Shown: piece by piece, positions 1 through 64,000 of the stretch
How positions within the stretch are numbered: position 1 is the stretch's first letter
How the letters are laid out: every line of letters starts with the position of its first letter
Origin: Sanguibacter sp. HDW7
Lineage (GTDB): Bacteria; Actinomycetota; Actinomycetes; Actinomycetales; Cellulomonadaceae
Reading direction: 5' to 3'
Length of the DNA: 64,000 nucleotides
Assembly: GCF_011300875.1 (NCBI RefSeq)
Contig: NZ_CP049862.1
Span: 1,736,001 to 1,800,000 of the forward strand
Program-made: the position numbers and the translations under genes
The notes under the pieces: generated by a model
What the model was told of the DNA's origin: nothing
Databases searched by the model: none
Seen by the model: only the letters and a program-made list of their open reading frames with translations

Positions 1-2580
1 GAGGACCGCGGTCGCGGCCTTGACGAGCGCACCGGCGCGCACGCCGGCCTCGCGGGCCGCCGCGTTCGTCGCGACGACGACGAGCGGACGACCGCCCGTC
101 ACGCCCGCGACGGCGACCACGGCGCCGGACGCGTCGCCGAGGCGACCGCGCACGTCGAGCGCGAGCGCCCGCAGGTCGTCCGCACCTGCGACCTCGCCCG
201 CGTCGTGAGCCACGACCCGCACTCCGGCCGCGTCGACCGCGGACGACGCGAGGGTGCCCGCGACGGCGAGCAGCTGAGCCTGGCGCAGCGACGCCAGCTC
301 CTTCTCAGCGTCCTTGAGGCGCGTCATGAGGCTCGCCACGCGGTCCGCGACCTCCTCGCCACGCGCCCCGAGCATGCCGGAGACCTGGCCGACGATCGCG
401 CGCTCCTTCGCGTGGGACGCGTACGCGCCCGCTCCGACGAGCGCGTCGACGCGCCGCACGCCCGAGCCGATCGACGCCTCGCCGAGGAGCGTCACGAGAC
501 CGAGCTCGCCCGAACGACGCACGTGCGTGCCCGCGCAGAGCTCGCGCGACCAGTCGCCGCCGATCGAGACGACACGCACGCGCTCGCCGTACTTCTCGCC
601 GAACAGCGCCATCGCGCCCGAGGCCCGTGCCTCGTCGAGCGTCATGATCGCCTCGGTGACCTCGAGGTCCTCCTGGAGGCGCGAGTTGACGCGCTCCTCG
701 ATCTCGGCGAGCGCCGAGGCCGGCACGGCCGAGCCACGACGGAAGTCGAAGCGGATGCGGCTGGGCGCGTTCTCCGAGCCGGCCTGCGTCGCGTCCTTGC
801 CGAGCGACTCCTGCAGCGCCTTGTGGATGAGGTGCGTCGCCGAGTGCGCGCGCGCGATCGCGCCGCGGCGCCCGGTGTCGATCGTCGCCTCGCCCGACTC
901 ACCGACCGTGAGCGTGCCGTCGACCAGACGGCCGCGGTGGACGTTGAGACCCTTGATGGGTGCCTGCACGTCGTCGACCTCGACGACGGCGCCGCCGTCG
1001 AGACGGATGACGCCCTCGTCCGCGAGCTGGCCGCCGGCTTCCGCGTAGAACGGCGTGCGGTCAAGGACGATCTCGACGTTCGCCGGGGCGGTCGCCGCGG
1101 GCGCGGGGACGCCGTCGACGAGCAGCCCGACGACCGCGGCGCGCACCGAGGACTCGGTGTAGCCGAGGAACGCGACGGGCGCGGACATGTCCGACTTGAT
1201 GGACTCCCACACCGCGACGTCCGTGTGGCCGGCCTTCTTCGCGACCGCGTCGGCACGCGCACGCGCCTTCTGCTCGGCCATGAGCGAGCGGAACGCAGGC
1301 TCGTCCACCTGGACGCCGTGCTCCGCCGCCATCTCGAGCGTGAGGTCGATCGGGAAGCCGTACGTGTCGTGCAGCGCGAAGGCCGCGTCGCCGCCGAGGA
1401 CGGGCGTGCCCTCCCCCGCAGCCTTGACCGCCTTCGACACCGCGGTGTCGAGGATCGTCGTGCCCGAGGCGAGCGTCCGCAGGAACGCGTCCTCCTCGCC
1501 GTAGACGACGTCGGCGATGCGGTCGAAGTCCGCACCGATCTCCGGGTACGAGTTCACCATCTGGTCGCGCGACACCGGGAGCAGCTGCGGCAGCACGGCC
1601 TCCTGCACGCCGAGCAGGCGCAGCGAGCGCACCGCACGGCGCAGCAGGCGGCGCAGCACGTAGCCACGGCCCTCGTTCGACGGGCGCACGCCGTCGGCCA
1701 CGAGCATGAGCGAGGACCGCACGTGGTCCGCGATGACGCGCATACGCACGTCGTTCTCGCCGCCCTGGCCGTACGTCGAACCCGTGAGCTCCTGCGTCGC
1801 CGCGATGACGGGGAAGACCTCGTCGATCTCGTACAGGTTCTGCTTGTCCTGCAGCAGGAACGCCATGCGCTCGAGGCCCGCGCCCGTGTCGATGGCCTTC
1901 TGGTCGAGCTCGCGCACGAGCGGGTAGTCCTTGCCCGTGCCCTCGCCGCGCAGGAACTGGTCGAAGACGAGGTTCCAGATCTCGAGGTAGCGGTCGCCGC
2001 CGGGGTCGACGTCACCGCCCACGGCCTCAGGTCCGTACTCAGGTCCGCGGTCGTAGTGGAACTCCGCGCAGGGGCCGGCCGGGCCGGGCTGGCCCGTGTC
2101 CCAGAAGTTCTCCTCGCGAGGGAGCCGCACGATGTGCTTCGGGTCGATGCCGATCTTGCGCGTGAGGACGTCGAAGGACTCCGTGTCCTGGTCCCACAGC
2201 GTCACCCACATGCGGTCGCCGTCGAAGCCGTAGCCGCCCGCGTCCTGCGAGCCCGTGAGGAGCTCCCAGGCGAGGTCGATCGCGCCTTCCTTGAAGTAGT
2301 CGCCGAACGAGAAGTTGCCGTTCATCTGGAAGAAGGTGCCGTGGCGCGTCGTGCGGCCGACGTTCTCGATGTCGTTCGTACGGATGCACTTCTGCACGGA
2401 GGCGATGCGCGGGTACGGTGCGGGCTCGGTCCCGATGATGTAGGGGATGAACGGCACCATGCCGGCGACGGTGAACAGCAGCGACGGGTCCGGCGAGATG
2501 AGCGAGGCGCTCGGTGCGATGTGGTGGCCCCGGGCCTCGAAGTGGTCGAGCCAACGCTGGCGGATGTCGGCGGTACGCAT
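1..2580 (-). CDS. alaS: Alanyl-tRNA synthetase (3' end outside window)
   Basis: AlaRS charges tRNA-Ala and edits mischarged Ser/Gly-tRNA-Ala in the cytosol. The reading frame is open for 860 codons to the window edge without a stop, so only a short C-terminal piece is missing. The N-terminus (MRTADIRQRWLDHFEARGHH) is the class II catalytic start of the family. The editing domain shows the zinc/editing motif HSATH (His579, His583) and the second metal motif CAGTH (Cys682, His686). The 860 residues seen fit the usual length near 880-900. It lies about 80 nt downstream of the DUF6167 gene on the same strand, the common actinobacterial order rpsD-DUF948-DUF6167-alaS. Identity is secure. Confidence 0.97.
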   Translation of the reverse strand, partial: MRTADIRQRWLDHFEARGHHIAPSASLISPDPSLLFTVAGMVPFIPYIIGTEPAPYPRIASVQKCIRTNDIENVGRTTRHGTFFQMNGNFSFGDYFKEGAIDLAWELLTGSQDAGGYGFDGDRMWVTLWDQDTESFDVLTRKIGIDPKHIVRLPREENFWDTGQPGPAGPCAEFHYDRGPEYGPEAVGGDVDPGGDRYLEIWNLVFDQFLRGEGTGKDYPLVRELDQKAIDTGAGLERMAFLLQDKQNLYEIDEVFPVIAATQELTGSTYGQGGENDVRMRVIADHVRSSLMLVADGVRPSNEGRGYVLRRLLRRAVRSLRLLGVQEAVLPQLLPVSRDQMVNSYPEIGADFDRIADVVYGEEDAFLRTLASGTTILDTAVSKAVKAAGEGTPVLGGDAAFALHDTYGFPIDLTLEMAAEHGVQVDEPAFRSLMAEQKARARADAVAKKAGHTDVAVWESIKSDMSAPVAFLGYTESSVRAAVVGLLVDGVPAPAATAPANVEIVLDRTPFYAEAGGQLADEGVIRLDGGAVVEVDDVQAPIKGLNVHRGRLVDGTLTVGESGEATIDTGRRGAIARAHSATHLIHKALQESLGKDATQAGSENAPSRIRFDFRRGSAVPASALAEIEERVNSRLQEDLEVTEAIMTLDEARASGAMALFGEKYGERVRVVSIGGDWSRELCAGTHVRRSGELGLVTLLGEASIGSGVRRVDALVGAGAYASHAKERAIVGQVSGMLGARGEEVADRVASLMTRLKDAEKELASLRQAQLLAVAGTLASSAVDAAGVRVVAHDAGEVAGADDLRALALDVRGRLGDASGAVVAVAGVTGGRPLVVVATNAAAREAGVRAGALVKAATAVL

Positions 2581-2657
2581 GGTGTCCTCGTGTGTCTGGT
2601 GGTCGTGCATGGGCCGGCGCCGTGGCGCCGAAGGTCAGGGTAGGGCCCCGGGAGGTC

Positions 2658-3077
2658 CTAGAAGGAGTACGGCAGGTCGTCCTCGTCGTCGATCCGCGTC
2701 GTGCGGCCGGGGTAGTCCCCTCCCGACGACGCCGGGTCGACCGGCTCGGCTCCCCAGCGTGCCGCGGTGCGCGCCTGCTCACGCAGGTGGCGGGCCTGGC
2801 CCCGGGCGTCCGTGCGGTCGGCGGGCGCCCGGCCCTCGGCGGCGAGCGCCTCATGGAGCTCAGCCTCACGACGGTCCCGTGCCTCGACGAGGTCGTCGCC
2901 GAACGCACCGGCGGCCTCGCGGACGCGGCCCAGCACCGTCGTCGCCTGAGCGGTCGCGCCCTTGACCGCGCGGTCGACGACCGCCGGCGGGCTGTAGCGC
3001 TCGCGCAGCTCGGTCGCCTTGCGGATGACGACGACGGTGAGTCCGACGCCGACCGCGACCCAGAAGAGTCGCTTCAT
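2658..3077 (-). CDS. DUF6167-type single-pass membrane protein
   Basis: A 139-residue protein of unknown function. It starts with one N-terminal hydrophobic helix (about residues 3-18, LFWVAVGVGLTVVVI) followed by a charged, probably helical cytoplasmic part and an acidic tail (DDEDDLPYSF). The ATG overlaps the stop of the upstream DUF948 gene by 4 bases (ATGA at 3074-3077), so the two are translationally coupled. Position between DUF948 and alaS and the domain layout match the small family found at this locus in many actinobacteria. Function is unknown; a role with the DUF948 protein at the membrane is inference. Confidence 0.8.
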   Translation of the reverse strand: MKRLFWVAVGVGLTVVVIRKATELRERYSPPAVVDRAVKGATAQATTVLGRVREAAGAFGDDLVEARDRREAELHEALAAEGRAPADRTDARGQARHLREQARTAARWGAEPVDPASSGGDYPGRTTRIDDEDDLPYSF

Positions 3078-3505
3078 CGGGTGCTCCCGCGGCGTCCACG
3101 CAGGTCAGGGGCCGGGCTCGCCGGGGCGGCGTCGTCCGGGTCCAGCCCGCGCACGCGCGAGAACGCGCGGGCGGACGCCTTGCGCACGCCGTGGAGCGTG
3201 CTCGCCACCGTGATGAGCGGCCCGCCGAGCACCGACGCGTAGAGGCCCGTGAGCGCCGAGACGTTCTCCGCGACCTGCGCGGCCGACGTCGTCACCGTGT
3301 CGACCTTGGCGAGCTGGACGTTCGTCTCCGCGACGGTCGTCGTCGCCTCGTCGAGGATCGGCACCGTGTGCTCGGTGAGCTCACGCACCGCGTCCCGCGC
3401 CTCGTCGAGCACACGCCCGAGCTTGAGCAGCGGGACCGCGAGCAGCCCGACGAGCAGGACGAACGCGATCGCGGCGATGAGTCCGGCCACGTCTCCGAGT
3501 GACAT
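3074..3505 (-). CDS. DUF948 domain-containing membrane protein
   Basis: A 143-residue protein of the DUF948 family. It has an N-terminal membrane helix (about residues 8-28) and then a long amphipathic, coiled-coil-like region resembling chemoreceptor signalling helices (repeated T/V/A heptads, TTTVAETNVQLAKVDTVTTS). The frame is open further upstream, but the start chosen (MSLGDVAG) has a clear GGAAGGA ribosome-binding site 8 nt before the ATG, and its length suits the family. It is coupled to the DUF6167 gene by a 4-base overlap. The biochemical role of the family is not known. Confidence 0.82.
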   Translation of the reverse strand: MSLGDVAGLIAAIAFVLLVGLLAVPLLKLGRVLDEARDAVRELTEHTVPILDEATTTVAETNVQLAKVDTVTTSAAQVAENVSALTGLYASVLGGPLITVASTLHGVRKASARAFSRVRGLDPDDAAPASPAPDLRGRRGSTR

Positions 3506-3611
3506 CCGTGCTTCCTTCCGGTGCGGGTGCCTCCGGTCCGGGGCACCCGGCAACTCTACCTGCCGAGGGACCTGCGCGACCGTGGACGCCACGCACCCTC
3601 CGGGTACGCGA

Positions 3612-3645
3612 ACGCCCCGCACGCTGCGAGGCAGCGGCGGGGCGT
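3612..3645 (-). terminator. Strong hairpin downstream of rpsD
   Basis: Arms ACGCCCCGC (3612-3620) and GCGGGGCGT (3637-3645) pair perfectly, with an inner CGCTGC/GCAGCG extension. The hairpin starts 21 nt after the rpsD stop and lies before the DUF948 ribosome-binding site. No U-tract follows, as is usual in high-GC actinobacteria. Confidence 0.75.
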
Positions 3646-3665
3646 CCGACGTGGTTCTCGGGCGA

Positions 3666-4292
3666 TCAGCGCGAGTAGTGCTCGACGACGAGCTGAACCT
3701 CGGCGGTCACGGGGACCTCGACGCGCTTGGGGCGACGGACCAGGGAGAAGGAGAGCTTCTCGAGCTGGACGTCGAGGTACGCGGGGACGGCCGGGAGGAC
3801 GTCGCGGTGCGCACCGGCGGCGGCGACCTGGAACGGCACCGTGGCCTGGCTCTTCGGCTTGACCTGGACCGTCTGGCCCGGCTTCACCTGGAACGAGGGG
3901 CGGTCGACGATCTTGCCGTCGACGAGGATGTGGCGGTGCACGACGGCCTGGCGAGCCTGGAGGATCGTGCGGGCGAAACCAGAGCGCAGGACGAGCGCGT
4001 CGAGACGCATCTCGAGGATCTCGACGAGCGCCTCACCGGTCAGGCCGGAGTCCTTCTTGGCGACCTCGAACGCACGGGCCATCTGCTTCTCGCGGAGACC
4101 GTACTGGGCGCGCAGACGCTGCTTCTCACGGAGACGGACCGCGTAGTCCGACTCGGTGCGACGGCGGGCGCGGCCGTGCTCGCCCGGGGGGTACGGGCGC
4201 TTCTCGAAGTGCTTGACGGCCTTGGGGGTGAGCGCGATGCCGAGGGCACGGCTCAGGCGCACCTGGCGGCGCGAACGGGTCACAGAGGACAC
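3666..4292 (-). CDS. rpsD: 30S ribosomal protein S4 (cysteine-free form)
   Basis: S4 is a primary 16S rRNA-binding protein that nucleates small-subunit assembly. The 208-residue product has the family signature EKRPYPPGEHG near residue 30-40, the S4 RNA-binding core (MRLDALVLRSGFARTILQARQAVVHRHILVDG) around residues 95-125 and the C-terminal HYSR. It contains no cysteine, so it is the zinc-independent (C-minus) form and not the zinc-ribbon form. It is preceded by a leader of about 130 nt with two possible hairpins (see regulatory entry) and followed by a strong terminator, so it can be a single transcription unit. Confidence 0.97.
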   Translation of the reverse strand: MSSVTRSRRQVRLSRALGIALTPKAVKHFEKRPYPPGEHGRARRRTESDYAVRLREKQRLRAQYGLREKQMARAFEVAKKDSGLTGEALVEILEMRLDALVLRSGFARTILQARQAVVHRHILVDGKIVDRPSFQVKPGQTVQVKPKSQATVPFQVAAAGAHRDVLPAVPAYLDVQLEKLSFSLVRRPKRVEVPVTAEVQLVVEHYSR

Positions 4293-4326
4293 GGTGGTTC
4301 CATCCTGTCGTGGGATATTGACGTCA

Positions 4327-4437
4327 CACCCGAGAGACCGGGTGCGGGACCAGCCGACGCACCGCTCTCCGACGGATCAGGAGCGAAGTCAGGGCCGAGG
4401 TCCCAGGTGTGCCCGCGAGGGCAACCTGTCCATCATA
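4327..4437 (-). promoter_or_regulatory. rpsD promoter and structured leader
   Basis: On the minus strand a -10 like hexamer TATGAT lies at 4432-4437, giving an expected transcript start near 4425 and a leader of about 130 nt. The leader begins with a hairpin (4405-4427; AGGTTGCCC pairing with GGGCACACCT, one bulge) and has a second stem CACCCG/CGGGTG at 4327-4344. S4 autoregulates through its own leader in Bacillus; whether this leader does so is inference. Confidence 0.45.
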
Positions 4438-4462
4438 CCCGACGCCCACGGGTGCCTCGCAC

Positions 4463-5839
4463 CTACGGGTCGGACGGGCGCGGGGCTCGGGCGAGGATCT
4501 CCCGGACCGCCTCGAGACGCGGGCCCACCTGACGCTCGAATCCCCGGTCGCTCGGGTCGTAGTAGCGGCGGCCCACGAGCGTGTCCGGCAGGTACTGCTG
4601 AGCCGCGACCGCGTGCGGCTCGTCGTGCGCGTACACGTACTCCTGGCCGTGCCCGATCCGCTGCGCGCCCGCGTAGTGCGCGTCGCGCAGGTGCGTCGGT
4701 ACGACACCTGCGCGTCCCGCGCGCACGTCCGCGATCGCCGCGTCGATCCCGAGGTACGCCGCGTTCGACTTCGGGGCCGTCGCAAGGTGCACGACGGCCT
4801 CCGCGAGGACGATGCGCCCCTCCGGCATGCCGATGAGCGCCACCGCCTGGGCGGCAGCGGTCGCCGTCTGCAGCGCGCTCGGGTCCGCGAGACCCACGTC
4901 CTCCGCCGCGGAGATGACGAGGCGCCGCGCGATGAACCGCGGGTCCTCCCCCGCGACGATCATCCGCGCGAGGTAGTGCAGCGCCGCGTCGACGTCCGAG
5001 CCCCGGATCGACTTGATGAACGCCGAGACCACGTCGTAGTGCTGGTCGCCCGCCCGGTCGTAGCGCACCGCGGCGACGTCGACGGCCTTCTCGACCGTCG
5101 CCAGATCGACAGTCGCCCCCGGCCCCTCCTCCGAGAGCGCGGCGCCTGCCGCGGCCTCGAGCACCGTGAGCGCCTTGCGCGCGTCACCGCCGGACAGTCG
5201 CAGCAGATGATCGAGCGCATCGTCGTCGAGGGTCACCTCCCCGCCGAGACCCCGCTCGTCGGCCACCGCACGCTCGACGAGCGTGCGCACGTCGTCCTCC
5301 CCGAGCGGCTGCAGCGTGAGCAGCAGCGAGCGCGATAGCAGCGGCGAGTTCACCGAGAAGCTCGGGTTCTCCGTGGTCGCCGCGACGAGCGTCACCCAGC
5401 GGTTCTCGACGCTCGGCAGGAGCGCGTCCTGCTGCGTGCGGGAGAACCTGTGGACCTCGTCGACGAACAGCACGGTCTCCTCGCCGCCGGCGACGAGCCG
5501 CCTGCGCGCGTCCTCGACGACGGTGCGCACGTCCTTGACGCCCGCCGTCACCGCTGACAGCTCGACGAAACGCCGCCCCGAAGCACGCGCCACGAGGTAC
5601 GCGAGCGTCGTCTTGCCCGTCCCCGGAGGACCCCACAGCACGACCGACGACGGCGCCGCACGGCCCGACCCCTCCCCCGGCTCGACGAGCCGCCGCAGGG
5701 GTGAGCCAGGCTCGAGCAGGTGCGCCTGGCCCGCGACCTCATCAAGGGTCCGCGGTCGCATGCGCACCGCGAGCGGCGAGCCCCGGGAGGGTTCCGGCAC
5801 GCCCGCGGCGTCGGTGCCCGCGGTCTCGAACAGGTCCAT
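4463..5839 (-). CDS. rarA: Replication-associated recombination protein A (RarA/MgsA AAA+ ATPase)
   Basis: RarA is a clamp-loader-like AAA+ ATPase acting at stalled replication forks. The 458-residue protein has Walker [10 protein letters not shown] (70-78), Walker B with DEVH (127-130), the sensor 1 segment [10 protein letters not shown], and the C-terminal tetramerisation region typical of WRNIP1/RarA ([32 protein letters not shown]). The ATG lies 6 nt after a TAGGCT hexamer, suggesting a leaderless mRNA. It is followed by rpsD on the same strand with about 170 nt between. Confidence 0.95.
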
Positions 5840-5845
5840 GGCCTG

Positions 5846-5851
5846 AGCCTA
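5846..5851 (-). promoter_or_regulatory. Leaderless -10 element of rarA (TAGGCT)
   Basis: TAGGCT ends 6 nt before the rarA ATG, which would put the transcript start at or next to the start codon. No ribosome-binding site is present. The same spacing recurs at many starts in this window. Confidence 0.6.
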
Positions 5852-5924
5852 CGGCGCTGCACGCGGTCGTCCCGACCGGCCTCGCTCGTGGCGAACGCGC
5901 ACGTCTCGATGGGATAGTGGCTCC

Positions 5925-8159
5925 GTGTTCGCATCACTCGGCCGCAAGATCGTCCGTCACCCTCGCCGCGCGCTCGTCGCCTGGGCGCTCATCACGCTCG
6001 TCGGCGCGCTCATCGCGCTCGTCGGGACCGGCGGCGGCAACCTCTTCGACCGGCTGAGCACCGGCGAGCCTTCCGTCACGGGCTCCGAGAGCGCCGAGGG
6101 CAACAGGATCCTCGCCGAGCACACGACGACCGGACCGATGATCACCATGATGGTCTCGGACGTCGACCCCGCAGCCGCAGCGCTGCCCGAGGCCGTCGAG
6201 ACGGCGCGCACCGCGGTCGCCGCCGTGCCGGGCGTCACGTCCGTCGTCGATCCGTTCGCCCTGCCCGACGGCATCGCGAACCCCGCCGCCAAGCCGCTGC
6301 TCGCGGTGTCCGGTTCGGGCTTCATCATGGTCGCCGAGCTCGATCGGGCGCTCGACGCAGACGCGCTCGCGAGCGCCGAGCGGGCCGTCGTGCAGGCGTT
6401 CGAGAAGGCCGACGACGCGATCGTCGCCGCAGTCCCCGGCGCGACGACCCTCGTCGGCGGCACGAGCCTCGTCGTCGAGGCGGTCACCGACCAGGTGAAG
6501 TCCGACCTCGTCACGGGCGAGGTCGTCGCGCTGCCCGTCGCGCTCATCATCATGGTGCTCGTCTTCGGCGGCTTCCTCACCGCCTCGATGCCCATGGTCG
6601 GCGCGGTCGCGTCGATCGGTGCGGGCCTCGGCGTCATCTACGGCCTCACGCACGTCATCGACGTCGACTCCTCCATCGTCAACGTCGTCTCGCTCCTCTC
6701 GATCGGCCTCTCGATCGACTACGGCCTGCTCATCGTGTCTCGCTACCGCGAGGAGCTCGCGAGGGCGCGCGCCCAGGAGTCCGAGGGCGGCATGCGCCGA
6801 CGGCGTGGCGACGGCGCCGTCCAGGTCGCGCTCGTCCGGACGATGTCGACGGCAGGGCGTACCGTCGCCTTCTCCGCGCTCACGGTCGCGATCTCGATCG
6901 CCGGCCTCGTGGTCTTCGAGCCTGCGATCCTCCGCTCGATCGGCCTCGCAGGGCTCGCGATCGTCCTCATCTCGGTCGCGACGGCGCTCACGCTCGTCCC
7001 TGCGCTGCTGCTCGTCGCCGGCGCGCGCCTCGAGAGGCCCGGGCTCCTCACGCGCGTCCCCAAGCTCGGCGCGGTGCTCGCCCGCACCGCGGACGTCGAG
7101 AGCGACGAGGGCGTCTTCTCCCGCTGGGCCGAGCGCGTCCAGCGTCGTCCGTGGTGGGTGCTCGCCGGGTGCGTCGCTGTCCTCGCCGCGATGGCGCTCC
7201 CGCTCGGGCACCTCCACCTGCGCAACTCCGGCGTCGACCTGCTGCCCTCCTCCGACCCCCAGCGCGTCTTCGTCGAGCAGCTCGCCTCCGAGTACCCCGC
7301 GACAGCGGGCTCCGACCTCGTCGTCATCGTCGAGGGCACGCTCGAGGAGGCCGCCGCCTGGGCCACCGAGATCGAGGCACTGCCCCTCGTCACCGCTGTG
7401 CACGGCCCGTCCGCTCTCGGCACGTACGCGGTCCTCGCGATCGACACGACCGACGACGACGCGGGCGGCCCCGACGCCGTCGCGGCAGTCCACGACCTGC
7501 GCGAGCTCGACCCGCCGCACCGCGCGTGGGTCACCGGGCAGACCGCCAACCAGGTCGACTTCCTCGACGCCCTCACGTCGCGCGCACCGTGGGCGGTCGG
7601 GATCGTCGTCGTCGCGACGCTCGTCCTGCTGTTCCTCATGACCGGCTCGATCGTGGTGCCGGTCAAGGCGCTCCTCACCAACGGGCTGTCGCTCGCAGCG
7701 TCGATGGGCGTGCTCGTCCTCGCGTTCCAGGACGGCTGGCTCGAAGGGCTCCTCGGCTTCGCGTCGACGGGCGGCATCGAGACGTACGTCTTCGCGCTCG
7801 TCCTCGCGTTCGCCTTCGGGCTGGCGATGGACTACGAGGTGTTCCTCCTTGCACGCATCAAGGAGCTCGTCGACTCGGGGCTCGACTCCGAGGAGGCGGT
7901 GCGCCTCGGCCTGCAGCGTTCGGGTCGCATCATCACGTCCGCCGCCGCGATCATCGTCGTCGTCTTTGCCGGGTTCATCTTCGGCGATCTGCTCGTCATC
8001 AAGGAGGTCGGCTTCGCGCTCGCGTTCGCGGTCGCCCTCGACGCGACGCTCGTGCGCATGCTGCTCGTCCCCGCGACGATGACGCTCCTCGGCAGGTACA
8101 ACTGGTGGGCGCCGGCGCCGCTGCGCCGCGTCCACGAGCGCTTCGGCCTCGAGCACTGA
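5925..8159 (+). CDS. MMPL/RND family membrane transporter
   Basis: A 744-residue MMPL-type transporter, a proton-driven exporter family that moves lipids or hydrophobic compounds. Predicted layout: TM1 at about 16-34, a periplasmic loop, a bundle of helices around 205-375, a second segment with TM at about 410-430, a second loop, and a terminal bundle (565-730). It contains the paired motifs SIGLSIDYGLLIVSRYREE (about 268) and AFAFGLAMDYEVFLLARIKE (about 630), whose Asp-Tyr pairs match the proton-relay positions of MMPL proteins. GTG start, with GATAGT 6 nt upstream and no ribosome-binding site. Substrate cannot be told from sequence. A small two-TM gene follows 2 nt after the stop. Confidence 0.9.
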   Translation: MFASLGRKIVRHPRRALVAWALITLVGALIALVGTGGGNLFDRLSTGEPSVTGSESAEGNRILAEHTTTGPMITMMVSDVDPAAAALPEAVETARTAVAAVPGVTSVVDPFALPDGIANPAAKPLLAVSGSGFIMVAELDRALDADALASAERAVVQAFEKADDAIVAAVPGATTLVGGTSLVVEAVTDQVKSDLVTGEVVALPVALIIMVLVFGGFLTASMPMVGAVASIGAGLGVIYGLTHVIDVDSSIVNVVSLLSIGLSIDYGLLIVSRYREELARARAQESEGGMRRRRGDGAVQVALVRTMSTAGRTVAFSALTVAISIAGLVVFEPAILRSIGLAGLAIVLISVATALTLVPALLLVAGARLERPGLLTRVPKLGAVLARTADVESDEGVFSRWAERVQRRPWWVLAGCVAVLAAMALPLGHLHLRNSGVDLLPSSDPQRVFVEQLASEYPATAGSDLVVIVEGTLEEAAAWATEIEALPLVTAVHGPSALGTYAVLAIDTTDDDAGGPDAVAAVHDLRELDPPHRAWVTGQTANQVDFLDALTSRAPWAVGIVVVATLVLLFLMTGSIVVPVKALLTNGLSLAASMGVLVLAFQDGWLEGLLGFASTGGIETYVFALVLAFAFGLAMDYEVFLLARIKELVDSGLDSEEAVRLGLQRSGRIITSAAAIIVVVFAGFIFGDLLVIKEVGFALAFAVALDATLVRMLLVPATMTLLGRYNWWAPAPLRRVHERFGLEH

Positions 8160-8161
8160 GC

Positions 8162-8614
8162 ATGGCGGACCTCGGGCGACGGGACGACGCCGCAGCGCAT
8201 GACCGTGCGGAACGTGCGGCGACCGCGGCACTCGTCGAGATGCGCAACGCGGCGCGCGTCGCCGAGCACGAGGCCGACCTGGTCCGCCATCGCACAGGCC
8301 GCCGCCGGCTCACCGCCGTCACCGCCGTCGTCGCGGTCTACGAGATCGTGTGGTGGGTCGCGGCTCTCGTGGCCCGTAGCCGGACCGAGCGTCTCGAGGA
8401 CTTCGAGGAGAGGCTGGCTGCGCTCCGTGACTGGACCGTCCTGGCCGGGCCGCACTGGGTGTTCACCGTCGTCGCGGTCGTCGTGCTCGTGGTGCTGTGG
8501 CGGCGCCACCTCCGGCGACGCCCTGTCCCACCGACCCTCGACCTGCCGCCCGACGAGCGACGACGGCACGGAGCGTTCGACCCGGACGGGCAGGTCCCTC
8601 GCCGCATCATCTGA
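8162..8614 (+). CDS. Small two-TM membrane protein coupled to the MMPL gene
   Basis: A 150-residue protein I do not recognise. It has a charged N-terminal helix (residues 1-50), two hydrophobic segments (about 52-70, VTAVVAVYEIVWWVAALVA; and about 96-113, WVFTVVAVVVLVVLW) and a basic, proline-rich tail. The ATG lies 2 nt after the MMPL stop, so translational coupling is likely and an accessory role to the transporter is a fair inference. Codon use matches its neighbours. Confidence 0.7.
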   Translation: MADLGRRDDAAAHDRAERAATAALVEMRNAARVAEHEADLVRHRTGRRRLTAVTAVVAVYEIVWWVAALVARSRTERLEDFEERLAALRDWTVLAGPHWVFTVVAVVVLVVLWRRHLRRRPVPPTLDLPPDERRRHGAFDPDGQVPRRII

Positions 8615-8731
8615 GCCGCGCGCGCTCCCGACGGATTGACGGGTTCCGACCAGGCGGGTTCTCGTGGTCGTCGCATCACGTTGAGCTTCAAGGAGATGCA
8701 CCATGCCTCGACCCGACCTCAAGACGCAGGA

Positions 8732-8768
8732 ACGCCCCGGCGCGCATCGTGGATGCGCGCCGGGGCGT
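8732..8768. terminator. Perfect 17-bp hairpin between convergent genes
   Basis: ACGCCCCGGCGCGCATC (8732-8748) pairs perfectly with 8752-8768 around a GTG loop. It lies 18 nt after the aspS stop (minus strand) and about 120 nt after the small membrane-protein gene (plus strand), so it can serve both directions. Confidence 0.75.
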
Positions 8769-8785
8769 CCGTGTCCGGCAGTGGC

Positions 8786-10582
8786 TCAGGCCTCCGCGGG
8801 CGCCTCGGTCTCGGCCTTGGGAGCGGCCGGCTTCGCGTCGACGCCGGCCTCCTTGCGCTGCTGAGCCGTGATCGGTGCCGGAGCCTGCGTGAGCGGGTCG
8901 TAGCCGCCGCCAGACTTCGGGAACGCGATGACGTCCCGGATCGACTCCGAGCCCGTGAGCAGCATAAGGATGCGGTCCCAGCCGAACGCGATGCCGCCGT
9001 GCGGCGGCGCGCCGAACTTGAACGCGTCGAGGAGGAAGCCGAACTTCTCCTGCGCCTCCTTCTGCCCGATGCCCATCATGCGGAAGACCCGCTCCTGCAC
9101 GTCACGGCGGTGGATACGGATCGAGCCGCCACCGATCTCGTTGCCGTTGCAGACGATGTCGTAGGCGTACGCGAGCGCCTCGCCCGGGTTCTCCTCGAAC
9201 GTGTCGATCCACTCGGGCGTCGGCGACGTGAAGGCGTGGTGGACGGCCGTCCACGCACCCTCGCCGACCGCGACGTCGTCGTCCTCGCCCGTGGGCTTGA
9301 ACAGCGGCGCGTCGACGACCCACACGAACGCCCACGCCGACTCGTCGATGAGCCCGGCCTTGCGGCCGACCTCGAGACGCGCGGCGCCGAGGAGCGCACG
9401 CGAGTCCGTCGCGCGACCCGCGGCGAAGAACACCGCGTCGCCAGGCTCCGCGCCGGTCGCGGCCGCGAGGCCCTCGCGCTCCGCGTCGGAGAGGTTCTTC
9501 GCGACGGGACCGCCGAGCTCGCCGTCCTCGCCGAAGGTCACGTACGCGAGGCCGCGGGCGCCGCGCTGCTTGGCCCACTCCTGCCAGGCGTCGAAGCCGC
9601 GACGCGGCGTGGCCGCGCCGCCCGGGAAGCGGATCGCTCCGACGTACGGCGCCTGGAAGACGCGGAACGTCGTGTCGGCGAAGTACGCCGTGAGGTCGAC
9701 GAGCTCGAGGCCGAAGCGCAGGTCGGGCTTGTCCGAGCCGTACCGCTCCATGGCGTCCTTGAACGTCATGCGCGGGATGGGCAGCGAGATCTCGTGGCCG
9801 CCGAGGCGCCAGAGCTCGGTGATGATCTCCTCGCCGATCGCGATGACGTCGTCCTGCTCGACGAAGCTCATCTCGACGTCGAGCTGCGTGAACTCCGGCT
9901 GACGGTCGGCGCGGAAGTCCTCGTCGCGGTAGCAGCGGGCGATCTGGTAGTAGCGCTCCATGCCCGAGACCATGAGCAGCTGCTTGAACAGCTGCGGCGA
10001 CTGCGGAAGCGCGTACCAGGACCCGGGCGCGAGGCGCGCGGGCACGAGGAAGTCGCGTGCACCCTCGGGCGTCGAGCGCGTGAGCGTCGGCGTCTCGATC
10101 TCGACGAAGTCGTGCGCGTCGAGCACGCGGCGCGCGGCGGCGTTCGCCTTGGCGCGCATGCGCAGGGCGGCGGCGGGCGCGGGACGACGCAGGTCGAGGT
10201 AGCGGTGACGCAGACGCGCCTCCTCACCAATCTGCTCGGTGCCGTCGAGCGCGGTCGAGACCTGGAACGGCAGCGGGGCCGACTCGTTGAGCACGACGAC
10301 CGTCTCGGCGACGACCTCGATCGCGCCGGTCGCGAGGTTCGTGTTCTCGTTGCCGTCGGGGCGGGCGCCGACGGTGCCGGTCACCTGGAGCACGAACTCG
10401 GCGCGCAGCGGGTGCGCGACGGCCTCGTCACGGATGACGACCTGGGCGATGCCCGAGGCGTCGCGCAGGTCGATGAAGGCGACGCCGCCGTGGTCGCGAC
10501 GACGGTCGACCCAGCCCGTGAGGGTGACGGTCTGACCTGCGTGCTCGGCCCTGAGGGAGCCGGCGGGGTGTGTGCGGAGCAC
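8786..10582 (-). CDS. aspS: Aspartyl-tRNA synthetase, probably non-discriminating
   Basis: AspRS charges tRNA-Asp. The 598-residue product has the N-terminal OB-fold anticodon domain ([17 protein letters not shown]), class II motif 2 ([19 protein letters not shown]), the bacterial GAD insertion, and motif 3 ([15 protein letters not shown]). Residue 31 is His in the loop RRRDHGG; this position is His in non-discriminating AspRS enzymes that also charge tRNA-Asn, and Leu in discriminating ones such as that of E. coli. So Asn-tRNA may be made through Asp-tRNA-Asn and GatCAB (inference). The start has a GGAAGGAAG ribosome-binding site. A TAGGAT hexamer about 95 nt upstream can be its -10. Confidence 0.97.
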
Positions 10583-10711
10583 TGAGATCTTCCTTCCGGG
10601 AAGTATGGGGGCGGTCCGCCGAGACGGGGCGGCGCCGGATGTGGGCGCGCCGCAGGGCGACGCGCACGTCGTACCATCCTAGGCCGTGGCGCGCGGGCGC
10701 CCCAGCCGATT

Positions 10712-10732
10712 CCCCGGGCCGTGGGCCCGGGG
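10712..10732 (-). terminator. Hairpin downstream of hisS
   Basis: CCCCGGGCC (10712-10720) pairs with GGCCCGGGG (10724-10732) around a GTG loop, 4 nt after the hisS stop codon on the minus strand. Confidence 0.65.
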
Positions 10733-10736
10733 GTGA

Positions 10737-12128
10737 TCAGGCGGTGACGGCGCGGACCGTCGGGCGCGCGTCCGCGGCGGGCGGCGTCCACGACGACGCG
10801 TCCGCGTCGACCTGCTCGCCCGAGCGGATGTCCTTGACCTGGTGGCCCTGCGCGGGCACGACGGAGCCGTCGGCGCGCGTGTGCTCGGGCGTCGGCGGGA
10901 ACCAGACGAACGGGATCGAGCGGCGGTCGGCGTAGCGGATCTGCTTGCCGAACTTCGCGGCCGACGGAGCGACCTCGCACGCGATGCCACGGGCACGGAG
11001 TGCCGCGGCGACGTCGTCGGACACCGTCCGCTCGGCCTCGTCGTTCACCGCGACGAGCACCGCGCTCGGCACGCCGCGCGTCGCGACGACGAGGCCGTCG
11101 GACAGGAGGCGCGAGACGAGTCGCGAGACACCGATCGAGAGACCGACGCCCGGGAACGTGCGCTTGCCGTCGGACGCGAGCGTGTCGTAGCGGCCGCCCG
11201 AGCAGATGGAGCCGAGGCTCTCGTGGCCGACGAGCACCGTCTCGTAGACCGAGCCCGTGTAGTAGTCGAGGCCGCGCGCGATCTTCATGTCAGCGACGAC
11301 GACGCCCGGGGCACGCACGGCAGCCGCGGCGACGAGCGCTCCGAGCTCCGCGAGACCTTCTTCGAGCAGCTCCGTCACAGCGTCGTGCGCCACGGCGAGC
11401 TCCCGGACACGGTCGACGACCGTCACGTCCGACCCGCTGGTCGCGGCGAGCTCGAGGCACGCGGCGGCCTGCGCCGCGCTCGCGCCGGCCTCGGCCGCGA
11501 GCAGCTCGGCGACAGCGTCCGGCCCGATCTTGTCGAGCTTGTCGATCGAACGCAGGACCGCCTCGACGTCGTCGAGCCCGAGCCCACGGTAGAAGCCCTC
11601 GGCGACCTTGCGGTTGTTGACGAGGATGCGGACCTCGGGCACGCCGATGTCGCGCAGACGGCCGAGAGCGTCGGCCATGACGAGCGGCAGCTCGACCTCA
11701 TAGTGGTACGGCAGCTCGCCGTCGCCCACGACGTCGACGTCCGCCTGGACGAACTCGCGGAACCGGCCGTCCTGGGGACGCTCGCCGCGCCAGACCTTCT
11801 GCATCTGGTAGCGCTTGAACGGGAACGCGAGGTGGCCGGCGTTCTCGAGGACCCAGCGCGCGAACGGCACCGTGAGGTCGAAGTGCAGGCCGAGCTGCTT
11901 GTCCGGCTCGGCTCCCTCCTCCTCCTGGAGGCGGCGCAGCACGTAGACCTCCTTCGAGGTCTCGCCCTTGCGGAGCAGCTGGTCGAGCGGCTCGACGGCC
12001 CGGGTCTCGATGCCCGCGAAGCCATGGAGCTCGAAGGTCTCGCGCAGGACGTCGAGAACATGCTGCTCGACGACGCGCCCCTCGGGGCGCCACTCGGGGA
12101 ATCCGGACAGAGGGGTGGGGCGTGCCAT
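10737..12128 (-). CDS. hisS: Histidyl-tRNA synthetase
   Basis: HisRS charges tRNA-His. The 463-residue protein carries class II motif 2 (YQMQKVWRGERPQDGRFREF), the HisA motif ARGLDYYTGSVYE, motif 3 (GGRYDTL...FPGVGLSIGVSRL) and the C-terminal anticodon-binding domain. It ends in an Ala/Pro-rich tail of about 20 residues. The ATG has no ribosome-binding site; TAGGAT lies 8 nt upstream and overlaps the stop codon of the preceding hydrolase gene, suggesting its own near-leaderless promoter. Confidence 0.97.
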   Translation of the reverse strand: MARPTPLSGFPEWRPEGRVVEQHVLDVLRETFELHGFAGIETRAVEPLDQLLRKGETSKEVYVLRRLQEEEGAEPDKQLGLHFDLTVPFARWVLENAGHLAFPFKRYQMQKVWRGERPQDGRFREFVQADVDVVGDGELPYHYEVELPLVMADALGRLRDIGVPEVRILVNNRKVAEGFYRGLGLDDVEAVLRSIDKLDKIGPDAVAELLAAEAGASAAQAAACLELAATSGSDVTVVDRVRELAVAHDAVTELLEEGLAELGALVAAAAVRAPGVVVADMKIARGLDYYTGSVYETVLVGHESLGSICSGGRYDTLASDGKRTFPGVGLSIGVSRLVSRLLSDGLVVATRGVPSAVLVAVNDEAERTVSDDVAAALRARGIACEVAPSAAKFGKQIRYADRRSIPFVWFPPTPEHTRADGSVVPAQGHQVKDIRSGEQVDADASSWTPPAADARPTVRAVTA

Positions 12129-12139
12129 GGTCCCCGATC

Positions 12140-12934
12140 CTACCGGCGCGCGAGGTAGGGGTTCGTCGCGGTCTCGTGCCCGACGGTCGTCGCGGGGCCG
12201 TGCCCGGGCAGCACGAGCGCGTCGGCGGGCAGCGTCCCGACGACGTCCCGCAGGGTGCGCGCCATGGCAGCACCGTCACCGCCGGGCAGGTCGGTGCGTC
12301 CGACGCTCCCCGCGAAGAGGACGTCGCCCGTGAGCACGGTCGACGTCAGCGTGCCGCCGGGCCGCCCCGGACGCGGCAGCGCCGAGGCGTCGTCCGGGAC
12401 GCCGTTCACGACGTAGAGCGTCGAGCCCTCGGTGTGCCCCGGTGCGTGGACGGCCTCGACCGTCACGCCCGGACCGAGCACGTCGTCGCCGAGCAGCCCG
12501 CCCGGCCCGACGAGCAGGGTGCACGCGCCGTCGAACGTCACGACGTGCTCCGGGACGCGCGTCTCGTCGGTCCGGACGCCCTGCTGCGCGACCGCCTGGA
12601 CGAGCGGGCCGCGCGGACCCCACGGGTCGAGCGTCCCGAACGGGTCCGTGAGCCGGTGCGCGTCGGCCGCGTGGAGGACGAACGGGATACCGAGGTCGCC
12701 CGCGACGAGCGGGCCGTCCCACACGTGGTCGAGGTGCCCGTGCGTCGCGAGCACCGCGACCGGTTCGAGGCCGTTCTCCGCAAGGTGCGCGAGCAACGCC
12801 GGAGCGACTCCCCCGCCCGCGTCGACGACGACGCACGGGCCCGTCCCGGCCGCCGAGAGCACGTGGCACGAGGCCCCGAGCACCGGTGCGACGAGGGTCG
12901 TGAGGCGGAACACGGGCGCATCGACGGCAGGCAT
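12140..12934 (-). CDS. Metallo-beta-lactamase-fold hydrolase (glyoxalase II-like)
   Basis: A 264-residue MBL-fold protein resembling hydroxyacylglutathione hydrolases. The metal-binding motif THGHLDH is at about residues 64-70, followed by the conserved APGHTEGS (about 168-175), LTGDVLFAGSVGRTDL (about 200-215) and a final LPGHGPAT. Such enzymes hydrolyse thioesters of small thiols; the thiol here (mycothiol is plausible in an actinobacterium) is inference. ATG start, with TAGCCT 6 nt upstream and no ribosome-binding site. It lies 11 nt upstream of hisS, a gene pair often seen in actinobacteria. Confidence 0.88.
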   Translation of the reverse strand: MPAVDAPVFRLTTLVAPVLGASCHVLSAAGTGPCVVVDAGGGVAPALLAHLAENGLEPVAVLATHGHLDHVWDGPLVAGDLGIPFVLHAADAHRLTDPFGTLDPWGPRGPLVQAVAQQGVRTDETRVPEHVVTFDGACTLLVGPGGLLGDDVLGPGVTVEAVHAPGHTEGSTLYVVNGVPDDASALPRPGRPGGTLTSTVLTGDVLFAGSVGRTDLPGGDGAAMARTLRDVVGTLPADALVLPGHGPATTVGHETATNPYLARR

Positions 12935-12940
12935 ACGCCC

Positions 12941-12946
12941 AGGCTA
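12941..12946 (-). promoter_or_regulatory. Leaderless -10 element of the MBL-fold gene (TAGCCT)
   Basis: TAGCCT, then 6 nt, then ATG on the minus strand. No ribosome-binding site lies between. Confidence 0.55.
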
Positions 12947-13016
12947 GCCGTGCGCGTCCCGTCAGCCCTGCGCGGACAGGGTGCCTCCCCCGCACACGCG
13001 CGCGCCGTGAAGTGCC

Positions 13017-13139
13017 TAGACTGGCCACGGCCGTGTTCGTCCTCGAACCGGCGCCCACCGGTCCCCCTGCGGGGACAGTCGCTGATGTCGCCCCGGTCGC
13101 GCCGACCGGGACGCGTCACAACATGAGGAGTGATGCCCT
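13017..13139 (+). promoter_or_regulatory. Promoter and structured leader of the DUF349 gene
   Basis: A TAGACT hexamer (13017-13022) resembles the -10 elements of relA (17941-17946) and yajC (22268-22273). The following leader of about 110 nt can form GTCCCC/GGGGAC (13061-13076) and CCCGGTCG/CGACCGGG (13092-13110) hairpins before the AGGAG ribosome-binding site at about 13125. Confidence 0.4.
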
Positions 13140-14837
13140 GTGTCCGAGACCACCCCCACTGCCGACGACGCGATCGTCGAGCCCACCGAGGGCACCGCTC
13201 CCGAGACCGCCCAGCCCGAGGCCGCCGAGGCTCCTGCCGAGGTCGTCGCCGAGGTCGCTGCCGCCGAGCCCGAGGCTCCTGCCGCTGTGGACGCCGCCGC
13301 CGAGCCGGAGGCTCCCGCCGAGGTCGACGCCGAGGAGACCCTCGCCGTCGAGCCCGAGGCTCCTGCCGAGGCGGCCGCCGTCGAGGCACCGTCCGAGGAG
13401 CCCGCGGCTGTCGAGTCACCTGCTGCCGAAGAGGCACCCGCTGCCGACGTGGCACCCGCCGCGGCACGCCCGAGGCCGTCCCCGCGCCCCGTCCCCCGCC
13501 CCGCGCCGCGCCCGAGCGCCGTCGCCCAGGCCCGTCCCGCGGACGCCGCCCCGGTCGCCGCGCCCGACGACGCCGCCGAGGCCCTCGCCGCTGCTGCGTT
13601 CGGCCGGGTCGACGAGGACGGCACCGTCTACGTCCGTGAGGGCGACACCGAGCGGGCCGTCGGTCAGTTCCCCGGCGTGAGCGCCGAGGAGGCCATGGCC
13701 CTCTACATCCGCCGCTTTCTCGAGATCCAGTCGAAGGTCGTCCTCTTCGAGGCACGCCTCGGATCTGCGGACCTCGCTGTCAAGGAGATCGACCAGACGC
13801 TCGCGCGCCTCGCCGAGGACCTCGCCGAGCCGTCCGCCGTCGGCGACATCGCCGGCCTTCGCACGCGCCTCGACGGCCTGCGCGAGCGCGCCGCCCAGCG
13901 CCGCTCCGAGCTCGACGCCGAGCGCACCGCTGCCCGGGCGGCCGCGGTCACCAGCCGCACCGCGATCGTCGAGGCCGCCGAGGAGATCGCCGGCACCGAC
14001 CCGTCGCGGATCCAGTGGCGTCCGTCGGGCGACCGCCTCCGCCAGCTCCTCGACGAGTGGAAGGACGCGCAGCGCAACGGCCCGCGCATCGACCGCCCGA
14101 CGGAGGAGTCGCTCTGGAAGCGGTTCAGCCACGCCCGCACGACGTTCGACCGTGAGCGTCGTCACTTCTTCGCCGAGCTCGAGACCCGCAACTCCTCCGC
14201 AAAGTCTGCCAAGGAGTCGCTCGTCGCCGAGGCCGAGGCCCTCGCGACCTCGACCGACTGGGGTGCGACCGCGGGCGCGTACCGCATCCTCATGGACCGC
14301 TGGAAGGCAGCGGGCCGCGCCAACCGCAAGGACGACGACGCGCTCTGGGCCCGCTTCCGCGCTGCCCAGGACACGTTCTTCGCCGCCCGAGACGCCGACA
14401 ACGCCGCCACCGACGCCGAGTACGAGGCCAACCTCACGGTCAAGGAGGCCCTGCTCGTCGAGGCCGAAGCCCTCGTGCCCGTGACCGACCTCGCTCGCGC
14501 CAAGGCCGTCCTGCGCGACGTCCAGGAGCGCTGGGAGGAGGCCGGCAAGGTCCCGCGCAACGCGATGGGACGCGTCGAGGCTCGTATGCGCGCCGTCGAG
14601 ACCGCGGTCCGCGACTCGGAGCAGGCCCAGTGGGCACGCACCAACCCCGAGACGCGCGCACGCGCCGAGGGCGCCGCTGCGCAGCTCGAGGCGTCGATCG
14701 CCCAGCTCGAGGGCGAGCTCGAGGCCGCCCGCGCAAAGGGTGACGACCGCAAGGTCCGCTCGCTCGAGGAGGCCGTCACGGCCAAGCGCGCATGGCTCGA
14801 GCAGATCGTCCGCGCCGCCGAGGACGCTCGCGGCTGA
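13140..14837 (+). CDS. DUF349 domain-containing protein
   Basis: A 565-residue protein. Residues 1-150 are low complexity, rich in Ala, Glu and Pro with repeats of EPEAPAE and a basic proline stretch (RPRPSPRPVPRPAPRPS). Residues about 155-565 hold at least three copies of the DUF349 helical repeat, each with a W-x3-G/R...LW-x-RF pattern (WKDAQRNGPRIDRPTEESLWKRF; WKAAGRANRKDDDALWARF; WEEAGKVPRNAMG), ending in a coiled coil. The family is common in actinobacteria and has no settled biochemical role. GTG start after AGGAG. It is monocistronic: its own leader upstream and a perfect terminator downstream. Confidence 0.9.
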   Translation: MSETTPTADDAIVEPTEGTAPETAQPEAAEAPAEVVAEVAAAEPEAPAAVDAAAEPEAPAEVDAEETLAVEPEAPAEAAAVEAPSEEPAAVESPAAEEAPAADVAPAAARPRPSPRPVPRPAPRPSAVAQARPADAAPVAAPDDAAEALAAAAFGRVDEDGTVYVREGDTERAVGQFPGVSAEEAMALYIRRFLEIQSKVVLFEARLGSADLAVKEIDQTLARLAEDLAEPSAVGDIAGLRTRLDGLRERAAQRRSELDAERTAARAAAVTSRTAIVEAAEEIAGTDPSRIQWRPSGDRLRQLLDEWKDAQRNGPRIDRPTEESLWKRFSHARTTFDRERRHFFAELETRNSSAKSAKESLVAEAEALATSTDWGATAGAYRILMDRWKAAGRANRKDDDALWARFRAAQDTFFAARDADNAATDAEYEANLTVKEALLVEAEALVPVTDLARAKAVLRDVQERWEEAGKVPRNAMGRVEARMRAVETAVRDSEQAQWARTNPETRARAEGAAAQLEASIAQLEGELEAARAKGDDRKVRSLEEAVTAKRAWLEQIVRAAEDARG

Positions 14838-14853
14838 CGCACCGTCCACAGGT

Positions 14854-14887
14854 CGACGGCCCCGGTGGTGATCCACCGGGGCCGTCG
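14854..14887 (+). terminator. Perfect 15-bp terminator hairpin
   Basis: CGACGGCCCCGGTGG (14854-14868) pairs perfectly with 14873-14887 around a TGAT loop, 16 nt after the stop of the DUF349 gene. Confidence 0.8.
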
Positions 14888-14901
14888 CGCATCCTGGGGA
14901 C

Positions 14902-15507
14902 GTGCTGCTGCGCCACGTCCTCACACCGCCCCCGACGACGCTCCCGCGCACCGTCCGCGCCGGGGATGTCGGGGGCCCGGTCGCGTTCGCCGAGCTCCGC
15001 ACCTCGAGGCGCCTGGTGATGCTCGCCCCCGACGTCGCAGTCCTGCCCGGTGCGTCCGTCACGCGCACGGACCGGCTCGTCGCCCTCGCCGCGCGCATCC
15101 CGCCCCGCACCGTCGTCGGCCGGCTGAGCGCCGTGTGGGTCCACACCGGCCACGGCGACCCGCGCACGCTCGCGGTGCTCTACCCGCCGACCGCGCACCG
15201 ACCGACCCGGCGTCCGGACCTGCGCACCCACCAGGCGACGGTCGCCGACGACGACGTCGAGGGCCTCGGCGGGCTCCTCGTCACGCGACCGCTACGCACC
15301 GCGGTCGACCTCGCGAGGCACGTGCCGCGCGAGCTCTCGCTCCCTGCGCTCGAGCGCCTGTGCCACGACGGGCTGCTCGACACGGCTCGGCTCGCCGCGT
15401 GCCTGCGCGCACATCCGCCGGGCCCGTTGGCCAGCGAGTCCCTCGACGTCGTCGCCGAGCTCGCGGCACTCGTCTCCCCCCGCCAGAGACCCGGGCACGA
15501 CACCTAG
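14902..15507 (+). CDS. Hypothetical protein, AbiEi antitoxin-like
   Basis: A 201-residue protein without a firm family match by eye. The pattern DRLVALAARIPPRTVVGRLSAVWVHTGHG, followed by a segment on promoter-like recognition (RRPDLRTHQATVADDDVEGLGGLLVTRPLRTAVDLARH), resembles the orphan AbiEi-type (type IV antitoxin-like) proteins that are abundant in actinobacteria, in which a transcriptional-type domain is followed by a C-terminal helical part. No partner AbiEii nucleotidyltransferase lies beside it. GTG start at 14902, with CATCCT 6 nt upstream and no ribosome-binding site. It converges on relA with 34 nt between the stops. Confidence 0.6.
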   Translation: MLLRHVLTPPPTTLPRTVRAGDVGGPVAFAELRTSRRLVMLAPDVAVLPGASVTRTDRLVALAARIPPRTVVGRLSAVWVHTGHGDPRTLAVLYPPTAHRPTRRPDLRTHQATVADDDVEGLGGLLVTRPLRTAVDLARHVPRELSLPALERLCHDGLLDTARLAACLRAHPPGPLASESLDVVAELAALVSPRQRPGHDT

Positions 15508-15541
15508 GCCGCTTCGTAGCCGACACCTCGAGACGACGGTG

Positions 15542-17857
15542 TCAGCCCGAGTGCGTCGCGCGCGATCCCGTGACGCGGTAGACGTCGAAGACGCCCTCGA
15601 CCTTGCGCACCGCCTTGAGCACCGTCGCAAGGTGCGCTGGCTCCGCCATCTCGAAGACGAAGCGTGATGTCGCGACGCGGTCCGACGACGTCGAGACGGA
15701 CGCCGAGAGGATGTTGACGTGGTTGTCCGAGAGCACCCGCGTGATGTCCGAGAGCAGCCTGGCGCGATCGAGAGCCTCGACCTGGATCTGCACGAGGAAC
15801 AGCGTGCTCGCACCGACGTTCCACGCGACGTCGACGAAGCGCTCCGGCTGGTCCCGCAGCGCCTCGACGTTGACGCAGTCGGACCGGTGGACCGAGACCC
15901 CCTGACCGCGCGTGATGAAGCCGACGATCTCGTCGCCCGGCACCGGGGTACAGCACTTGGCGAGCTTCACCCAGATGTCGTCGACGCCCTTGACGACCAC
16001 GCCAGGGTCTCCCTGGCGCGAACGGCGGCGCGTCGCGCCCGGCAGCGCGACCTCGGCGAGGTCCTCCTGGGCTCCGTCCTCGCCGCCGAACGACTGCACG
16101 AGCCGCGAGACGACGGTCTGCGCCGACACCTGGGCCTCGCCGACGGCCGCATAGAGCGCCGAGACGTCCGCGTAACGCATGTCCGAGGCGAGCCCTGCGA
16201 GGGCCTCGTGGCTGAGGAGCCGCTGGATCGGAAGGTTCTGCTTGCGCATCGCCTTGGCGATCGCTTCCTTGCCGTGCTCGACGGCCTCCTCGCGGCGGCC
16301 CTTGGAGAACCATTGCCGAATCTTGTTGCGGGCGCGAGGGCTCTTGACGAACGCGAGCCAGTCCTGGCTCGGCCCCGCGGTCTCGGACTTGGACGTGAGG
16401 ACGTCGACGACGTCGCCGTTCTCGAGCGGCGAGTCGAGCGACACGAGACGCCCGTTAACGCGGGCGCCCATGGTCCGGTGCCCGACCTCGGTGTGGACGG
16501 CATACGCGAAGTCCACGGGCGTCGAGCCCGCCGGGAGCGCCATGACCTCGCCCTTGGGCGTGAAGACGTAGACCTCCTGGCCCGCCATCTCGAAGCGCAG
16601 CGAGTCGAGGAACTCCGTGGGGTCTGCGGTCTCGCGCTGCCAGTCGACGAGCTGGCGGAGCCACTGCATGTCTGCCGCGCCGGCGTCGGGCCCCCCGGCG
16701 CCGGCCTTCGCGGCCTCCTTGTACTTCCAGTGCGCCGCGACGCCGTACTCCGCGCGACGGTGCATCTCGAAGGTCCGGATCTGGATCTCGACGGGCTTGC
16801 CGCCAGGGCCGATGACCGTCGTGTGCAGCGACTGGTACATGTTGAACTTCGGCATCGCGATGTAGTCCTTGAACCGGCCCGGGACCGGGTTCCACCGCGC
16901 GTGCAGCGCACCGAGCGCCGCGTAGCAGTCGCGCACCGAGTCGACGAGGACCCGCGTGCCGACGAGGTCGTAGATGTCCTCGAAGTCGTGCCCGCGGACG
17001 ATCATCTTCTGGTACACGGAGTAGTAGTGCTTGGGACGGCCGGTGACGGTGGCCTTGATCTTCGCGGAGCGCAGGTCGGCGACGATCTGCTCACGGACGA
17101 CCGCGAGGTACTCCTCGCGCGCCGGGGCACGCTCGGCCACGAGACGCACGATCTCGTCGTAGACCTTGGGGTAGAGCGTCTGGAACGAAAGGTCCTCGAG
17201 CTCCCACTTGATCGTGTTCATTCCGAGCCGGTGCGCGAGCGGCGCGTAGATCTCGAGCGTCTCACGGGCCTTCCGGCTCGCGGACTCCGCCGGGACGAAC
17301 TTCCACGTCCGCGCGTTGTGGAGCCGGTCGGCGAGCTTGATGACGAGCACCCGGATGTCGCGCGACATCGCGACGACCATCTTGCGCACGGTCTCCGCCT
17401 GCGCGGCATCACCGAACTTCACCTTGTCGAGCTTCGTCACGCCGTCGACGAGCATGGCGATCTCCTCGCCGTACTCCCGCGTCAGCTGGTCGAGCGAGTA
17501 GTCCGTGTCCTCGACGGTGTCGTGGAGCAGCGCCGCTGCGACCGTCGGCTCGGTCATGCCGAGCTCCGCGAGGATCGTCGCCACGGCGACGGGGTGCGTG
17601 ATGTAGGGGTCGCCCGAGCGGCGCTTCTGGCCGCGGTGAGCCTTCTCCGCCGTGACGTACGCACGCTCGATGAGGGCCAGGTCGGCCTTGGGGTGGTTGG
17701 TGCGCACGGCCTGCAGCACCGGCTCGAGCGCAGGAGACGCACCCGCACGCGGCGTGAACCAGCGCATGAGCGACGACGGTCGCGCCGGGGTCGGCGCCGT
17801 GGGGGCCGCGTCCGAGGCTGCCCGCGCAGGGGTCGGAGCCTTCGTGTCGTCGGTCAT
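15542..17857 (-). CDS. relA: Bifunctional (p)ppGpp synthetase/hydrolase RelA/SpoT
   Basis: The Rel enzyme makes and degrades (p)ppGpp in the stringent response. The 771-residue protein contains the HD hydrolase domain with HDTVED (His112-Asp113) intact, the synthetase domain ([26 protein letters not shown]), a TGS domain (about 445-505, [31 protein letters not shown]), a helical/zinc-finger-like region and a C-terminal ACT domain (about 690-771). Both activities therefore look intact, as in the single Rel of most actinobacteria. The frame is open upstream, but ATG 17857 follows a GGGAGGGG ribosome-binding site and gives the family N-terminus. TAGACT at 17941-17946 is a likely -10. Confidence 0.96.
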
Positions 17858-17940
17858 GGGCCCCTCCCGTCCGTCCCGTCGCCGGGACGTCAGCGTCCGG
17901 GCACGTGCCCCGGACGACGTCGAACGATCCGCAGACGGAC

Positions 17941-17946
17941 AGTCTA
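17941..17946 (-). promoter_or_regulatory. Probable -10 of relA (TAGACT)
   Basis: On the minus strand TAGACT lies about 85 nt before the relA ATG and downstream of the apt terminator hairpin, so relA can be transcribed apart from yajC-secDF-apt. Confidence 0.4.
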
Positions 17947-18038
17947 CGGCGCGTCGCGGGTGTCCCTGCGCGCGAGGACGCACGCCGGACACCGGACGAC
18001 GGCTGACCCCGCACGTCGCGACGCCCCGACGCGCGGAC

Positions 18039-18068
18039 GGCGCCGCCCCCGGAGAGGGGTCGGCGCCG
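18039..18068 (-). terminator. Hairpin downstream of apt
   Basis: GGCGCCG-C-CCCC (18039-18050) pairs with GGGG-T-CGGCGCC (ending 18068) with one mismatch. It lies 20 nt after the apt stop and before relA. Confidence 0.5.
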
Positions 18069-18087
18069 CCTGCGTCGTCGTAGGTGC

Positions 18088-18633
18088 TCAGACGATGAGC
18101 GAGCGCACCTCGCGCCCGGCCAGCCGCTCGCGGCCGCCGAGCTCGGGGATCTCGAAGAGGAACGCGAGCCCGACGACCGTGCCACCGGCGCGCTCGACGA
18201 GATCCGCCCCGGCCGACGCGGTCCCGCCTGTCGCCAGGATGTCGTCGAGGACGAGCACCCGCGCACCGGCCGGGATCGTGCCGTCGCGCAGCTCGAGCGT
18301 CGCCGTCCCGTACTCGAGCTCATAGGTCGCGCCGAGCACGGGCGGAGGCAGCTTGCCGGCCTTCCGCACCGGGATGAACCCCGTGCCGAGGTGAGCCGCG
18401 AGCGGCGCTCCGAAGAGGAACCCGCGGGCCTCCATGCCGGCGACGAGGTCGAACTCACCGAGCTCGCTCGCGAGGTCGGCCATCGCCCGCGTGGCCGCCG
18501 CGAGTCCCTCGCCCGAGGCGAGGACGCCCGCGACGTCACGGAAGATGACGCCCGGCTGCGGGAAGTCCGGGACCTCGCGCAGCAGGCCCTCGACGATCGC
18601 GACGTCGGCCGAACGACGAACCGGTGCGGTCAC
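18088..18633 (-). CDS. apt: Adenine phosphoribosyltransferase
   Basis: Apt converts adenine and PRPP to AMP. The 181-residue protein shows the N-terminal [12 protein letters not shown], the adenine-binding [10 protein letters not shown] (about 66-75) and the PRPP motif [14 protein letters not shown] (about 126-139). Length matches the family. The GTG start overlaps the secF stop by 4 bases (GTGA), so it is translated with secF; the order secD-secF-apt-relA is the standard actinobacterial arrangement. Confidence 0.95.
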
Positions 18634-19709
18634 TTCTTGCGTCGCTTCGGCTGCGCCGAGTGGCCCTGGTGCTGGCCCGGGAGGAGCTTGCCCGCGACGG
18701 CGTACGCCGAGAGCTCCTCGCCCTCGCCCGAGCCTGCGCGCAGCGCGAGGACCTTCTCCGTGTGCGCCTTGATCGCGGGCTCGCGGTCGCGCAGCGCGAC
18801 CTCGAGGGGCGTCGCGAGGAAGATCGACGAGTACGTGCCTGCCGCCATGCCGACGAACAGCGCGAGCGCGATGTCGCGCAGCGTGCCCGCGCCGAGGACG
18901 AACGCACCGATGAAGAGGATCGAGCTCACGGGCAGGAGTGCGACGACCGACGTGTTGATCGAGCGCACGAGGGTCTGGTTGACCGCGAGGTTCGCCTGCT
19001 CCTCGTACGTCGAGCGCTTCTGCGCGAGGATGCCGTCGGTGTTCTCACGGACCTTGTCGAAGACCACGACGGTGTCGTAGATCGAGTAGCCGAGGATCGT
19101 GAGGAAGCCGATCATCGTGGCCGGGGTGACCTCCCAGCCGACGAGCGCGTAGACGCCCAGGGTGAGGATGAGGTCGTGGAACAGCGCGATGATCGCGCCC
19201 GCGGCCATGCGCCAGTTGCGGAAGTAGGCCGTCATGACGACCGTGACGAGCAGGACGAAGACGATGAGGCCCTGGATCGTCTTCGACGAGACGTCCTTGC
19301 CCCACGTCGCACCGATCGTCGTCACCGTCACGGAGCTGTCGGGGACCTCGAACGCCTTGGCGAGACCGGCCTTGATGGCGTCGATCTGCTCCTGCTCGAG
19401 CGGCACGGTCTGGACCCGCATGGCTGACGACCCGAGCGAGGACACACGCGGCGCCTCGAGGACGCCGGCCTCAGCGACGGTGTCAGTCGCAAGCGACTGC
19501 GAACGGTCCGAGATGCCGGAGATCGTGAACTCGGAACCGCCCGTGAACTCGATACCGAAGTTGAAGCCCCGGATGCCGAGCACGAGCGCGCAGAGCACGA
19601 CGATGACGAGCGACGCCGCGAAGAAGCCCTTGCGTCGGCCGACGATGTTGTACGAGCGACGGCCCGTGTGGAGGTCGTTGCCCCACTGGGAGAACCCGCT
19701 GCGAGCCAT
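18630..19709 (-). CDS. secF: Protein translocase subunit SecF
   Basis: SecF works with SecD and YajC to drive late steps of Sec export using the proton gradient. The 359-residue protein has an N-terminal TM (about 32-48), the periplasmic domain with the conserved GIEFTGGSEF (about 53-62), and five C-terminal helices including the motif region GFLTILGYSIYDTVVVFDKVRENTD. The C-terminal tail is basic (PKRRKK). Its ATG overlaps the secD stop by 1 base pair frame (ATGA), and its stop overlaps the apt start. Confidence 0.96.
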   Translation of the reverse strand: MARSGFSQWGNDLHTGRRSYNIVGRRKGFFAASLVIVVLCALVLGIRGFNFGIEFTGGSEFTISGISDRSQSLATDTVAEAGVLEAPRVSSLGSSAMRVQTVPLEQEQIDAIKAGLAKAFEVPDSSVTVTTIGATWGKDVSSKTIQGLIVFVLLVTVVMTAYFRNWRMAAGAIIALFHDLILTLGVYALVGWEVTPATMIGFLTILGYSIYDTVVVFDKVRENTDGILAQKRSTYEEQANLAVNQTLVRSINTSVVALLPVSSILFIGAFVLGAGTLRDIALALFVGMAAGTYSSIFLATPLEVALRDREPAIKAHTEKVLALRAGSGEGEELSAYAVAGKLLPGQHQGHSAQPKRRKK

Positions 19710-21745
19710 CAGTGCTTCTCCTCGTCCGAGCCGGCGACCTCGGTGGTCGCGGCCTGCGTTGCATCGTCCTGGGTCGCCTCGATCGCGGCGTCGTCGGCCA
19801 CGACCGCGGTCGTCGCCTCCTCCGCCTCGCTCTGCGCAAGCGCACGGCGCTCGGCGATCGTCAGCGGGCGGTCCTCGACCTCGGTCGCCGTGGCGCCCGC
19901 GAGGCCGCCGAGCGCGGCCTCGGCCGAGACCTTCGTGCCTGCGGTCGCCTTCGGCGCCCGCACGCGGCCCCGCCCCTGGTAGACCGCAGCACGTCCGCCG
20001 AGCTGACGCGGGTCGAGACCCGACGCAGGGTGGCCACCGCCGAAGAAGCGGGTCTTCGCGAGCAGCTCCATGAGCGGGTGGGTGAAGAAGAAGACCACGA
20101 TGACGTCGATGACTGTCGTGAGACCGAGCGTGTACGCGAAGCCGCGCACGCCGCCGACCGCGAGGAAGAACAGCACGATCGCAGCGAGCAGGTTGACCGC
20201 GTCGGACGCGAGGATCGTGCGGCGGGCACGATCCCAGCCCTTCTCGACCGAGCCCACGAGGGCGCGTCCGTCACGTAGCTCGTCACGGATGCGCTCGAAG
20301 TAGACGATGAACGAGTCAGCTGTGATACCGATCGCCACGATGAGGCCCGTCACACCCGCGAGCGACAAGCGATAGCCCTGCAGCCACGAGAGGTAGGTGA
20401 TCGTGAGGTACGTGATGATCGTCGCCATGATGAGCGACGCAACGGTGACGAAGCCGAGCACCCTGTACTGCAGCAGCGAGTAGACGACGACGAGGATGAG
20501 GCCGATGAGGCCTGCGAGCAGACCCTTCTGGAGCTGCTCGGACCCGAGGGTCGCCGAGATCTCCATCTCGCTCTGCACCTTGAAGTCGAGCGGCAACGAA
20601 CCGAAGTTCAGCTGGTTCGCGAGAGTCGCCGCGCTCGCACGCGTGAACGAGCCCGAGATCTCTGCGCGGCCGTCCGGGATCGCATTCTCCACCGACGGGG
20701 CGGAGATGACGAGGCCGTCGAGCACCATCGCGAAGAGGTTGGGGGCGACGTTGCCCGTGCCCTGCAGGGCGTAGAGGCCAGCGAGACGCTTGGTCGTCTC
20801 GTAGAAGGCGTCCTTGCCCTCAGCGGTGAACTCGATGTTGACGACCGGCTCGTTGGTCGTCGCGTTGCCGACGACCTTGAGGCCGGACTGCGCGTTCTTG
20901 ATCTGCGTGCCGGGGATCTCGACCGGGCCGAGGATGTACTTGAAGATGCCGTCGTCGGAGCACGTGACGAGCGGCGCCTTCGGGTCGCCGGAGTCACCAC
21001 CCGTGAGCTTCGACTGGTCGCACACGAGGTCGTCGAACTGCTTCTGGATCGCGGGCGTGATCTGCGCGAGGTCGGAAGGGTTCGACGGGTCAGCCGTCGG
21101 GGCCGTCGTCGGCGTCGCGGTGGGCTCGTCCGTGGCCTTGTCGGTGGCCTTGTCGGTCGCTCCGTCCGTGGCCTTGTCCGTCGCCTTGTCGGTCGACGTC
21201 GCGGTGGCCTTCGTCTTGCCGCCGGTGCCGCCCGAGGTCTCGGTCGTCGTGGGCTCGTCAGAAGCCTTGTCGGTGGCCTTGTCCGTTGCCTGGTCCGTGG
21301 CCTTGTCGGTCGCGGTGGCCGACGGGGTCGGCGTCGGCTCGGCAGCGAAGCCGTAGTCCTGGACGAGCACGGGACGGAAGTTCATCTGGGCCGAACGACG
21401 CACCAGGTCGAGCGTCGCCTGGTCGGGCTTGCCCGGGAGCGCGACGACGATGTTCTGGCCACCCTGGCTCGAGATCTCGGCCTCAGCGACACCCGAGGCG
21501 TCGACACGCTGGCGGATGACGTTGATCGCCTGGCGGATGTCCTCCTCGGTGATCGTCGAGCCGTCGGTCGCGACCGGGGTGAGGATGATCTGCGTCCCGC
21601 CCTCGAGGTCGAGCGCCAGGTTCGGGGTCCAGTCCGCGTCTCCCCACTTCACGCCTGCGGCAAGACCGCCGGCAGCGAGTGCGATGAGGATCGCGAGGCT
21701 GATGAGCGTCCGCAGCGGACGCGTCTTCTTCGTACTGCTCGCCAC
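19709..21745 (-). CDS. secD: Protein translocase subunit SecD with a TDKA-repeat insert
   Basis: SecD partners SecF in protein export. The 678-residue protein has TM1 (about 13-31), the conserved LALDLEGGTQIIL (about 43-55), the P1/P4 periplasmic parts, and the C-terminal five-helix bundle with ITADSFIVYFERIRDELRDGR and DAVNLLAAIVLFFLAVGGVRGFA. Two departures are clear. Residues about 144-216 are a low-complexity repeat of the type ATDK/ATDE inserted in the periplasmic region, and about 110 residues after the last helix form an Ala/Thr/Glu-rich cytoplasmic tail. GTG start. It is the second gene of yajC-secD-secF-apt. Confidence 0.95.
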   Translation of the reverse strand: MASSTKKTRPLRTLISLAILIALAAGGLAAGVKWGDADWTPNLALDLEGGTQIILTPVATDGSTITEEDIRQAINVIRQRVDASGVAEAEISSQGGQNIVVALPGKPDQATLDLVRRSAQMNFRPVLVQDYGFAAEPTPTPSATATDKATDQATDKATDKASDEPTTTETSGGTGGKTKATATSTDKATDKATDGATDKATDKATDEPTATPTTAPTADPSNPSDLAQITPAIQKQFDDLVCDQSKLTGGDSGDPKAPLVTCSDDGIFKYILGPVEIPGTQIKNAQSGLKVVGNATTNEPVVNIEFTAEGKDAFYETTKRLAGLYALQGTGNVAPNLFAMVLDGLVISAPSVENAIPDGRAEISGSFTRASAATLANQLNFGSLPLDFKVQSEMEISATLGSEQLQKGLLAGLIGLILVVVYSLLQYRVLGFVTVASLIMATIITYLTITYLSWLQGYRLSLAGVTGLIVAIGITADSFIVYFERIRDELRDGRALVGSVEKGWDRARRTILASDAVNLLAAIVLFFLAVGGVRGFAYTLGLTTVIDVIVVFFFTHPLMELLAKTRFFGGGHPASGLDPRQLGGRAAVYQGRGRVRAPKATAGTKVSAEAALGGLAGATATEVEDRPLTIAERRALAQSEAEEATTAVVADDAAIEATQDDATQAATTEVAGSDEEKH
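21098..21316 (-). repeat. Degenerate 12-bp tandem repeat coding ATDK in secD
   Basis: Residues 144-216 of SecD are built mostly of four-residue units (ATDK, ATDQ, ATDG, ATDE), interrupted by a Thr/Gly/Lys linker. The DNA keeps a visible 12-bp period (for example gtggccttgtcg on the plus strand), so it is a coding minisatellite that could vary in copy number. Confidence 0.85.
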
Positions 21746-21826
21746 CAGAGTGATCTCTTCCCGTGTGCGGACCAGGAGGCCTGGTCCGGTTCAGTCGACG
21801 TGCGCCCGAGGGGCCGCGCGCCGAGC

Positions 21827-22228
21827 CTAGTCGTTCGTCGGTCGCCCGTCCTGCGACGACCCGGGCGTGTCCGTCCCGTCGGTGCCGTCGAGCTCGTCGT
21901 CGGACGTCAGGGCATCGTCGTCCTCGACGACCGGCTCGACGACCTTGGCCACCGCCTGGCGGATCCACGTCGTCCGTGCGCCGTCGACCGACGCGAGCGT
22001 GATGCGGTCACCCTCGACCTCGACGATCGTCCCGAAGAAGCCGGAGCCGGTCATGACCTCGGTGCCGATCTCAAGGCTGTCGCGGAAGGCCGTCGCCTCA
22101 CGCTGCTGCTTCTTGGCCCGACGTGAGCCGAAGAACATCATGAGGACGAGGGCGCCGAGGACGACGTAGAGGAAGATGTCGCCGCCGCCACCGGCTGCGC
22201 CGGCTGCGAGGTTCGTGACGTCGGTCAT
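21827..22228 (-). CDS. yajC: Preprotein translocase subunit YajC
   Basis: YajC is the small membrane partner of SecDF. The 133-residue protein has one TM (about 18-34, IFLYVVLGALVLMMFFG), the basic SRRAKKQQRE, the conserved LEIGTEVMTGSGFFGTIVEVEGD, and a long acidic Asp/Ser/Thr tail (VEDDDALTSDDELDGTDGTD) after residue 98. It has a GAAGGAG ribosome-binding site, and TAGACT at 22268-22273 is a likely -10, so this is the first gene of the yajC-secD-secF-apt operon. Confidence 0.94.
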   Translation of the reverse strand: MTDVTNLAAGAAGGGGDIFLYVVLGALVLMMFFGSRRAKKQQREATAFRDSLEIGTEVMTGSGFFGTIVEVEGDRITLASVDGARTTWIRQAVAKVVEPVVEDDDALTSDDELDGTDGTDTPGSSQDGRPTND

Positions 22229-22267
22229 GACGAGGATGCTCCTTCGGGGGTGGACTTCGCCTGCCGC

Positions 22268-22273
22268 AGTCTA
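22268..22273 (-). promoter_or_regulatory. Probable -10 of the yajC-secDF-apt operon (TAGACT)
   Basis: TAGACT on the minus strand about 40 nt before the yajC ATG. The same hexamer stands before relA and the DUF349 gene. Confidence 0.45.
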
Positions 22274-22328
22274 GCGGCGGTTCGCGAGGTCCAACGCCCG
22301 CCGCTCGCGCGAGGTTCCCGCGCGACGC

Positions 22329-23339
22329 TCACGCCGGTGCGTCGAGCCCGAGATGTGCCCACGCCGCGGGAGTCGCGACCCGACCACGCGGTGTCCGGCT
22401 CATGAGCCCCTCGCGCACGAGGAACGGTTCGGCGACCGTCTCGACGGTCTCGGGCTCCTCACCGACCGCGACCGCGAGCGTCGAGAGCCCGACAGGTCCG
22501 CCACCGAACCGCGTGCACAGCGCCGAGAGCACCGCGCGGTCGAGGCGGTCGAGGCCGAGAACGTCGACCTCGTACACCTCGAGCGCCGCACGCGCGGCGC
22601 GCAGGTCGAGCCGGCCGTCGCCACGCACCTGCGCCCAGTCCCGCACGCGACGCAGCAGACGGTTCGCGATGCGAGGCGTGCCGCGCGAGCGACCGGCGAT
22701 CTCGGCGGCGGCGTCGTGCTCGAGGACCGTCCCGAGGAGGCCCGCGCTCCGCACGAGCACCTGCTCGAGCTCGGAAGCGTCGTAGAAGTCGAGGTGACCT
22801 GTGAAGCCGAAGCGGTCGCGCAGCGGGGCCGGCAGCAGCCCTGCGCGCGTCGTCGCTCCCACCGCGACGAAGGGCGGCAGCGCGAGCGGGATCGCGCTCG
22901 CGCCCGGCCCCTTCCCGACGACGACGTCGACGCGGAAGTCCTCCATCGCCATGTAGAGGAGCTCCTCGGCCGGCCTCGCGAGCCGGTGGATCTCGTCGAT
23001 GAAGAGGACCTCGCCCTCCTCGAGCGAGGAAAGGACCGCCGCAAGGTCGCCCGCATGCGTGATCGCGGGGCCCGACGTCACGCGCAACGACGTCCCGAGC
23101 TCCGCAGCGATGATCATCGCGAGCGTCGTCTTGCCGAGGCCGGGCGGCCCCGAGAGCAGCACGTGGTCGGGGGTGCCTCCACGCCCGAGCGCGGCGTGGA
23201 GGACGAGGGAGAGCTGGTCGCGCACGGTCTTCTGCCCGACGAACTCCTCGAGCCTGCGGGGTCGCAGCGCGGCCTCCGCCGCACGCTCGATCTCGTCGGC
23301 ACCACCGTCGAGGAGCCGCTCCGCGGGCGCCTCAGCCAC
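22329..23339 (-). CDS. ruvB: Holliday junction branch-migration ATPase RuvB
   Basis: RuvB is the AAA+ motor that migrates Holliday junctions with RuvA. The 336-residue protein has the N-terminal [11 protein letters not shown], Walker A GPPGLGKT (64-71), Walker B DEIH (115-118), sensor 1 [10 protein letters not shown], the arginine-finger region and the C-terminal winged-helix DNA-binding domain ending in [16 protein letters not shown]. The GTG start overlaps ruvA by 8 bases; ruvC-ruvA-ruvB are contiguous. Confidence 0.97.
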
Positions 23340-23955
23340 GACGACCCCCGAGCATGCGCAGCGAGGCGCGCAGGACGTCGGGCACGTCGCCCTCGGCGAG
23401 CGGCTCGTCCGCCGCGTGACCGCGCGCCGTGAGCACGTCGCTCACCGCGTCCTCCGCGGTCCGCGCCGTCCAGCCCAGGCCCTCGAGCGCCTCGACGACC
23501 TTGACGCGGTGGTCGACGACCGCCACGGCAGCCTCTGCCGCCGCGCCGCCGCGCACGGGTCCGAGCTTGTCGCCGAGCTCGAGCACGAGCCGCTGAGCAC
23601 CCTTGCGGCCGATGCCGGGGACCTTCATGAGCGTCGTGAGGTTGCCGTCGGCGACCGCGCCCCGCAGGGCGTCGGGCGAGAGCACCGCAAGCATAGCGAG
23701 GGCGGTCCGCGGGCCGATGCCCGAGACCGTCTGCACGGTGTCGAAGGTCTCGCGCTCGTCGACGTCGGCGAAGCCGTAGAGCGTGAAGGAGTCCTCGCGC
23801 ACGACGAGCGTCGTGTGGAGGCGCGCGTGCTCCCCCACACGCAGCAGCGCGAGAGTCGACGGCGTCGCGAGCACGGAGAGCCCGACGCCTCCCGTCTCGA
23901 CGACGGCGCGGTCGATCCCGACCGCGAGCACCTCACCACGTACCGAGGCGATCAC
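23332..23955 (-). CDS. ruvA: Holliday junction-binding protein RuvA
   Basis: RuvA tetramers bind the four-way junction and position RuvB. The 207-residue protein begins [28 protein letters not shown] (OB fold) and has the two helix-hairpin-helix elements ([38 protein letters not shown]) and a C-terminal UBA-like RuvB-binding domain ([19 protein letters not shown]). GTG start. It overlaps ruvB and follows ruvC by about 80 nt. Confidence 0.97.
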
Positions 23956-24036
23956 GACGCTCCCTCCGGGTCGGCTACCAGCATGGCACCAACCGCTTCA
24001 AACACCTGTACGAACACCGCACCACCGTAGCAAGAG

Positions 24037-24606
24037 CTACCGACGTCCCCCGCCGCGGCGCGCCGCGTCCTCCGCGGCCGCCCATGCCCGTTGGGCGGGC
24101 GTCAGCTCGTGATGGTCACCGCCCTGCAGCGCACCCGAGGGGCGCCACAGGTGGCAGACCGCGAGTGCCAGCGCGTCCGCCGCGTCCGCAGGCTGCGGCG
24201 CCTCGGCGAGCCCGAGGATCTTCGCGATCATCGACTGGACCTGCGCCTTGTCCGCCCGTCCGTTGCCCGTCACGGCGGCCTTGACCTCCGACGGCGTGTG
24301 CATCGCGACAGGGACGCCACGACGCGCCGCGGCGACCATCGCGAGCCCCGCAGCCTGCGCGGTACCCATGACCGTCGAGACGTTGTGCTGCGCGAAGACG
24401 CGCTCGACCGCGAGGACGTCGGGGACGTGCTCGTCGAGCCATGCGTCGAGCCCGTCGGCGATCGTGCGGAGCCGCAGGTCGAGGCTCAGCGACGGCGGCG
24501 ACTCGATGACACCGACAGCGACGAGCCTCGCCCGGCGGCCCGGCAACGAGTCGACGACGCCCACGCCGCAGCGCGTGAGCCCAGGGTCCACACCCAGCAC
24601 CCTCAC
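24037..24606 (-). CDS. ruvC: Crossover junction endodeoxyribonuclease RuvC
   Basis: RuvC resolves Holliday junctions. The 189-residue protein starts [19 protein letters not shown], carrying the first catalytic Asp (Asp7). It has the conserved [21 protein letters not shown] (catalytic Glu near 70), the DNA-binding [20 protein letters not shown] and the terminal acidic [14 protein letters not shown]. The open frame continues far upstream through yebC, but GTG 24606 with a GGAAGGGG ribosome-binding site gives the exact family N-terminus. It lies downstream of a strong hairpin that follows yebC. Confidence 0.95.
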
Positions 24607-24637
24607 GTCAGCCCCTTCCTGCCCCGTCCGGGGACGA

Positions 24638-24673
24638 CGGCGGCGCGTCGACCCGCAGGTCGACGCGCCGCCG
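24638..24673 (-). terminator. Perfect 16-bp hairpin between yebC and ruvC
   Basis: CGGCGGCGCGTCGACC (24638-24653) pairs perfectly with 24658-24673 around CGCA. It lies 9 nt after the yebC stop and 32 nt before ruvC, so it should separate or attenuate ruvCAB from yebC transcription. Confidence 0.75.
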
Positions 24674-24682
24674 GAGTGATGG

Positions 24683-25438
24683 TCAGTCCTCGTCGAGCGC
24701 CGCGAGCACCTCGTCCGAGGCGTCGAAGTTCGAGTAGACGTTCTGGACGTCGTCCGAGTCCTCGAGCGCGTCGATGAGTCGCAGCACCGCGCGGGCACGG
24801 TCGACGTCGACCTCGATCTCCAACGACGGGTGGAAGACCGTGTCGGCCGAGTCGTACTCGATGCCTGCGTCCTGGAGCGCCGTGCGCACCGCGACGAGGT
24901 CTGTCGCCTCGGAGAGGATCTCGAAGAAGTCGCCCTCGTCGTTGACCTCCTCGGCGCCCGCGTCGAGCGTCGCCTCCATGACGGCGTCCTCGTCCGTGCC
25001 CTGCTTGGGGACGACGACAACACCCTTGCGGGAGAAGAGGTACGAGACCGAGCCCGGGTCGGCCATCTGGCCGCCGTTGCGCGAGAACGCGACGCGGACC
25101 TCGGCTGCCGCACGGTTCTTGTTGTCCGTGAGGCACTCGACGAGGACGGCGATGCCGCCGGGCGCATAGCCCTCGTACATGATCGTCTGGTAGTCCGCGC
25201 CACCGGCCTCGGCACCCGAGCCGCGCTTGACGGCACGCTCGATGTTGTCGTTGGGGACCGAGGTCTTCTTGGCCTTCTGGATCGCGTCGAAGAGCGTGGG
25301 GTTTCCCCCGGGGTCACCGCCGCCCGTACGGGCAGCCACCTCGATGTTCTTGATGAGCTTGGCGAACAGCTTGCCGCGCTTGGCGTCGATCGCCGCCTTC
25401 TTGTGCTTCGTGGTGGCCCACTTGGAGTGACCGGACAT
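24683..25438 (-). CDS. YebC/TACO1-family protein
   Basis: YebC/TACO1 proteins act on translation of difficult sequences such as proline stretches; some were first described as transcriptional regulators. The 251-residue protein has the unmistakable N-terminus [20 protein letters not shown] and the conserved [14 protein letters not shown] and [19 protein letters not shown]. Full length for the family. The start lies 3 nt after the pdxT stop, so the two are cotranscribed. Linkage to ruvC is the rule in bacteria. Confidence 0.95.
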
Positions 25439-25441
25439 GCC

Positions 25442-26044
25442 TTACCGCTCCTTCGAGACGAGTCTTGCGAACATTGCGTGAACCCTGGCGTCGCCCGTGA
25501 TCTCCGGGTGGAACGACGTCGCCATGAGAGGGCCCTGCGCGACTGCCACGATCCTACCGGTGGCCGGGCCGTCCCCCACGGTCGCGAGCACCTCGACGCG
25601 CGCGCCGACCTCCTCGACCCAGGGCGCCCGGATGAACGTCGCCGGCACGGGGCCGCCCTCGACACCTCGGAGGTCGAGCGTCGTCTGGAACGAGTCGGCC
25701 TGCCGTCCGAAGGCGTTGCGCCGCACCGTCATGTCGATGCCGCCGAGCGAGCGCTGGTCGGCCGTGCCGTCGAGCACCCGGTCCGCGAGCAGGATCATCC
25801 CCGCGCACGAGCCGTAGGCCGGCATGCCGTCGCGCAGACGCGCGAGCAGCGGCTCGCGCATCTCGAACACGTCGAGGAGCCTGCTCATCGTCGTCGACTC
25901 CCCGCCCGGCAGGACGAGCCCGTCGACCTGCTCGAGCTCGGCAGCACGGCGGACGCGCACAGCGCGCGCACCTGCGGCCTCGAGGGCCTTCACGTGCTCA
26001 GGGACGTCGCCCTGGAGCGCCAGGACACCGATCGTCGGGTTCAC
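25442..26044 (-). CDS. pdxT: Pyridoxal 5'-phosphate synthase glutaminase subunit PdxT
   Basis: PdxT hydrolyses glutamine and passes ammonia to PdxS for PLP synthesis. The 200-residue protein begins [17 protein letters not shown] and has [13 protein letters not shown] (oxyanion-loop region), the catalytic nucleophile motif [11 protein letters not shown] (Cys), and the terminal HPEITGD carrying the catalytic His-Glu. The start is taken as GTG 26044: TAGCAT lies 8 nt upstream, so a GTG at 26065 would precede the transcript start. In many relatives pdxT directly follows pdxS; here exactly 6 kb with six genes separates them. Confidence 0.95.
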
Positions 26045-26052
26045 GTCGCACC

Positions 26053-26058
26053 ATGCTA
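26053..26058 (-). promoter_or_regulatory. Near-leaderless -10 element of pdxT (TAGCAT)
   Basis: TAGCAT ends 8 nt before GTG 26044. It gives pdxT-yebC its own promoter, which is needed because pdxS is not upstream. Confidence 0.5.
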
Positions 26059-26098
26059 CGGCCACGACGGCGTACGAACGCGCCCGACCGCCCGCGTC

Positions 26099-26776
26099 TC
26101 ACATGCCCGCGGACTCCTCGGGCCCGAGCTCGTTGAGGTAGTTGTAGATGGTGAACCGGCTCACCGCGAGAGCCTTCGCCGCGGTCTCGACGCTCTCCTT
26201 GAGCTGGAAGAAACCACGGTCGCGCAGGTCCTGGACGACAGTGAGCTTGTGCCGCTTCTGCATGAGCTCGACGGGCACCTCGACGTCGGCGAGCGCGCGG
26301 GAGAGCAGGCCGTGGGCGAGCGAGTCGACGTCCCGCGGGTACTCCTCCGCGGAGCTGGTGCCGCCGCTCTCGTGGCTGGCAGCGGGCAGCATCGTCTCGA
26401 CGAGGCTCGCGACGGCGCGCCACGCCGAGACGTCGGCATTGATGCACAGGGCGGCGACCGCGCGGCCGTCCGCTCCCGACACGACGATCGTCGACGAACG
26501 CAGCTCGCGCCCGTCGTCCGTGCGGCTCGTGTAGCCGAGCGTCGTTCGCGCCTCGCCGCGTGCCACGGCGCGCAGGAGCATGTCGGTCGCGGGGCTGCCG
26601 ACGGTGCGCCCCGTGAGGCCACCGGCGATCGCGACGATCGAGTCGGGAAGGCGTCCGAGGTCGTGGATGACGACCTCGCAGTCGCCGGGGATGATCGCCG
26701 CGAGCGGCTCCGCGAGCTGGGCGAGCGTCGCGACGACGCCGTTCGTCTCCACTGGTGCCTGGGGTCCCACGATCAT
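26099..26776 (-). CDS. YheO/DauR-type transcriptional regulator
   Basis: A 225-residue regulator with an N-terminal YheO-type PAS domain (about 15-125; AIIPGDCEVVIHDLGRLPDSIVAIAGG) and a C-terminal helix-turn-helix of the DauR/HTH_22 kind (about 170-218; LTVVQDLRDRGFFQLKESVE, SRFTIYNYLNEL). DauR of Pseudomonas represses D-arginine catabolism genes; relatives often sit beside amino-acid catabolism operons. It has a GGAAGAGG ribosome-binding site and is divergent from the tryptophanase gene, with GTTGA inverted repeats between. Control of the tnaA cassette and of itself is the natural inference; the effector may be an amino acid. Confidence 0.85.
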   Translation of the reverse strand: MIVGPQAPVETNGVVATLAQLAEPLAAIIPGDCEVVIHDLGRLPDSIVAIAGGLTGRTVGSPATDMLLRAVARGEARTTLGYTSRTDDGRELRSSTIVVSGADGRAVAALCINADVSAWRAVASLVETMLPAASHESGGTSSAEEYPRDVDSLAHGLLSRALADVEVPVELMQKRHKLTVVQDLRDRGFFQLKESVETAAKALAVSRFTIYNYLNELGPEESAGM

Positions 26777-26837
26777 CCTCTTCCCTGCTCGTCACCCGTC
26801 GTCGGGAACCCTCACAGTACCCGAGATAGCCGACAGG

Positions 26838-26903
26838 TGTTGAGGTGACCAAAGTCCCGTTGAAGAGTTCAACAGTCTCTGTACGGTTCTCAACAAGCGT
26901 TGA
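26838..26903. promoter_or_regulatory. Operator-like GTTGA inverted repeats in the regulator/tryptophanase divergent region
   Basis: Within this AT-richer stretch there is a perfect palindrome GTTGAAGAGTTCAAC (26859-26873), a second inverted repeat TCAAC-AAGC-GTTGA (26890-26903) with the half-sites in the opposite order, and a third half-site GTTGAGG near 26839. A possible -35 TTGAAG (26860-26865) and -10 TACGGT (26882-26887) for tnaA, 16 nt apart, lie within the repeats. A possible minus-strand -10 TACTGT for the regulator is at 26814-26819. Confidence 0.6.
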
Positions 26904-26972
26904 AGCGAGTCGCGAAGAGGCGGCCCGCGGGGCGACGCAGCCCCCACGTGCACCCTCACGAAGGAGAGAGCG

Positions 26973-28352
26973 TTGAAGTACATCCCCGAGCCGTTCAAGA
27001 TCAAGATGGTCGAACCCATCCGCATGACCACGCCCGAGTACCGGCGCGAGCGCATGGCCGAGGCCGGCTGGAACAGCTTCGGCCTCCGCGCCGAGGACGT
27101 CTACATCGACCTCCTCACCGACTCCGGCACGGGCGCGATGAGCGACCAGCAGTGGGCCGGCATCATGCTCGGCGACGAGGCCTACTCCGGGTCGAAGAGC
27201 TACTACCACCTCATGAAGGCGACCGACGAGATCTTCGGGTACGACTGGGTCCAGCCCGTCCACCAGGGCCGAGCCGCCGAGAAGGTCCTCTTCCCCTCGA
27301 TCGTCACCCCCGGACAGATCGTCGTCTCCAACACGTTCTTCGACACCACCCGCGGCCACGTCGGCCTCGCGGGCGGCCTTCCCGTCGACCTCGTCTGCGC
27401 CGAGGGCCGCGACCCCGCGATCCCCGCCGACTTCAAGGGCAACATGGACGTGCCCGCCCTCGAGGCCCTCATCGCCGAGAAGGGCGCCGACCAGATCGCC
27501 GCGATCGTCATGACGATCACGAACAACTCCGTCGGCGGCCAGCCCGTCTCCGTCGCCAACATGCGCGAGGTGGCCGCCGTCGCGCACCACCACGGGATCC
27601 TCCTCGTCATCGACGCGGCGCGCTTCGCCGAGAACGCCTGGTTCGTCAAGCAGCGCGAGCCCGAGTTCAAGGACGCGACGATCCGCGAGATCACCCGCGC
27701 CACCTTCGACTGCGGCGACGTCTTCACGATGTCGGCGAAGAAGGACGCGATCGTCTCCATGGGCGGTCTCGTCGCCGTCCGCGACAACCCCGAGCTCGTC
27801 GCCAAGCTCAAGGGCGCCGTCGTGCCCTTCGAGGGCTTCCTCACCTACGGCGGCCTCGCGGGCCGCGACATCGAGGCCCTCGCGATCGGGCTCGAGGAGG
27901 GCCTCGACGAGGACTTCCTCGCCTACCGCATCGGACAGAACCAGTACCTCGGCGAGCGCCTGCGCGCAGCCGGCGTCCCGTTCCAGGACCCGGTCGGCGG
28001 CCACGGCGTCTTCGTCGACGCGGGCGCCGTGCTCCCCCACGTGCCCTGGCACCGCTTCCCGGGACACGCCCTCGCCGTCGAGCTCTACCTCGAGGCCGGC
28101 ATCCGCGCCTGCGACATCGGCTCCTACCTTCTCGACCCGCACCCCGTCACAGGCGAGCCGCAGCAGGCGATCGCCGAGTTCACGCGACTCGCCATGCCCC
28201 GTCGCGTCTACACGCAGTCGCACCTCGACGTCATCGCCGACGCCATCATCGCCATCCGCGACCGCGCGGAGACGGTGCCCGGCTACGAGATCATCGAGGC
28301 CCCCAAGGTCCTGCGGCACTTCACCGCCCGCCTGCGCCCCGTGCGCGACTGA
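26973..28352 (+). CDS. tnaA: Tryptophanase (L-tryptophan indole-lyase)
   Basis: A PLP-dependent beta-eliminating lyase converting tryptophan to indole, pyruvate and ammonia. The 459-residue protein follows the TnaA/tyrosine phenol-lyase fold throughout: [45 protein letters not shown], and FTMSAKKDA with Lys257 at the PLP-lysine position. The C-terminal motif is [12 protein letters not shown]: His449 matches tryptophanase His463 of E. coli, where tyrosine phenol-lyases have Phe. Residues near 380-395 (DIGSYLLDP) also follow tryptophanase. TTG start after a strong GAAGGAG ribosome-binding site. No tryptophan-containing tnaC-like leader peptide is seen, so control is probably by the divergent regulator. 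Confidence 0.92.
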
Positions 28353-28362
28353 CACCCCCGAC

Positions 28363-28392
28363 GGCGGCGGCCCAGCACCCCGGGCCGCCGCC
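28363..28392 (+). terminator. Hairpin between tnaA and permease
   Basis: GGCGGCGGCCC (28363-28373) pairs with GGGCCGCCGCC (28382-28392), 10 nt after the tnaA stop. It may act as a partial terminator or an mRNA end stabiliser inside the cassette. Confidence 0.5.
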
Positions 28393-28461
28393 ACGCCGGC
28401 CGTCACCCCACGGACCCGGCGCGCACTGCTCCCACTTCAACGGCGAACCCGGAGTACCTGC

Positions 28462-29886
28462 ATGTCCACCCAGACCACGCCCGAGCGCGCGACCGCGCCC
28501 GAGGGCACCACCGGCGGCTTCAAGCGAGAGCTGAAGAACCGCCACATCCAGATGATCGCCCTCGGCGGCGCGATCGGCACGGGCCTCTTCTACGGCTCCG
28601 CCGAGTCCATCGGCCTCGCCGGCCCCGCGATCCTCCTCGCCTACCTCGTCGGCGGCGCGATGATCTTCCTCGTCGTGCGCGCGCTCGGCGAGATGTCCGT
28701 CGACGACCCCAACTCGGGGGCGTTCTCCCACTACGCGTACAAGAACTGGAGCGCCCGCGCAGGGTTCGTCTCCGGTTGGAACTACTGGTTCAACTACATC
28801 GCCGTCGCGATGGTCGAGCTCGCCGTCGTCGGCGGCTTCGTCAACTACTGGTTCCCCGGGGTCCCCAAGTGGCTCTCCGCGGCCTTCTTCCTCGTGTCCA
28901 TCACGGCGATCAACCTCATCGGCGTCAAGGCGTTCGGCGAGTTCGAGTTCTGGTTCGCCATGATCAAGGTCGCGGCCGTCATCGGCATGATCGTCCTCGG
29001 CCTCGTCGTCGTCGTCTGGGGCATCAACAACAACCCCGGGCTCCCCGATCCCTCGTTCGCGCACCTCGTCGACGACGGCGGGTTCTTCGCACAAGGCGGC
29101 AGCGGGATACTGCTCGCACTGGTCGTCGTGATGTTCTCCTTCGGCGGGACCGAGCTCATCGGGATCACCGCCGGCGAGGCCGACGAGCCCCGTCGCTCGA
29201 TCCCCAAGGCGATCAACCAGGTGATCTGGCGCATCCTCATCTTCTACATCGGCGCGCTCGCCATCATCATGGCCGTCATCCCGTGGGGCACCATCGACGG
29301 AAAGATGAGCCCGTTCGTCCAGATCTTCGACAACGTCGGGATCTCCGGGGCGGCCCACATCCTCAACCTCGTCGTCCTCACCGCCGTCATGTCGGTGTAC
29401 AACTCGGCGCTCTACTCCAACGGCCGCATGCTCTACTCGCTCGCCCACCAGGGCAACGCCCCGGCCTACCTCAAGCAGATGTCCCCCAACGGCGTCCCGG
29501 TCGCCGGCGTCCTCACGTCCTCGGCCGTCACCGTCCTCGCCGTCATCGTCGTCCTCATCTGGCCCGACTTCGCGTTCAAGTACCTCATGTCCATCGCGAC
29601 GATCGCAGGCATCATCAACTGGTCGATGATCATGGTGACCCAGCGCAAGTTCCGCCGTCGCATCGGCCCCGAGGCCGCCGCCAAGCTCCAGTTCAAGATG
29701 CCCGGAGGCGAGGTGACGACCTGGGTCGTGCTCGCGTTCATGCTGCTCGTCGTCGTCCTCATGGCCTTCAACGACGCCTACCGCACCGCGCTCGTCGTCG
29801 GCCCGCTCTGGGTCGGAGGCCTGCTCCTGGCCTACGAGATCAAGGTCCGGCGCAGTCAGAAGCTCGAGATCGCCACCGTCGACTGA
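28462..29886 (+). CDS. APC-superfamily amino-acid permease (AAT family)
   Basis: A 474-residue inner-membrane amino-acid transporter of the AroP/PheP/ProY/GabP type with about 12 predicted TM helices. The family marks are near the N-terminus: KNRHIQMIALGGAIGTGLFYGS (consensus of TM1), GEMSVDDPNSGAFSHYAYKN, and FSFGGTELIGITAGEADEPRRSIPKAINQV in the middle. The cytoplasmic N-terminus is Thr/Pro-rich. Its place directly after tnaA suggests import of tryptophan or another aromatic amino acid; sequence alone does not set the substrate. ATG with a CGGAG ribosome-binding site. Confidence 0.9.
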   Translation: MSTQTTPERATAPEGTTGGFKRELKNRHIQMIALGGAIGTGLFYGSAESIGLAGPAILLAYLVGGAMIFLVVRALGEMSVDDPNSGAFSHYAYKNWSARAGFVSGWNYWFNYIAVAMVELAVVGGFVNYWFPGVPKWLSAAFFLVSITAINLIGVKAFGEFEFWFAMIKVAAVIGMIVLGLVVVVWGINNNPGLPDPSFAHLVDDGGFFAQGGSGILLALVVVMFSFGGTELIGITAGEADEPRRSIPKAINQVIWRILIFYIGALAIIMAVIPWGTIDGKMSPFVQIFDNVGISGAAHILNLVVLTAVMSVYNSALYSNGRMLYSLAHQGNAPAYLKQMSPNGVPVAGVLTSSAVTVLAVIVVLIWPDFAFKYLMSIATIAGIINWSMIMVTQRKFRRRIGPEAAAKLQFKMPGGEVTTWVVLAFMLLVVVLMAFNDAYRTALVVGPLWVGGLLLAYEIKVRRSQKLEIATVD

Positions 29887-29891
29887 CACCC

Positions 29892-29924
29892 TGCCCGGTG
29901 CGGGGCAACGCCCCGCACCGGGCA
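29892..29924 (+). terminator. Perfect 15-bp hairpin between permease and ridA
   Basis: TGCCCGGTGCGGGGC (29892-29906) pairs perfectly with 29910-29924 around AAC, 6 nt after the permease stop and 21 nt before the ridA ATG. Confidence 0.65.
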
Positions 29925-29945
29925 CCTGCACCACCGAGGAGCACC

Positions 29946-30350
29946 ATGCCCACGATCCCCGCCCCCCACGCGCTCACCACCGAGGCCGCCCCCGGCGCGA
30001 TCGGCCCGTACAGCCAGGGAGTCGTCGCCCACCCCTTCGTCCACGTCTCCGGCCAGCTCCCGATCGACCCCGCCACGGGCGAGGTCGACGGCACCGACGC
30101 CGCGACCCAGGCCGCGAGGTCGCTCACGAACGTCGCGGCTGTCCTCGCCGCGGACGGCCTCACCCTGGACGACGTCGTCAAGACGACGGTCCTGCTCACC
30201 GACATCGACGACTTCGCCGACGTCAACGCGGTCTACGCATCGCGCTTCACCGGGCCGGTCCTCCCGGCACGGTCAGCCTTCGCCGTCGTCGCCCTCCCGC
30301 GCGGTGCGAAGGTCGAGATCGAGGTCGTCGCCGCACGCCGCGCCGACTGA
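29946..30350 (+). CDS. RidA family enamine/imine deaminase
   Basis: RidA proteins hydrolyse reactive enamines/imines such as 2-aminoacrylate released by PLP enzymes. The 134-residue protein shows GPYSQGVVA, the strand VHVSGQLPIDPATGEV, and the C-terminal signature PARSAFAVVALPRGAKVEIEVVA, with the conserved Arg that holds the substrate carboxylate. It has a GAGGAG ribosome-binding site. Tryptophanase acts through an aminoacrylate intermediate, so a RidA in the same cassette makes chemical sense (inference). Strong hairpins flank it on both sides. Confidence 0.92.
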   Translation: MPTIPAPHALTTEAAPGAIGPYSQGVVAHPFVHVSGQLPIDPATGEVDGTDAATQAARSLTNVAAVLAADGLTLDDVVKTTVLLTDIDDFADVNAVYASRFTGPVLPARSAFAVVALPRGAKVEIEVVAARRAD

Positions 30351-30377
30351 CGCTCCGCCCGTCCGACGGGCCGACCG

Positions 30378-30409
30378 GGTGCCCCGCGCCGACTGCGTCG
30401 CGGGGCACC
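30378..30409 (+). terminator. Hairpin downstream of ridA
   Basis: GGTGCCCCGCG (30378-30388) pairs with CGCGGGGCACC (30399-30409), 28 nt after the ridA stop. It closes the tryptophanase cassette. Confidence 0.65.
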
Positions 30410-30465
30410 GACATGCCTGGGCGCGACGAGGCCGCACCGAGAACGCTTCCACGCGGCCGTCCTGC

Positions 30466-30471
30466 TACTTT
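30466..30471 (+). promoter_or_regulatory. Leaderless -10 element of the proline-rich membrane protein (TACTTT)
   Basis: TACTTT, then 6 nt, then ATG 30478; no ribosome-binding site is present. Confidence 0.5.
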
Positions 30472-30477
30472 TGCGCC

Positions 30478-31338
30478 ATGACGATGCCAGGGAGCGACCC
30501 GTACAGCACGCCCACGCCCGGCCCGGGCGCGCCTCCGCCCCCCACCGCGGCCCCGACCTACGGTGTCCCCGCGGGGCAGCCCTACGGAGCCCCTGCCGGG
30601 CAGCCCTACGGAGCCCCGGCAGCGCAGCCGTACCCGACGTCGGGCGGCTATGCACCTGCCCCCGGTGGCTACGGTCAGCCGCAGTACGGCGCACCGGCTT
30701 GGCAGCCCGCACCGCGCATGCGCAAGACGCTCGGCGCCAAGATCCTCACGTTCACGGGTCTCGGTCTGAGCATCGTCGCGGTCGTGATGCTCGTCGTGGG
30801 GATCGGCCGCATCGCCGAGACTGCTCCCGCCAGCCTCACCGAGCTTGCCGACTCGATCGCGAGCGCCGACACCCCCGGCTCGACCCAGGTGGCGCTCACG
30901 GCAGGCTCCACGTACGAGATCTGGACCTCCCGGTCGACGAGCGCGTTCCTCGACGTCGACGACATCCTCGTCACGACCCCCTCGGGCGGGACGGTCGCCG
31001 TCGTCGGCGCCACCGGCGACGTCTCTGTCAACGACCTCAACGCGTCCATCGTCGGCCGCGTCACGGCGCCCGAGTCCGGCACGTACACGATCGACGTCAC
31101 CAGCGACATGGGAGTTCTGACGTTCATGCCGAACGGCACGTTCGACGATCTCCTGACGGGCTTCATGGCCGGGACCGGGCTCATCCTCGGCAGCCTCGCC
31201 GTCGGCGGCCTCGGCTTCTGCCTGCTGCTGGCGGGCGCCATCTGGTGGGGCGTCGCGGCGTCGAACAACCGCAGGGTCCGCGCGCTCGGCGGGGGCGGGA
31301 CCCCGATGTCCGGGGCCGTCGTCCACCCCGGGCTCTGA
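30478..31338 (+). CDS. Proline-rich two-TM membrane protein of unknown function
   Basis: A 286-residue protein. Residues 1-80 are a Pro/Gly/Tyr/Ala-rich cytoplasmic region with PYGAPAGQ-type repeats. A TM follows at about 90-112 (ILTFTGLGLSIVAVVMLVVGIG), then an extracellular beta-rich domain of about 120 residues (TYEIWTSRST...DDILVTTPSGGTVAVVG), and a second TM at about 240-265. The layout resembles actinobacterial membrane proteins with an outward sensor-like domain, but I recognise no named family beyond that. The first ATG has no ribosome-binding site and follows a leaderless-type -10. A very strong hairpin follows. Confidence 0.75.
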   Translation: MTMPGSDPYSTPTPGPGAPPPPTAAPTYGVPAGQPYGAPAGQPYGAPAAQPYPTSGGYAPAPGGYGQPQYGAPAWQPAPRMRKTLGAKILTFTGLGLSIVAVVMLVVGIGRIAETAPASLTELADSIASADTPGSTQVALTAGSTYEIWTSRSTSAFLDVDDILVTTPSGGTVAVVGATGDVSVNDLNASIVGRVTAPESGTYTIDVTSDMGVLTFMPNGTFDDLLTGFMAGTGLILGSLAVGGLGFCLLLAGAIWWGVAASNNRRVRALGGGGTPMSGAVVHPGL

Positions 31339-31344
31339 GCCGGA

Positions 31345-31390
31345 CCGACGGCCCGGGTGCTCGACCGCGGTCGAGCACCCGGGCCGTCGG
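31345..31390. terminator. Perfect 22-bp bidirectional hairpin
   Basis: 31345-31366 pairs without mismatch with 31369-31390. It lies between a plus-strand gene ending at 31338 and the minus-strand NUDIX gene ending at 31395, so it can terminate both. Confidence 0.85.
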
Positions 31391-31394
31391 CGTG

Positions 31395-32042
31395 TCAGCT
31401 CGCGCCGTCGACCTCGAGGCCGATCCGCTCGACCACGCCGTCCCAGCCGTGGGCGAGCCCCCGCACGATGCGTGGCAGGTCCATCGGGAACACCTCGTCC
31501 GAGCTCGCCTCGAGCTCCGCGGCCGTCAGCCAGCGCACCTCGTCGACGAAGCTCTCCTCAAGCTCCGTCCAGCCCTCGCGGCTCAGCTCGGGACGCTCGG
31601 CCACGCGCAGGACGAAGAACTCCTCGTGCTGGCGGCAGTGCTCACGGGCGAAGTCGAAGATCGCCGACCGCGTGAGCACGGGCCCCTCGAGGTCGTCGAG
31701 ACCGACGACGAGTCCCGTCTCCTCACGCAGCTCGCGCGCCGCGGCCTGCCGCGGCGACTCCCCCGGGTCGATCCCGCCGCCGACCGAGAACCACCAGTGC
31801 CGCTCCGGCTCATCGGCATCGTGCCCCCGCACGAGGAGGACCGCCCCCGAGCCGTCGAGCACGAGCACCCGGGCCGCCGACCGCTCACGCATCCCGTCGG
31901 CCGCTCGCACCCAGCCCTCGTCGAGGTGCAGCGGCGCGTCCGCCTCCCGCGAGCCGGCCGACGCGGGCGCCCCCGGACGCACCGCGTCCGCGGTCCCCGG
32001 CACGGGGCCGGGGACCGCGGACGCGGAACCGTTCACAGCCAT
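31395..32042 (-). CDS. NUDIX hydrolase
   Basis: NUDIX enzymes cleave nucleoside-diphosphate-linked compounds. The canonical box G-x5-E-x7-REUXEE-x-GU is complete: GGIDPGESPRQAAARELREETGL at about residues 80-102. The C-terminal part (EEFFVLRVAE, DEVRWLTAAEL) follows the family. The start is uncertain. ATG 32042 lies one base after the pdxS stop and gives 215 residues, but its first 20 codons overlap a 19-bp hairpin (31982-32026) that looks like the pdxS terminator. ATG 31892, just before the first strand (RSAARVLVLDG), would give a standard core of 165 residues. Substrate unknown. Confidence 0.85.
   Translation of the reverse strand: MAVNGSASAVPGPVPGTADAVRPGAPASAGSREADAPLHLDEGWVRAADGMRERSAARVLVLDGSGAVLLVRGHDADEPERHWWFSVGGGIDPGESPRQAAARELREETGLVVGLDDLEGPVLTRSAIFDFAREHCRQHEEFFVLRVAERPELSREGWTELEESFVDEVRWLTAAELEASSDEVFPMDLPRIVRGLAHGWDGVVERIGLEVDGAS
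31982..32026 (-). terminator. 19-bp perfect hairpin just after pdxS
   Basis: 31982-32000 pairs with 32008-32026 without mismatch. It begins 18 nt after the pdxS stop on the minus strand and lies inside the longest possible reading frame of the NUDIX gene. Confidence 0.6.
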
Positions 32043-32043
32043 G

Positions 32044-32949
32044 TCACCAACCGCGGTCCTGCAGACGGTGAGCGACAGGCACCTCGTCGACGTTGATGCC
32101 GACCATCGCCTCGCCGAGCCCGCGCGAGACCTGCGCGAGGACCGCGGGGTCGTCGTAGAACGTCGTCGCCTTGACGATCGCCGCGGCACGCGCGGCGGGG
32201 TCGCCGGACTTGAAGATGCCCGAGCCCACGAACACGCCCTCGGCACCGAGCTGCATCATCATCGCCGCGTCGGCCGGCGTCGCGATCCCGCCTGCGGTGA
32301 AGAGCACGACGGGCAGACGCCCGGCCTCCGCGACCTCCTTGACGAGCGCGTACGGAGCCTGGAGCTCCTTCGCCGCGACGTAGAGCTCGTCGTGCGACAT
32401 CGACGAGAGACGAGCGATCTCGGCGCGCAGCGTCCGCATGTGCGTCGTCGCGTTCGAGACGTCGCCCGTCCCCGCCTCACCCTTCGAGCGGATCATCGCT
32501 GCGCCCTCGGTGATGCGGCGCAGCGCCTCGCCGAGGTTCGTCGCCCCGCACACGAACGGCGTCGTGAACGCCCACTTGTCGATGTGGTGCGTGTAGTCGG
32601 CAGGCGTGAGGACCTCGGACTCGTCGATGTAGTCGACGCCGAGCGCCTCGAGGACCTGAGCCTCGACGAAGTGGCCGATGCGCGCCTTCGCCATGACGGG
32701 GATGGAGACGGCTTCGATGATGCCGGCGATCATGTCCGGGTCGCTCATGCGCGCGACGCCGCCCTGTGCGCGGATGTCGGCGGGGACGCGCTCGAGCGCC
32801 ATGACGGCGACGGCGCCGGCATCCTCGGCGATCTTCGCCTGCTCCGGCGTGACGACGTCCATGATGACGCCGCCCTTGAGCATCTCCGCCATGCCGCGCT
32901 TGACGTGGGACGTCCCGACCACGGGGGCGGAGGAGTTCTCGGTGCTCAC
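32044..32949 (-). CDS. pdxS: Pyridoxal 5'-phosphate synthase lyase subunit PdxS
   Basis: PdxS forms PLP from ribose 5-phosphate, glyceraldehyde 3-phosphate and ammonia supplied by PdxT. The 301-residue (beta/alpha)8 protein has [29 protein letters not shown], the first active-site lysine in [27 protein letters not shown] with the second lysine, and [17 protein letters not shown] start; the ribosome-binding site is weak (GAGG). A TAGCAT hexamer at 33010-33015 overlaps the stop codon of the upstream gene, and CGGGAC/GTCCCG (32981-32996) can fold in the leader. pdxT is 6 kb away. Confidence 0.97.
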
Positions 32950-33012
32950 GATGTGTACCTCGTTCGGAAGTTCGGCTGCCCGGGACGGACGTCCCGTGCG
33001 GACGCGGACATG

Positions 33013-33687
33013 CTAGACCTCTTCGGGCTGAACGTGACTCCCTGGCCGCCCCAGTCCCACAGGCCAGGCATCGTCGAGCTCGACGGTGTGCGGCATCGCC
33101 GCTCGGCCCGCGAGCCGTGCGAGCCGCACCCAGCCCTTGGCGCGCATGCGCTGCGTCTGCGCGACGGCCTCGTTGTGGAAGCGGCGCGCGAGCTGCACCC
33201 GGAACCACGCGGCCGAGAGCTGCTCGAGCACCTCGGACCCGCCGGGCACGGCGCACACGCGCGCGATCTCCTCCGGCGTGTCGAGAACTCCCCGCAGGGC
33301 TGCCGAGAGGTCGGACTCGGCGTCCGTGCGCTCGCTGCCGAGGCCCTCGCCGAGCGCCTCGCCGATGACTCTGCCCGTCGCGACCCCACGTACCTCGTCG
33401 GCGAGATCTGGCACGGCGACCGCGAGCTCGCGCCCGCCCTGTCCCTCGCTGCCACCCGTCGCGACGACGGCGTCCGCGACGAGCAACGCGGCCACGGGGT
33501 CGAGCGCCCCGGAGACGACGAGCTCGCCCGCAGCGCTCGAACGTCGCACGAGCTGCGCGTCGAGCGCGATGCGCGACGCGACGACCTTGCGGTGCAGCCG
33601 GTCGAGCCGCGTCGCGGCCCGCCAGCCGACGACGAGCACGACACCGACGACGGCGACGACGAGGACGACGACCTCCGACCACCTCAT
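33013..33687 (-). CDS. LemA-like single-pass membrane protein, unknown function
   Basis: A 224-residue protein with an N-terminal TM (about 5-23, EVVVLVVAVVGVVLVVGW) followed by a long helical region (TRLDRLHRKVVASRIALDAQLVRRS) of the kind seen in LemA-type proteins, and a second helical block with RRFHNEAVAQTQRMR near residue 175. The ATG overlaps the pimA stop by 4 bases, so it is the last gene of the thrS-to-pimA series. The same gene often stands between pimA and pdxS in related genomes. No enzymatic motif is visible. Confidence 0.65.
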   Translation of the reverse strand: MRWSEVVVLVVAVVGVVLVVGWRAATRLDRLHRKVVASRIALDAQLVRRSSAAGELVVSGALDPVAALLVADAVVATGGSEGQGGRELAVAVPDLADEVRGVATGRVIGEALGEGLGSERTDAESDLSAALRGVLDTPEEIARVCAVPGGSEVLEQLSAAWFRVQLARRFHNEAVAQTQRMRAKGWVRLARLAGRAAMPHTVELDDAWPVGLGRPGSHVQPEEV

Positions 33688-34898
33688 GAACCGCTCCCCT
33701 CGACGCCGAGCAGACGGCCCGTGCCACCCGCCGCGTCATCGACCCGCACCGTCGCGTTCGACGCCGCGAGGACCATCTCGTAGACCGTGAGGACCTCGTC
33801 CGTGACGACCGACCAGTCGTAGCGACGCACGGCGGTCTCGCCGCGGGCCGCGACCTCGGCACGACGCCCGTCGTCGGCAAGGACCTCGAGGAGGGTGCGC
33901 GCGAGGTCGTCGCTGTCGCCCGTGCGGAAGAGGACGCCCGCCTCCCCCTCGTCGAGCACCCGACGGAACGCGCCGAGGTCGCTCGCGACGACGCACGTGC
34001 CCGCGCTCATCGCCTCGACGAGGACGATGCCGAAGCTCTCGCCGCCTGTCTGCGGCGCGACGTAGACGTCGGCCGAGGTGAGCAGTGCCGCCTTGTCCTC
34101 GTCCGAGATCCCGCCGAGGAACTCGACGTGCCGTGCGAGCGGTCCGAGCTCGGTGATCGCGGCGTCGCGGCCGGCGTCCCCGCGGCCGGCGACGAGGAAG
34201 CGCGCGTCGGGGATGCGGGCCACGACCTCGCGCACGGCGCCGACGAGGACGGGCAGACCCTTGCGCGGCTCGTCGAGCCGTCCGAGGAACGCGATCGTCG
34301 GGGCCTCGGGCGTACCCGTGAAGCGGGCATCACGCTGCGCCGCGCGGAACGGCTCGACATACACGCCGTTCGGGATGACGACAGCGTCGCCGCCGAGGTG
34401 GTCGATGAGCGTGCGGCGCGCATCCTCCGAGACGGCGATCCGAGCGTCGATCTTCTCGAGCGCGGGCCGCACGAGCGGCGAGACCATCTGCAGCGCACGT
34501 GAGCGCACCATCGACGTGTGGAACGTCGCGACCGTCGGCCCCGTCGCGTTCCACAGGGCTAGCAGCGAGAGGCTCGGGGTCACGGGCTCGTGGAGGTGGA
34601 GCACGTCGTAGTCGCCCTGGTCGAGCCAGCGCCGCACCTTGGCAGCGACGAGCGGCCCGAACGAGAGCCGCGCGACCGACCCGTTGAACCGCAGCGGCAC
34701 CGAGCTTCCCGTGGACGTCATGTACGACGGGATCTCAGTGTCGTCGTCCGCCGCGATGAGCACGCCGACCTCGTGCCCGCGCGCCATGAGTGCCTCGGCG
34801 AGATCACGCACGTGGTACTGCACGCCGCCGGGGACGTCGTAGGAGTACGGGCACACGATGCCGACGCGCAGCCGACGTCCGCCGAGAGGGACGCTCAC
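33684..34898 (-). CDS. pimA: Phosphatidylinositol alpha-mannosyltransferase (GT4)
   Basis: PimA adds the first mannose to phosphatidylinositol at the inner face of the membrane. The 404-residue GT-B protein has an N-terminal RVGIVCPYSYDVPGGVQYHVRDLAEAL, the HLHEPVTPSLSLLAL segment, and the C-terminal donor-binding FLGRLDEPRKGLPVL and ESFGIVLVEAMSAGTCVVASD (GT4 E-x7-E). The long open frame upstream is not used: GTG 34898 follows AGGAGG and overlaps the acyltransferase stop (GTGA). Position between an acyltransferase and the LemA-like gene matches the PIM locus. Confidence 0.92.
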   Translation of the reverse strand: MSVPLGGRRLRVGIVCPYSYDVPGGVQYHVRDLAEALMARGHEVGVLIAADDDTEIPSYMTSTGSSVPLRFNGSVARLSFGPLVAAKVRRWLDQGDYDVLHLHEPVTPSLSLLALWNATGPTVATFHTSMVRSRALQMVSPLVRPALEKIDARIAVSEDARRTLIDHLGGDAVVIPNGVYVEPFRAAQRDARFTGTPEAPTIAFLGRLDEPRKGLPVLVGAVREVVARIPDARFLVAGRGDAGRDAAITELGPLARHVEFLGGISDEDKAALLTSADVYVAPQTGGESFGIVLVEAMSAGTCVVASDLGAFRRVLDEGEAGVLFRTGDSDDLARTLLEVLADDGRRAEVAARGETAVRRYDWSVVTDEVLTVYEMVLAASNATVRVDDAAGGTGRLLGVEGSGS

Positions 34899-35884
34899 GA
34901 CGCACCTCCTGCAGGGCCGGGATCGTCCGCCGCGCGCTGCGCGGCGCGCTCGAGGGTACGCGCGTATCGCTCGGGGTCGAGATCCTCGACGAACACGTGC
35001 TGAAGCATGTGCCAGTCCTCCGGCTTCTCCGAGATCGCACCCGCGAGGGTGTCGACCCAGCCCTGCGTCGCGGCCGCGACGCGTTCCTTGCGCGGCAGCG
35101 CCGCGTCCGTCGTCACCTCGGCGTGGAACCGGATGACGATGCCCCACGGCGAGCCGGCCAGGCGTCGGCGCTCTCCCGTGAGCCTCTCGTAGGTGATGGA
35201 GATCGGCACGAGCGGGGCGCCCGTCGCGACGCTCAGCGCCGCAGGCCCGGCCGCGACTCGCGCGCGCCGACCAAACATGTCGACCTCGATCCCCGAGGCC
35301 GCGAGATCCCGGTCGGCGAGCAGCGGCACGAGCCGTGGCGGCGTCGCACGCGCGGACCTCAGGAGCGCCTGGAAGACGCCGTCGTCGCCGAGCGCGAGGA
35401 TCTCCATGCCGAGGTCCTCGCGGAACGCGAGGAACTCCTCGAAGAGGCTCGGCGGCTCGAGGCGCTCGGCGACCGTCGTCACGGGCATGATGTGGCTGCC
35501 CGCCCAGGCTCCGGCGAGGTCCCAGTTGCCGAGGTGGCCGAGCGCGCCGACGACGCTACGACCCGCGTCGCGCGGCCCTTCGACGTTCTCGAGGCCGACG
35601 GCTCGGACCCGGGCGTCGATCTGCTCGGGCGTCATCGCACGCAGCGTGAACGCCTCGCTGTAGTACCTCAGGTACGAACGCATGCCCGCGCGGGAGAGTC
35701 GTCGCAGCGCCCGCCGGCCCTGGCCCGGGCGGACGCGCGCGTACGTCGCCTCGAGGCGGCGCACCCCGGCGGGTCGCACGAGCCACGTGACGTCGGCCGC
35801 CGCGGCGAAGAGCCCGCGCACGACGGGCCGCGGCAGCCGCGGCAGGACGTCCCACGCGATCTGGAAGAACCGACCAGCGTCCAT
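34895..35884 (-). CDS. Phosphatidylinositol mannoside acyltransferase
   Basis: A 329-residue member of the lauroyl/PatA acyltransferase family that acylates PIM lipids. The acyltransferase motif HLGNWD (H-x4-D) is at about residues 105-110, followed by LADRDLAASGIEVDMFG and GAPLVPISITYE. ATG 35884 is preferred over GTG 35890: the GGAGG ribosome-binding site is 7 nt before the ATG and only 1 nt before the GTG. The stop overlaps pimA by 4 bases and the start is just after pgsA, so the three form one unit for making PIM. Confidence 0.92.
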   Translation of the reverse strand: MDAGRFFQIAWDVLPRLPRPVVRGLFAAAADVTWLVRPAGVRRLEATYARVRPGQGRRALRRLSRAGMRSYLRYYSEAFTLRAMTPEQIDARVRAVGLENVEGPRDAGRSVVGALGHLGNWDLAGAWAGSHIMPVTTVAERLEPPSLFEEFLAFREDLGMEILALGDDGVFQALLRSARATPPRLVPLLADRDLAASGIEVDMFGRRARVAAGPAALSVATGAPLVPISITYERLTGERRRLAGSPWGIVIRFHAEVTTDAALPRKERVAAATQGWVDTLAGAISEKPEDWHMLQHVFVEDLDPERYARTLERAAQRAADDPGPAGGAS

Positions 35885-35886
35885 GC

Positions 35887-36531
35887 TCACGCCTCCGCCG
35901 TCGGGCCCGCTGGCGCGGGCGTCGCGGGCACGAGAGCCTGCGCCTGGCGGTGCACGGTCGCCATGCGCTGGACGACCGTGATCGCTGAGAGCACCGCGAG
36001 CACGCCGAGCGTCCATACGAGGACGCCGAGCGGCGCGCCGTAGCCGACGACGAGCGCCGCGACGAGCGCGATCGCGAGCCGGTCGGCACGCTCCGCGACG
36101 CCGACGGACGCCGTCATGCCGAGGCCCTCGGCGCGCGCCCTCGCGTACGGCACGACCCCGCCGAGCGCGAGGCACGCGAACGCGACGACGACCCCCGCCT
36201 CCGAGCCCTCGCGCAGGAGGAAGAGCAGGAGGCCGCCGAAGATCGCGGCATCCGCGATCCTGTCGAGCGTCGAGTCGAGGAACGCGCCCCACGGGCCCGA
36301 GCGGCCCGCCGTGCGCGCCATGATGCCGTCGAGCGCGTCCGCGAGGACGAGCGCGCCGAGGGTCCACGCACCGGCGACGAGGTGACCCGACGGAAAGAGC
36401 CACAGCGCGACGACGACGGTCCCGAGGGTGCCGCCCATCGTCACGGCGTCCGGCGTCACCCCGAGCCGCAGGAGCAGCTTGGCCACGGGCGTGAAGAGCC
36501 ACGTGGACAGCGAGCGCAGGTTGTCGAGCAC
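35887..36531 (-). CDS. pgsA: CDP-alcohol phosphatidyltransferase (phosphatidylinositol phosphate synthase type)
   Basis: A 214-residue membrane enzyme of the CDP-alcohol phosphatidyltransferase family. The catalytic motif D-G-x2-A-R-x8-G-x3-D-x3-D is complete (ALDGIMARTAGRSGPWGAFLDSTLDR, about residues 66-92). Five to six TM helices are predicted. Next to pimA and the PIM acyltransferase it most likely makes phosphatidylinositol phosphate, the PIM precursor, and not phosphatidylglycerol phosphate. GTG start with a GGAAGGA ribosome-binding site. Confidence 0.92.
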   Translation of the reverse strand: MLDNLRSLSTWLFTPVAKLLLRLGVTPDAVTMGGTLGTVVVALWLFPSGHLVAGAWTLGALVLADALDGIMARTAGRSGPWGAFLDSTLDRIADAAIFGGLLLFLLREGSEAGVVVAFACLALGGVVPYARARAEGLGMTASVGVAERADRLAIALVAALVVGYGAPLGVLVWTLGVLAVLSAITVVQRMATVHRQAQALVPATPAPAGPTAEA

Positions 36532-36585
36532 CGTCGTCCTTCCGTCAGCGGGCCGGAGCCCTGGGTGCCGGGGGTCCCGGCGTCC

Positions 36586-36603
36586 GGTCCGCGGGTGCGG
36601 ACC
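36586..36603 (-). terminator. Hairpin downstream of the HIT gene
   Basis: GGTCCGC (36586-36592) pairs with GCGGACC (36597-36603) around GGGT. A second GC palindrome (GCGCGCCC/GGGGCGCGC) lies at 36605-36621, just after the HIT stop. Confidence 0.45.
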
Positions 36604-36627
36604 TGCGCGCCCGGGGCGCGCGGTCGG

Positions 36628-37200
36628 TCAGTTCGAGCCGTCGGGCCACGCGGCCGCGAGACGTGCGCGCGTGTCCGCGAGCAGCTCCGGCAGCGCCTTG
36701 GTGCGCCCGACGACGGGCAGGAAGTTCATGTCACCGAGCCAGCGCGGCACGACGTGCTGGTGGAGGTGCGCCGCGATGCCCGCGCCCGCGACCTCCCCCT
36801 GGTTCATGCCGAGGTTGAACCCCGCGGGGCCCGAGACCTCGCGCAGGACGCGCATCGCGGTCTGCGTGAGCTCGGCGACCTCACGGGTCTCGGTCTCGGT
36901 GAGGTCGGTGTAGTCCGAGACGTGCCGGTACGGGCAGACGAGGAGGTGCCCGCCGTTGTACGGGTAGAGGTTCATGACGACGTACGCGACCTCGCCGCGG
37001 TGCACGACGAGCGCGTCCGCATCGTCGCGCCCGGGCGCCACGCAGAACGGGCACGACGCCTCGCCCGGGTCGGTCGGCTTGTTCTCGCCCTGGATGTACA
37101 CCATGCGGTGCGGGGTCCACAGCCGGCCGAAGCCGTCGGGCACGCCCGCGAGGCCCGGGGCCGGCTCAGCCCCGGGCTCGCGGACGTCGTCCGTCGTCAT
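36628..37200 (-). CDS. HIT family protein (Ap4A phosphorylase/hydrolase-like)
   Basis: A 190-residue histidine-triad protein. The triad motif HLHQHVVPRW (H-x-H-x-H) is at about 150-159, preceded by the conserved NLGMNQGEVAGAGIAAH and YPYNGGHLLVCPYRH. The N-terminal CPFC could be part of a metal site. HIT proteins of this subgroup, always next to thrS and pgsA in actinobacteria, resemble diadenosine tetraphosphate phosphorylases. The start ATG lies 2 nt after the thrS stop, so the two are coupled. Confidence 0.93.
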   Translation of the reverse strand: MTTDDVREPGAEPAPGLAGVPDGFGRLWTPHRMVYIQGENKPTDPGEASCPFCVAPGRDDADALVVHRGEVAYVVMNLYPYNGGHLLVCPYRHVSDYTDLTETETREVAELTQTAMRVLREVSGPAGFNLGMNQGEVAGAGIAAHLHQHVVPRWLGDMNFLPVVGRTKALPELLADTRARLAAAWPDGSN

Positions 37201-37202
37201 GC

Positions 37203-39209
37203 TCAGACCTGCACGCGGTCGCGGATCGCCGCGAGGATGCGCTCGACCGCGTCGGCGACGGGGATGCCGTTCTCCTGCGAACCGTCGCGGAAGCGGAACG
37301 AGACCGCGCCGTTCTCGACGTCCTCGCCGCCCGCGATGAGCGTGAGGGGGATCTTCTGCGTCGACGCCGTGCGGATCTTCTTGGGGAAGCGGTCCGAGGA
37401 GTCGTCGAGCTCGGCACGCACGCCCGCCGCGCGCAGCTGTGCGACGACGTCCGCGAGGTAGTCGTTGAACGGCTCCGCGACCGGGATCGCGACGACCTGC
37501 ACGGGCGCGAGCCACGCCGGGAACGCCCCCGCGTAGTGCTCGAGGAGCACGCCGAAGAATCGCTCGATCGACCCGAAGAGCGCACGGTGGATCATCACGG
37601 GACGCTGGCGCGTGCCGTCGGCCGCCGTGTACTCGAGCTCGAAACGCTCGGGCAGGTTGAAGTCGAGCTGGATCGTCGACATCTGCCACGTGCGACCGAT
37701 CGCGTCGCGCGCCTGCACCGAGATCTTCGGGCCGTAGAACGCGGCGCCGCCCGGGTCCGGGACGAGCTCGAGGCCCGACTCGGTCGCGACCTCCTCGAGC
37801 GTGCGCGTCGCTTCCTCCCACACGTCGTCGTCGCCGACGAACTTCTCGGGGTTCTTCGTCGAGAGCTCGAGGTAGAAGTCGTCGAGGCCGTAGTCGGCGA
37901 GCAGGTCGAGGACGAAACGCAGCGTCGTCGTGAGCTCGCCCTTCATCTGCTCCTTGGTGCAGTAGATGTGCGCGTCGTCCTGCGTGAGGCCACGCACGCG
38001 CGTGAGGCCGTGGATGACGCCCGACTTCTCGTAGCGGTACACCGTGCCGAACTCGAACAGCCGCAGCGGCAGCTCGCGGTAGGAGCGCCCGCGCGCGTCG
38101 AAGATGAGGTTGTGCATCGGGCAGTTCATGGGCTTGAGGTAGTAGTCCTGGCCCGGCTTCGTCACGACGCCCGCGTCGTCGACCTCCTCGTCGACGTGCA
38201 TCGCGGGGAACATGCCGTCGCGGTACCAGTCGAGGTGGCCCGAGATCTCGTAGAGGTGCCCCTTGGTGATGTGGGGCGTGTTGACGAACGAGTACCCGGC
38301 CTCGATATGACGGCGGCGCGAGTAGTCCTCCATCTCCGTGCGGATGACCCCACCCTTGGGGTGGAATACGGGCAGGCCCGAGCCGAGCGCGTCCGGGAAG
38401 GAGAAGAGGTCCATCTCGGCGCCGAGGCGGCGGTGGTCGCGACGCTCGGCCTCCGCGAGGCGGTCGAGGTAGGCGGTGAGCTCGTCCTTCGTCGGCCACG
38501 CCGTGCCGTAGAGGCGCTGCAGCTGCGGGTTCTTCTCGGAGCCGCGCCAGTACGCGGCGGCCGAGCGCATGATCTTGAAGCCGTTGCCGATGAGCTTGGT
38601 CGACGGCAGGTGCGGGCCGCGGCACAGGTCCTGCCACGCGACGTCACCGTTGCGGCGGACGTTCTGGTAGATCGACAGGCCGCCCTCGCCGACCTCGACG
38701 GACGCGCCCTCGGCGCTGCCGGCGGTCGACTTCAGGCCGATGAGCTCGATCTTGTAGGGCTCCGAGGCGCACTGCTCGAGCGCCTCGGCGTCGCTCACCT
38801 CGACGCGGCGGAAGGTCTGGCCCTCCTTGATGATCCGCATCATCGCCTTCTCGAGGGCCTTGAGGTCCTCGGGCGTGAACGGCGTCTCGACGTCGAAGTC
38901 GTAGTAGAAGCCGTCGGTGATGGGCGGTCCGATGCCGAGCTTCGCGTCGGGGTTTGCCTGCTGGACCGCCTGGGCCATGACGTGCGCGGCCGAGTGGCGC
39001 AGCACCGCGAGGCCGTCGGGTGAGCCGATCTCGACGCTCTCGACGACGGTGCCGGCCGCGAGGACGGTGGAGAGGTCCATGAGCTCGCCGTCAACACGCA
39101 GGACGACGACGTCGCGGCGGTCGGCGAAGAGCTCGGTGCCCGTCGTCCCCGTCGTCACCGTGGTCTCGACTCCGTCGACGGTGAGTGTGATCTGGGGTTC
39201 TGCGGACAC
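37203..39209 (-). CDS. thrS: Threonyl-tRNA synthetase
   Basis: ThrRS charges tRNA-Thr. The 668-residue protein has the N-terminal TGS domain ([12 protein letters not shown]), the editing domain with [12 protein letters not shown], the class II core with [15 protein letters not shown] (zinc Cys), [32 protein letters not shown], and motif 3 ([19 protein letters not shown]), then the anticodon-binding domain. GTG start. TAGCAT at 39293-39298 is a likely -10, giving a leader of about 77 nt in which GTGCGG-TACG-CCGCAC can pair. Confidence 0.97.
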
Positions 39210-39295
39210 GTGGAGCTCCTTGGTGTCGCGGGCGGCCGTACCGGGGCCGTCCGTGGGTGGGTGGTGTTCCGTGCGGCGTACCGCACCCGACGATG

Positions 39296-40372
39296 CTACC
39301 GATCCGTGGCGGTCACGGGTGCACCGGTGGCCGGATCGTCGCCAAGGAGCGTGAGCGCGACGTCCTGCACCGCGCGCAGACGTCCGAGGTGCGACGAGAG
39401 CCCTTCGGCCGGGTACGCGCGCGGAACGACCTCGACCTGCATGAGGAGCGCGAAGTAGAGCCGGTAGAGGAGGAAGCGTCGCTGCACGTCGCTCAGCGGT
39501 CGGTCGAGCCCCGGCGCCTCGAGGGGGCCGAGGCCGGCGAGGCCGGCGAGGGCGCGTGCATGACGCGGCTCGGCCGCTCGGCCGTACGCGTCAAGCATCG
39601 TGGGCGACACGCCGCGCAGCCACGTCTGGTCGGCGCCGACGACGTCGAGCACCGGGTCGCCGACCACGGCCCGCTCGGTGTCGACCACGCCCGTGACGGC
39701 GAGAGTCGCGGGGTCGAGGAGGACGTTGCCCTCCCACAGGTCGGTGTGGACGAGGGCAGGCTCGACGACGTCGTCGAGCGCGTCGGCGTGGCTCGCGAGC
39801 GCAGCCCGGACCCGTTCCGTCCCGACGTCGACCTGCCAACGTGCGGCGTCCGCGAGGACCGCGTCGACCATCGCGCAGAAGGCGGCGCGCCACGTCGTTC
39901 CCTGCAGCGCAGGGAGGGCCGGGTAGCCGAACGGGAGCCTGCCCACGGCGTGGAACCGCGCCATGACCGTGCCGAGTCCCGCCTCGACACGAGCGCGCCC
40001 GTCATCGCCCGTCGTCACCTCGAGCCACGGAGCACCATCGAGGTGCGTGAAGAGCGCGACGCCGGCGCCGAGCACCGGGTGGTCGGCGACGTGCGCGAGC
40101 ACCTCCGGGACGAGCGTACCGGGGTCCGACCCGGCCAGCCGGTCGACCGCGACCTCGGTGGCGAGGACGTCGTGCTCGTACGTGAGGAGCCGGTCGACAC
40201 TCTCAGGGGCGACCTTGGCGACGAGCCGCATGCCCTCGGGGTGCGTGATGCGGTACGTGGAAGCGAACATCCCGCCGTGGAGCGGTTCGACGACGAGGGG
40301 CCCCGGAGGGAGGTGGTGCGCGGCGAGCGCGACGAGGGCGTCCCGGACGCCGCTGGGCACTGGATCGGTCAC
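39296..40372 (-). CDS. Aminoglycoside phosphotransferase-type kinase
   Basis: A 358-residue protein of the APH/choline-kinase fold. The Brenner-type catalytic motif [14 protein letters not shown] (catalytic Asp) is at about 229-242, followed by the metal-binding [16 protein letters not shown]. The N-lobe has the nucleotide lysine region [10 protein letters not shown]. Such proteins in actinobacteria act on many small molecules, so no drug-resistance role should be assumed. GTG start with CAGGAT 6 nt upstream; the open frame extends far upstream but overlaps hrpB. Confidence 0.8.
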
Positions 40373-40407
40373 GGGACCATCCTGGCAGCGTGCCCGGTCC
40401 CCCGGTG

Positions 40408-42915
40408 TCAGTCCCGGCGCCGAACCCCGCGCGAGGCGGTCGCGGTGGTCGGGTCCTCCGGCCAGTCGTGCTTCGGATAGCGGCCGCGTAGCTCGGCGCG
40501 GACCTGCGGGTAGCCCTGCCGCCAGAACGAGGCGAGGTCGCTCGTCACGGCCGCAGGCCGACGCGCGGGCGAGAGCAGATGGAGCACGACCGGGACGCGA
40601 CCGCCGACGAGGCGCGGGGTCTCGTCCCAGCCGAAGACCTCCTGCACCTTGGCGGCGAGCACCGGCCGCTCCTGCGCATAGTCGACCGCGGCGCTGGTCC
40701 CGGCCGGGAGGTCGATCCGCTCGGGAACGAGCTCGTCGAGCCGCGCCGCGTCCGGCCACGGCAGAAGACGCCGGAGCGCGTTCGCGTCCCGACGCGCGAG
40801 GTCCGCCGGCGTCCTGAGCTCGCCGAGGTCGGGTCCGAGCCAGTCGTCGAGACGTGCGAGCAGCGCCACGTCGGAGACGTCGGGCCAGGGCGCCCCGAGG
40901 GTCCCGTGCAGCAGCGCGAGGCGGTCCCGGAGCCGCGCCGCGGCGGGCGAGAGCGACGGAAGGCCGTCACGACGCAGGCCCTCCCGCACCGCAGCCGCGA
41001 CGGTGGCCCGGTCGGGACGGGGCAGGCGTTCCTCGACGAGGGTGATCGCACCGAGCATCGTTCGACGGGTCGCGACGAGACGGCCGTCCCGGTGCTCGAG
41101 CGTCGTCTCCTCAAGGAGCAGCGAGCCTGCGGCGTCGAGCGCCGAGTCCTCGTCGAGCGGGGCGGCCGCGCGGACGAGCGCGTCGGACCGGCCCGGGCCG
41201 CGGTCGGCGTCGGCGATCGCTAGCCACGTCGCTCCCGCGAGCGGGGAGCCGTCGGGCAGGCGTGCACCCGTGCCGCCGGCCATGAGGAATCCTTGACCGC
41301 CGGGGCGCCGACGAGCGACGCGCTCGGGGTGCGCGAGCGCGACGACGAGGCCCGCGGCCGCGTCGTCGCCGAGCCTGTCCGCGGGTCCGCGGGCGTCGCC
41401 GAGGCGCTCGGCGAACCGGCGCGCCGCTCGGCGCCACTCCTCGCTGCCCGGACCGCCGCGGCGCAGCCGTCGCCACGCCGCGACGAGGTCGGCGCCGGTG
41501 GCCCGCACGTCGGCGTCGAGCAGCGCGACGACCTCGGCCGCGCGCTGAGGGCCGACGAGCTCGGCGCCGTCGAGCAGCGCGCGGGCGAGGCGCGGGTCCG
41601 TGCCGAGCGCGTCGATCCGGCGGCCGCGCGCGGTGACTCGGCCGTCGTCGTCGAGCGCACCGAGCGCTGCGAGCGTCACGTGCGCCGCGCCGAGCGCGGC
41701 CGCGGGCGGCGCGTCCAGGAGCGCGAGGTCACCGGAGGCGCTTCCCCAGCACGCGGCCGCGAGCACGAAGGCCGCGAGGTCCGCCGTGCGGATCTCGGGC
41801 TCTGCGAACGGCCGCAGCCGCGGGTGCTCGTTCTCGGCCCAGCACCGCCACACGGTGCCGGGTCCGAGCCGTCCGGCACGTCCGGCACGCTGCTCGGCAC
41901 CCGCGCGGCTCACCGAGACGGTGACGAGACCCGCGAGCCCACGGACGTGGTCCGTGCGGGGCTCGCGCGCGAGCCCCGCGTCGACGACCGTGCGTACGCC
42001 CGGGACGGTGAGCGAGGACTCCGCGACCGCGGTCGCGACGACGACGCGTCGCCGCGGGCCCTCGCGCAGCGCGAGGTCCTGCTCGGCGCCCGGCAGCCGC
42101 CCGTGGAGCCGCCGCACGTCGACCGGCCCACCGTCGGCCGCACGCGCGCCCTCGAGTGCGCGGGCGACCGTGTCGACCTCGCGCGCTCCCGGCAGCATGA
42201 CGAGCACGTCGCCCGGAGAGGTCGCCAGCGCGGTGCGCGCGGTCGCCGCGACGTGGTCGAGGAAGCCGCGCGTCGGGCCGCGCTCGTCGAGCCGCGCGAC
42301 GCGCGCGGGCGGCGGCGTCCAGCGCACCTCGACGGGGAAGGTCTCGGCCGCGACCTCGACGACGGGCGCGGGAGCGCCGTCGCCGAGCAGCCCCGCGACG
42401 GCGGCCGCGTCGAGCGTCGCGGACATCGCGACGACCCGGAGGTCCGGGCGCAGCGTGCGCCGCACCTCGACGAGCAGCGCGAGCAGCAGGTCCGCGTCGA
42501 GGTGGCGTTCGTGGACCTCGTCGAGCACGACGACGTCCACGCCCTCGAGCCCCGGGTCCGACTGGAGCCTGCGCAGCAGGAGGCCCGCCGTCGCGACCTC
42601 GATGCGCGTGCGAGCGCTGCGGCGCACGTCACCGCGCACCGCGTGCCCGACGATCCCTCCGACGTCCTCGCCGCACAGCTCTGCGAGGCGGCGCGCGGCG
42701 GCACGCGCCGCAACCCTGCGTGGCTGGGTGACGACGACGCGGCCTGCGACGTCAGCCGCCACGGCGGGCGGCACGAGCGTCGTCTTGCCCGTGCCGGGCG
42801 GTGCGGCGACGACGAGCACGCCCGCCTCGGCGAGCCGGGTCCGGACGTCGGCGAGGTGCGGCGCGACCGGAAGGTCGGGCGGCGCGGCGAGCAGGCGGGC
42901 GATCGGGTCGGTCAC
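40408..42915 (-). CDS. hrpB: ATP-dependent RNA helicase HrpB
   Basis: A DEAH/DExH-box helicase of 835 residues. Motif I is APPGTGKTT (about 38-46), motif Ia TQPRRVAARAAA, motif II DEVHER (about 135), motif III SATLDAAAV and motif VI QRAGRAGRLGPG (about 345). It has the HrpB-specific C-terminal region (WDETPRLVGGRVPVVLHLLSPARRPAAVTSDLASFW). Length matches the family. Its exact target RNA is unknown. GTG start with GAGGAT 6 nt upstream. It lies 35 nt upstream of the phosphotransferase gene; the two starts share an unusually similar context. Confidence 0.94.
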   Translation of the reverse strand: MTDPIARLLAAPPDLPVAPHLADVRTRLAEAGVLVVAAPPGTGKTTLVPPAVAADVAGRVVVTQPRRVAARAAARRLAELCGEDVGGIVGHAVRGDVRRSARTRIEVATAGLLLRRLQSDPGLEGVDVVVLDEVHERHLDADLLLALLVEVRRTLRPDLRVVAMSATLDAAAVAGLLGDGAPAPVVEVAAETFPVEVRWTPPPARVARLDERGPTRGFLDHVAATARTALATSPGDVLVMLPGAREVDTVARALEGARAADGGPVDVRRLHGRLPGAEQDLALREGPRRRVVVATAVAESSLTVPGVRTVVDAGLAREPRTDHVRGLAGLVTVSVSRAGAEQRAGRAGRLGPGTVWRCWAENEHPRLRPFAEPEIRTADLAAFVLAAACWGSASGDLALLDAPPAAALGAAHVTLAALGALDDDGRVTARGRRIDALGTDPRLARALLDGAELVGPQRAAEVVALLDADVRATGADLVAAWRRLRRGGPGSEEWRRAARRFAERLGDARGPADRLGDDAAAGLVVALAHPERVARRRPGGQGFLMAGGTGARLPDGSPLAGATWLAIADADRGPGRSDALVRAAAPLDEDSALDAAGSLLLEETTLEHRDGRLVATRRTMLGAITLVEERLPRPDRATVAAAVREGLRRDGLPSLSPAAARLRDRLALLHGTLGAPWPDVSDVALLARLDDWLGPDLGELRTPADLARRDANALRRLLPWPDAARLDELVPERIDLPAGTSAAVDYAQERPVLAAKVQEVFGWDETPRLVGGRVPVVLHLLSPARRPAAVTSDLASFWRQGYPQVRAELRGRYPKHDWPEDPTTATASRGVRRRD

Positions 42916-42968
42916 GGGTCCATCCTCCCCCGGGCGGCCCGTCCCTCGCGGTGCGCGAGCTCACGCCC

Positions 42969-42974
42969 TAGCCT
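42969..42974 (+). promoter_or_regulatory. Leaderless -10 element of the hydrolase gene (TAGCCT)
   Basis: TAGCCT, then CGGAGG (6 nt), then ATG 42981. The GGAGG abuts the start codon and is too close to act as a ribosome-binding site. Confidence 0.5.
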
Positions 42975-42980
42975 CGGAGG

Positions 42981-43730
42981 ATGATCGTCATCCTCGTGCA
43001 CGGCTTCTGGCTCCGCGGCTCGTCCTGGGGACCCGCCCTGCCGGCGCTGCGCGCCGCCGGCCACGACGTCCGCGTCGTCGAACGTCCCGATGCCGTCCCC
43101 GGGTCGCCGGCCGCGGCCCTCGCGATGGACGACGTGGTCGCGGACGCCGTCGCGGAGATCGACGCGGTCACCGGGCCCGTCGTGCTCGTCGGGCACTCGG
43201 GCGGCGGCAACGTCGTCGCCGGCGCCGCCGACGCCCGCCCGGACCGCGTCGCCCGGCTCGTCTACGTCGACACGATGCCGCCCGCCTCGGGTGCACGCGT
43301 CAACCCCGACCTCCCTGTCACGGACGGCGTCGTCCCGATCCCGAACTGGTCGTTCTTCCGGGAGGACGGCTGGGACCGCGACCTGCGCGACCTCACGCCA
43401 GTGCACCTCGACGCGCTGCGGACCGACGCGCAACGCGAGCCGGTCGAGGTCGCGCACGGCGAGCTCACGCTCCGCGACGACGCGGCGCGCCGCGCGCTGC
43501 CGACGACGATCATCGCGTCGACGTTCACGGGCGCCGAGCTCACCGGCTGGCTCGCCGACGGCATGCCGTGGCTCGCCGAGACGGGACTGCTCACCGACCT
43601 CGACGTCGTCGACCTGCCGACGGGCCACTGGCCCCAGATCACGCGCCCCGACGAGCTCGCCGCGATCCTCGTGCAGGTCGTCGGTGACGCGTCGCGTCCG
43701 GAGGGTGGCCCGATCGAGACCCGTCCGTGA
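42981..43730 (+). CDS. Alpha/beta hydrolase
   Basis: A 249-residue alpha/beta-hydrolase. The N-terminus has the oxyanion motif VILVHGFW, the nucleophile elbow is GHSGGG (Ser at about residue 76), and the C-terminal part ends with the catalytic His in LPTGHWPQITRPDELA, giving a complete triad layout. The substrate is unknown. It is divergent from hrpB, with 65 nt between. Confidence 0.88.
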   Translation: MIVILVHGFWLRGSSWGPALPALRAAGHDVRVVERPDAVPGSPAAALAMDDVVADAVAEIDAVTGPVVLVGHSGGGNVVAGAADARPDRVARLVYVDTMPPASGARVNPDLPVTDGVVPIPNWSFFREDGWDRDLRDLTPVHLDALRTDAQREPVEVAHGELTLRDDAARRALPTTIIASTFTGAELTGWLADGMPWLAETGLLTDLDVVDLPTGHWPQITRPDELAAILVQVVGDASRPEGGPIETRP

Positions 43731-43807
43731 CCTGCCCGCGTCCTGGGCCGGATACGGTCGGGCTCAGCTGACGCCGTGCTCCTGCGGGCGTCCGGAGGGG
43801 TGGTCAC

Positions 43808-44719
43808 GTGCGCGTTCTCGTCGTCGGAGCCGGAGCGACCGGTGGGGTGCTGGGGGCCCGGCTCGTCAGGGCCGGCGTCGACGTGACGTTCCTCGTGAGG
43901 CAACGGCGACGGCAGCACCTCGACGACGACGGCCTCGTCGTCGTCGACACCCACGGCGCGACAGCGCTGCCGGTGAGAGCCGTGACGGCCTCGGACCTCA
44001 CCGGGACGTTCGACGTCGTCGTGCTCGCGGTCAAGGAGCCGTCGCTCGACGACGCGCTCGAGGGCATCGAGGACGCCCTCGCCCCTGACGGCGTCGTCGT
44101 CCCGCTGCTCAACGGCACCGAGCATGTCGACCGCCTGCGCGCGCGCTTCGGCGCCCGGCTGCTCGGGGGTGTCATGCGCGTCGTCGCGACAGTCGACCGC
44201 GCTGGACGTGTCGTGCACCTCGAACCGGGCGTGAGCGTCCTGCTCGGCGAGCTCTCCGGCGGTGGGTCGGCCCGCGCGCAGCGCGTCGCGGAGCGTCTTA
44301 CGGTCGACGGGCTCCGCGTCACGGCGGTCGACGACATCGTCGACCGCATGTGGGCCAAGTGGGCTTTCATCGTCGCGGCCGGCGTGGTCACGTGCCTGCT
44401 GCGCAACAACGTCGGCAACATCGTCGCAGTCCCCGGTGGCTCTGACGCGGTGCTCGGTGCGATCAGCGAGGCCGAGGCCGTTGTCGCGGCGGCCGGGCAC
44501 CCGGTGCAGCCCGACGCGCACCACGCGGCCGTGCAGATGCTCACGGCCGAGGGCTCGACCTTCACGTCGTCCCTCTACCGCGACGTCGTCGCCGGACGCG
44601 CAGGCGAGACCGAGCACCTCCTCGGCGCCTTCCAGACCTGGGCGCGGGAGCTCGACGTCGCGACGCCGCGGCTCGACCTCGCGCTCGTCCAGCTCCGAGC
44701 GGCAGCCCTCGCGGCCTGA
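43808..44719 (+). CDS. Ketopantoate reductase family (2-dehydropantoate 2-reductase-like)
   Basis: A 303-residue NADPH-dependent reductase of the PanE/ApbA family. It has the N-terminal Rossmann motif VLVVGAGATGGVLGARL, the LNGTEHVDRL segment, the catalytic lysine in DRMWAKWAF (about residue 181) and the conserved Glu in GRAGETEHLLGAF. PanE makes pantoate for CoA; the family also has members acting on other 2-oxoacids, and nothing beside it belongs to pantothenate synthesis, so the symbol is withheld. GTG start after GGAGG. Confidence 0.85.
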   Translation: MRVLVVGAGATGGVLGARLVRAGVDVTFLVRQRRRQHLDDDGLVVVDTHGATALPVRAVTASDLTGTFDVVVLAVKEPSLDDALEGIEDALAPDGVVVPLLNGTEHVDRLRARFGARLLGGVMRVVATVDRAGRVVHLEPGVSVLLGELSGGGSARAQRVAERLTVDGLRVTAVDDIVDRMWAKWAFIVAAGVVTCLLRNNVGNIVAVPGGSDAVLGAISEAEAVVAAAGHPVQPDAHHAAVQMLTAEGSTFTSSLYRDVVAGRAGETEHLLGAFQTWARELDVATPRLDLALVQLRAAALAA

Positions 44720-44793
44720 CGTGTGACGGTTCTCGCACCCGGCAGGACCTGAGTCTTGCGCGGACGCCGCGCCGCAGGGAGAAGATGGGGGGC

Positions 44794-46482
44794 ATGACCT
44801 CCACCGACGAGCGGCCCTGGGTCGCGCAGTACCAGCCGGGCGTGCCCGCCGACATCGTGATGCCGACGACCTCGCTCGTGACGATGTTCGAGACCTCCGT
44901 GCGGGAGGCCGGGCAGAGCCCCGCCATGGAGTTCTTCGGCCGCCGCACGACGTACGCGGAGCTCGGCGCGAAGGTCGACCGGCTCGCCGAGGGTCTGCGG
45001 AACCTCGGGGTTCGCGCGGGCGACCGCGTCGCCCTCGTCCTGCCGAACTGCCCCCAGCACGTCATCGCGTTCTACTCCGTCCTGCGTCTCGGTGCCGTCG
45101 TCGTCGAGCACAACCCCCTCTACACGTCCCGTGAGCACCGCCACCTCGTCGAGTCGCACCAGGCGCGCGTCGCGATTGCGTGGGACAAGACGGTCGCGGC
45201 GCTCCAGGAGCTTCCCGCAGACGTCGCGATCCCGACGATAGTCGCGGTCGACCTCCTCGCGGAGTTCCCCGCCGCGAAGCGGGCCGCCCTGCGCCTCCCG
45301 GTGAAGAAGCTCCGCGAGACGCGTGCGGGCCTCACCGCACGCACGTCGGGCACGGTCGCGTGGAAGGACCTGCTCGCGTCCCCTGCGCTCGACGCGGCGC
45401 ATCCTCACCCGGAGGTCGACGACCTCGCCGTCATCCAGTACACGTCGGGTACGACCGGGCGACCCAAGGGCGCGATGCTCTCGCACCGCAACCTCTACGC
45501 GAACGCGCTCCAGGGCGAGGCGTGGATGCACGGCGCGGAGTACCGCAAGGAGATCTTCTACGCCATCCTGCCGATGTTCCACGCGTTCGGCATGACGCTC
45601 TACCTCACGTACGGCGTGCTCAAGCAGTCGCTTCTCGTCCTGTTCCCCAAGTTCGAGCCTGGCATGATCCTCGACGCGTGGAAGAAGTCTCCCGCGACGG
45701 TGTACTGCGCGGTCCCGCCGATCTATGAGCGCACGGCGCTCGCGGCCAAGGAGCGCGGCATCTCGCTCGCGTCGGCGAAGTTCTGCATCTCGGGCGCGAT
45801 GAACCTGCCCGACCACGTCGTCGAGCTGTGGGAGTCGATGTCGGGCGGCCTGCTCGTCGAGGGCTATGGCATGACCGAGTCCTCCCCCGTCGCGCTCGGC
45901 AACCCGTTCCACCCGACGCGTCGCACGGGCACGATCGGTGTGCCCTTCCCGTCGACGTGGATGAAGGTCGTCGACCAGGACGACCCGACGCGCGAGGTCA
46001 CGCAGGGCGAGCCGGGCGAGCTGCTGCTCAAGGGCCCGCAGGTCTTCCAGGGCTACTGGAACGCGCCCGAGGAGACGGCAAAGACGCTTCTCGACGACGG
46101 CTGGCTGCGTACCGGCGACATCGTCACCGTCGACGCGGACGGTTTCACGACGATCGTCGACCGCGTCAAGGAGCTCGTCATCACGGGCGGTTTCAACGTC
46201 GCGCCGTCGGAGGTCGAGGAGGTGCTGCGGCTGCACCCGTCGGTCAAGGATGCGGCGGTCGTCGGCAAGCCGCTCGAGCGAGGCGGCGAGATGGTCGTCG
46301 CGGCGGTCGAGCTCGAGGACGGGGCGACGCTCGACGAGGCCGCGCTGCGGGAGCACTGCCGGTCGCGGCTCGCGGCGTACAAGGTGCCGAAGCGGATCGT
46401 CGCGATTTCGGAGACGCCGCGCTCGATGCTCGGCAAGGTGCTGCGCGCCAAGGTCCGGGAGATCGTGCTCCCGATGATCTGA
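44794..46482 (+). CDS. Long-chain fatty acid-CoA ligase type AMP-binding protein
   Basis: An acyl-adenylate-forming enzyme of the FadD type, activating fatty acids to acyl-CoA. The 562-residue protein has the P-loop-like YTSGTTGRPKGAML (about 220-233), the GYGMTES motif, the hinge GWLRTGDIVTVDADGF, VDRVKELVITGGFNVAPSEVE, and the C-terminal catalytic lysine in SMLGKVLRAKVRE. ATG 44794 is preferred because GGGAGAAG lies at a better distance than for ATG 44785. A 24-bp terminator follows. Chain-length preference cannot be told. Confidence 0.92.
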   Translation: MTSTDERPWVAQYQPGVPADIVMPTTSLVTMFETSVREAGQSPAMEFFGRRTTYAELGAKVDRLAEGLRNLGVRAGDRVALVLPNCPQHVIAFYSVLRLGAVVVEHNPLYTSREHRHLVESHQARVAIAWDKTVAALQELPADVAIPTIVAVDLLAEFPAAKRAALRLPVKKLRETRAGLTARTSGTVAWKDLLASPALDAAHPHPEVDDLAVIQYTSGTTGRPKGAMLSHRNLYANALQGEAWMHGAEYRKEIFYAILPMFHAFGMTLYLTYGVLKQSLLVLFPKFEPGMILDAWKKSPATVYCAVPPIYERTALAAKERGISLASAKFCISGAMNLPDHVVELWESMSGGLLVEGYGMTESSPVALGNPFHPTRRTGTIGVPFPSTWMKVVDQDDPTREVTQGEPGELLLKGPQVFQGYWNAPEETAKTLLDDGWLRTGDIVTVDADGFTTIVDRVKELVITGGFNVAPSEVEEVLRLHPSVKDAAVVGKPLERGGEMVVAAVELEDGATLDEAALREHCRSRLAAYKVPKRIVAISETPRSMLGKVLRAKVREIVLPMI

Positions 46483-46490
46483 CCCACCTG

Positions 46491-46541
46491 CGACGCACGT
46501 CGGGCCGCCACCCCGCTGGGGTGGCGGCCCGACGTGCGTCG
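46491..46541. terminator. Perfect 24-bp bidirectional terminator hairpin
   Basis: 46491-46514 pairs without mismatch with 46518-46541 around GCT. It lies between the convergent acyl-CoA ligase and DoxX genes and is the longest perfect hairpin of the window. Confidence 0.88.
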
Positions 46542-46550
46542 TGGTGGGGC

Positions 46551-46916
46551 TCAGAAGGCGACGAAGGCCCGTCCGACGGCGACGACGAGCGCGAGCACGA
46601 GGAGGACGATCGCGGGCGTCGCGGGCTCGGAGCGACGGACGTGCGTGACGATCGCGCCGACCATGGTGACGGCGAGGAGTGCGGCGGCGACGGGCACGAG
46701 CCAGGTCGCGATGCCGGTCGCGCCCGGCAGGACGAGGCCGAGGGTGCCGAGGATCTCGGCGAGGCCGATGAGGCGGATCTGGTTCTGGGCGAAGTCCTCG
46801 GTCCAGGCCATGCCGTTCGCGGCGAGCTTCGCCTTGGGCTGGGTGGCCTTCATGAGGCCGGCCATGAGGAAGATGGCGGCGGCAAGGCCGGCGAGGGCCC
46901 ACAGTGCGATGTTCAT
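46551..46916 (-). CDS. DoxX family membrane protein
   Basis: A 121-residue four-TM protein of the DoxX family. The pattern LAAAIFLMAGLMKATQPKAKL, then QIRLIGLAEILGTLGLVLPGATG and two further hydrophobic helices, fits. DoxX proteins have been linked to thiol/oxidative stress membrane complexes in mycobacteria. The start (MNIALWALAG) follows CCGGAG. It is divergent from a MarR gene with an inverted repeat between, so MarR control is likely. Confidence 0.85.
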   Translation of the reverse strand: MNIALWALAGLAAAIFLMAGLMKATQPKAKLAANGMAWTEDFAQNQIRLIGLAEILGTLGLVLPGATGIATWLVPVAAALLAVTMVGAIVTHVRRSEPATPAIVLLVLALVVAVGRAFVAF

Positions 46917-46939
46917 GGTGCTCCGGGTTCGACTGGAAG

Positions 46940-46991
46940 TTGCGTGGTCAATTATTGCGTCCGCAACCATTGCGTTGTCAAGCAGTACGAT
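46940..46991. promoter_or_regulatory. MarR-type operator and marR leaderless -10 between DoxX and MarR genes
   Basis: TTGCG-TC-CGCAA (46955-46966) is a perfect inverted repeat, and further TTGCG half-sites lie at 46940 and 46970. On the plus strand TACGAT (46986-46991) stands exactly 6 nt before the MarR ATG. The AT-rich AATTATTG beside the palindrome can supply the DoxX -10 on the minus strand. Confidence 0.6.
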
Positions 46992-46997
46992 GAGCCC

Positions 46998-47507
46998 ATG
47001 GCAGACCCCAGGTGGCTCACCCCCGACGAGCAGGAGGCGTGGCTCGCGCTCGCCGCCCTGACGATCCGCCTGCCCGCGCTCCTCGACTCCCAGCTCCAGC
47101 ACGACGACGGGCTCGGGCTCGTCGAGTACCTCACGCTCGCGATGCTCTCCGAGTCCACGGAGCGCACCCTCCCCCAGGCGACGCTCGCACGCCTCACCGC
47201 GACACCCGCCCCCCGCATGTCCCGCACCCTCGGCAGGCTCGAGGCCAGGGGCCTCGTCGAACGCGCCGCCGACCCGGACGACCGCCGCGCCGTCCTCGCG
47301 CGCCTCACGGACGACGGCCTCGCCGCGGTCGTCGCCGCCGCACCCGGGCACGTCTCCCAGGTGCGCGCGGCCGTCTTCGACCGCCTCGACGCGGCCCAGG
47401 TCGATCAGCTCCGCGACATCGCGCGCGCCCTCACGGCGACGGGCTGCGCCGCGTCCGAAGGGTGCACCGACGCCGCCGATTTCGCACCTCGCCCGACCAC
47501 GCGCTAG
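46998..47507 (+). CDS. MarR family transcriptional regulator
   Basis: A 169-residue winged-helix regulator. The core LVEYLTLAMLSESTERTLPQATLARLTATPAPRMSRTLGRLEARGLVERAADPDDRRAVLARLTDDG is typical MarR, including the wing DPDDRRA. A C-terminal Cys pair (about 151 and 156, GCAASEGC) could sense oxidants, which is inference. It is leaderless, divergent from DoxX, and its stop codon overlaps the -10 of the following tRNA gene. Confidence 0.88.
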   Translation: MADPRWLTPDEQEAWLALAALTIRLPALLDSQLQHDDGLGLVEYLTLAMLSESTERTLPQATLARLTATPAPRMSRTLGRLEARGLVERAADPDDRRAVLARLTDDGLAAVVAAAPGHVSQVRAAVFDRLDAAQVDQLRDIARALTATGCAASEGCTDAADFAPRPTTR

Positions 47508-47510
47508 AGT
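47481..47510 (+). promoter_or_regulatory. Promoter of tRNA-Val(CAC)
   Basis: TTCGCA (47481-47486), 18 nt, TAGAGT (47505-47510), 17 nt before the tRNA. The -10 overlaps the stop codon of the MarR gene. Confidence 0.5.
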
Positions 47511-47527
47511 CTTCCACGCACCACGCC

Positions 47528-47602
47528 GGGCGATTGGCGCAGTGGTAGCGCGCTTCGTTCACACCGAAGAGGTCACTGGTTCGAACCCAGTATCGCCCAC
47601 CA
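47528..47602 (+). tRNA. tRNA-Val(CAC)
   Basis: A full cloverleaf: acceptor GGGCGAT/ATCGCCC, D arm GGCGCAGTGGTAGCGC, anticodon stem CTTCG/CGAAG with loop TTCACAC (anticodon CAC), T arm CTGGTTCGAACCCAG. The 3' CCA is encoded. Confidence 0.95.
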
Positions 47603-47605
47603 GCA

Positions 47606-47637
47606 CGAAGGCCCCTCCCGATCGGGAGGGGCCTTCG
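47606..47637 (+). terminator. Perfect palindromic terminator after tRNA-Val(CAC)
   Basis: 47606-47621 pairs with 47622-47637, built around CGAAGGCCCCTCCC. It begins 4 nt after the tRNA. Confidence 0.8.
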
Positions 47638-47682
47638 TCGTTCTCGGGCGGCGTCTTCAGGCCGCGTCACGAGGCGGTGCGC

Positions 47683-47868
47683 TCAGCCCCGCCACGGAGC
47701 CCCGGACACCGCGACGTCAGGACGCCCCACGAGGCCCGGCCACTGCTCCGCGACCCACGGGAACACCCAGACGAACAGTGCCCCGACGACCGCGAGCATG
47801 ACGATGAGGACGAGCAGCAGCCGCACGGGAGCGGGTCCCGGCAGGCGTCGGAAGATCCAGGTCCACAT
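47683..47868 (-). CDS. Small single-TM protein coupled to sortase
   Basis: A 61-residue protein: basic N-terminus (MWTWIFRRLPGPAPVR), one TM (about 17-38, LLLVLIVMLAVVGALFVWVF) and a short outside tail ending VAVSGAPWRG. Its ATG overlaps the sortase stop (ATGA), and a GGAGG ribosome-binding site lies inside the sortase end. Small TM proteins next to class E sortase genes are common in actinobacteria. Function unknown. Confidence 0.75.
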   Translation of the reverse strand: MWTWIFRRLPGPAPVRLLLVLIVMLAVVGALFVWVFPWVAEQWPGLVGRPDVAVSGAPWRG

Positions 47869-48578
47869 CAGGAGGCCTCCATCTCGGCGACGACGTCGGG
47901 CGTGCCCGCGGAGCGCGGCAACCACCCCTCAAGCTCGGCGTGGACGATCCAGCGATGATCGTTGCCGAACGCGCCGTAGCGCAGCGAGTGGCACGTCGTC
48001 ATGGTGAGCAGGCGCCGATCGGGCACCGCACCGGGCTTGCCGGGCACGGGCGCGACGACGTCCGTGCGGTCGGGCGTGACGATCTCGTGCCCAGTGACGC
48101 GATAGACGAACCACGTCTCGGCGGTCTCGACGACGACCGCATCGCCGACCTCGAGATCTGGCGCGTGGAGGAAGTTGTTGCCGTACGAGCGCCGGTGCCC
48201 GGCGACCGAGAAGTTGCCGAGCCCTCCGGGCGTGGCCGTCCCCGGGTAGTGACCCGCGAACGCACGGTCCAGGATGTCGGGGGTGACACCCTCGACGACA
48301 GGCATCCGGTTCTGCGTCTTGTCCGCCCACGACGGCACGATGAGCACGCCGAGCGTCTCGCCATGGGCGACCTGGGCGACGTCGGGGACGTCGTCCGTCC
48401 GGAGCCCCTCGGGGGCGACGGGCTCCGGCGCAGCCGGCTCGACGTGGGCATAGAACTGTGTGACCTGCTCCTTGGCCTCCTGGACGGGGCCGAGCCCGGT
48501 CCACCAGAGCTGCCAGACGACGAAGAGCCCGACGACGGCGCCGAGGGTCAGCAGCAGCTCGCCGAGGAACCCGAGCAC
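47868..48578 (-). CDS. Class E sortase
   Basis: A membrane transpeptidase that attaches LAXTG-type proteins to the cell wall. The 236 residues have an N-terminal TM (about 8-27), the sortase core with catalytic His128 (FSVAGHRRSYG), Cys196 (LLTMTTCHSLR) and the late Arg209 (NDHRWIVHAEL), all in class E context. GTG 48578 is the first in-frame start but has no ribosome-binding site. A good GAGGAGG-spaced ATG at 48637 and a -10 TAAACT at 48675-48680 belong to a different frame, so one base seems to be missing in the GC-rich tract between (see findings). No substrate gene is nearby. Confidence 0.88.
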   Translation of the reverse strand: MLGFLGELLLTLGAVVGLFVVWQLWWTGLGPVQEAKEQVTQFYAHVEPAAPEPVAPEGLRTDDVPDVAQVAHGETLGVLIVPSWADKTQNRMPVVEGVTPDILDRAFAGHYPGTATPGGLGNFSVAGHRRSYGNNFLHAPDLEVGDAVVVETAETWFVYRVTGHEIVTPDRTDVVAPVPGKPGAVPDRRLLTMTTCHSLRYGAFGNDHRWIVHAELEGWLPRSAGTPDVVAEMEAS

Positions 48579-48674
48579 GCCGATGGGGCCGGCGCGCGGC
48601 GCGCGGCGTGACGGCCGTCGGTCGTCGCGTGATGCATGCGTCCTCCTCGCGGTGCTCGTCGGTGCTGGTCGGTC

Positions 48675-48680
48675 AGTTTA
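48675..48680 (-). promoter_or_regulatory. Probable -10 of the sortase operon (TAAACT)
   Basis: On the minus strand TAAACT lies 38 nt before ATG 48637, which itself follows GAGGAGG. This promoter suits the out-of-frame ATG and not GTG 48578. Confidence 0.45.
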
Positions 48681-48746
48681 TGAGCGGTCCGACCGGGCGC
48701 ACGCAGGACGTCCGGGTGACGTTCGGGAGACATCCGTCACCCGGAC

Positions 48747-49568
48747 TCACGGATCGAGGTCGTCGTCGCGGCGGGCGGCGAACGCTGCCGCAACCTGCCC
48801 GACGCGGTCGTCGGCGGCCAGGGTCGTGCCGTCGAGGGCGACGACGGGCGCGACACCCCGCAGCGAGGACGTGAGCGCGAGAGCACGTCCGTCGAGGTCG
48901 TCGAACGCGACGTCGCCCTCTCGGACCGGGACGGGCAGCGCGTCCGACCAGGCGAGCAGGAGCGCCCGGGTGACGCCGGGCAGGCAGCCCGTCGCGAGCG
49001 TCGGGGTGAGGAGCCCGGCACCGTCGCTCACGAGGGCGTTCGACGTCGCGGCCTCGCTGAGCCGTCCGGTCGTGTCGGCGAGCAGCGCCTCGTCGGCGCC
49101 GTGGCGCCGCGCGGCGGCGAGCGCGACGACGTTCTCCTGGTAGGACGTCGACTTCACCCCCGCAAGCGGTGAACGCTCGTTGCGGACCCATGGCGCGCGC
49201 CACACCCGGACCGGCCCGGGCACGGGTGCGGGCGTGCCGACGACGAGCAGGCGGCCGGGGCCGTCGCCACGCACCGGTCCTGCAGGGCCGTCGCCCGCAG
49301 TCCACGTGACGCGAAGCCGGCCGACCGCCGGGTCGGCGCGCAGGACAGCGTCGAGCGCGCCGCGGACCGCGTCCTCGTCGGGCGCGGGCAGCCCGACGGC
49401 GGTCGCCGACGCCCGGAGGCGCGCGACGTGCCGCGTCACGGCGAAGGGTCGGTCCCGCACGACGACGAGCGTCTCGAAGACCCCGTCGCCGAGCGTGAGG
49501 GCGTGGTCGGACACGGGGATCGTCGCGCGCCCGTCCACGTGCGTGCCGTCGAGCCATACCGTCGTCAT
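48747..49568 (-). CDS. pabC: Aminodeoxychorismate lyase-like class IV aminotransferase
   Basis: A 273-residue fold-type IV PLP enzyme. The N-terminus has HALTLGDGVFETLVVVRDRPF, the PLP lysine is in GVKSTSYQENV (about residue 140), and EALLADTTGRLSEAATSN follows. It overlaps the upstream pabB by 4 bases (ATGA), which supports the role of turning aminodeoxychorismate into 4-aminobenzoate and pyruvate for folate. Confidence 0.88.
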   Translation of the reverse strand: MTTVWLDGTHVDGRATIPVSDHALTLGDGVFETLVVVRDRPFAVTRHVARLRASATAVGLPAPDEDAVRGALDAVLRADPAVGRLRVTWTAGDGPAGPVRGDGPGRLLVVGTPAPVPGPVRVWRAPWVRNERSPLAGVKSTSYQENVVALAAARRHGADEALLADTTGRLSEAATSNALVSDGAGLLTPTLATGCLPGVTRALLLAWSDALPVPVREGDVAFDDLDGRALALTSSLRGVAPVVALDGTTLAADDRVGQVAAAFAARRDDDLDP

Positions 49569-50686
49569 CGGTCCTCATCGGGAGCGGCGGCCGCGCGGGC
49601 CGTGGAGGCGAGCGCGACGAGCCGCGCCGCCTTGAGCTGTGTCTCCTGCCACTCGCCCTCGGGGTCGGAGCCCCACGTGATGCCGGCGCCCGTGCCGAAG
49701 CGCAACGTGCCGTCCATCCACCAGAACGTGCGGATGCCGACGGCGAGCAGCGCGCGCCCCGCGTCAGCGTCGATCCAGCCGAACGCACCGCAGTACGGGC
49801 CGCGCGGCTCGGGCTCGAGCTCACCGATGACGCGCAGCGCCGACGACTTCGGTGCGCCGGACACGGACGCGGGCGGGAAGGTCGCGGCGAGGATCTCGTC
49901 CCAGCGCGTGCCGGTCCGGACGTCGCCCGCGACGGTCGTCACGAGGTGGACGAGCCCGGGATGGACCTCGACGTCGAGCAGACGCTCGACCCGGACCGTC
50001 CCGGGCACGCACACCTGCTGGAGGTCGTTGCGGACGAGGTCGGTGATCATGACGTTCTCGGCCTCGTCCTTGGGCGTGAGGCCCGACGCCGTCGCCGCAG
50101 TTCCCTTGATGGGCGACGACGTGAGCGTGCCGTCGGCGAGCGCGAGGAACAGCTCGGGCGACGCGGGCACGACCCATGCCGCGGGAACCGTCCTGCCGTC
50201 CGGCAACGTGCCGCCTGCGGGCACGTGGAGGTGGCCGCCGTACGGCGCGGGGTTGCCGGCTGCGAGACGCACATCGAGCGCTGCCGCGTCGGGCTCGGTC
50301 CCGTCCGCGCCGGAGGCGTCTGGGCCAAGGGGTGCAGCGAGCACGCGGCACAGGTTGACCTGGTAGACCTCCCCCTCCCGGACCGCCGCGCGGATCGCGC
50401 GCACGCCGGCTCGGTAGGCGTCCGCGTCGAGCGAGCTCGTCCATGCGTCGGCGTCGGGCCCGCGCCACGGGCGGGCACCGGGCGTCCCGACGTCGGGCTC
50501 CACCTCGGCCATGCGCCACGCGACGCACTCCCCCTCGAACGTCGCACGGACGAACCAGGTCCCGCCGCGGGCGATACGCTCGGCCCCGGCGCGCGTCGAG
50601 GGGTCGACGACGTCGACGACACCCCGGGCGACGAGACCGCCGAAGCGCGCCGTCGCGGGCGCTGCGGGGCCGGCCTGGGACGTCAC
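49565..50686 (-). CDS. pabB: Aminodeoxychorismate synthase component I (chorismate-binding)
   Basis: A 373-residue chorismate-binding enzyme that with a glutaminase subunit makes aminodeoxychorismate. Marks: REGEVYQVNLCRVL, SSPIKGTA, DEAENVMITDLVRNDLQQVC, and PPASVSGAPKSSALRVI with GPYCGAFGWID. The N-terminal domain is short, as in compact actinobacterial PabB forms. The open frame continues upstream, but GTG 50686 stands exactly 6 nt after TATCGT, the leaderless pattern of this window. pabC overlaps downstream; no pabA is in the window. Confidence 0.92.
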   Translation of the reverse strand: MTSQAGPAAPATARFGGLVARGVVDVVDPSTRAGAERIARGGTWFVRATFEGECVAWRMAEVEPDVGTPGARPWRGPDADAWTSSLDADAYRAGVRAIRAAVREGEVYQVNLCRVLAAPLGPDASGADGTEPDAAALDVRLAAGNPAPYGGHLHVPAGGTLPDGRTVPAAWVVPASPELFLALADGTLTSSPIKGTAATASGLTPKDEAENVMITDLVRNDLQQVCVPGTVRVERLLDVEVHPGLVHLVTTVAGDVRTGTRWDEILAATFPPASVSGAPKSSALRVIGELEPEPRGPYCGAFGWIDADAGRALLAVGIRTFWWMDGTLRFGTGAGITWGSDPEGEWQETQLKAARLVALASTARAAAAPDEDR

Positions 50687-50692
50687 GCCGCC

Positions 50693-50698
50693 ACGATA
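50693..50698 (-). promoter_or_regulatory. Leaderless -10 element of pabB (TATCGT)
   Basis: TATCGT, then GGCGGC (6 nt), then GTG 50686 on the minus strand. Confidence 0.6.
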
Positions 50699-50754
50699 TC
50701 CCGCGGCGCGGCTCTGCTCACGGGCCGTCCGGGGGCAGGTCACACCCGTGTGAG

Positions 50755-50784
50755 TTGGACGTCCGTGCAAGTGTCGACTAGTGT
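50755..50784 (+). promoter_or_regulatory. Promoter of the first tRNA group
   Basis: TTGGAC (50755-50760), 18 nt, TAGTGT (50779-50784), 45 nt before tRNA-Gly. The promoter of the second group has the same layout. Confidence 0.55.
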
Positions 50785-50829
50785 TCTGCGAGTGCCACGG
50801 CACCGGGGAGACTCGGAGGCCGATGTCAT

Positions 50830-50901
50830 GCGGATGTGGCTCAGTGGTAGAGCATCACCTTGCCAAGGTGAGGGTCGCGGGTTCGAATCCCGTCATCCGC
50901 T
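50830..50901 (+). tRNA. tRNA-Gly(GCC), copy 1
   Basis: Acceptor GCGGATG/CATCCGC, anticodon stem TCACC/GGTGA with loop TTGCCAA (anticodon GCC), T arm CGGGTTCGAATCCCG. No encoded CCA. Identical to the copy at 51562. Confidence 0.95.
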
Positions 50902-50939
50902 CGGAGACGAGCGCCGGTTCGCCGGTTCGCGTAGTCCAC

Positions 50940-51010
50940 GGTGGAGTGGCCGAGAGGCGAGGCAGCGGCCTGCAAAGCCGTACACACGGGTTCGAATCCC
51001 GTCTCCACCT
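50940..51010 (+). tRNA. tRNA-Cys(GCA)
   Basis: Acceptor GGTGGAG/CTCCACC, anticodon loop CTGCAAA with anticodon GCA, T arm CGGGTTCGAATCCCG. No encoded CCA. It is present only in the first group. Confidence 0.93.
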
Positions 51011-51027
51011 CGCAGCAGCACAACTCT

Positions 51028-51099
51028 GGGCGATTGGCGCAGCGGTAGCGCGCTTCCCTGACACGGAAGAGGTCACTGGTTCGATCCCAGTATCGCCCA
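51028..51099 (+). tRNA. tRNA-Val(GAC), copy 1
   Basis: Acceptor GGGCGAT/ATCGCCC, anticodon stem CTTCC/GGAAG with loop CTGACAC (anticodon GAC), T arm CTGGTTCGATCCCAG. No encoded CCA. Identical to the copy at 51714. Confidence 0.95.
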
Positions 51100-51104
51100 C
51101 AGCA

Positions 51105-51132
51105 CGAAGGCCACCCCTCGGGGTGGCCTTCG
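51105..51132 (+). terminator. Terminator of the first tRNA group
   Basis: CGAAGGCCACCCC pairs with GGGGTGGCCTTCG, 6 nt after tRNA-Val. The same stem follows the second tRNA-Val. Confidence 0.8.
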
Positions 51133-51172
51133 TCGTTCCCGGCGACGCCACCGCCGTACGCGACAGAACCGG

Positions 51173-51260
51173 CCTGCTGCCGGCAGGCCTCTGGCGTGCT
51201 GCCGGCAGGCCCCGGACCGGCTCCTCGCGGGCCCTGATCCGGCTCCCGGCGGGCCCGATC
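51173..51260. repeat. Four diverged 22-bp tandem repeats
   Basis: Units begin at 51173, 51195, 51217 and 51239. The first two share TGCTGCCGGCAGGCC (15 nt), which contains the palindrome CTGCCGGCAG; the last two share CCGGCTCC and GCGGGCCC at the same phase. Confidence 0.75.
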
Positions 51261-51291
51261 CGGCCGTGGCCCGCGACGCCCCTCCTTCTCG

Positions 51292-51340
51292 ACGGATTGA
51301 CGCTGGCCCACCGTCGAGCGGAAGTCCAGCGTCAATCCGT
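51292..51340. repeat. Perfect 15-bp inverted repeat, 19-nt spacer
   Basis: ACGGATTGACGCTGG (51292-51306) and CCAGCGTCAATCCGT (51326-51340). It is less GC-rich than its surroundings. Confidence 0.85.
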
Positions 51341-51369
51341 GCCTGCCCCAGCTCGGGCCGCCGGGCGCT

Positions 51370-51441
51370 GCGACAGGCTCGTCGACGAGAGCGGCGACAG
51401 GGACGCCGACGAGTGCGGCGACGGGCTCGGCGACAGTGAAC
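51370..51441. repeat. Three 24-bp tandem repeats
   Basis: Units begin at 51370, 51394 and 51418, each starting GCGACRGG and containing GRCGA. On the minus strand one frame reads as an eight-residue repeat (EPVAALVG, VPVAALVD, EPVAAPGG), but no gene context supports translation. Confidence 0.7.
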
Positions 51442-51488
51442 GGCACCTGCTCCGGCGTACCCGTCACGCACCGCGCGCTTCCGCCGTT

Positions 51489-51518
51489 TTGGAGAACGGT
51501 GCCTGCGTGGACTATCTT
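51489..51518 (+). promoter_or_regulatory. Promoter of the second tRNA group
   Basis: TTGGAG (51489-51494), 18 nt, TATCTT (51513-51518), 43 nt before tRNA-Gly. Confidence 0.55.
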
Positions 51519-51561
51519 TAGTGAGCACCGCGCGGCCCGGGAAACCGGATCGCGATGGCGT

Positions 51562-51633
51562 GCGGATGTGGCTCAGTGGTAGAGCATCACCTTGCCAAGG
51601 TGAGGGTCGCGGGTTCGAATCCCGTCATCCGCT
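51562..51633 (+). tRNA. tRNA-Gly(GCC), copy 2
   Basis: Same sequence as the copy at 50830-50901 over the whole tRNA, with anticodon GCC. Confidence 0.95.
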
Positions 51634-51713
51634 CGGACGAGAATCCTTCCTCGAGCCGCCCTACGGGCGGCTCGTCGCATGGATCGGCTCCACCCCGCCT
51701 GGTTCCAGGCGTC

Positions 51714-51785
51714 GGGCGATTGGCGCAGCGGTAGCGCGCTTCCCTGACACGGAAGAGGTCACTGGTTCGATCCCAGTATCGCCCA
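51714..51785 (+). tRNA. tRNA-Val(GAC), copy 2
   Basis: Same sequence as the copy at 51028-51099, with anticodon GAC. tRNA-Cys is absent from this group; an unrelated spacer of 80 nt separates Gly and Val. Confidence 0.95.
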
Positions 51786-51790
51786 CAGCA

Positions 51791-51819
51791 CGAAGGCCAC
51801 CCCCTCGGGGTGGCCTTCG
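51791..51819 (+). terminator. Terminator of the second tRNA group
   Basis: CGAAGGCCACCCC (51791-51803) pairs with GGGGTGGCCTTCG (51807-51819). It is nearly identical to the terminator at 51105-51132 and is followed by the same CGTTCCCGGCG. Confidence 0.8.
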
Positions 51820-51958
51820 TCGTTCCCGGCGCACCTCGCCCCCGGGCCACTCGTCCAGCCGTCACCTCACGCCCTGGATGGTCACGTCCGTCCGAATCGC
51901 GACGGACGTGAGAGTCCGGGCTATGCTCGGGCCATCACCGGCCGCCGCAGGAGGACTC

Positions 51959-52423
51959 ATGCACGTCGAGCTCGTCGAACTGGTACAGCAGCCCCTTCTG
52001 ACGATCCGTGCCGCGGTGCCGGTCGGCGCCCTCGGCGAGTTCCTCCCGGCCGCCTTCGACGAGCTCGCAGCGACACTCGCTGAGGCCGGGATCCCAGCGA
52101 CCGGGCCGTTCCTCGCGTGGTACCACGCGCGCCCCGGAGCCTCGACCGACGTCTCGGCCGCTGTCCCGGTGCCCGACGGCACATCCCTCGACGTCGGGCG
52201 GGCGACGACGACGTCGATCCCGGGCGGGCGCGCCCTCGTGACGACGCACCGCGGCGCATACGCGTGCCTTCCGCACGTGTGGATGCGGCTCGAGGACGAG
52301 CGTGGAGCGCGCGGGCTCGTCGCCCGCGGCGACCTCGTCGAGGAGTACGTCTCCGATCCCGCTCCCGACGGCGACCCCGCTGCGGCCGAGACGCGCCTCG
52401 TCCTGCCCGTCCACGTCCCCTGA
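51959..52423 (+). CDS. GyrI-like/effector-binding domain protein
   Basis: A 154-residue protein matching the small-molecule-binding GyrI-like (AraC effector-binding) domain: MHVELVELVQQPLLTIRAAVPVGALGEFLPAAFDELAATLAEAG at the start, the central PFLAWYHA, and ALVTTHRGAYACLPHVWMRL. There is no DNA-binding domain, so it is a stand-alone sensor or scavenger domain. ATG with AGGAGG; TATGCT (51922-51927) is a possible -10. A cysteine-containing regulator follows 84 nt downstream. Confidence 0.8.
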   Translation: MHVELVELVQQPLLTIRAAVPVGALGEFLPAAFDELAATLAEAGIPATGPFLAWYHARPGASTDVSAAVPVPDGTSLDVGRATTTSIPGGRALVTTHRGAYACLPHVWMRLEDERGARGLVARGDLVEEYVSDPAPDGDPAAAETRLVLPVHVP

Positions 52424-52495
52424 GCAGGCCGGAGGCGCCAGTCGACGACCGTCGCGCTCGGACCGAAGTCCCACGGCCGCCCGCGAGACGCCGTC

Positions 52496-52501
52496 AATAA
52501 T
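52496..52501 (+). promoter_or_regulatory. Leaderless -10 element of the HTH regulator (AATAAT)
   Basis: AATAAT, then TGTGAC (6 nt), then ATG 52508. It lies in the AT-rich string TCAATAATTGTGAC. Confidence 0.45.
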
Positions 52502-52507
52502 TGTGAC

Positions 52508-53338
52508 ATGAGCAACCGTCGTGTCACCACGTACCGCGCGCTCGCCTCGGCGAGCCGGGTCGCGCTGCTCGACGCGCTCCAGCACCGCGACGGCCTCACC
52601 GTCACGGAGCTTGCCCAGGTCGTCGGCATCCACGCGAACACGGCCCGGGAGCATCTGGCGCGGCTCATCGACGCCGGCTTCGTCACCTGCGCTCCCGAGG
52701 AGCGCCGCACGCGAGGCCGCCCGCGCATGCTCTACCACGCGGTCGCGACCCCCGAGCCCGTCACCACCCCGGGACGCGCGGCCGACGAGCGCGACGAGCA
52801 CGCACGCGAGGAGCTGCTCCGGCTGCTCCTCCAGGGCTTCGGCTCGGGCACTCCCCACGACGTCGAGCGTGCCCGTGACCTAGGACGCGAGGCGTCGCGC
52901 CACCCCGGCACCCTGCTCGGCTCCCCCGCCCAGGGCCCGCGGGTCGACGACGGGTGCACGGATCTCGACCCGGTGTCCGGCGCAGGCTGCGCGCAGCTCG
53001 CGCTCCTCGAGGACCACCTCGCCGCCACCGGGTTCGACCCCGAGACGAGCGAGGGTGGCACCGTCCTCGAGACCCACGGCTGCCCGTTCTTCGACCTCGC
53101 CCGCGAGCATCCCGAGGTCGTCTGCAGGCTCCACGAGGGTCTCCTCGAGGGCGTGCTCGCCCGTGGGCGAGGCCCGTGGGTGCTCGACGGCATCGAGACG
53201 TTCGTCGCCCCGGGTCGGTGCATCGTGCGCGTCCGGCGGACGGATGACGCGACGCACGCGCCCAGCCGCGCTCTGCCGACCTTCCCGCAGCGCGCCGCCG
53301 CCACCCGCACCGAGCTGCCGACCGCCCCCCGCGGCTGA
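52508..53338 (+). CDS. ArsR/SufR-like winged-helix regulator with conserved cysteines
   Basis: A 276-residue regulator. Residues 5-80 form a winged helix (RALASASRVALLDALQHRDGLTVTELAQVVGIHANTAREHLARLIDAGFV). The rest resembles the COG2345/SufR group: five cysteines follow at 150, 161, 192, 206 and 238 in the context LETHGCPFFDLAREHPEVVCRLHEGLL. Related proteins bind an Fe-S cluster or metal through such cysteines; which applies here is inference. The tail after residue 245 is variable. Leaderless start. It lies between the GyrI-like gene and glgX. Confidence 0.8.
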   Translation: MSNRRVTTYRALASASRVALLDALQHRDGLTVTELAQVVGIHANTAREHLARLIDAGFVTCAPEERRTRGRPRMLYHAVATPEPVTTPGRAADERDEHAREELLRLLLQGFGSGTPHDVERARDLGREASRHPGTLLGSPAQGPRVDDGCTDLDPVSGAGCAQLALLEDHLAATGFDPETSEGGTVLETHGCPFFDLAREHPEVVCRLHEGLLEGVLARGRGPWVLDGIETFVAPGRCIVRVRRTDDATHAPSRALPTFPQRAAATRTELPTAPRG

Positions 53339-53388
53339 GCACACCTGCGCGCACGCGCGCAGCACCGCGCCCGTGGCACCCTGGGGGG

Positions 53389-55623
53389 ATGAGAACGCGC
53401 CCAGGTCGTCCCTACCCGCTCGGTGCAACCTTCGACGGTGGCGGCACGAACTTCGCGCTCTTCTCGGCCGTCGCCGACCGCGTCGAGCTCTGCCTCCTCG
53501 CCGACGACGGGACCGAGACGCGCCTGGAGGTCACCGAGTCGACCGCGCACGTGTGGCACGTCCACGTGTCCGGCATCGCCCCCGGCCAGCGGTACGGCTT
53601 CCGCGTGCACGGGCCGTACGACCCGGACCAGGGCCACCGCTGCAATCCTGCGAAGCTCCTGCTCGACCCGTACGCGAAGGCCGTCGACGGGATGATCGAC
53701 TCCTCCGACGTCCTGCTTTCCTACACGCGCGCCGCCGACGGCGCGGTGCTCGACGACGCCGCTCACCTCGACGCGCGGGACTCGGCCGCGCACACGATGT
53801 ACTCGGTCGTCGTCAACCCGTTCTTCGACTGGGGCCACGATCGTCCGCCGCGCCACGCCTACCACGAGACCGTCGTGTACGAGGCGCACGTGCGCGGCCT
53901 CACCATGACGCACCCGGCCGTTCCCGAGCACCTGCGCGGTACGTATGCAGGGCTCGCGCACCCGGCCGTCGTCGCGTACCTCAAGGACCTCGGCATCACG
54001 GCCGTCGAGCTCATGCCGGTCCACCAGTTCGTCGACGACCCCGTCCTGCGCGACCGCGGCCTCACGAACTACTGGGGCTACAACACGATCGGGTTCCTCG
54101 CGCCGCACAACGCCTACTCGTCCTCGGGGTCGCGCGGGCAGCAGGTGCACGAGTTCAAGGCGATGGTCAAGGCGCTGCACGAGGCCGACATCGAGGTGAT
54201 CCTCGACGTCGTCTACAACCACACGGCGGAGGGCAACCACATGGGGCCGACGCTCTCGTTCCGCGGCATCGACAACGCGGCGTACTACCGGCTCGTCGAC
54301 GACTCCCCCGCGCACTACTTCGACACGACCGGCACGGGCAACTCCCTGCTCATGCGCTCGCCGCACGTGCTGCAGCTCATCATGGACTCGCTGCGCTACT
54401 GGGTGACCGAGATGCACGTCGACGGCTTCCGCTTCGACCTCGCGGCGACGCTCGCGCGGCAGTTCCACGAGGTCGACCGGCTCTCGGCGTTCTTCGACCT
54501 CGTCCAGCAGGACCCCGTCATCAGCCAGGTCAAGCTCATCGCCGAGCCGTGGGACCTCGGCGACGGGGGCTACCAGGTAGGCGGGTTCCCTCCTCTGTGG
54601 ACCGAGTGGAACGGCCTCTACCGCGACACGGTGCGGGACTTCTGGCGCGGGCAGCCCTCGACGCTGCCGGAGTTCGCCAGCCGGCTCACGGGCTCCTCCG
54701 ACCTCTACGAGAGCACGGGTCGACGCCCCGCCGCGTCGATCAACTTCGTCACGGCGCACGACGGCTTCACGCTCGCGGACCTCGTGAGCTATGACGGCAA
54801 GCACAACGAGGCCAACGGCGAGGGCGGGTGCGACGGCGAGTCGCACAACCGGTCGTGGAACCACGGCGTCGAGGGGCCGACGGACGATCCCGCGGTGCGC
54901 GCCCTGCGCGCGCGCCAGCAGCGCAACTTCCTCGCGACGCTCCTGCTGTCGCAGGGCGTTCCGATGATCTCCCACGGCGACGAGATCGGCCGCACGCAGG
55001 GCGGGAACAACAACGTGTACTGCCAGGACAACGCGACGTCGTGGATGGACTGGGACCTCGACGACGACGCGCGTTCGCTCCTCGCGGTGACGCAGCGCCT
55101 CGTCGCCCTCCGGCGCGAGCATCCCGTGCTGCGACGGCGCCGGTTCCTCACGGGCCGACCGCCCGAGCACCTTCCCGACGGCACGCAGGTCCCCGCCGAC
55201 GCCCTGCCGGACGTCGTGTGGTTCGACACGAGCGGCGACGTGATGGACCAGGCCGACTGGGACGCGTCGTTCGCGCGCACGGTCGGAGTGCTGCTCGACG
55301 GCGAGGCGATCACCGAGCCCGACGCCGCGGGCGACCGGCTCGTCGACGACACCGTCCTCGTCCTCTTCAACGCCTACTCCGAGGACGTGACGTTCACGCT
55401 CCCGTCCGCCAGGTACGGGACGACGTGGACGCTCGTGCTGCGCACCGACGACCCCGACGCGCCGCGCGCGGTGCCGGGCGACGGGCAGGTCTCGGGCGTC
55501 GTGGACGCGGGCGCGCAGCTTCTCGTGACGTCACGCTCAGTCGTCGTGCTCGTCCGTCCCCCGCTCCACGCCCTGGTCGTGCCGCTCCCCCACACGCCAC
55601 GGACGGCGACACCCGAGGGCTGA
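53389..55623 (+). CDS. glgX: Glycogen debranching enzyme GlgX
   Basis: GlgX hydrolyses alpha-1,6 branches of glycogen limit dextrins. The 744-residue GH13 protein has an N-terminal CBM48-like domain (GRPYPLGATFDGGGTNFALFSAVADRVELCL), VYEAHVRGLTMTHP, VILDVVYNHTAEGN, the nucleophile Asp in HVDGFRFDLA, the acid/base Glu in KLIAEPWDLG, and the third Asp in FVTAHDGFT. The C-terminal domain follows (NNNVYCQDNATSWMDWDL). CACCCT lies 6 nt before the ATG. No other glycogen gene is in the window. Confidence 0.95.
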   Translation: MRTRPGRPYPLGATFDGGGTNFALFSAVADRVELCLLADDGTETRLEVTESTAHVWHVHVSGIAPGQRYGFRVHGPYDPDQGHRCNPAKLLLDPYAKAVDGMIDSSDVLLSYTRAADGAVLDDAAHLDARDSAAHTMYSVVVNPFFDWGHDRPPRHAYHETVVYEAHVRGLTMTHPAVPEHLRGTYAGLAHPAVVAYLKDLGITAVELMPVHQFVDDPVLRDRGLTNYWGYNTIGFLAPHNAYSSSGSRGQQVHEFKAMVKALHEADIEVILDVVYNHTAEGNHMGPTLSFRGIDNAAYYRLVDDSPAHYFDTTGTGNSLLMRSPHVLQLIMDSLRYWVTEMHVDGFRFDLAATLARQFHEVDRLSAFFDLVQQDPVISQVKLIAEPWDLGDGGYQVGGFPPLWTEWNGLYRDTVRDFWRGQPSTLPEFASRLTGSSDLYESTGRRPAASINFVTAHDGFTLADLVSYDGKHNEANGEGGCDGESHNRSWNHGVEGPTDDPAVRALRARQQRNFLATLLLSQGVPMISHGDEIGRTQGGNNNVYCQDNATSWMDWDLDDDARSLLAVTQRLVALRREHPVLRRRRFLTGRPPEHLPDGTQVPADALPDVVWFDTSGDVMDQADWDASFARTVGVLLDGEAITEPDAAGDRLVDDTVLVLFNAYSEDVTFTLPSARYGTTWTLVLRTDDPDAPRAVPGDGQVSGVVDAGAQLLVTSRSVVVLVRPPLHALVVPLPHTPRTATPEG

Positions 55624-55717
55624 CGGGCGCGCGTCCCGGCGCGCGGCCGGCGCCCGGTGCGGGATACTCCCCGGAGACGGGCGGCGACGGAGCCGCCCCG
55701 ACGACGGGAGTCCGCAC

Positions 55718-56584
55718 ATGGGCAAGAAGAAGCTGGCACGGCTCGACTCGCTTCCGGACGCGCTGCGGGCGGGCGCCGAGCCCGGGTCCTTCGACCTCGC
55801 GGGCATGGACCGCGCCGCGACGCCCGGGATCAAGGACGTCGCGACCGCCGCGGACCTGCGCGCGCTGCTGGGCGACGAGCTCGCTGACCTCCAGGAGCGG
55901 CTCTTCGCCGAGGGCCGCACGGACGGCACGCGCTCCGTGCTGCTCGTCATCCAGGGCCTCGACACCGCGGGCAAGGGTGGCATCGTCCGGCACGTCGCGG
56001 GCATGGTCGACCCTCAGGGCCTTGCGATCCGCTCGTTCGGCGTCCCGACGCCCGAGGAGCGCGAGCACGACTTCCTCTGGCGGATCCGCAAGGCGCTGCC
56101 GCCCGCGGGACGCATCGGCGTGTTCGACCGCTCGCACTACGAGGACGTCCTCGTCGCACGCGTCAAGAACCTCGTCGCGCCCGAGGTCTGGGAGGCGCGC
56201 TACGACGAGATCGTCGCGTTCGAGCGCGAGCTCGTCGCGAGCGGCACGACGATCGTCAAGGTCGCGCTCATGGTCTCCCACGACGAGCAGCACGACCGTC
56301 TCGCCGCGAGGCTCGAGCGTCCCGACAAGCAGTGGAAGTACAACCCGAGCGACGTCGACACGCGTCTGCTCTGGGACGACTACCAGGAGGCCTACCAGGC
56401 CGTGCTCGACCGCACGAGCATCCCCGAGGCACCCTGGTACGTCGTTCCTGCGGACTCCAAGGACTACGCGCGCCTCGCCGTGACGAAACTGCTGCTCGAC
56501 GCGCTCCGCACGCTCGACCTCGGCTGGCCCACGGTCGACTACGACGTCGAGGTCGAGAAGGCGCGGCTCGCCGCGACCCGCTGA
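55718..56584 (+). CDS. ppk2: Polyphosphate kinase 2 family protein
   Basis: PPK2 enzymes transfer phosphate between polyphosphate and nucleotides. The 288-residue protein has Walker A GLDTAGKGG (80-88), Walker B DRSHYEDVL (137-145), and the lid region KQWKYNPSDVDTRLLWDDYQEAY. Length and motifs fit one-domain PPK2; whether it favours NDP or NMP as acceptor cannot be told by eye. ATG with GGGAG. It follows glgX by 94 nt, which fits carbon and phosphate storage but does not prove a joint operon. Confidence 0.92.
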   Translation: MGKKKLARLDSLPDALRAGAEPGSFDLAGMDRAATPGIKDVATAADLRALLGDELADLQERLFAEGRTDGTRSVLLVIQGLDTAGKGGIVRHVAGMVDPQGLAIRSFGVPTPEEREHDFLWRIRKALPPAGRIGVFDRSHYEDVLVARVKNLVAPEVWEARYDEIVAFERELVASGTTIVKVALMVSHDEQHDRLAARLERPDKQWKYNPSDVDTRLLWDDYQEAYQAVLDRTSIPEAPWYVVPADSKDYARLAVTKLLLDALRTLDLGWPTVDYDVEVEKARLAATR

Positions 56585-56599
56585 CCGGACGCCGGCGCG

Positions 56600-57652
56600 T
56601 CAGACCGACGTCGGCGCGCCGGCCGTCCCGGCTGCGACGAGCTCGCGGCCCTCCTGCGCGAGCGCGCCGAGGCGTGAGAGCGTGCGCAGGTACTTCTTGC
56701 GGTAGCCGCCCGCGAGCATCTGCGACGTGAAGAGCGCTGTGCGCTCGTCGCCGCCGAGCAGGACGGGCACGCCCCGGTCGTAGAGCCGGTCGGCGAGGAC
56801 GACGAGCCGCAGCGCGTCGTCCTGACGGTCGACGGTCCGCACACCGCGCAGAGCGACGAGCTCGACGCCGTCGAGCAGCGCGCCGTAGCGGCTCGGGTGG
56901 ACCGTGCGCAGGTGCGCGAGCAGGTCGTCGAGGAAGTCGCACGTCGCCCCGGCGCGGTGGGCCGTGGCCGCGACGAGCAGGTGGTCGGGCAACGGGTGGG
57001 CGTCGGTGACGACGGCACGCTGACGGTAGTCGTCGCCGTCGACGCGCAGCACCTCGAAGCGGGCGGAGAGCGCCTGGATCTCGCGGAGGAAGTCCTCAGC
57101 GGCGAAGCGGCCCTCCCCGAGGGCGTCGGGCAGGGTGTTCGACGTCGCGGCGAGCGCGACGTCGCGGTCGGCGAGCTCCCGCAGGAGCCGCGAGACGAGC
57201 ACCGTGTCACCCGGGTCGTCGAGCTCGAACTCGTCGATGCACACGAGGTCGAGCGCGCCGAGCGCGTCGACGGTCGCGGCGAAGCCGAGCGCGCCGACGA
57301 GGTTCGTGTACTCGACGAACGTGCCGAACGCGGCCCGCTCGGGACCGAGCGCGTTCGCGAGGGCGGCGAGCAGGTGGGTCTTGCCGACGCCGAAGCCGCC
57401 GTCGAGGTAGACCGCGGGAGGTGTCACGCGTCGCCGGCGCAGGAGCGCCCCGAGCCCGCGCACGGGCGCCATCAGCTGCTCGGCGACCTGCGCGAGGCGC
57501 TCGACCGCGGCCTGCTGGCTCGGGTGAGCCGCGTCAGGCACGTAGCTCGCGAAGGAGGCGCCCTCGAAGTGCCGCGGGGGCACGAGGTCCGTGAGGAGCC
57601 GCTCGCGCCCGACGGCGGGGCGCACGTCGCACAGCGCGGTCGGTCGGGTCAC
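56600..57652 (-). CDS. zapE: Cell division protein ZapE (AFG1-like ATPase)
   Basis: An AAA+-like P-loop ATPase of the AFG1/ZapE family, 350 residues. Walker A is GGFGVGKTH (85-93) and Walker B CIDEFEL (138-144), followed by ATSNTLPDAL (sensor) and the C-terminal DALRLVVLADRLYDRGVPVLLGG. In E. coli ZapE modulates the Z-ring under stress. The frame continues upstream, but GTG 57652 stands 6 nt after TACCGT. It converges on ppk2 with 15 nt between the stops. Confidence 0.92.
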   Translation of the reverse strand: MTRPTALCDVRPAVGRERLLTDLVPPRHFEGASFASYVPDAAHPSQQAAVERLAQVAEQLMAPVRGLGALLRRRRVTPPAVYLDGGFGVGKTHLLAALANALGPERAAFGTFVEYTNLVGALGFAATVDALGALDLVCIDEFELDDPGDTVLVSRLLRELADRDVALAATSNTLPDALGEGRFAAEDFLREIQALSARFEVLRVDGDDYRQRAVVTDAHPLPDHLLVAATAHRAGATCDFLDDLLAHLRTVHPSRYGALLDGVELVALRGVRTVDRQDDALRLVVLADRLYDRGVPVLLGGDERTALFTSQMLAGGYRKKYLRTLSRLGALAQEGRELVAAGTAGAPTSV

Positions 57653-57658
57653 CCGTCC

Positions 57659-57664
57659 ACGGTA
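57659..57664 (-). promoter_or_regulatory. Leaderless -10 element of zapE (TACCGT)
   Basis: TACCGT, then 6 nt, then GTG 57652 on the minus strand. Confidence 0.55.
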
Positions 57665-57737
57665 TCCGCGGCAACCCCGGTCCGGGACCTTGGTCCCGCG
57701 CCTCACGGTGCGACGCTCGTCACACCGCGCTCCGTCC

Positions 57738-57743
57738 TAGGCT
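57738..57743 (+). promoter_or_regulatory. Leaderless -10 element of the RibD-like gene (TAGGCT)
   Basis: TAGGCT, then TGCCGC (6 nt), then ATG 57750. It is the same hexamer and spacing as rarA. Confidence 0.6.
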
Positions 57744-57749
57744 TGCCGC

Positions 57750-58547
57750 ATGACCTCCCTGAGCGACCGGCCCACGTTCGACCTCCTCGTCGCCGAGGGT
57801 GCGACCGCGGGCGGCACGATCCTGCCCCCCGAGACCGACGAGCCCGGGCTCGGCCTTCTCCTCGCGCACCCCGCGACGAGCCGGCGCGAGGGCGCCGTGC
57901 CGGGCGCGTGGGTCCGCGCGAACATGATCTCGACGGTCGACGGCGCGGCGTGGGGCCACGACCACCGCTCGGGCTCGATCAACGGCCCCGCCGACCTGCG
58001 GGTCTTCGAGGTGCTGCGCGCCCTCGCCGACGTCGTCCTCGTCGGGGCAGGCACCGTCCGCGCCGAGGGCTACGGGCCGATCGAAGTGCCCGCCCACCTG
58101 CGCGGGCTCCGCGCGGAGCAGGGCGGGGCGGACAGGCTCGTCCTCGCCGTCGTCACGCGCTCGGGCGAGGTCCCGGAGCACCTCCGGGCGGACGCGACCG
58201 TCCTCGTCGTCACGTCGTCCGCGGGTGCGCAGCGGCTCGACGGGGCGGTCCCGCCCGAGCGGCTCGTCGTCGCCGGCACGGACGACGTCGACCTGCGCGC
58301 CGCGCTCACGGACCTCGCGGGCCGCGGCCTGCGCCGCATCCTCACCGAGGGTGGCCCGCACCTGCTCGCCGACCTCCTCGGCGACGGCCTCGTCGACGAC
58401 CTCTGCGTGACGACCAGCCCGACGGCCGCCGGTCCCGGGGCAGGCCGGATCGTCGCGGGCGACGCCGTCCCGGGCGGGGGCGGGTTGCGGCTCGCGACCC
58501 TGCTGCGGGCTCGCGACGTGCTCGTCGCCCGCTGGCGCACCGCCTGA
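57750..58547 (+). CDS. RibD C-terminal/dihydrofolate reductase-fold pyrimidine reductase family protein
   Basis: A 265-residue protein of the RibD reductase domain fold without the deaminase part. Marks: VRANMISTVDGAAWG, DLRVFEVLRALADVVLVGAGTVRAEGYG, and LRRILTEGGPHLLADLLGDGLVDDLCVTTSP. Stand-alone proteins of this kind are common in actinobacteria; the substrate is not established, and no riboflavin gene is beside it. Confidence 0.87.
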   Translation: MTSLSDRPTFDLLVAEGATAGGTILPPETDEPGLGLLLAHPATSRREGAVPGAWVRANMISTVDGAAWGHDHRSGSINGPADLRVFEVLRALADVVLVGAGTVRAEGYGPIEVPAHLRGLRAEQGGADRLVLAVVTRSGEVPEHLRADATVLVVTSSAGAQRLDGAVPPERLVVAGTDDVDLRAALTDLAGRGLRRILTEGGPHLLADLLGDGLVDDLCVTTSPTAAGPGAGRIVAGDAVPGGGGLRLATLLRARDVLVARWRTA

Positions 58548-58562
58548 CGCGGAGCAGCCGGC

Positions 58563-59318
58563 TCAGGCCCCGGGCGCCTCTCCCCGCACGGTACCGCCCG
58601 CACGGCGGATCGTCGCGCGCGCGAGCTGGTCGGTCGAGTCGACGAAGAGCGGCTCGTCGAGCAGCCCGTGGTCGACCGCGACGACCGAGAGCTCGGTGCA
58701 TCCGAGGATGACGGCCTGCGCCCCTCGCTCGACGAGACGTTCGACCACGCCGCGCAGCGCCTCGAGGTCCGCGGGGCGGCCGGCCTTCACCTGGTCGTAG
58801 ATGATCGACGTGACGACCGCCTGGTCGGCCTCGTCGGGCACGAGCGTAGCGACGCCGTAGGCGTCGAACGCGTCCTGGTAGACGCCCGACGACGACGTCC
58901 CGCTCGTGGCGAGGAGCCCGACCGCGCGCAGCCCCGGCACGCGGTCGCGCACGGCGTCGACCGTCGTCGCGATGATCGAGACGAACGGCACCGAGATCGC
59001 GTCGAGCACCTGCTGCGTGAAGTAGTGCGCCGTGTTGCACGGCATGACGAGGAAGTCAGCGCCGAACTCCTCCAGGCGCCGGGCGTCCCGCGCGAGCACC
59101 GGGCCCGGGTCCTGCTCGGAACGGCCGAGGACGAACTCGGTGCGGTCCGGGATCGTCGCGTGGTTGAGCACGACCATGTCGACGTGGTCCTGGTCGCGCT
59201 CGGCGACCGTGAGCCGGACGACGTGGTTGAGGAAGTACGCGGTCGCGAGCGGCCCGACCCCGCCGACGACCCCGACGAAGGGGCGGGTACCAGGGGCGTT
59301 GCTTCGCTCGGACGTCAC
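58563..59318 (-). CDS. Aspartate/glutamate racemase family protein
   Basis: A 251-residue two-cysteine, PLP-independent amino-acid racemase. The catalytic cysteines are Cys94 (VMPCNTAHYF) and Cys207 (VILGCTELS), and the start GVVGGVGPLATAYFL is that of aspartate racemases. GTG 59318 lies 6 nt after TAGCAT (leaderless). It is divergent from the ATP-grasp gene with 138 nt between. Together they could make a D-amino acid and ligate it (see findings). Confidence 0.9.
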   Translation of the reverse strand: MTSERSNAPGTRPFVGVVGGVGPLATAYFLNHVVRLTVAERDQDHVDMVVLNHATIPDRTEFVLGRSEQDPGPVLARDARRLEEFGADFLVMPCNTAHYFTQQVLDAISVPFVSIIATTVDAVRDRVPGLRAVGLLATSGTSSSGVYQDAFDAYGVATLVPDEADQAVVTSIIYDQVKAGRPADLEALRGVVERLVERGAQAVILGCTELSVVAVDHGLLDEPLFVDSTDQLARATIRRAGGTVRGEAPGA

Positions 59319-59324
59319 CTCGTC

Positions 59325-59330
59325 ATGCTA
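59325..59330 (-). promoter_or_regulatory. Leaderless -10 element of the racemase (TAGCAT)
   Basis: TAGCAT, then GACGAG (6 nt), then GTG 59318 on the minus strand. Confidence 0.55.
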
Positions 59331-59396
59331 GACCCCGCGCACCCGCACAGTCGGGCGACGGACGTCCCGGCCCGGCGCCCGGATGGGGCTCCGTCG

Positions 59397-59402
59397 TAGG
59401 AT
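59397..59402 (+). promoter_or_regulatory. Probable -10 of the ATP-grasp gene (TAGGAT)
   Basis: TAGGAT lies 54 nt before ATG 59457, leaving a leader of about 48 nt with a CTGGAG ribosome-binding site. Confidence 0.45.
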
Positions 59403-59456
59403 GACAAGGCTCGCGGCGCCCCGCGCCGGTCGCTTCCCCACCTGGAGCCCCGTCGC

Positions 59457-60692
59457 ATGACCTACGGCAACGCCGAGTTCGTCCCCGTGATCCTCGGGAC
59501 GAACATCAACACGTACAACATGGCTCGCTCGCTCCACGAGGCGTTCGGCGTCCGGACCATCGCGCTCGGGCGCGCGGCCCTCCGCGAGACCGCGTCGTCG
59601 AGCATCGTCGACGTCCGTGCGCACACCAGCCTCGGGGACCCGGAGGTCGTCGTCGCGACGCTCCTCGACCTCGCGGCGGAGCTCCGCGCGGACGGACGCA
59701 CGCTCCTGCTGCTGCCGAACATCGAGTTCTACGCCGGCGTCGTCCTCGACCACCGGAATGCCCTCGAGGAGCACTACGTCATCCCGCTCGTGCGCAAGGA
59801 GCTCGCCGACCGGCTCATGCACAAGGCTCGCTTCGCGGAGCTGTGCGCCGAGCTCGGGATCCCGCACCCGCAGACCGTCGTCGTGCGACCCGGCCCGGTC
59901 GACGCGGCCCTCGGTGACGGGCTGCCCTTCGCCTACCCCGTCATCGTCAAGCCCGCAAACACCGACATCTACCCGCGGCTGCGGTTCCCTGGCAAGCAGA
60001 AGGTCTATCTCGCGGACGACGCCGCCGAGCTGCGCGACGTCGTGCGTCGCATGTTCGAGGGCGGCTACGACGACGACATCGTCGTCCAGGAGTACCTCGC
60101 GGGCGACGAGTCGGTCATGCAGGTCGTCAACACCTACTCCGACCGCCACGGACGCATGCGCTTCCTGTCGCTCGGGCAGATCGTCCTCGGCGAGCCCGAC
60201 CCAGGCCTCGTGGGCAACTACAACGCGATCGTCACGACGCACGACGACGACGTGACGGCGACCGTCCGCAGGCTCCTCGACGGCGTCGGCTACACGGGGC
60301 CCGCCAACCTCGACGTCATGATCGACACGCGGACGGGTGCGCGCACGATCCTCGAGGTGAACCTGCGCCAGGGAGCGGCGAGCTTCTACACGATGGCCGC
60401 GGGCGGCAACCTCACGCGCTGCTACGTCGACGACCTCGTCCGCGGTGACGAGCTACCCGACGTCGTCACGCAGGACGAGCGGCTCTGGCTCAACGTGCCG
60501 TACCTCGTGGCGCGCCTCTACGCGCCGCGGTCGCTGCGCCCGATGCTGCGGGCCGCGCGTCGCCACGGCATCACGCACACCCTGCGCTACGCCGCGGACC
60601 GTTCGCCCCGCAGGCTGCTCGAGCTGGCCCGTATCGACCTGCGCCGCACGCTCGACTTCGTGCGGCACGGCCGCGAGCGTCTCAACCGCTGA
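59457..60692 (+). CDS. ATP-grasp carboxylate-amine ligase, D-aspartate ligase-like
   Basis: A 411-residue ATP-grasp enzyme. The nucleotide lysine is Lys165 (YPVIVKPANTD), the adenine-contact strand is VVQEYLAGDES (about 209-219), and metal ligands lie in DVMIDTRTGARTILEVNLRQGA (Glu300, Asn302). The N-terminus VILGTNINTYNMARSLHEAFG and length resemble D-aspartate ligase (Aslfm of Enterococcus faecium), which adds D-Asp to the stem-peptide lysine. A basic helical C-terminus (360-411) may touch the membrane. Its 3' end overlaps the convergent aminotransferase gene by 11 bp. Substrate is inference. Confidence 0.8.
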   Translation: MTYGNAEFVPVILGTNINTYNMARSLHEAFGVRTIALGRAALRETASSSIVDVRAHTSLGDPEVVVATLLDLAAELRADGRTLLLLPNIEFYAGVVLDHRNALEEHYVIPLVRKELADRLMHKARFAELCAELGIPHPQTVVVRPGPVDAALGDGLPFAYPVIVKPANTDIYPRLRFPGKQKVYLADDAAELRDVVRRMFEGGYDDDIVVQEYLAGDESVMQVVNTYSDRHGRMRFLSLGQIVLGEPDPGLVGNYNAIVTTHDDDVTATVRRLLDGVGYTGPANLDVMIDTRTGARTILEVNLRQGAASFYTMAAGGNLTRCYVDDLVRGDELPDVVTQDERLWLNVPYLVARLYAPRSLRPMLRAARRHGITHTLRYAADRSPRRLLELARIDLRRTLDFVRHGRERLNR

Positions 60693-61869
60693 CGACGTCC
60701 CGGACGACCGCGGCGATCTCGCGGGCACGCTCGACCGTGACGTTCGTCGGCAGGTTGACGAGCCTGGAGATCGCGTCCTCGCTCGTCGTGAGCGTCGGGT
60801 CCCCGGGCGTGTAGCCGTACGTCGCAGGGTCCTCGACCCCGGGGAAGAGCGCCGGCCGGTACCAGCGTCCCGCGTGCACGCGCGCCGAGCCGAGCTCCGC
60901 GAGCAGCCGCTCGGCGGCGGCCTCGTCCCGCGCGAGCAGAGGGAGCCGCACGAGGGGGGATGGCTCGCCGGCACGCACCCCGTCGAGGATCGCTGACGGG
61001 ATCTCGACGATCCCGGCGAGCGCCTCGACGTACGCCGTGACGCACGCTGCTCGGCGCTCCTCGTCGGCCGCGAGCCCCGGGAGGGCAGCGGCGACCTGGG
61101 CCGTCATCCAGGCCGACGGTGCCGACGGGCTGTACGGGAGCCCGCCGCGCATCTCGACCGGGGCGATCGCGGGGTCGAGCAGCCCGGCGCGCACGAGGCC
61201 GCCCCGCAGGGTGCGCGCGACGCGCTGCGGGAGACGGTTGAGCACCCGGATCTGCGTGCGGTAGGCGCGGGCGAGCAGGTCGAGACGGCGACCCACGACC
61301 GGAAGCGCACCGAGACGGGCACGCAGCAGGTCGCCGAGCGCGCCGTCCACGAGGTCGGGCGCGACCCAGATCGCTCCGCCGAAGCGCGTCGACAGCATCT
61401 TCTCGACGCCGAAGGAGTGGATGGACACGTCCGCGTACGGTCGCCCGGCGGCGTCGCGTGCCATGCGACCGACGCAGTGCGCCGAGTCCTCGAGGAGCAG
61501 GGCGCCGATCCCGTCGGCGGCGGCGCGCAGGCCGCGCGCCGCCGCGTCGTCGACGATCCCGAAGGTGTGCTGCAGGACGACCGCGCGCGTGCGTTCGCCG
61601 ACGTCGAGCCGCGCAGGGTCGATCGCGAGCGAGCCCGGGTCGACGTCTGCGTGGACCGCCGCGTGCCCCGCGACGAGGATCGGGTCGACCGCCGTCGCGC
61701 ACGTGAGGATCTGCGTGACGACGTCGCCGGCCCCGCGGTGCTCGGCGAGCGCTCGCAGGACGACCTCCATGCCGTAGCGCGCCTTGTGGACGAGGAACCA
61801 GTCGCCCGGCTCGGTGCCCGTACGGCGTGCGAGCTCCTGGGTCACGGTCGTCGTGTCGTGCTGCGTCAT
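60682..61869 (-). CDS. DegT/DnrJ/EryC1/StrS-type aminotransferase
   Basis: A 395-residue PLP enzyme of the DegT/AHBA-synthase group. The PLP lysine is Lys157 in SIHSFGVEKMLSTRFGGAIW, with the conserved acidic EDSAHCVG at 128-134 and the end LVNLPTNVTVERAREIAAVVRD. Family members aminate keto-sugars or related ketones, but here no nucleotide-sugar gene is near. Conserved placement beside the ATP-grasp gene would suggest a shared pathway. Start ATG 61869 gives the expected length. Confidence 0.82.
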   Translation of the reverse strand: MTQHDTTTVTQELARRTGTEPGDWFLVHKARYGMEVVLRALAEHRGAGDVVTQILTCATAVDPILVAGHAAVHADVDPGSLAIDPARLDVGERTRAVVLQHTFGIVDDAAARGLRAAADGIGALLLEDSAHCVGRMARDAAGRPYADVSIHSFGVEKMLSTRFGGAIWVAPDLVDGALGDLLRARLGALPVVGRRLDLLARAYRTQIRVLNRLPQRVARTLRGGLVRAGLLDPAIAPVEMRGGLPYSPSAPSAWMTAQVAAALPGLAADEERRAACVTAYVEALAGIVEIPSAILDGVRAGEPSPLVRLPLLARDEAAAERLLAELGSARVHAGRWYRPALFPGVEDPATYGYTPGDPTLTTSEDAISRLVNLPTNVTVERAREIAAVVRDVVSG

Positions 61870-61931
61870 GCTGCTCCTCGGCTCGTCGGGCGCGCCCGGC
61901 TCGCTGCTCGTACACCGACGGCGGGGCGCCG

Positions 61932-61971
61932 GCCCGGTGACGTCACCGGGCGAACGCCCCGCCGTGCGGGG
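61932..61971 (-). terminator. Double hairpin downstream of gnd
   Basis: A 20-bp perfect palindrome (GCCCGGTGACGTCACCGGGC, 61932-61951) and CCCCGC-CGT-GCGGGG (61957-61971). The latter begins 12 nt after the gnd stop. Confidence 0.65.
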
Positions 61972-61983
61972 TGGTGGTGCGGG

Positions 61984-63417
61984 TCAGGCGTCGGACTCGG
62001 TCCGGTCGCCCGACCACTCGGTGTGGAAGACGCCGCCCTTGTCGACACGCTGGTACGTGTGCGCTCCGAAGAAGTCGCGCTGCGCCTGGATGAGGTTCGC
62101 GGGCAGACGCTCGGCACGCACGCCGTCGTAGTAGGCGAGCGACGACGAGAACGCGGGCGTCGGGACGCCGTTGAGCGCCGCCTGCGCGACGATCCTGCGC
62201 CACGCGCCTACACCCTGGCCGACCTGCTCCGTGAAGTACGGGTCGGCGAGGAGCAGCGAGAGCTCCGGGTTGCGCTCGTAGGCCTCGGTGATGCGGTTGA
62301 GGAAGCGGGCGCGGATGATGCAGCCGCCGCGCCAGATGCGCGCCATGGCGCCACGGTCGATGTTCCAGCCGAGCTCGGCCGACGCCGCGGCGATCTGGTC
62401 GAAGCCCTGCGAGTACGCGACGACCTTCGACGCGAACAGCGCGAGGCGCACGTCCTCGATGAACGCGGCGCGGTCGGTGACGGCCCACGAGCCTGCCTCG
62501 GCGGGCAGGACACGGCCGGCCTCGCGCTGCGGGACCGAGCCCGAGAGAGCGCGCGCGAACGTCGCCTCGGCGATGCCTGTGATCGGCACGCCCAGGTCGA
62601 GGGCGTTCTGGACCGTCCAGCGGCCCGTGCCCTTCTGCTCGGCGCGGTCGAGCACGATGTCGACGAAAGCCTTGCCGGTCTCGGCGTCGACGTGCGCGAG
62701 GACGTCGGCCGTGATCTCGATGAGGAACGACTCGAGGTCGCCCTTGTTCCACTCGGCGAAGATCTCGGCGATCTCGGCCGCCGAGGCACCCAGACCCTGC
62801 TTGAGCAGGTCGTAGGCCTCGGCGATGAGCTGCATGTCGGCGTACTCGATGCCGTTGTGCACCATCTTGACGAAGTGGCCGGCGCCGTCCGGGCCGACGT
62901 ACGTGCAGCACGGGACACCGTCGACCTTGGCCGAGATGTCCTCGAGGATCGGGCCGAGCCACTCGTAGGACTCGGGCGAGCCGCCGGGCATGATCGAGGG
63001 GCCGTTGAGTGCACCCTCCTCGCCGCCGGAGACGCCGGTGCCGACGAAGTGCAGGCCGTGGGCCTTGAGCTCGGCCTCGCGGCGACGCGTGTCGGGGAAG
63101 TGCGCGTTGCCCGCGTCGATGACGATGTCGCCCTCCTCGAGGAGGGGGACGAGCTCGGCGATGACGGCGTCCGTCGCGGCGCCCGCCTTCACCATGATGA
63201 CGACCTTGCGGGGCCGTGCGAGCGAGGCGACGAAGTCAGCCATCGACTCCGAGGCGACGAAGTCGCCGTCGTCACCGTGGTCGGCGACGAGCGAGGCCGT
63301 CTTGGCGTAGGAGCGGTTGTGCACCGCGACCGTGTAGCCGTGACGTGCGAAGTTGCGGGCAAGGTTGCGGCCCATCACCGCAAGCCCTGTGACGCCGATC
63401 TGGGCGCGTGCCGTCAT
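61984..63417 (-). CDS. gnd: 6-phosphogluconate dehydrogenase (decarboxylating)
   Basis: Gnd oxidises 6-phosphogluconate to ribulose 5-phosphate in the pentose phosphate pathway, making NADPH. The 477-residue protein has the Rossmann start IGVTGLAVMGRNLARNFARHG, GTGVSGGEEGALNGPSIMPGG, the catalytic lysine in GHFVKMVHNGIEYADMQLI, and the C-terminal RDFFGAHTYQRVDKGGVFHTEWSG. The frame is open upstream, but ATG 63417 follows GGAGGGAGAG and gives the family N-terminus. Full length. Confidence 0.97.
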   Translation of the reverse strand: MTARAQIGVTGLAVMGRNLARNFARHGYTVAVHNRSYAKTASLVADHGDDGDFVASESMADFVASLARPRKVVIMVKAGAATDAVIAELVPLLEEGDIVIDAGNAHFPDTRRREAELKAHGLHFVGTGVSGGEEGALNGPSIMPGGSPESYEWLGPILEDISAKVDGVPCCTYVGPDGAGHFVKMVHNGIEYADMQLIAEAYDLLKQGLGASAAEIAEIFAEWNKGDLESFLIEITADVLAHVDAETGKAFVDIVLDRAEQKGTGRWTVQNALDLGVPITGIAEATFARALSGSVPQREAGRVLPAEAGSWAVTDRAAFIEDVRLALFASKVVAYSQGFDQIAAASAELGWNIDRGAMARIWRGGCIIRARFLNRITEAYERNPELSLLLADPYFTEQVGQGVGAWRRIVAQAALNGVPTPAFSSSLAYYDGVRAERLPANLIQAQRDFFGAHTYQRVDKGGVFHTEWSGDRTESDA

Positions 63418-63552
63418 CGTGTGAACTCTCCCTCCAGATGAACATGTTCCGCCTGCGAGGATATCGCGCGCCCCTCGCGGCCCGCCCCGGCGACCAGCAT
63501 GTGTCCGCCACCGTCCGCGGCGTGGCGCGCCCCGGGGCGCTTCGCCGATGCC

Positions 63553-63558
63553 TACAGT
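63553..63558 (+). promoter_or_regulatory. Leaderless -10 element of the DUF3000 gene (TACAGT)
   Basis: TACAGT, then GACGCC (6 nt), then ATG 63565. Confidence 0.55.
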
Positions 63559-63564
63559 GACGCC

Positions 63565-64000
63565 ATGGTCGCCACCGCGCTCACGCAGGTGCCCGCGCAG
63601 TTCGCGCAGGCGCTCACCTCGTTGCGTGCGGCCGCCCTCGACGCCGGGATCGAGGTGCGTGAGGTGCCCGCGCCGTCGCGCGCCGCCGCGTTCGCCGTGG
63701 CGCTCTCGGGCTCGCTCGCCCGCGCCGGCGCGCCCGATGACGAGGTCGCCGACGGCACCTTCGTCGTCCTCTACGACCCGCCCGTCACACCCGTCGACGA
63801 CGGCGTGTTCCGCGTCATCGTGCTCGTGCGCGCGGAGCTCGACGAGGAGATGTCGGGCGATCCCATGCTCCCCGAGGTCGCGTGGGACTGGATGCTCGAG
63901 GCCCTCGAGGCCTGCCCGGTCGAGGCGGTCGAGCCGGGCGGCTCGGTGACGCGGACCATCACGACGAGCCACGGCTCGGTCGCGGGCCGTCCCGAGGAGG
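63565..64000 (+). CDS. DUF3000 domain-containing protein (3' end outside window)
   Basis: The first 145 residues of a protein of the actinobacterial DUF3000 family. The pattern is typical: FAQALTSLRAAALDAGIEVREVPAPSRAAAFAVALSGSL, then VLVRAELDEEMSGDPMLPEVAWDWMLEALE, then GSVTRTITTSHGS. The function of the family is unknown. Leaderless ATG. It is divergent from gnd; the frame is still open at the window edge. Confidence 0.88.
   Translation, partial: MVATALTQVPAQFAQALTSLRAAALDAGIEVREVPAPSRAAAFAVALSGSLARAGAPDDEVADGTFVVLYDPPVTPVDDGVFRVIVLVRAELDEEMSGDPMLPEVAWDWMLEALEACPVEAVEPGGSVTRTITTSHGSVAGRPEE

Follow-up and report, generated by a model that had tools for sequence, protein, structure and literature searches.

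A candidate enzyme module for cell wall cross-bridges in an actinobacterium, including a DegT-family enzyme that may supply D-serine

Three neighboring genes in the actinobacterium Sanguibacter sp. HDW7 look like part of the machinery that builds the short peptide bridge of its cell wall. One of them, from a family known for making amino-sugars, seems to be an unrecognized bridge enzyme that may supply D-serine. The genes lie in a stretch of 64,000 nucleotides (contig NZ_CP049862.1, positions 1,736,001 to 1,800,000), which we refer to as the window and to which all coordinates below refer. The genus is Flavimobilis: a genome of the same genus (designated G102; G numbers denote genomes examined in this study) has a contig of the same length (178,929) as the named Flavimobilis rhizosphaerae record. 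A preliminary description had proposed that the racemase and the ATP-grasp ligase encoded here form a D-amino-acid bridge pair, and our analysis supports that proposal. It saw no obvious role for the adjacent DegT-type enzyme, which it suggested may point to an undescribed modification; conservation shows that this enzyme belongs to the module.

The racemase gene (58563 to 59318, minus strand; P0001) encodes a 251-aa aspartate/glutamate racemase family protein that matches PF01177 with an E value of 2e-43 (149 bits against a cutoff of 31). Both catalytic-type cysteines are present, Cys94 in MPCNTAH (codon at 59037 to 59039, minus) and Cys207 in GCTELS (codon at 58698 to 58700, minus), and they align with those of aspartate racemase 1jfl (E = 2.7e-53). 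The ATP-grasp gene (59457 to 60692, plus strand; P0002) encodes 411 aa and is divergent from the racemase, with 138 bases between them. It has no Pfam hit and only weak NCBIfam ATP-grasp hits, but tblastn gave full-length hits to lactobacillus proteins, two of which are annotated "carboxylate--amine ligase." The DegT gene (60682 to 61869, minus strand; P0003) encodes 395 aa and converges on the ATP-grasp gene, the last 11 bases overlapping (60682 to 60692). P0003 matches PF01041 over residues 33 to 169 with an E value of 1.3e-17 (64.5 bits against 19.8). Its predicted pyridoxal phosphate (PLP) lysine, K157 (codon at 61399 to 61401, minus), and D128 are invariant in 25 aligned members. The locus is flanked by a 6-phosphogluconate dehydrogenase gene (61984 to 63432, minus) and, on the other side, by a gene for a RibD_C-type reductase (57750 to 58547, plus), and both flanks are conserved in the family. 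That the same neighbors recur in many genera is far beyond chance.

The racemase and the ligase are a conserved pair. Of 198 genomes surveyed, 30 of the 31 with the strongest racemase matches have the two genes within 1.6 kb of each other. P0002 is homologous to the lactobacillus D-aspartate ligase family, with 28.7 to 31.3% identity over 93 to 99% of the length to L. curvatus, L. fermentum, and L. crispatus proteins (E = 2e-55 to 7e-66), although that these are D-Asp species rests on a review's statement about "most lactobacilli." In a tree, P0002 nests with lactobacillus and bifidobacterium-type ligases (support, 100/99). The Latilactobacillus curvatus ligase, to which P0002 is 28.7% identical over 99%, lies next to a racemase and aspS. 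No second ligase of this family was found by a profile search of the genome. The closest known systems are Aslfm of Enterococcus faecium and AslA-RacD of Lactococcus lactis, in which an ATP-grasp ligase has a linked aspartate racemase; in L. lactis, racD and aslA share an operon (PMC4155827). In a comparison that did not include the Aslfm sequence itself, the locus studied here differs in that the racemase is divergent from the ligase and not in one operon with it, in that a DegT-type PLP enzyme and usually FemAB are added, and in that a pocket arginine of the ligase is replaced by alanine.

In 8 of 9 genomes matched to a published wall type, the presence of the racemase agreed with aspartate in the wall. 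The exception was size-matched Actinotalea carbonis, for which D-Glu is reported but which carries a racemase and a ligase reading GR-S at the pocket. Two cruder records also disagree. G172 (probably Timonella) has the racemase, but a coarse list of its wall constituents names only Ala, Glu, and glucosamine. The wall type of the strain studied here was not found, and the genus description gives "meso-A2pm" together with "A4alpha" (PMC6113628), which, as these terms are usually defined, appear not to fit each other. D-Asp in the bridge of this strain is probable rather than established. The racemase passes the NCBIfam cutoff for CuyB, a cysteate racemase (235.8 bits against 190), and might have no part in the wall. 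However, it also passes the general amino acid racemase model (223.9 against 93.1), and the racemase of a Latilactobacillus racemase-ligase pair scores 185 on the CuyB model, so the model does not tell these apart. Given also the linkage to the ligase in 30 of 31 genomes, we consider this alternative very unlikely.

The DegT-type enzyme is very likely a working part of the module. In 47 of 47 loci examined, from two classes of Actinomycetota, the DegT gene lies within 1,241 bp of an Asl-type ligase gene. FemAB was present in the stretch in 43 of these 47 loci, against 9 of 37 ligase loci without DegT, and MurJ was present in 16 of the first 29. In one draft genome (G765), DegT and the ligase are carried by a single reading frame of 836 aa. 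Exchange at one site was also seen. Between G860 (with DegT) and G827 (without DegT), which have the same genus label, FemAB is 96.9% and gnd 97.5% identical, but the ligase only 34.4%. Between Cellulosimicrobium protaetiae and G828, FemAB is 89.8% and the racemase 81.9% identical, but the ligase only 35.7%. With FemAB and racemase kept, what changes is ligase plus DegT, as expected if DegT changes the acceptor residue. DegT is not tied to D-Asp only, as it occurs both with and without the racemase.

DegT could instead be an ordinary nucleotide-sugar aminotransferase for a wall glycan that lies beside the ligase only because wall genes cluster. Indeed, its nearest solved relatives are sugar aminotransferases and dehydratases (the family includes DesI, CalS13, and perosamine synthases), and its NCBIfam hits are of the same kind. 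However, all NCBIfam scores are far below the cutoffs (best for P0003, 38.9 bits against 650). Pfam and NCBIfam match mainly the N-terminal part, and sugar-enzyme motifs of the C-terminal half were not recognizable by eye. No sugar-nucleotide dehydratase was among the neighbors named by Pfam, although most neighbors were not named. The adjacency, the single reading frame, and the exchange together with the ligase are more than clustering, and we regard this explanation as unlikely. AlphaFold2 models of DegT and of the ligase, built from two-sequence alignments, failed (mean pLDDT, 34.6 and 41.8). Two scans of viral contigs found no relative of either protein, and the plasmid collection searched had no relative of P0003 and, with a Coriobacteriia-like member, only partial matches.

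The ligases also differ at one pocket position. P0002 has the motif E300-x-N302-x-R304-x-G306-A307-A308-S309 (60354 to 60383, plus) and so reads GAAS. We observed, although it is not a published criterion, that D-Asp-type members share GR-S at this place, which P0002 lacks. Position 307 is Arg in 66 of 66 ligases without DegT nearby, whereas Arg was lost in 27 of 47 DegT-linked rows. This loss represents about three events on the tree, so the count overstates independence, and it does not define DegT partners because 20 of 47 rows keep Arg or, in two, GRSS. Loss of the arginine only in DegT-linked ligases, together with the absence of a racemase from the stretch in Yimella and G145, might mean that DegT makes a novel acid or amino acid that replaces D-Asp or D-Glu as ligase substrate, the racemase being a relic or serving something else. 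This is improbable given the rows that keep the arginine, the conservation of the racemase in Cellulosimicrobium and two Flavimobilis, and the D-Asp reported for Actinotalea ferrariae.

Our preferred interpretation, to which we give a probability of only about 0.4, is that DegT makes the D-serine reported in some such bridges. That the locus builds the side branch of the peptidoglycan precursor is itself very likely. In this scheme, a FemAB-type transferase, whose gene is about 3.6 kb from DegT and just outside the window, adds an L-amino acid, probably serine, to the side-chain amine of the third stem residue. DegT would make that residue D-serine, most simply by inverting the exposed N-terminal serine on the precursor. 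The racemase would turn L-Asp into D-Asp, and the ligase would join D-Asp to the D-Ser amine. Relatives without the racemase are read as adding D-Glu. The order of steps, the substrates, and the inversion are inferred.

Published wall types (PMC8878594 for Actinotalea) are compatible with this scheme but do not establish it; it rests on one documented positive. A. ferrariae (L-Orn-D-Ser-D-Asp), matched by rounded genome size and contig count, has racemase, ligase, DegT, and FemAB. Among matched relatives without serine, Actinotalea bogoriensis (L-Orn-D-Asp) has racemase and ligase only, and A. carbonis (L-Orn-D-Glu) lacks DegT and FemAB. Xylanimonas (X. cellulosilytica; L-Lys-D-Asp) and Cellulomonas flavigena (D-Asp) lack DegT and, in the stretch read, FemAB. 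Sanguibacter keddieii (L-Lys-Ser-D-Glu, the chirality of Ser unstated) has FemAB and an Asl-type ligase, reading GRNN, near gnd, but no DegT at E = 1e-25. Three other Actinotalea with reported D-Ser (A. fermentans, A. solisilvae, and A. subterranea) were not recognized among the genomes searched, so a negative could be hidden. In addition, DegT-positive Yimella belongs to a family described as Gly-L-Ser-D-Asp, that is, with L-Ser, and with D-Asp although no racemase adjoins, and 4 of the 47 DegT loci show no FemAB in the stretch.

It is also possible, though less likely, that DegT acts on a free metabolite, making free D-serine or another unusual amino acid by transamination or racemization that a ligase then adds. 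The PLP site is intact, and free D-Asp plus ligase is the known logic (PMC4155827). However, only one of the 47 DegT loci (in G602) shows a second ligase in the stretch, so a two-residue bridge would still need FemAB, which probably uses aminoacyl-tRNA. In the most novel form of our preferred interpretation, to which we give slightly less weight, DegT may be a fold-type I PLP enzyme that acts as a peptidoglycan precursor epimerase, inverting the L-serine placed by FemAB to give D-Ser, which a co-adapted Asl-type ligase then caps with D-Asp or D-Glu, and it may travel with that ligase as an exchangeable cassette across Actinomycetota.

The pairing of a racemase with an Asl-type ligase is already known; what is new here is the DegT-type partner. 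As far as our literature searches go, how D-serine enters such bridges is unassigned. A conserved, fused, and exchangeable PLP partner of the ligase gives a specific gene to which this step might be assigned, might make bridge type predictable from genomes, and would be a new activity for a family known for sugar chemistry.

The three genes lie at 58563-61869, as the preliminary description had placed them. P0001 (58563-59318, minus strand) is an Asp/Glu racemase with two catalytic-type cysteines, P0002 (59457-60692, plus strand) is an ATP-grasp protein, and P0003 (60682-61869, minus strand) is a DegT-type PLP protein whose gene overlaps the end of the P0002 gene by 11 bases. The window, 1736001-1800000 of contig C1, comes from a single-contig genome of 3.35 Mb (G000). 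Another genome of the same genus, G102, has a contig of the same length as a named Flavimobilis rhizosphaerae record. Elsewhere in the window, at 50830-51786, tRNA-Gly(gcc) and tRNA-Val(gac) each occur twice (at 50830 and 51562, and at 51028 and 51714, respectively) with pairwise equal Rfam scores and with tRNA-Cys between them, which is probably a local duplication.

P0002 has no Pfam match but matches lactobacillus ligases over nearly its whole length. In Latilactobacillus curvatus, that gene lies next to an amino acid racemase and aspS, as AslA and RacD share an operon in L. lactis (PMC4155827). In Lactobacillus crispatus (locus L144), the ligase gene follows an asnB-type asparagine synthase, which recalls the AsnH amidation of D-Asp in L. 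lactis (PMC4155827). A profile of the family found no second member in the window's genome at E 0.001, and a PF01177 search of the genome found P0001 and one more member.

We next asked how often the racemase and the ligase occur together. P0002 relatives are in 89 of the 198 genomes of the order. P0001 has some match in 151 of the 198, but most of these are distant. Of the 31 genomes whose best match is E 7e-42 or better, 30 have it within 1.6 kb of the ligase, as determined by comparing coordinates; the exception is genome G036. The P0002-like ligase of genome G172 (L067:9941-11210) is split over two frames, reflecting a frameshift either in the genome or in the assembly.

We then compared the presence of the racemase to published wall types. 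Three Actinotalea genomes were matched to species by rounded size and contig count within one genus: A. ferrariae (G950), A. bogoriensis (G928), and A. carbonis (G916). The racemase (a P0001 match at E 1e-40 or better) is present in genomes G199, G844 (Xylanimonas), G993, G950, and G928 and absent from genomes G197, G202, and G224; eight agree. One disagrees: G916 has the racemase although its bridge is reported as D-Glu. Note that for B. avium the paper reports aspartic acid by TLC without chirality. Two cruder records also do not fit. Yimella sp. cx-51 (G094, named by an identical plasmid) has no adjacent racemase, although its family is described with D-Asp. G172, probably Timonella senegalensis (its contigs sum to 3,009,940 against 3,010,102 reported), has the racemase, although a coarse wall list names no Asp. 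Both have or may have other explanations; Yimella has a distant racemase-family gene elsewhere.

At P0002 positions 306-309, ligases without DegT nearby read GR-S or GR-N. All 31 such genomes with an adjacent racemase have a GR-S copy, whereas of 18 without, 11 have only GR-N and 7 have a GR-S copy. The six Brachybacterium genomes read with racemase and two whole ligase copies have one of each, and five without have two GR-N copies. We interpret S as D-Asp and N as D-Glu. However, tandem GR-S and GR-N ligases with a racemase are found at loci L222 (G844), L215 (G948), and L253 (G821), and the extra GR-N copy of Xylanimonas (G844) is not explained by its reported L-Lys-D-Asp bridge.

DegT is part of the module. 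Strong homologues of P0003 (51-80% identity) are in only four other genomes of the 198, each next to a P0002-like ligase; the next matches are at E 1e-13 or worse. A profile search found homologues in another class, in 24 of 246 genomes at E 1e-25, and all 24 are also among the 139 of 246 with an Asl-type ligase at E 1e-40. Many of the Coriobacteriia-like ligase hits (those of genomes G803, G777, G721, and others) are listed with one TAG inside the matched stretch and an open frame of 421 aa. In the window's family, 29 of 200 genomes have DegT. We read 47 DegT loci: all 5 of the order survey, all 24 of the class survey, 17 of the family survey (seven family positives were not read), and G950. 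In 47 of 47, an Asl-type ligase lies 0-1,241 bp away (median, 76), and FemAB is in the stretch in 43. Genome G933, whose DegT is cut by contig ends, also has the ligase beside it but is not counted. Of 37 ligase loci without DegT, 9 have FemAB, but the contrast is biased because 22 of these 37 were picked for carrying the racemase. MurJ is in 16 of the first 29 DegT loci. FemAB was checked by Pfam in five cases, one of them just below the cutoff, and MurJ in two; the other assignments rest on tblastn. In the window's genome, the FemAB gene lies 3.6 kb from DegT, beyond the window end. At locus L159 (genome G602), two Asl-type ligases lie on either side of DegT, near FemAB and MurJ. In G765, a 130-contig draft genome, DegT and ligase form one open frame of 836 aa, although an internal start is not excluded.

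Comparisons of related genomes indicated cassette exchange. Genomes G145 and G187 share a genus label and flanking genes, but G187 has two ordinary ligases where G145 has DegT plus a P0002-like ligase. Genomes G860 and G827 also share a genus label; FemAB is 96.9% and gnd 97.5% identical, but the ligases are only 34.4% identical. G860 has DegT and no racemase in the stretch, and G827 has racemase and no DegT. Between Cellulosimicrobium protaetiae (G892, named by an identical plasmid) and genome G828, the identities are 89.8% for FemAB, 81.9% for the racemase, and 35.7% for the ligase, and DegT is only in the former. Of six Flavimobilis genomes, four have DegT (G000, G102, G867, and G890), and of these, only G000 and G102 have the racemase at E 1e-40.

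The ligases also appear to be coadapted to DegT. The arginine after the conserved N-x-R-x-G is kept in 66 of 66 ligase rows without DegT and lost in 27 of 47 with it (26 Ala and 1 Lys; two rows were dropped). On the tree these are about three losses, so the Fisher value (1e-13) overstates the evidence. The ligase tree needs four changes for DegT linkage, and P0002 sits with lactobacillus ligases and with those of genomes that we tentatively take to be bifidobacterium-like, far from the resident type. In the P0002 clade, all 10 loci with racemase read A or C at position 308, and all 13 without read T, but a single change explains this.

Because FemAB and racemase can stay while ligase and DegT change together, DegT should act between FemAB and the ligase. 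D-Ser has been reported in Actinotalea bridges (PMC8878594). A. ferrariae (D-Ser-D-Asp) has DegT and FemAB, and A. bogoriensis and A. carbonis (no Ser) have neither; Xylanimonas and C. flavigena (no Ser) have neither in what was searched. S. keddieii has FemAB and Ser but no DegT. Cellulosimicrobium cellulans and Oerskovia would also fit if, as appears to be the case, their bridges are L-Lys-D-Ser-D-Asp and L-Lys-L-Thr-D-Asp, respectively. However, there is only one documented D-Ser positive, matched by rounded size, and there were no wall data for the Coriobacteriia-like members, a class assignment that we made from size and family pattern. From these genomic comparisons alone, we therefore propose, tentatively, that DegT makes the bridge serine D, most simply on the precursor. 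No paper that ties a DegT enzyme to the bridge was found, although only part of the literature was covered. The PLP lysine and aspartate of DegT are invariant in 25 members, as are R31, R135, W336, Y337, and R338. Its nearest solved relatives are sugar enzymes, so this would be a new activity.
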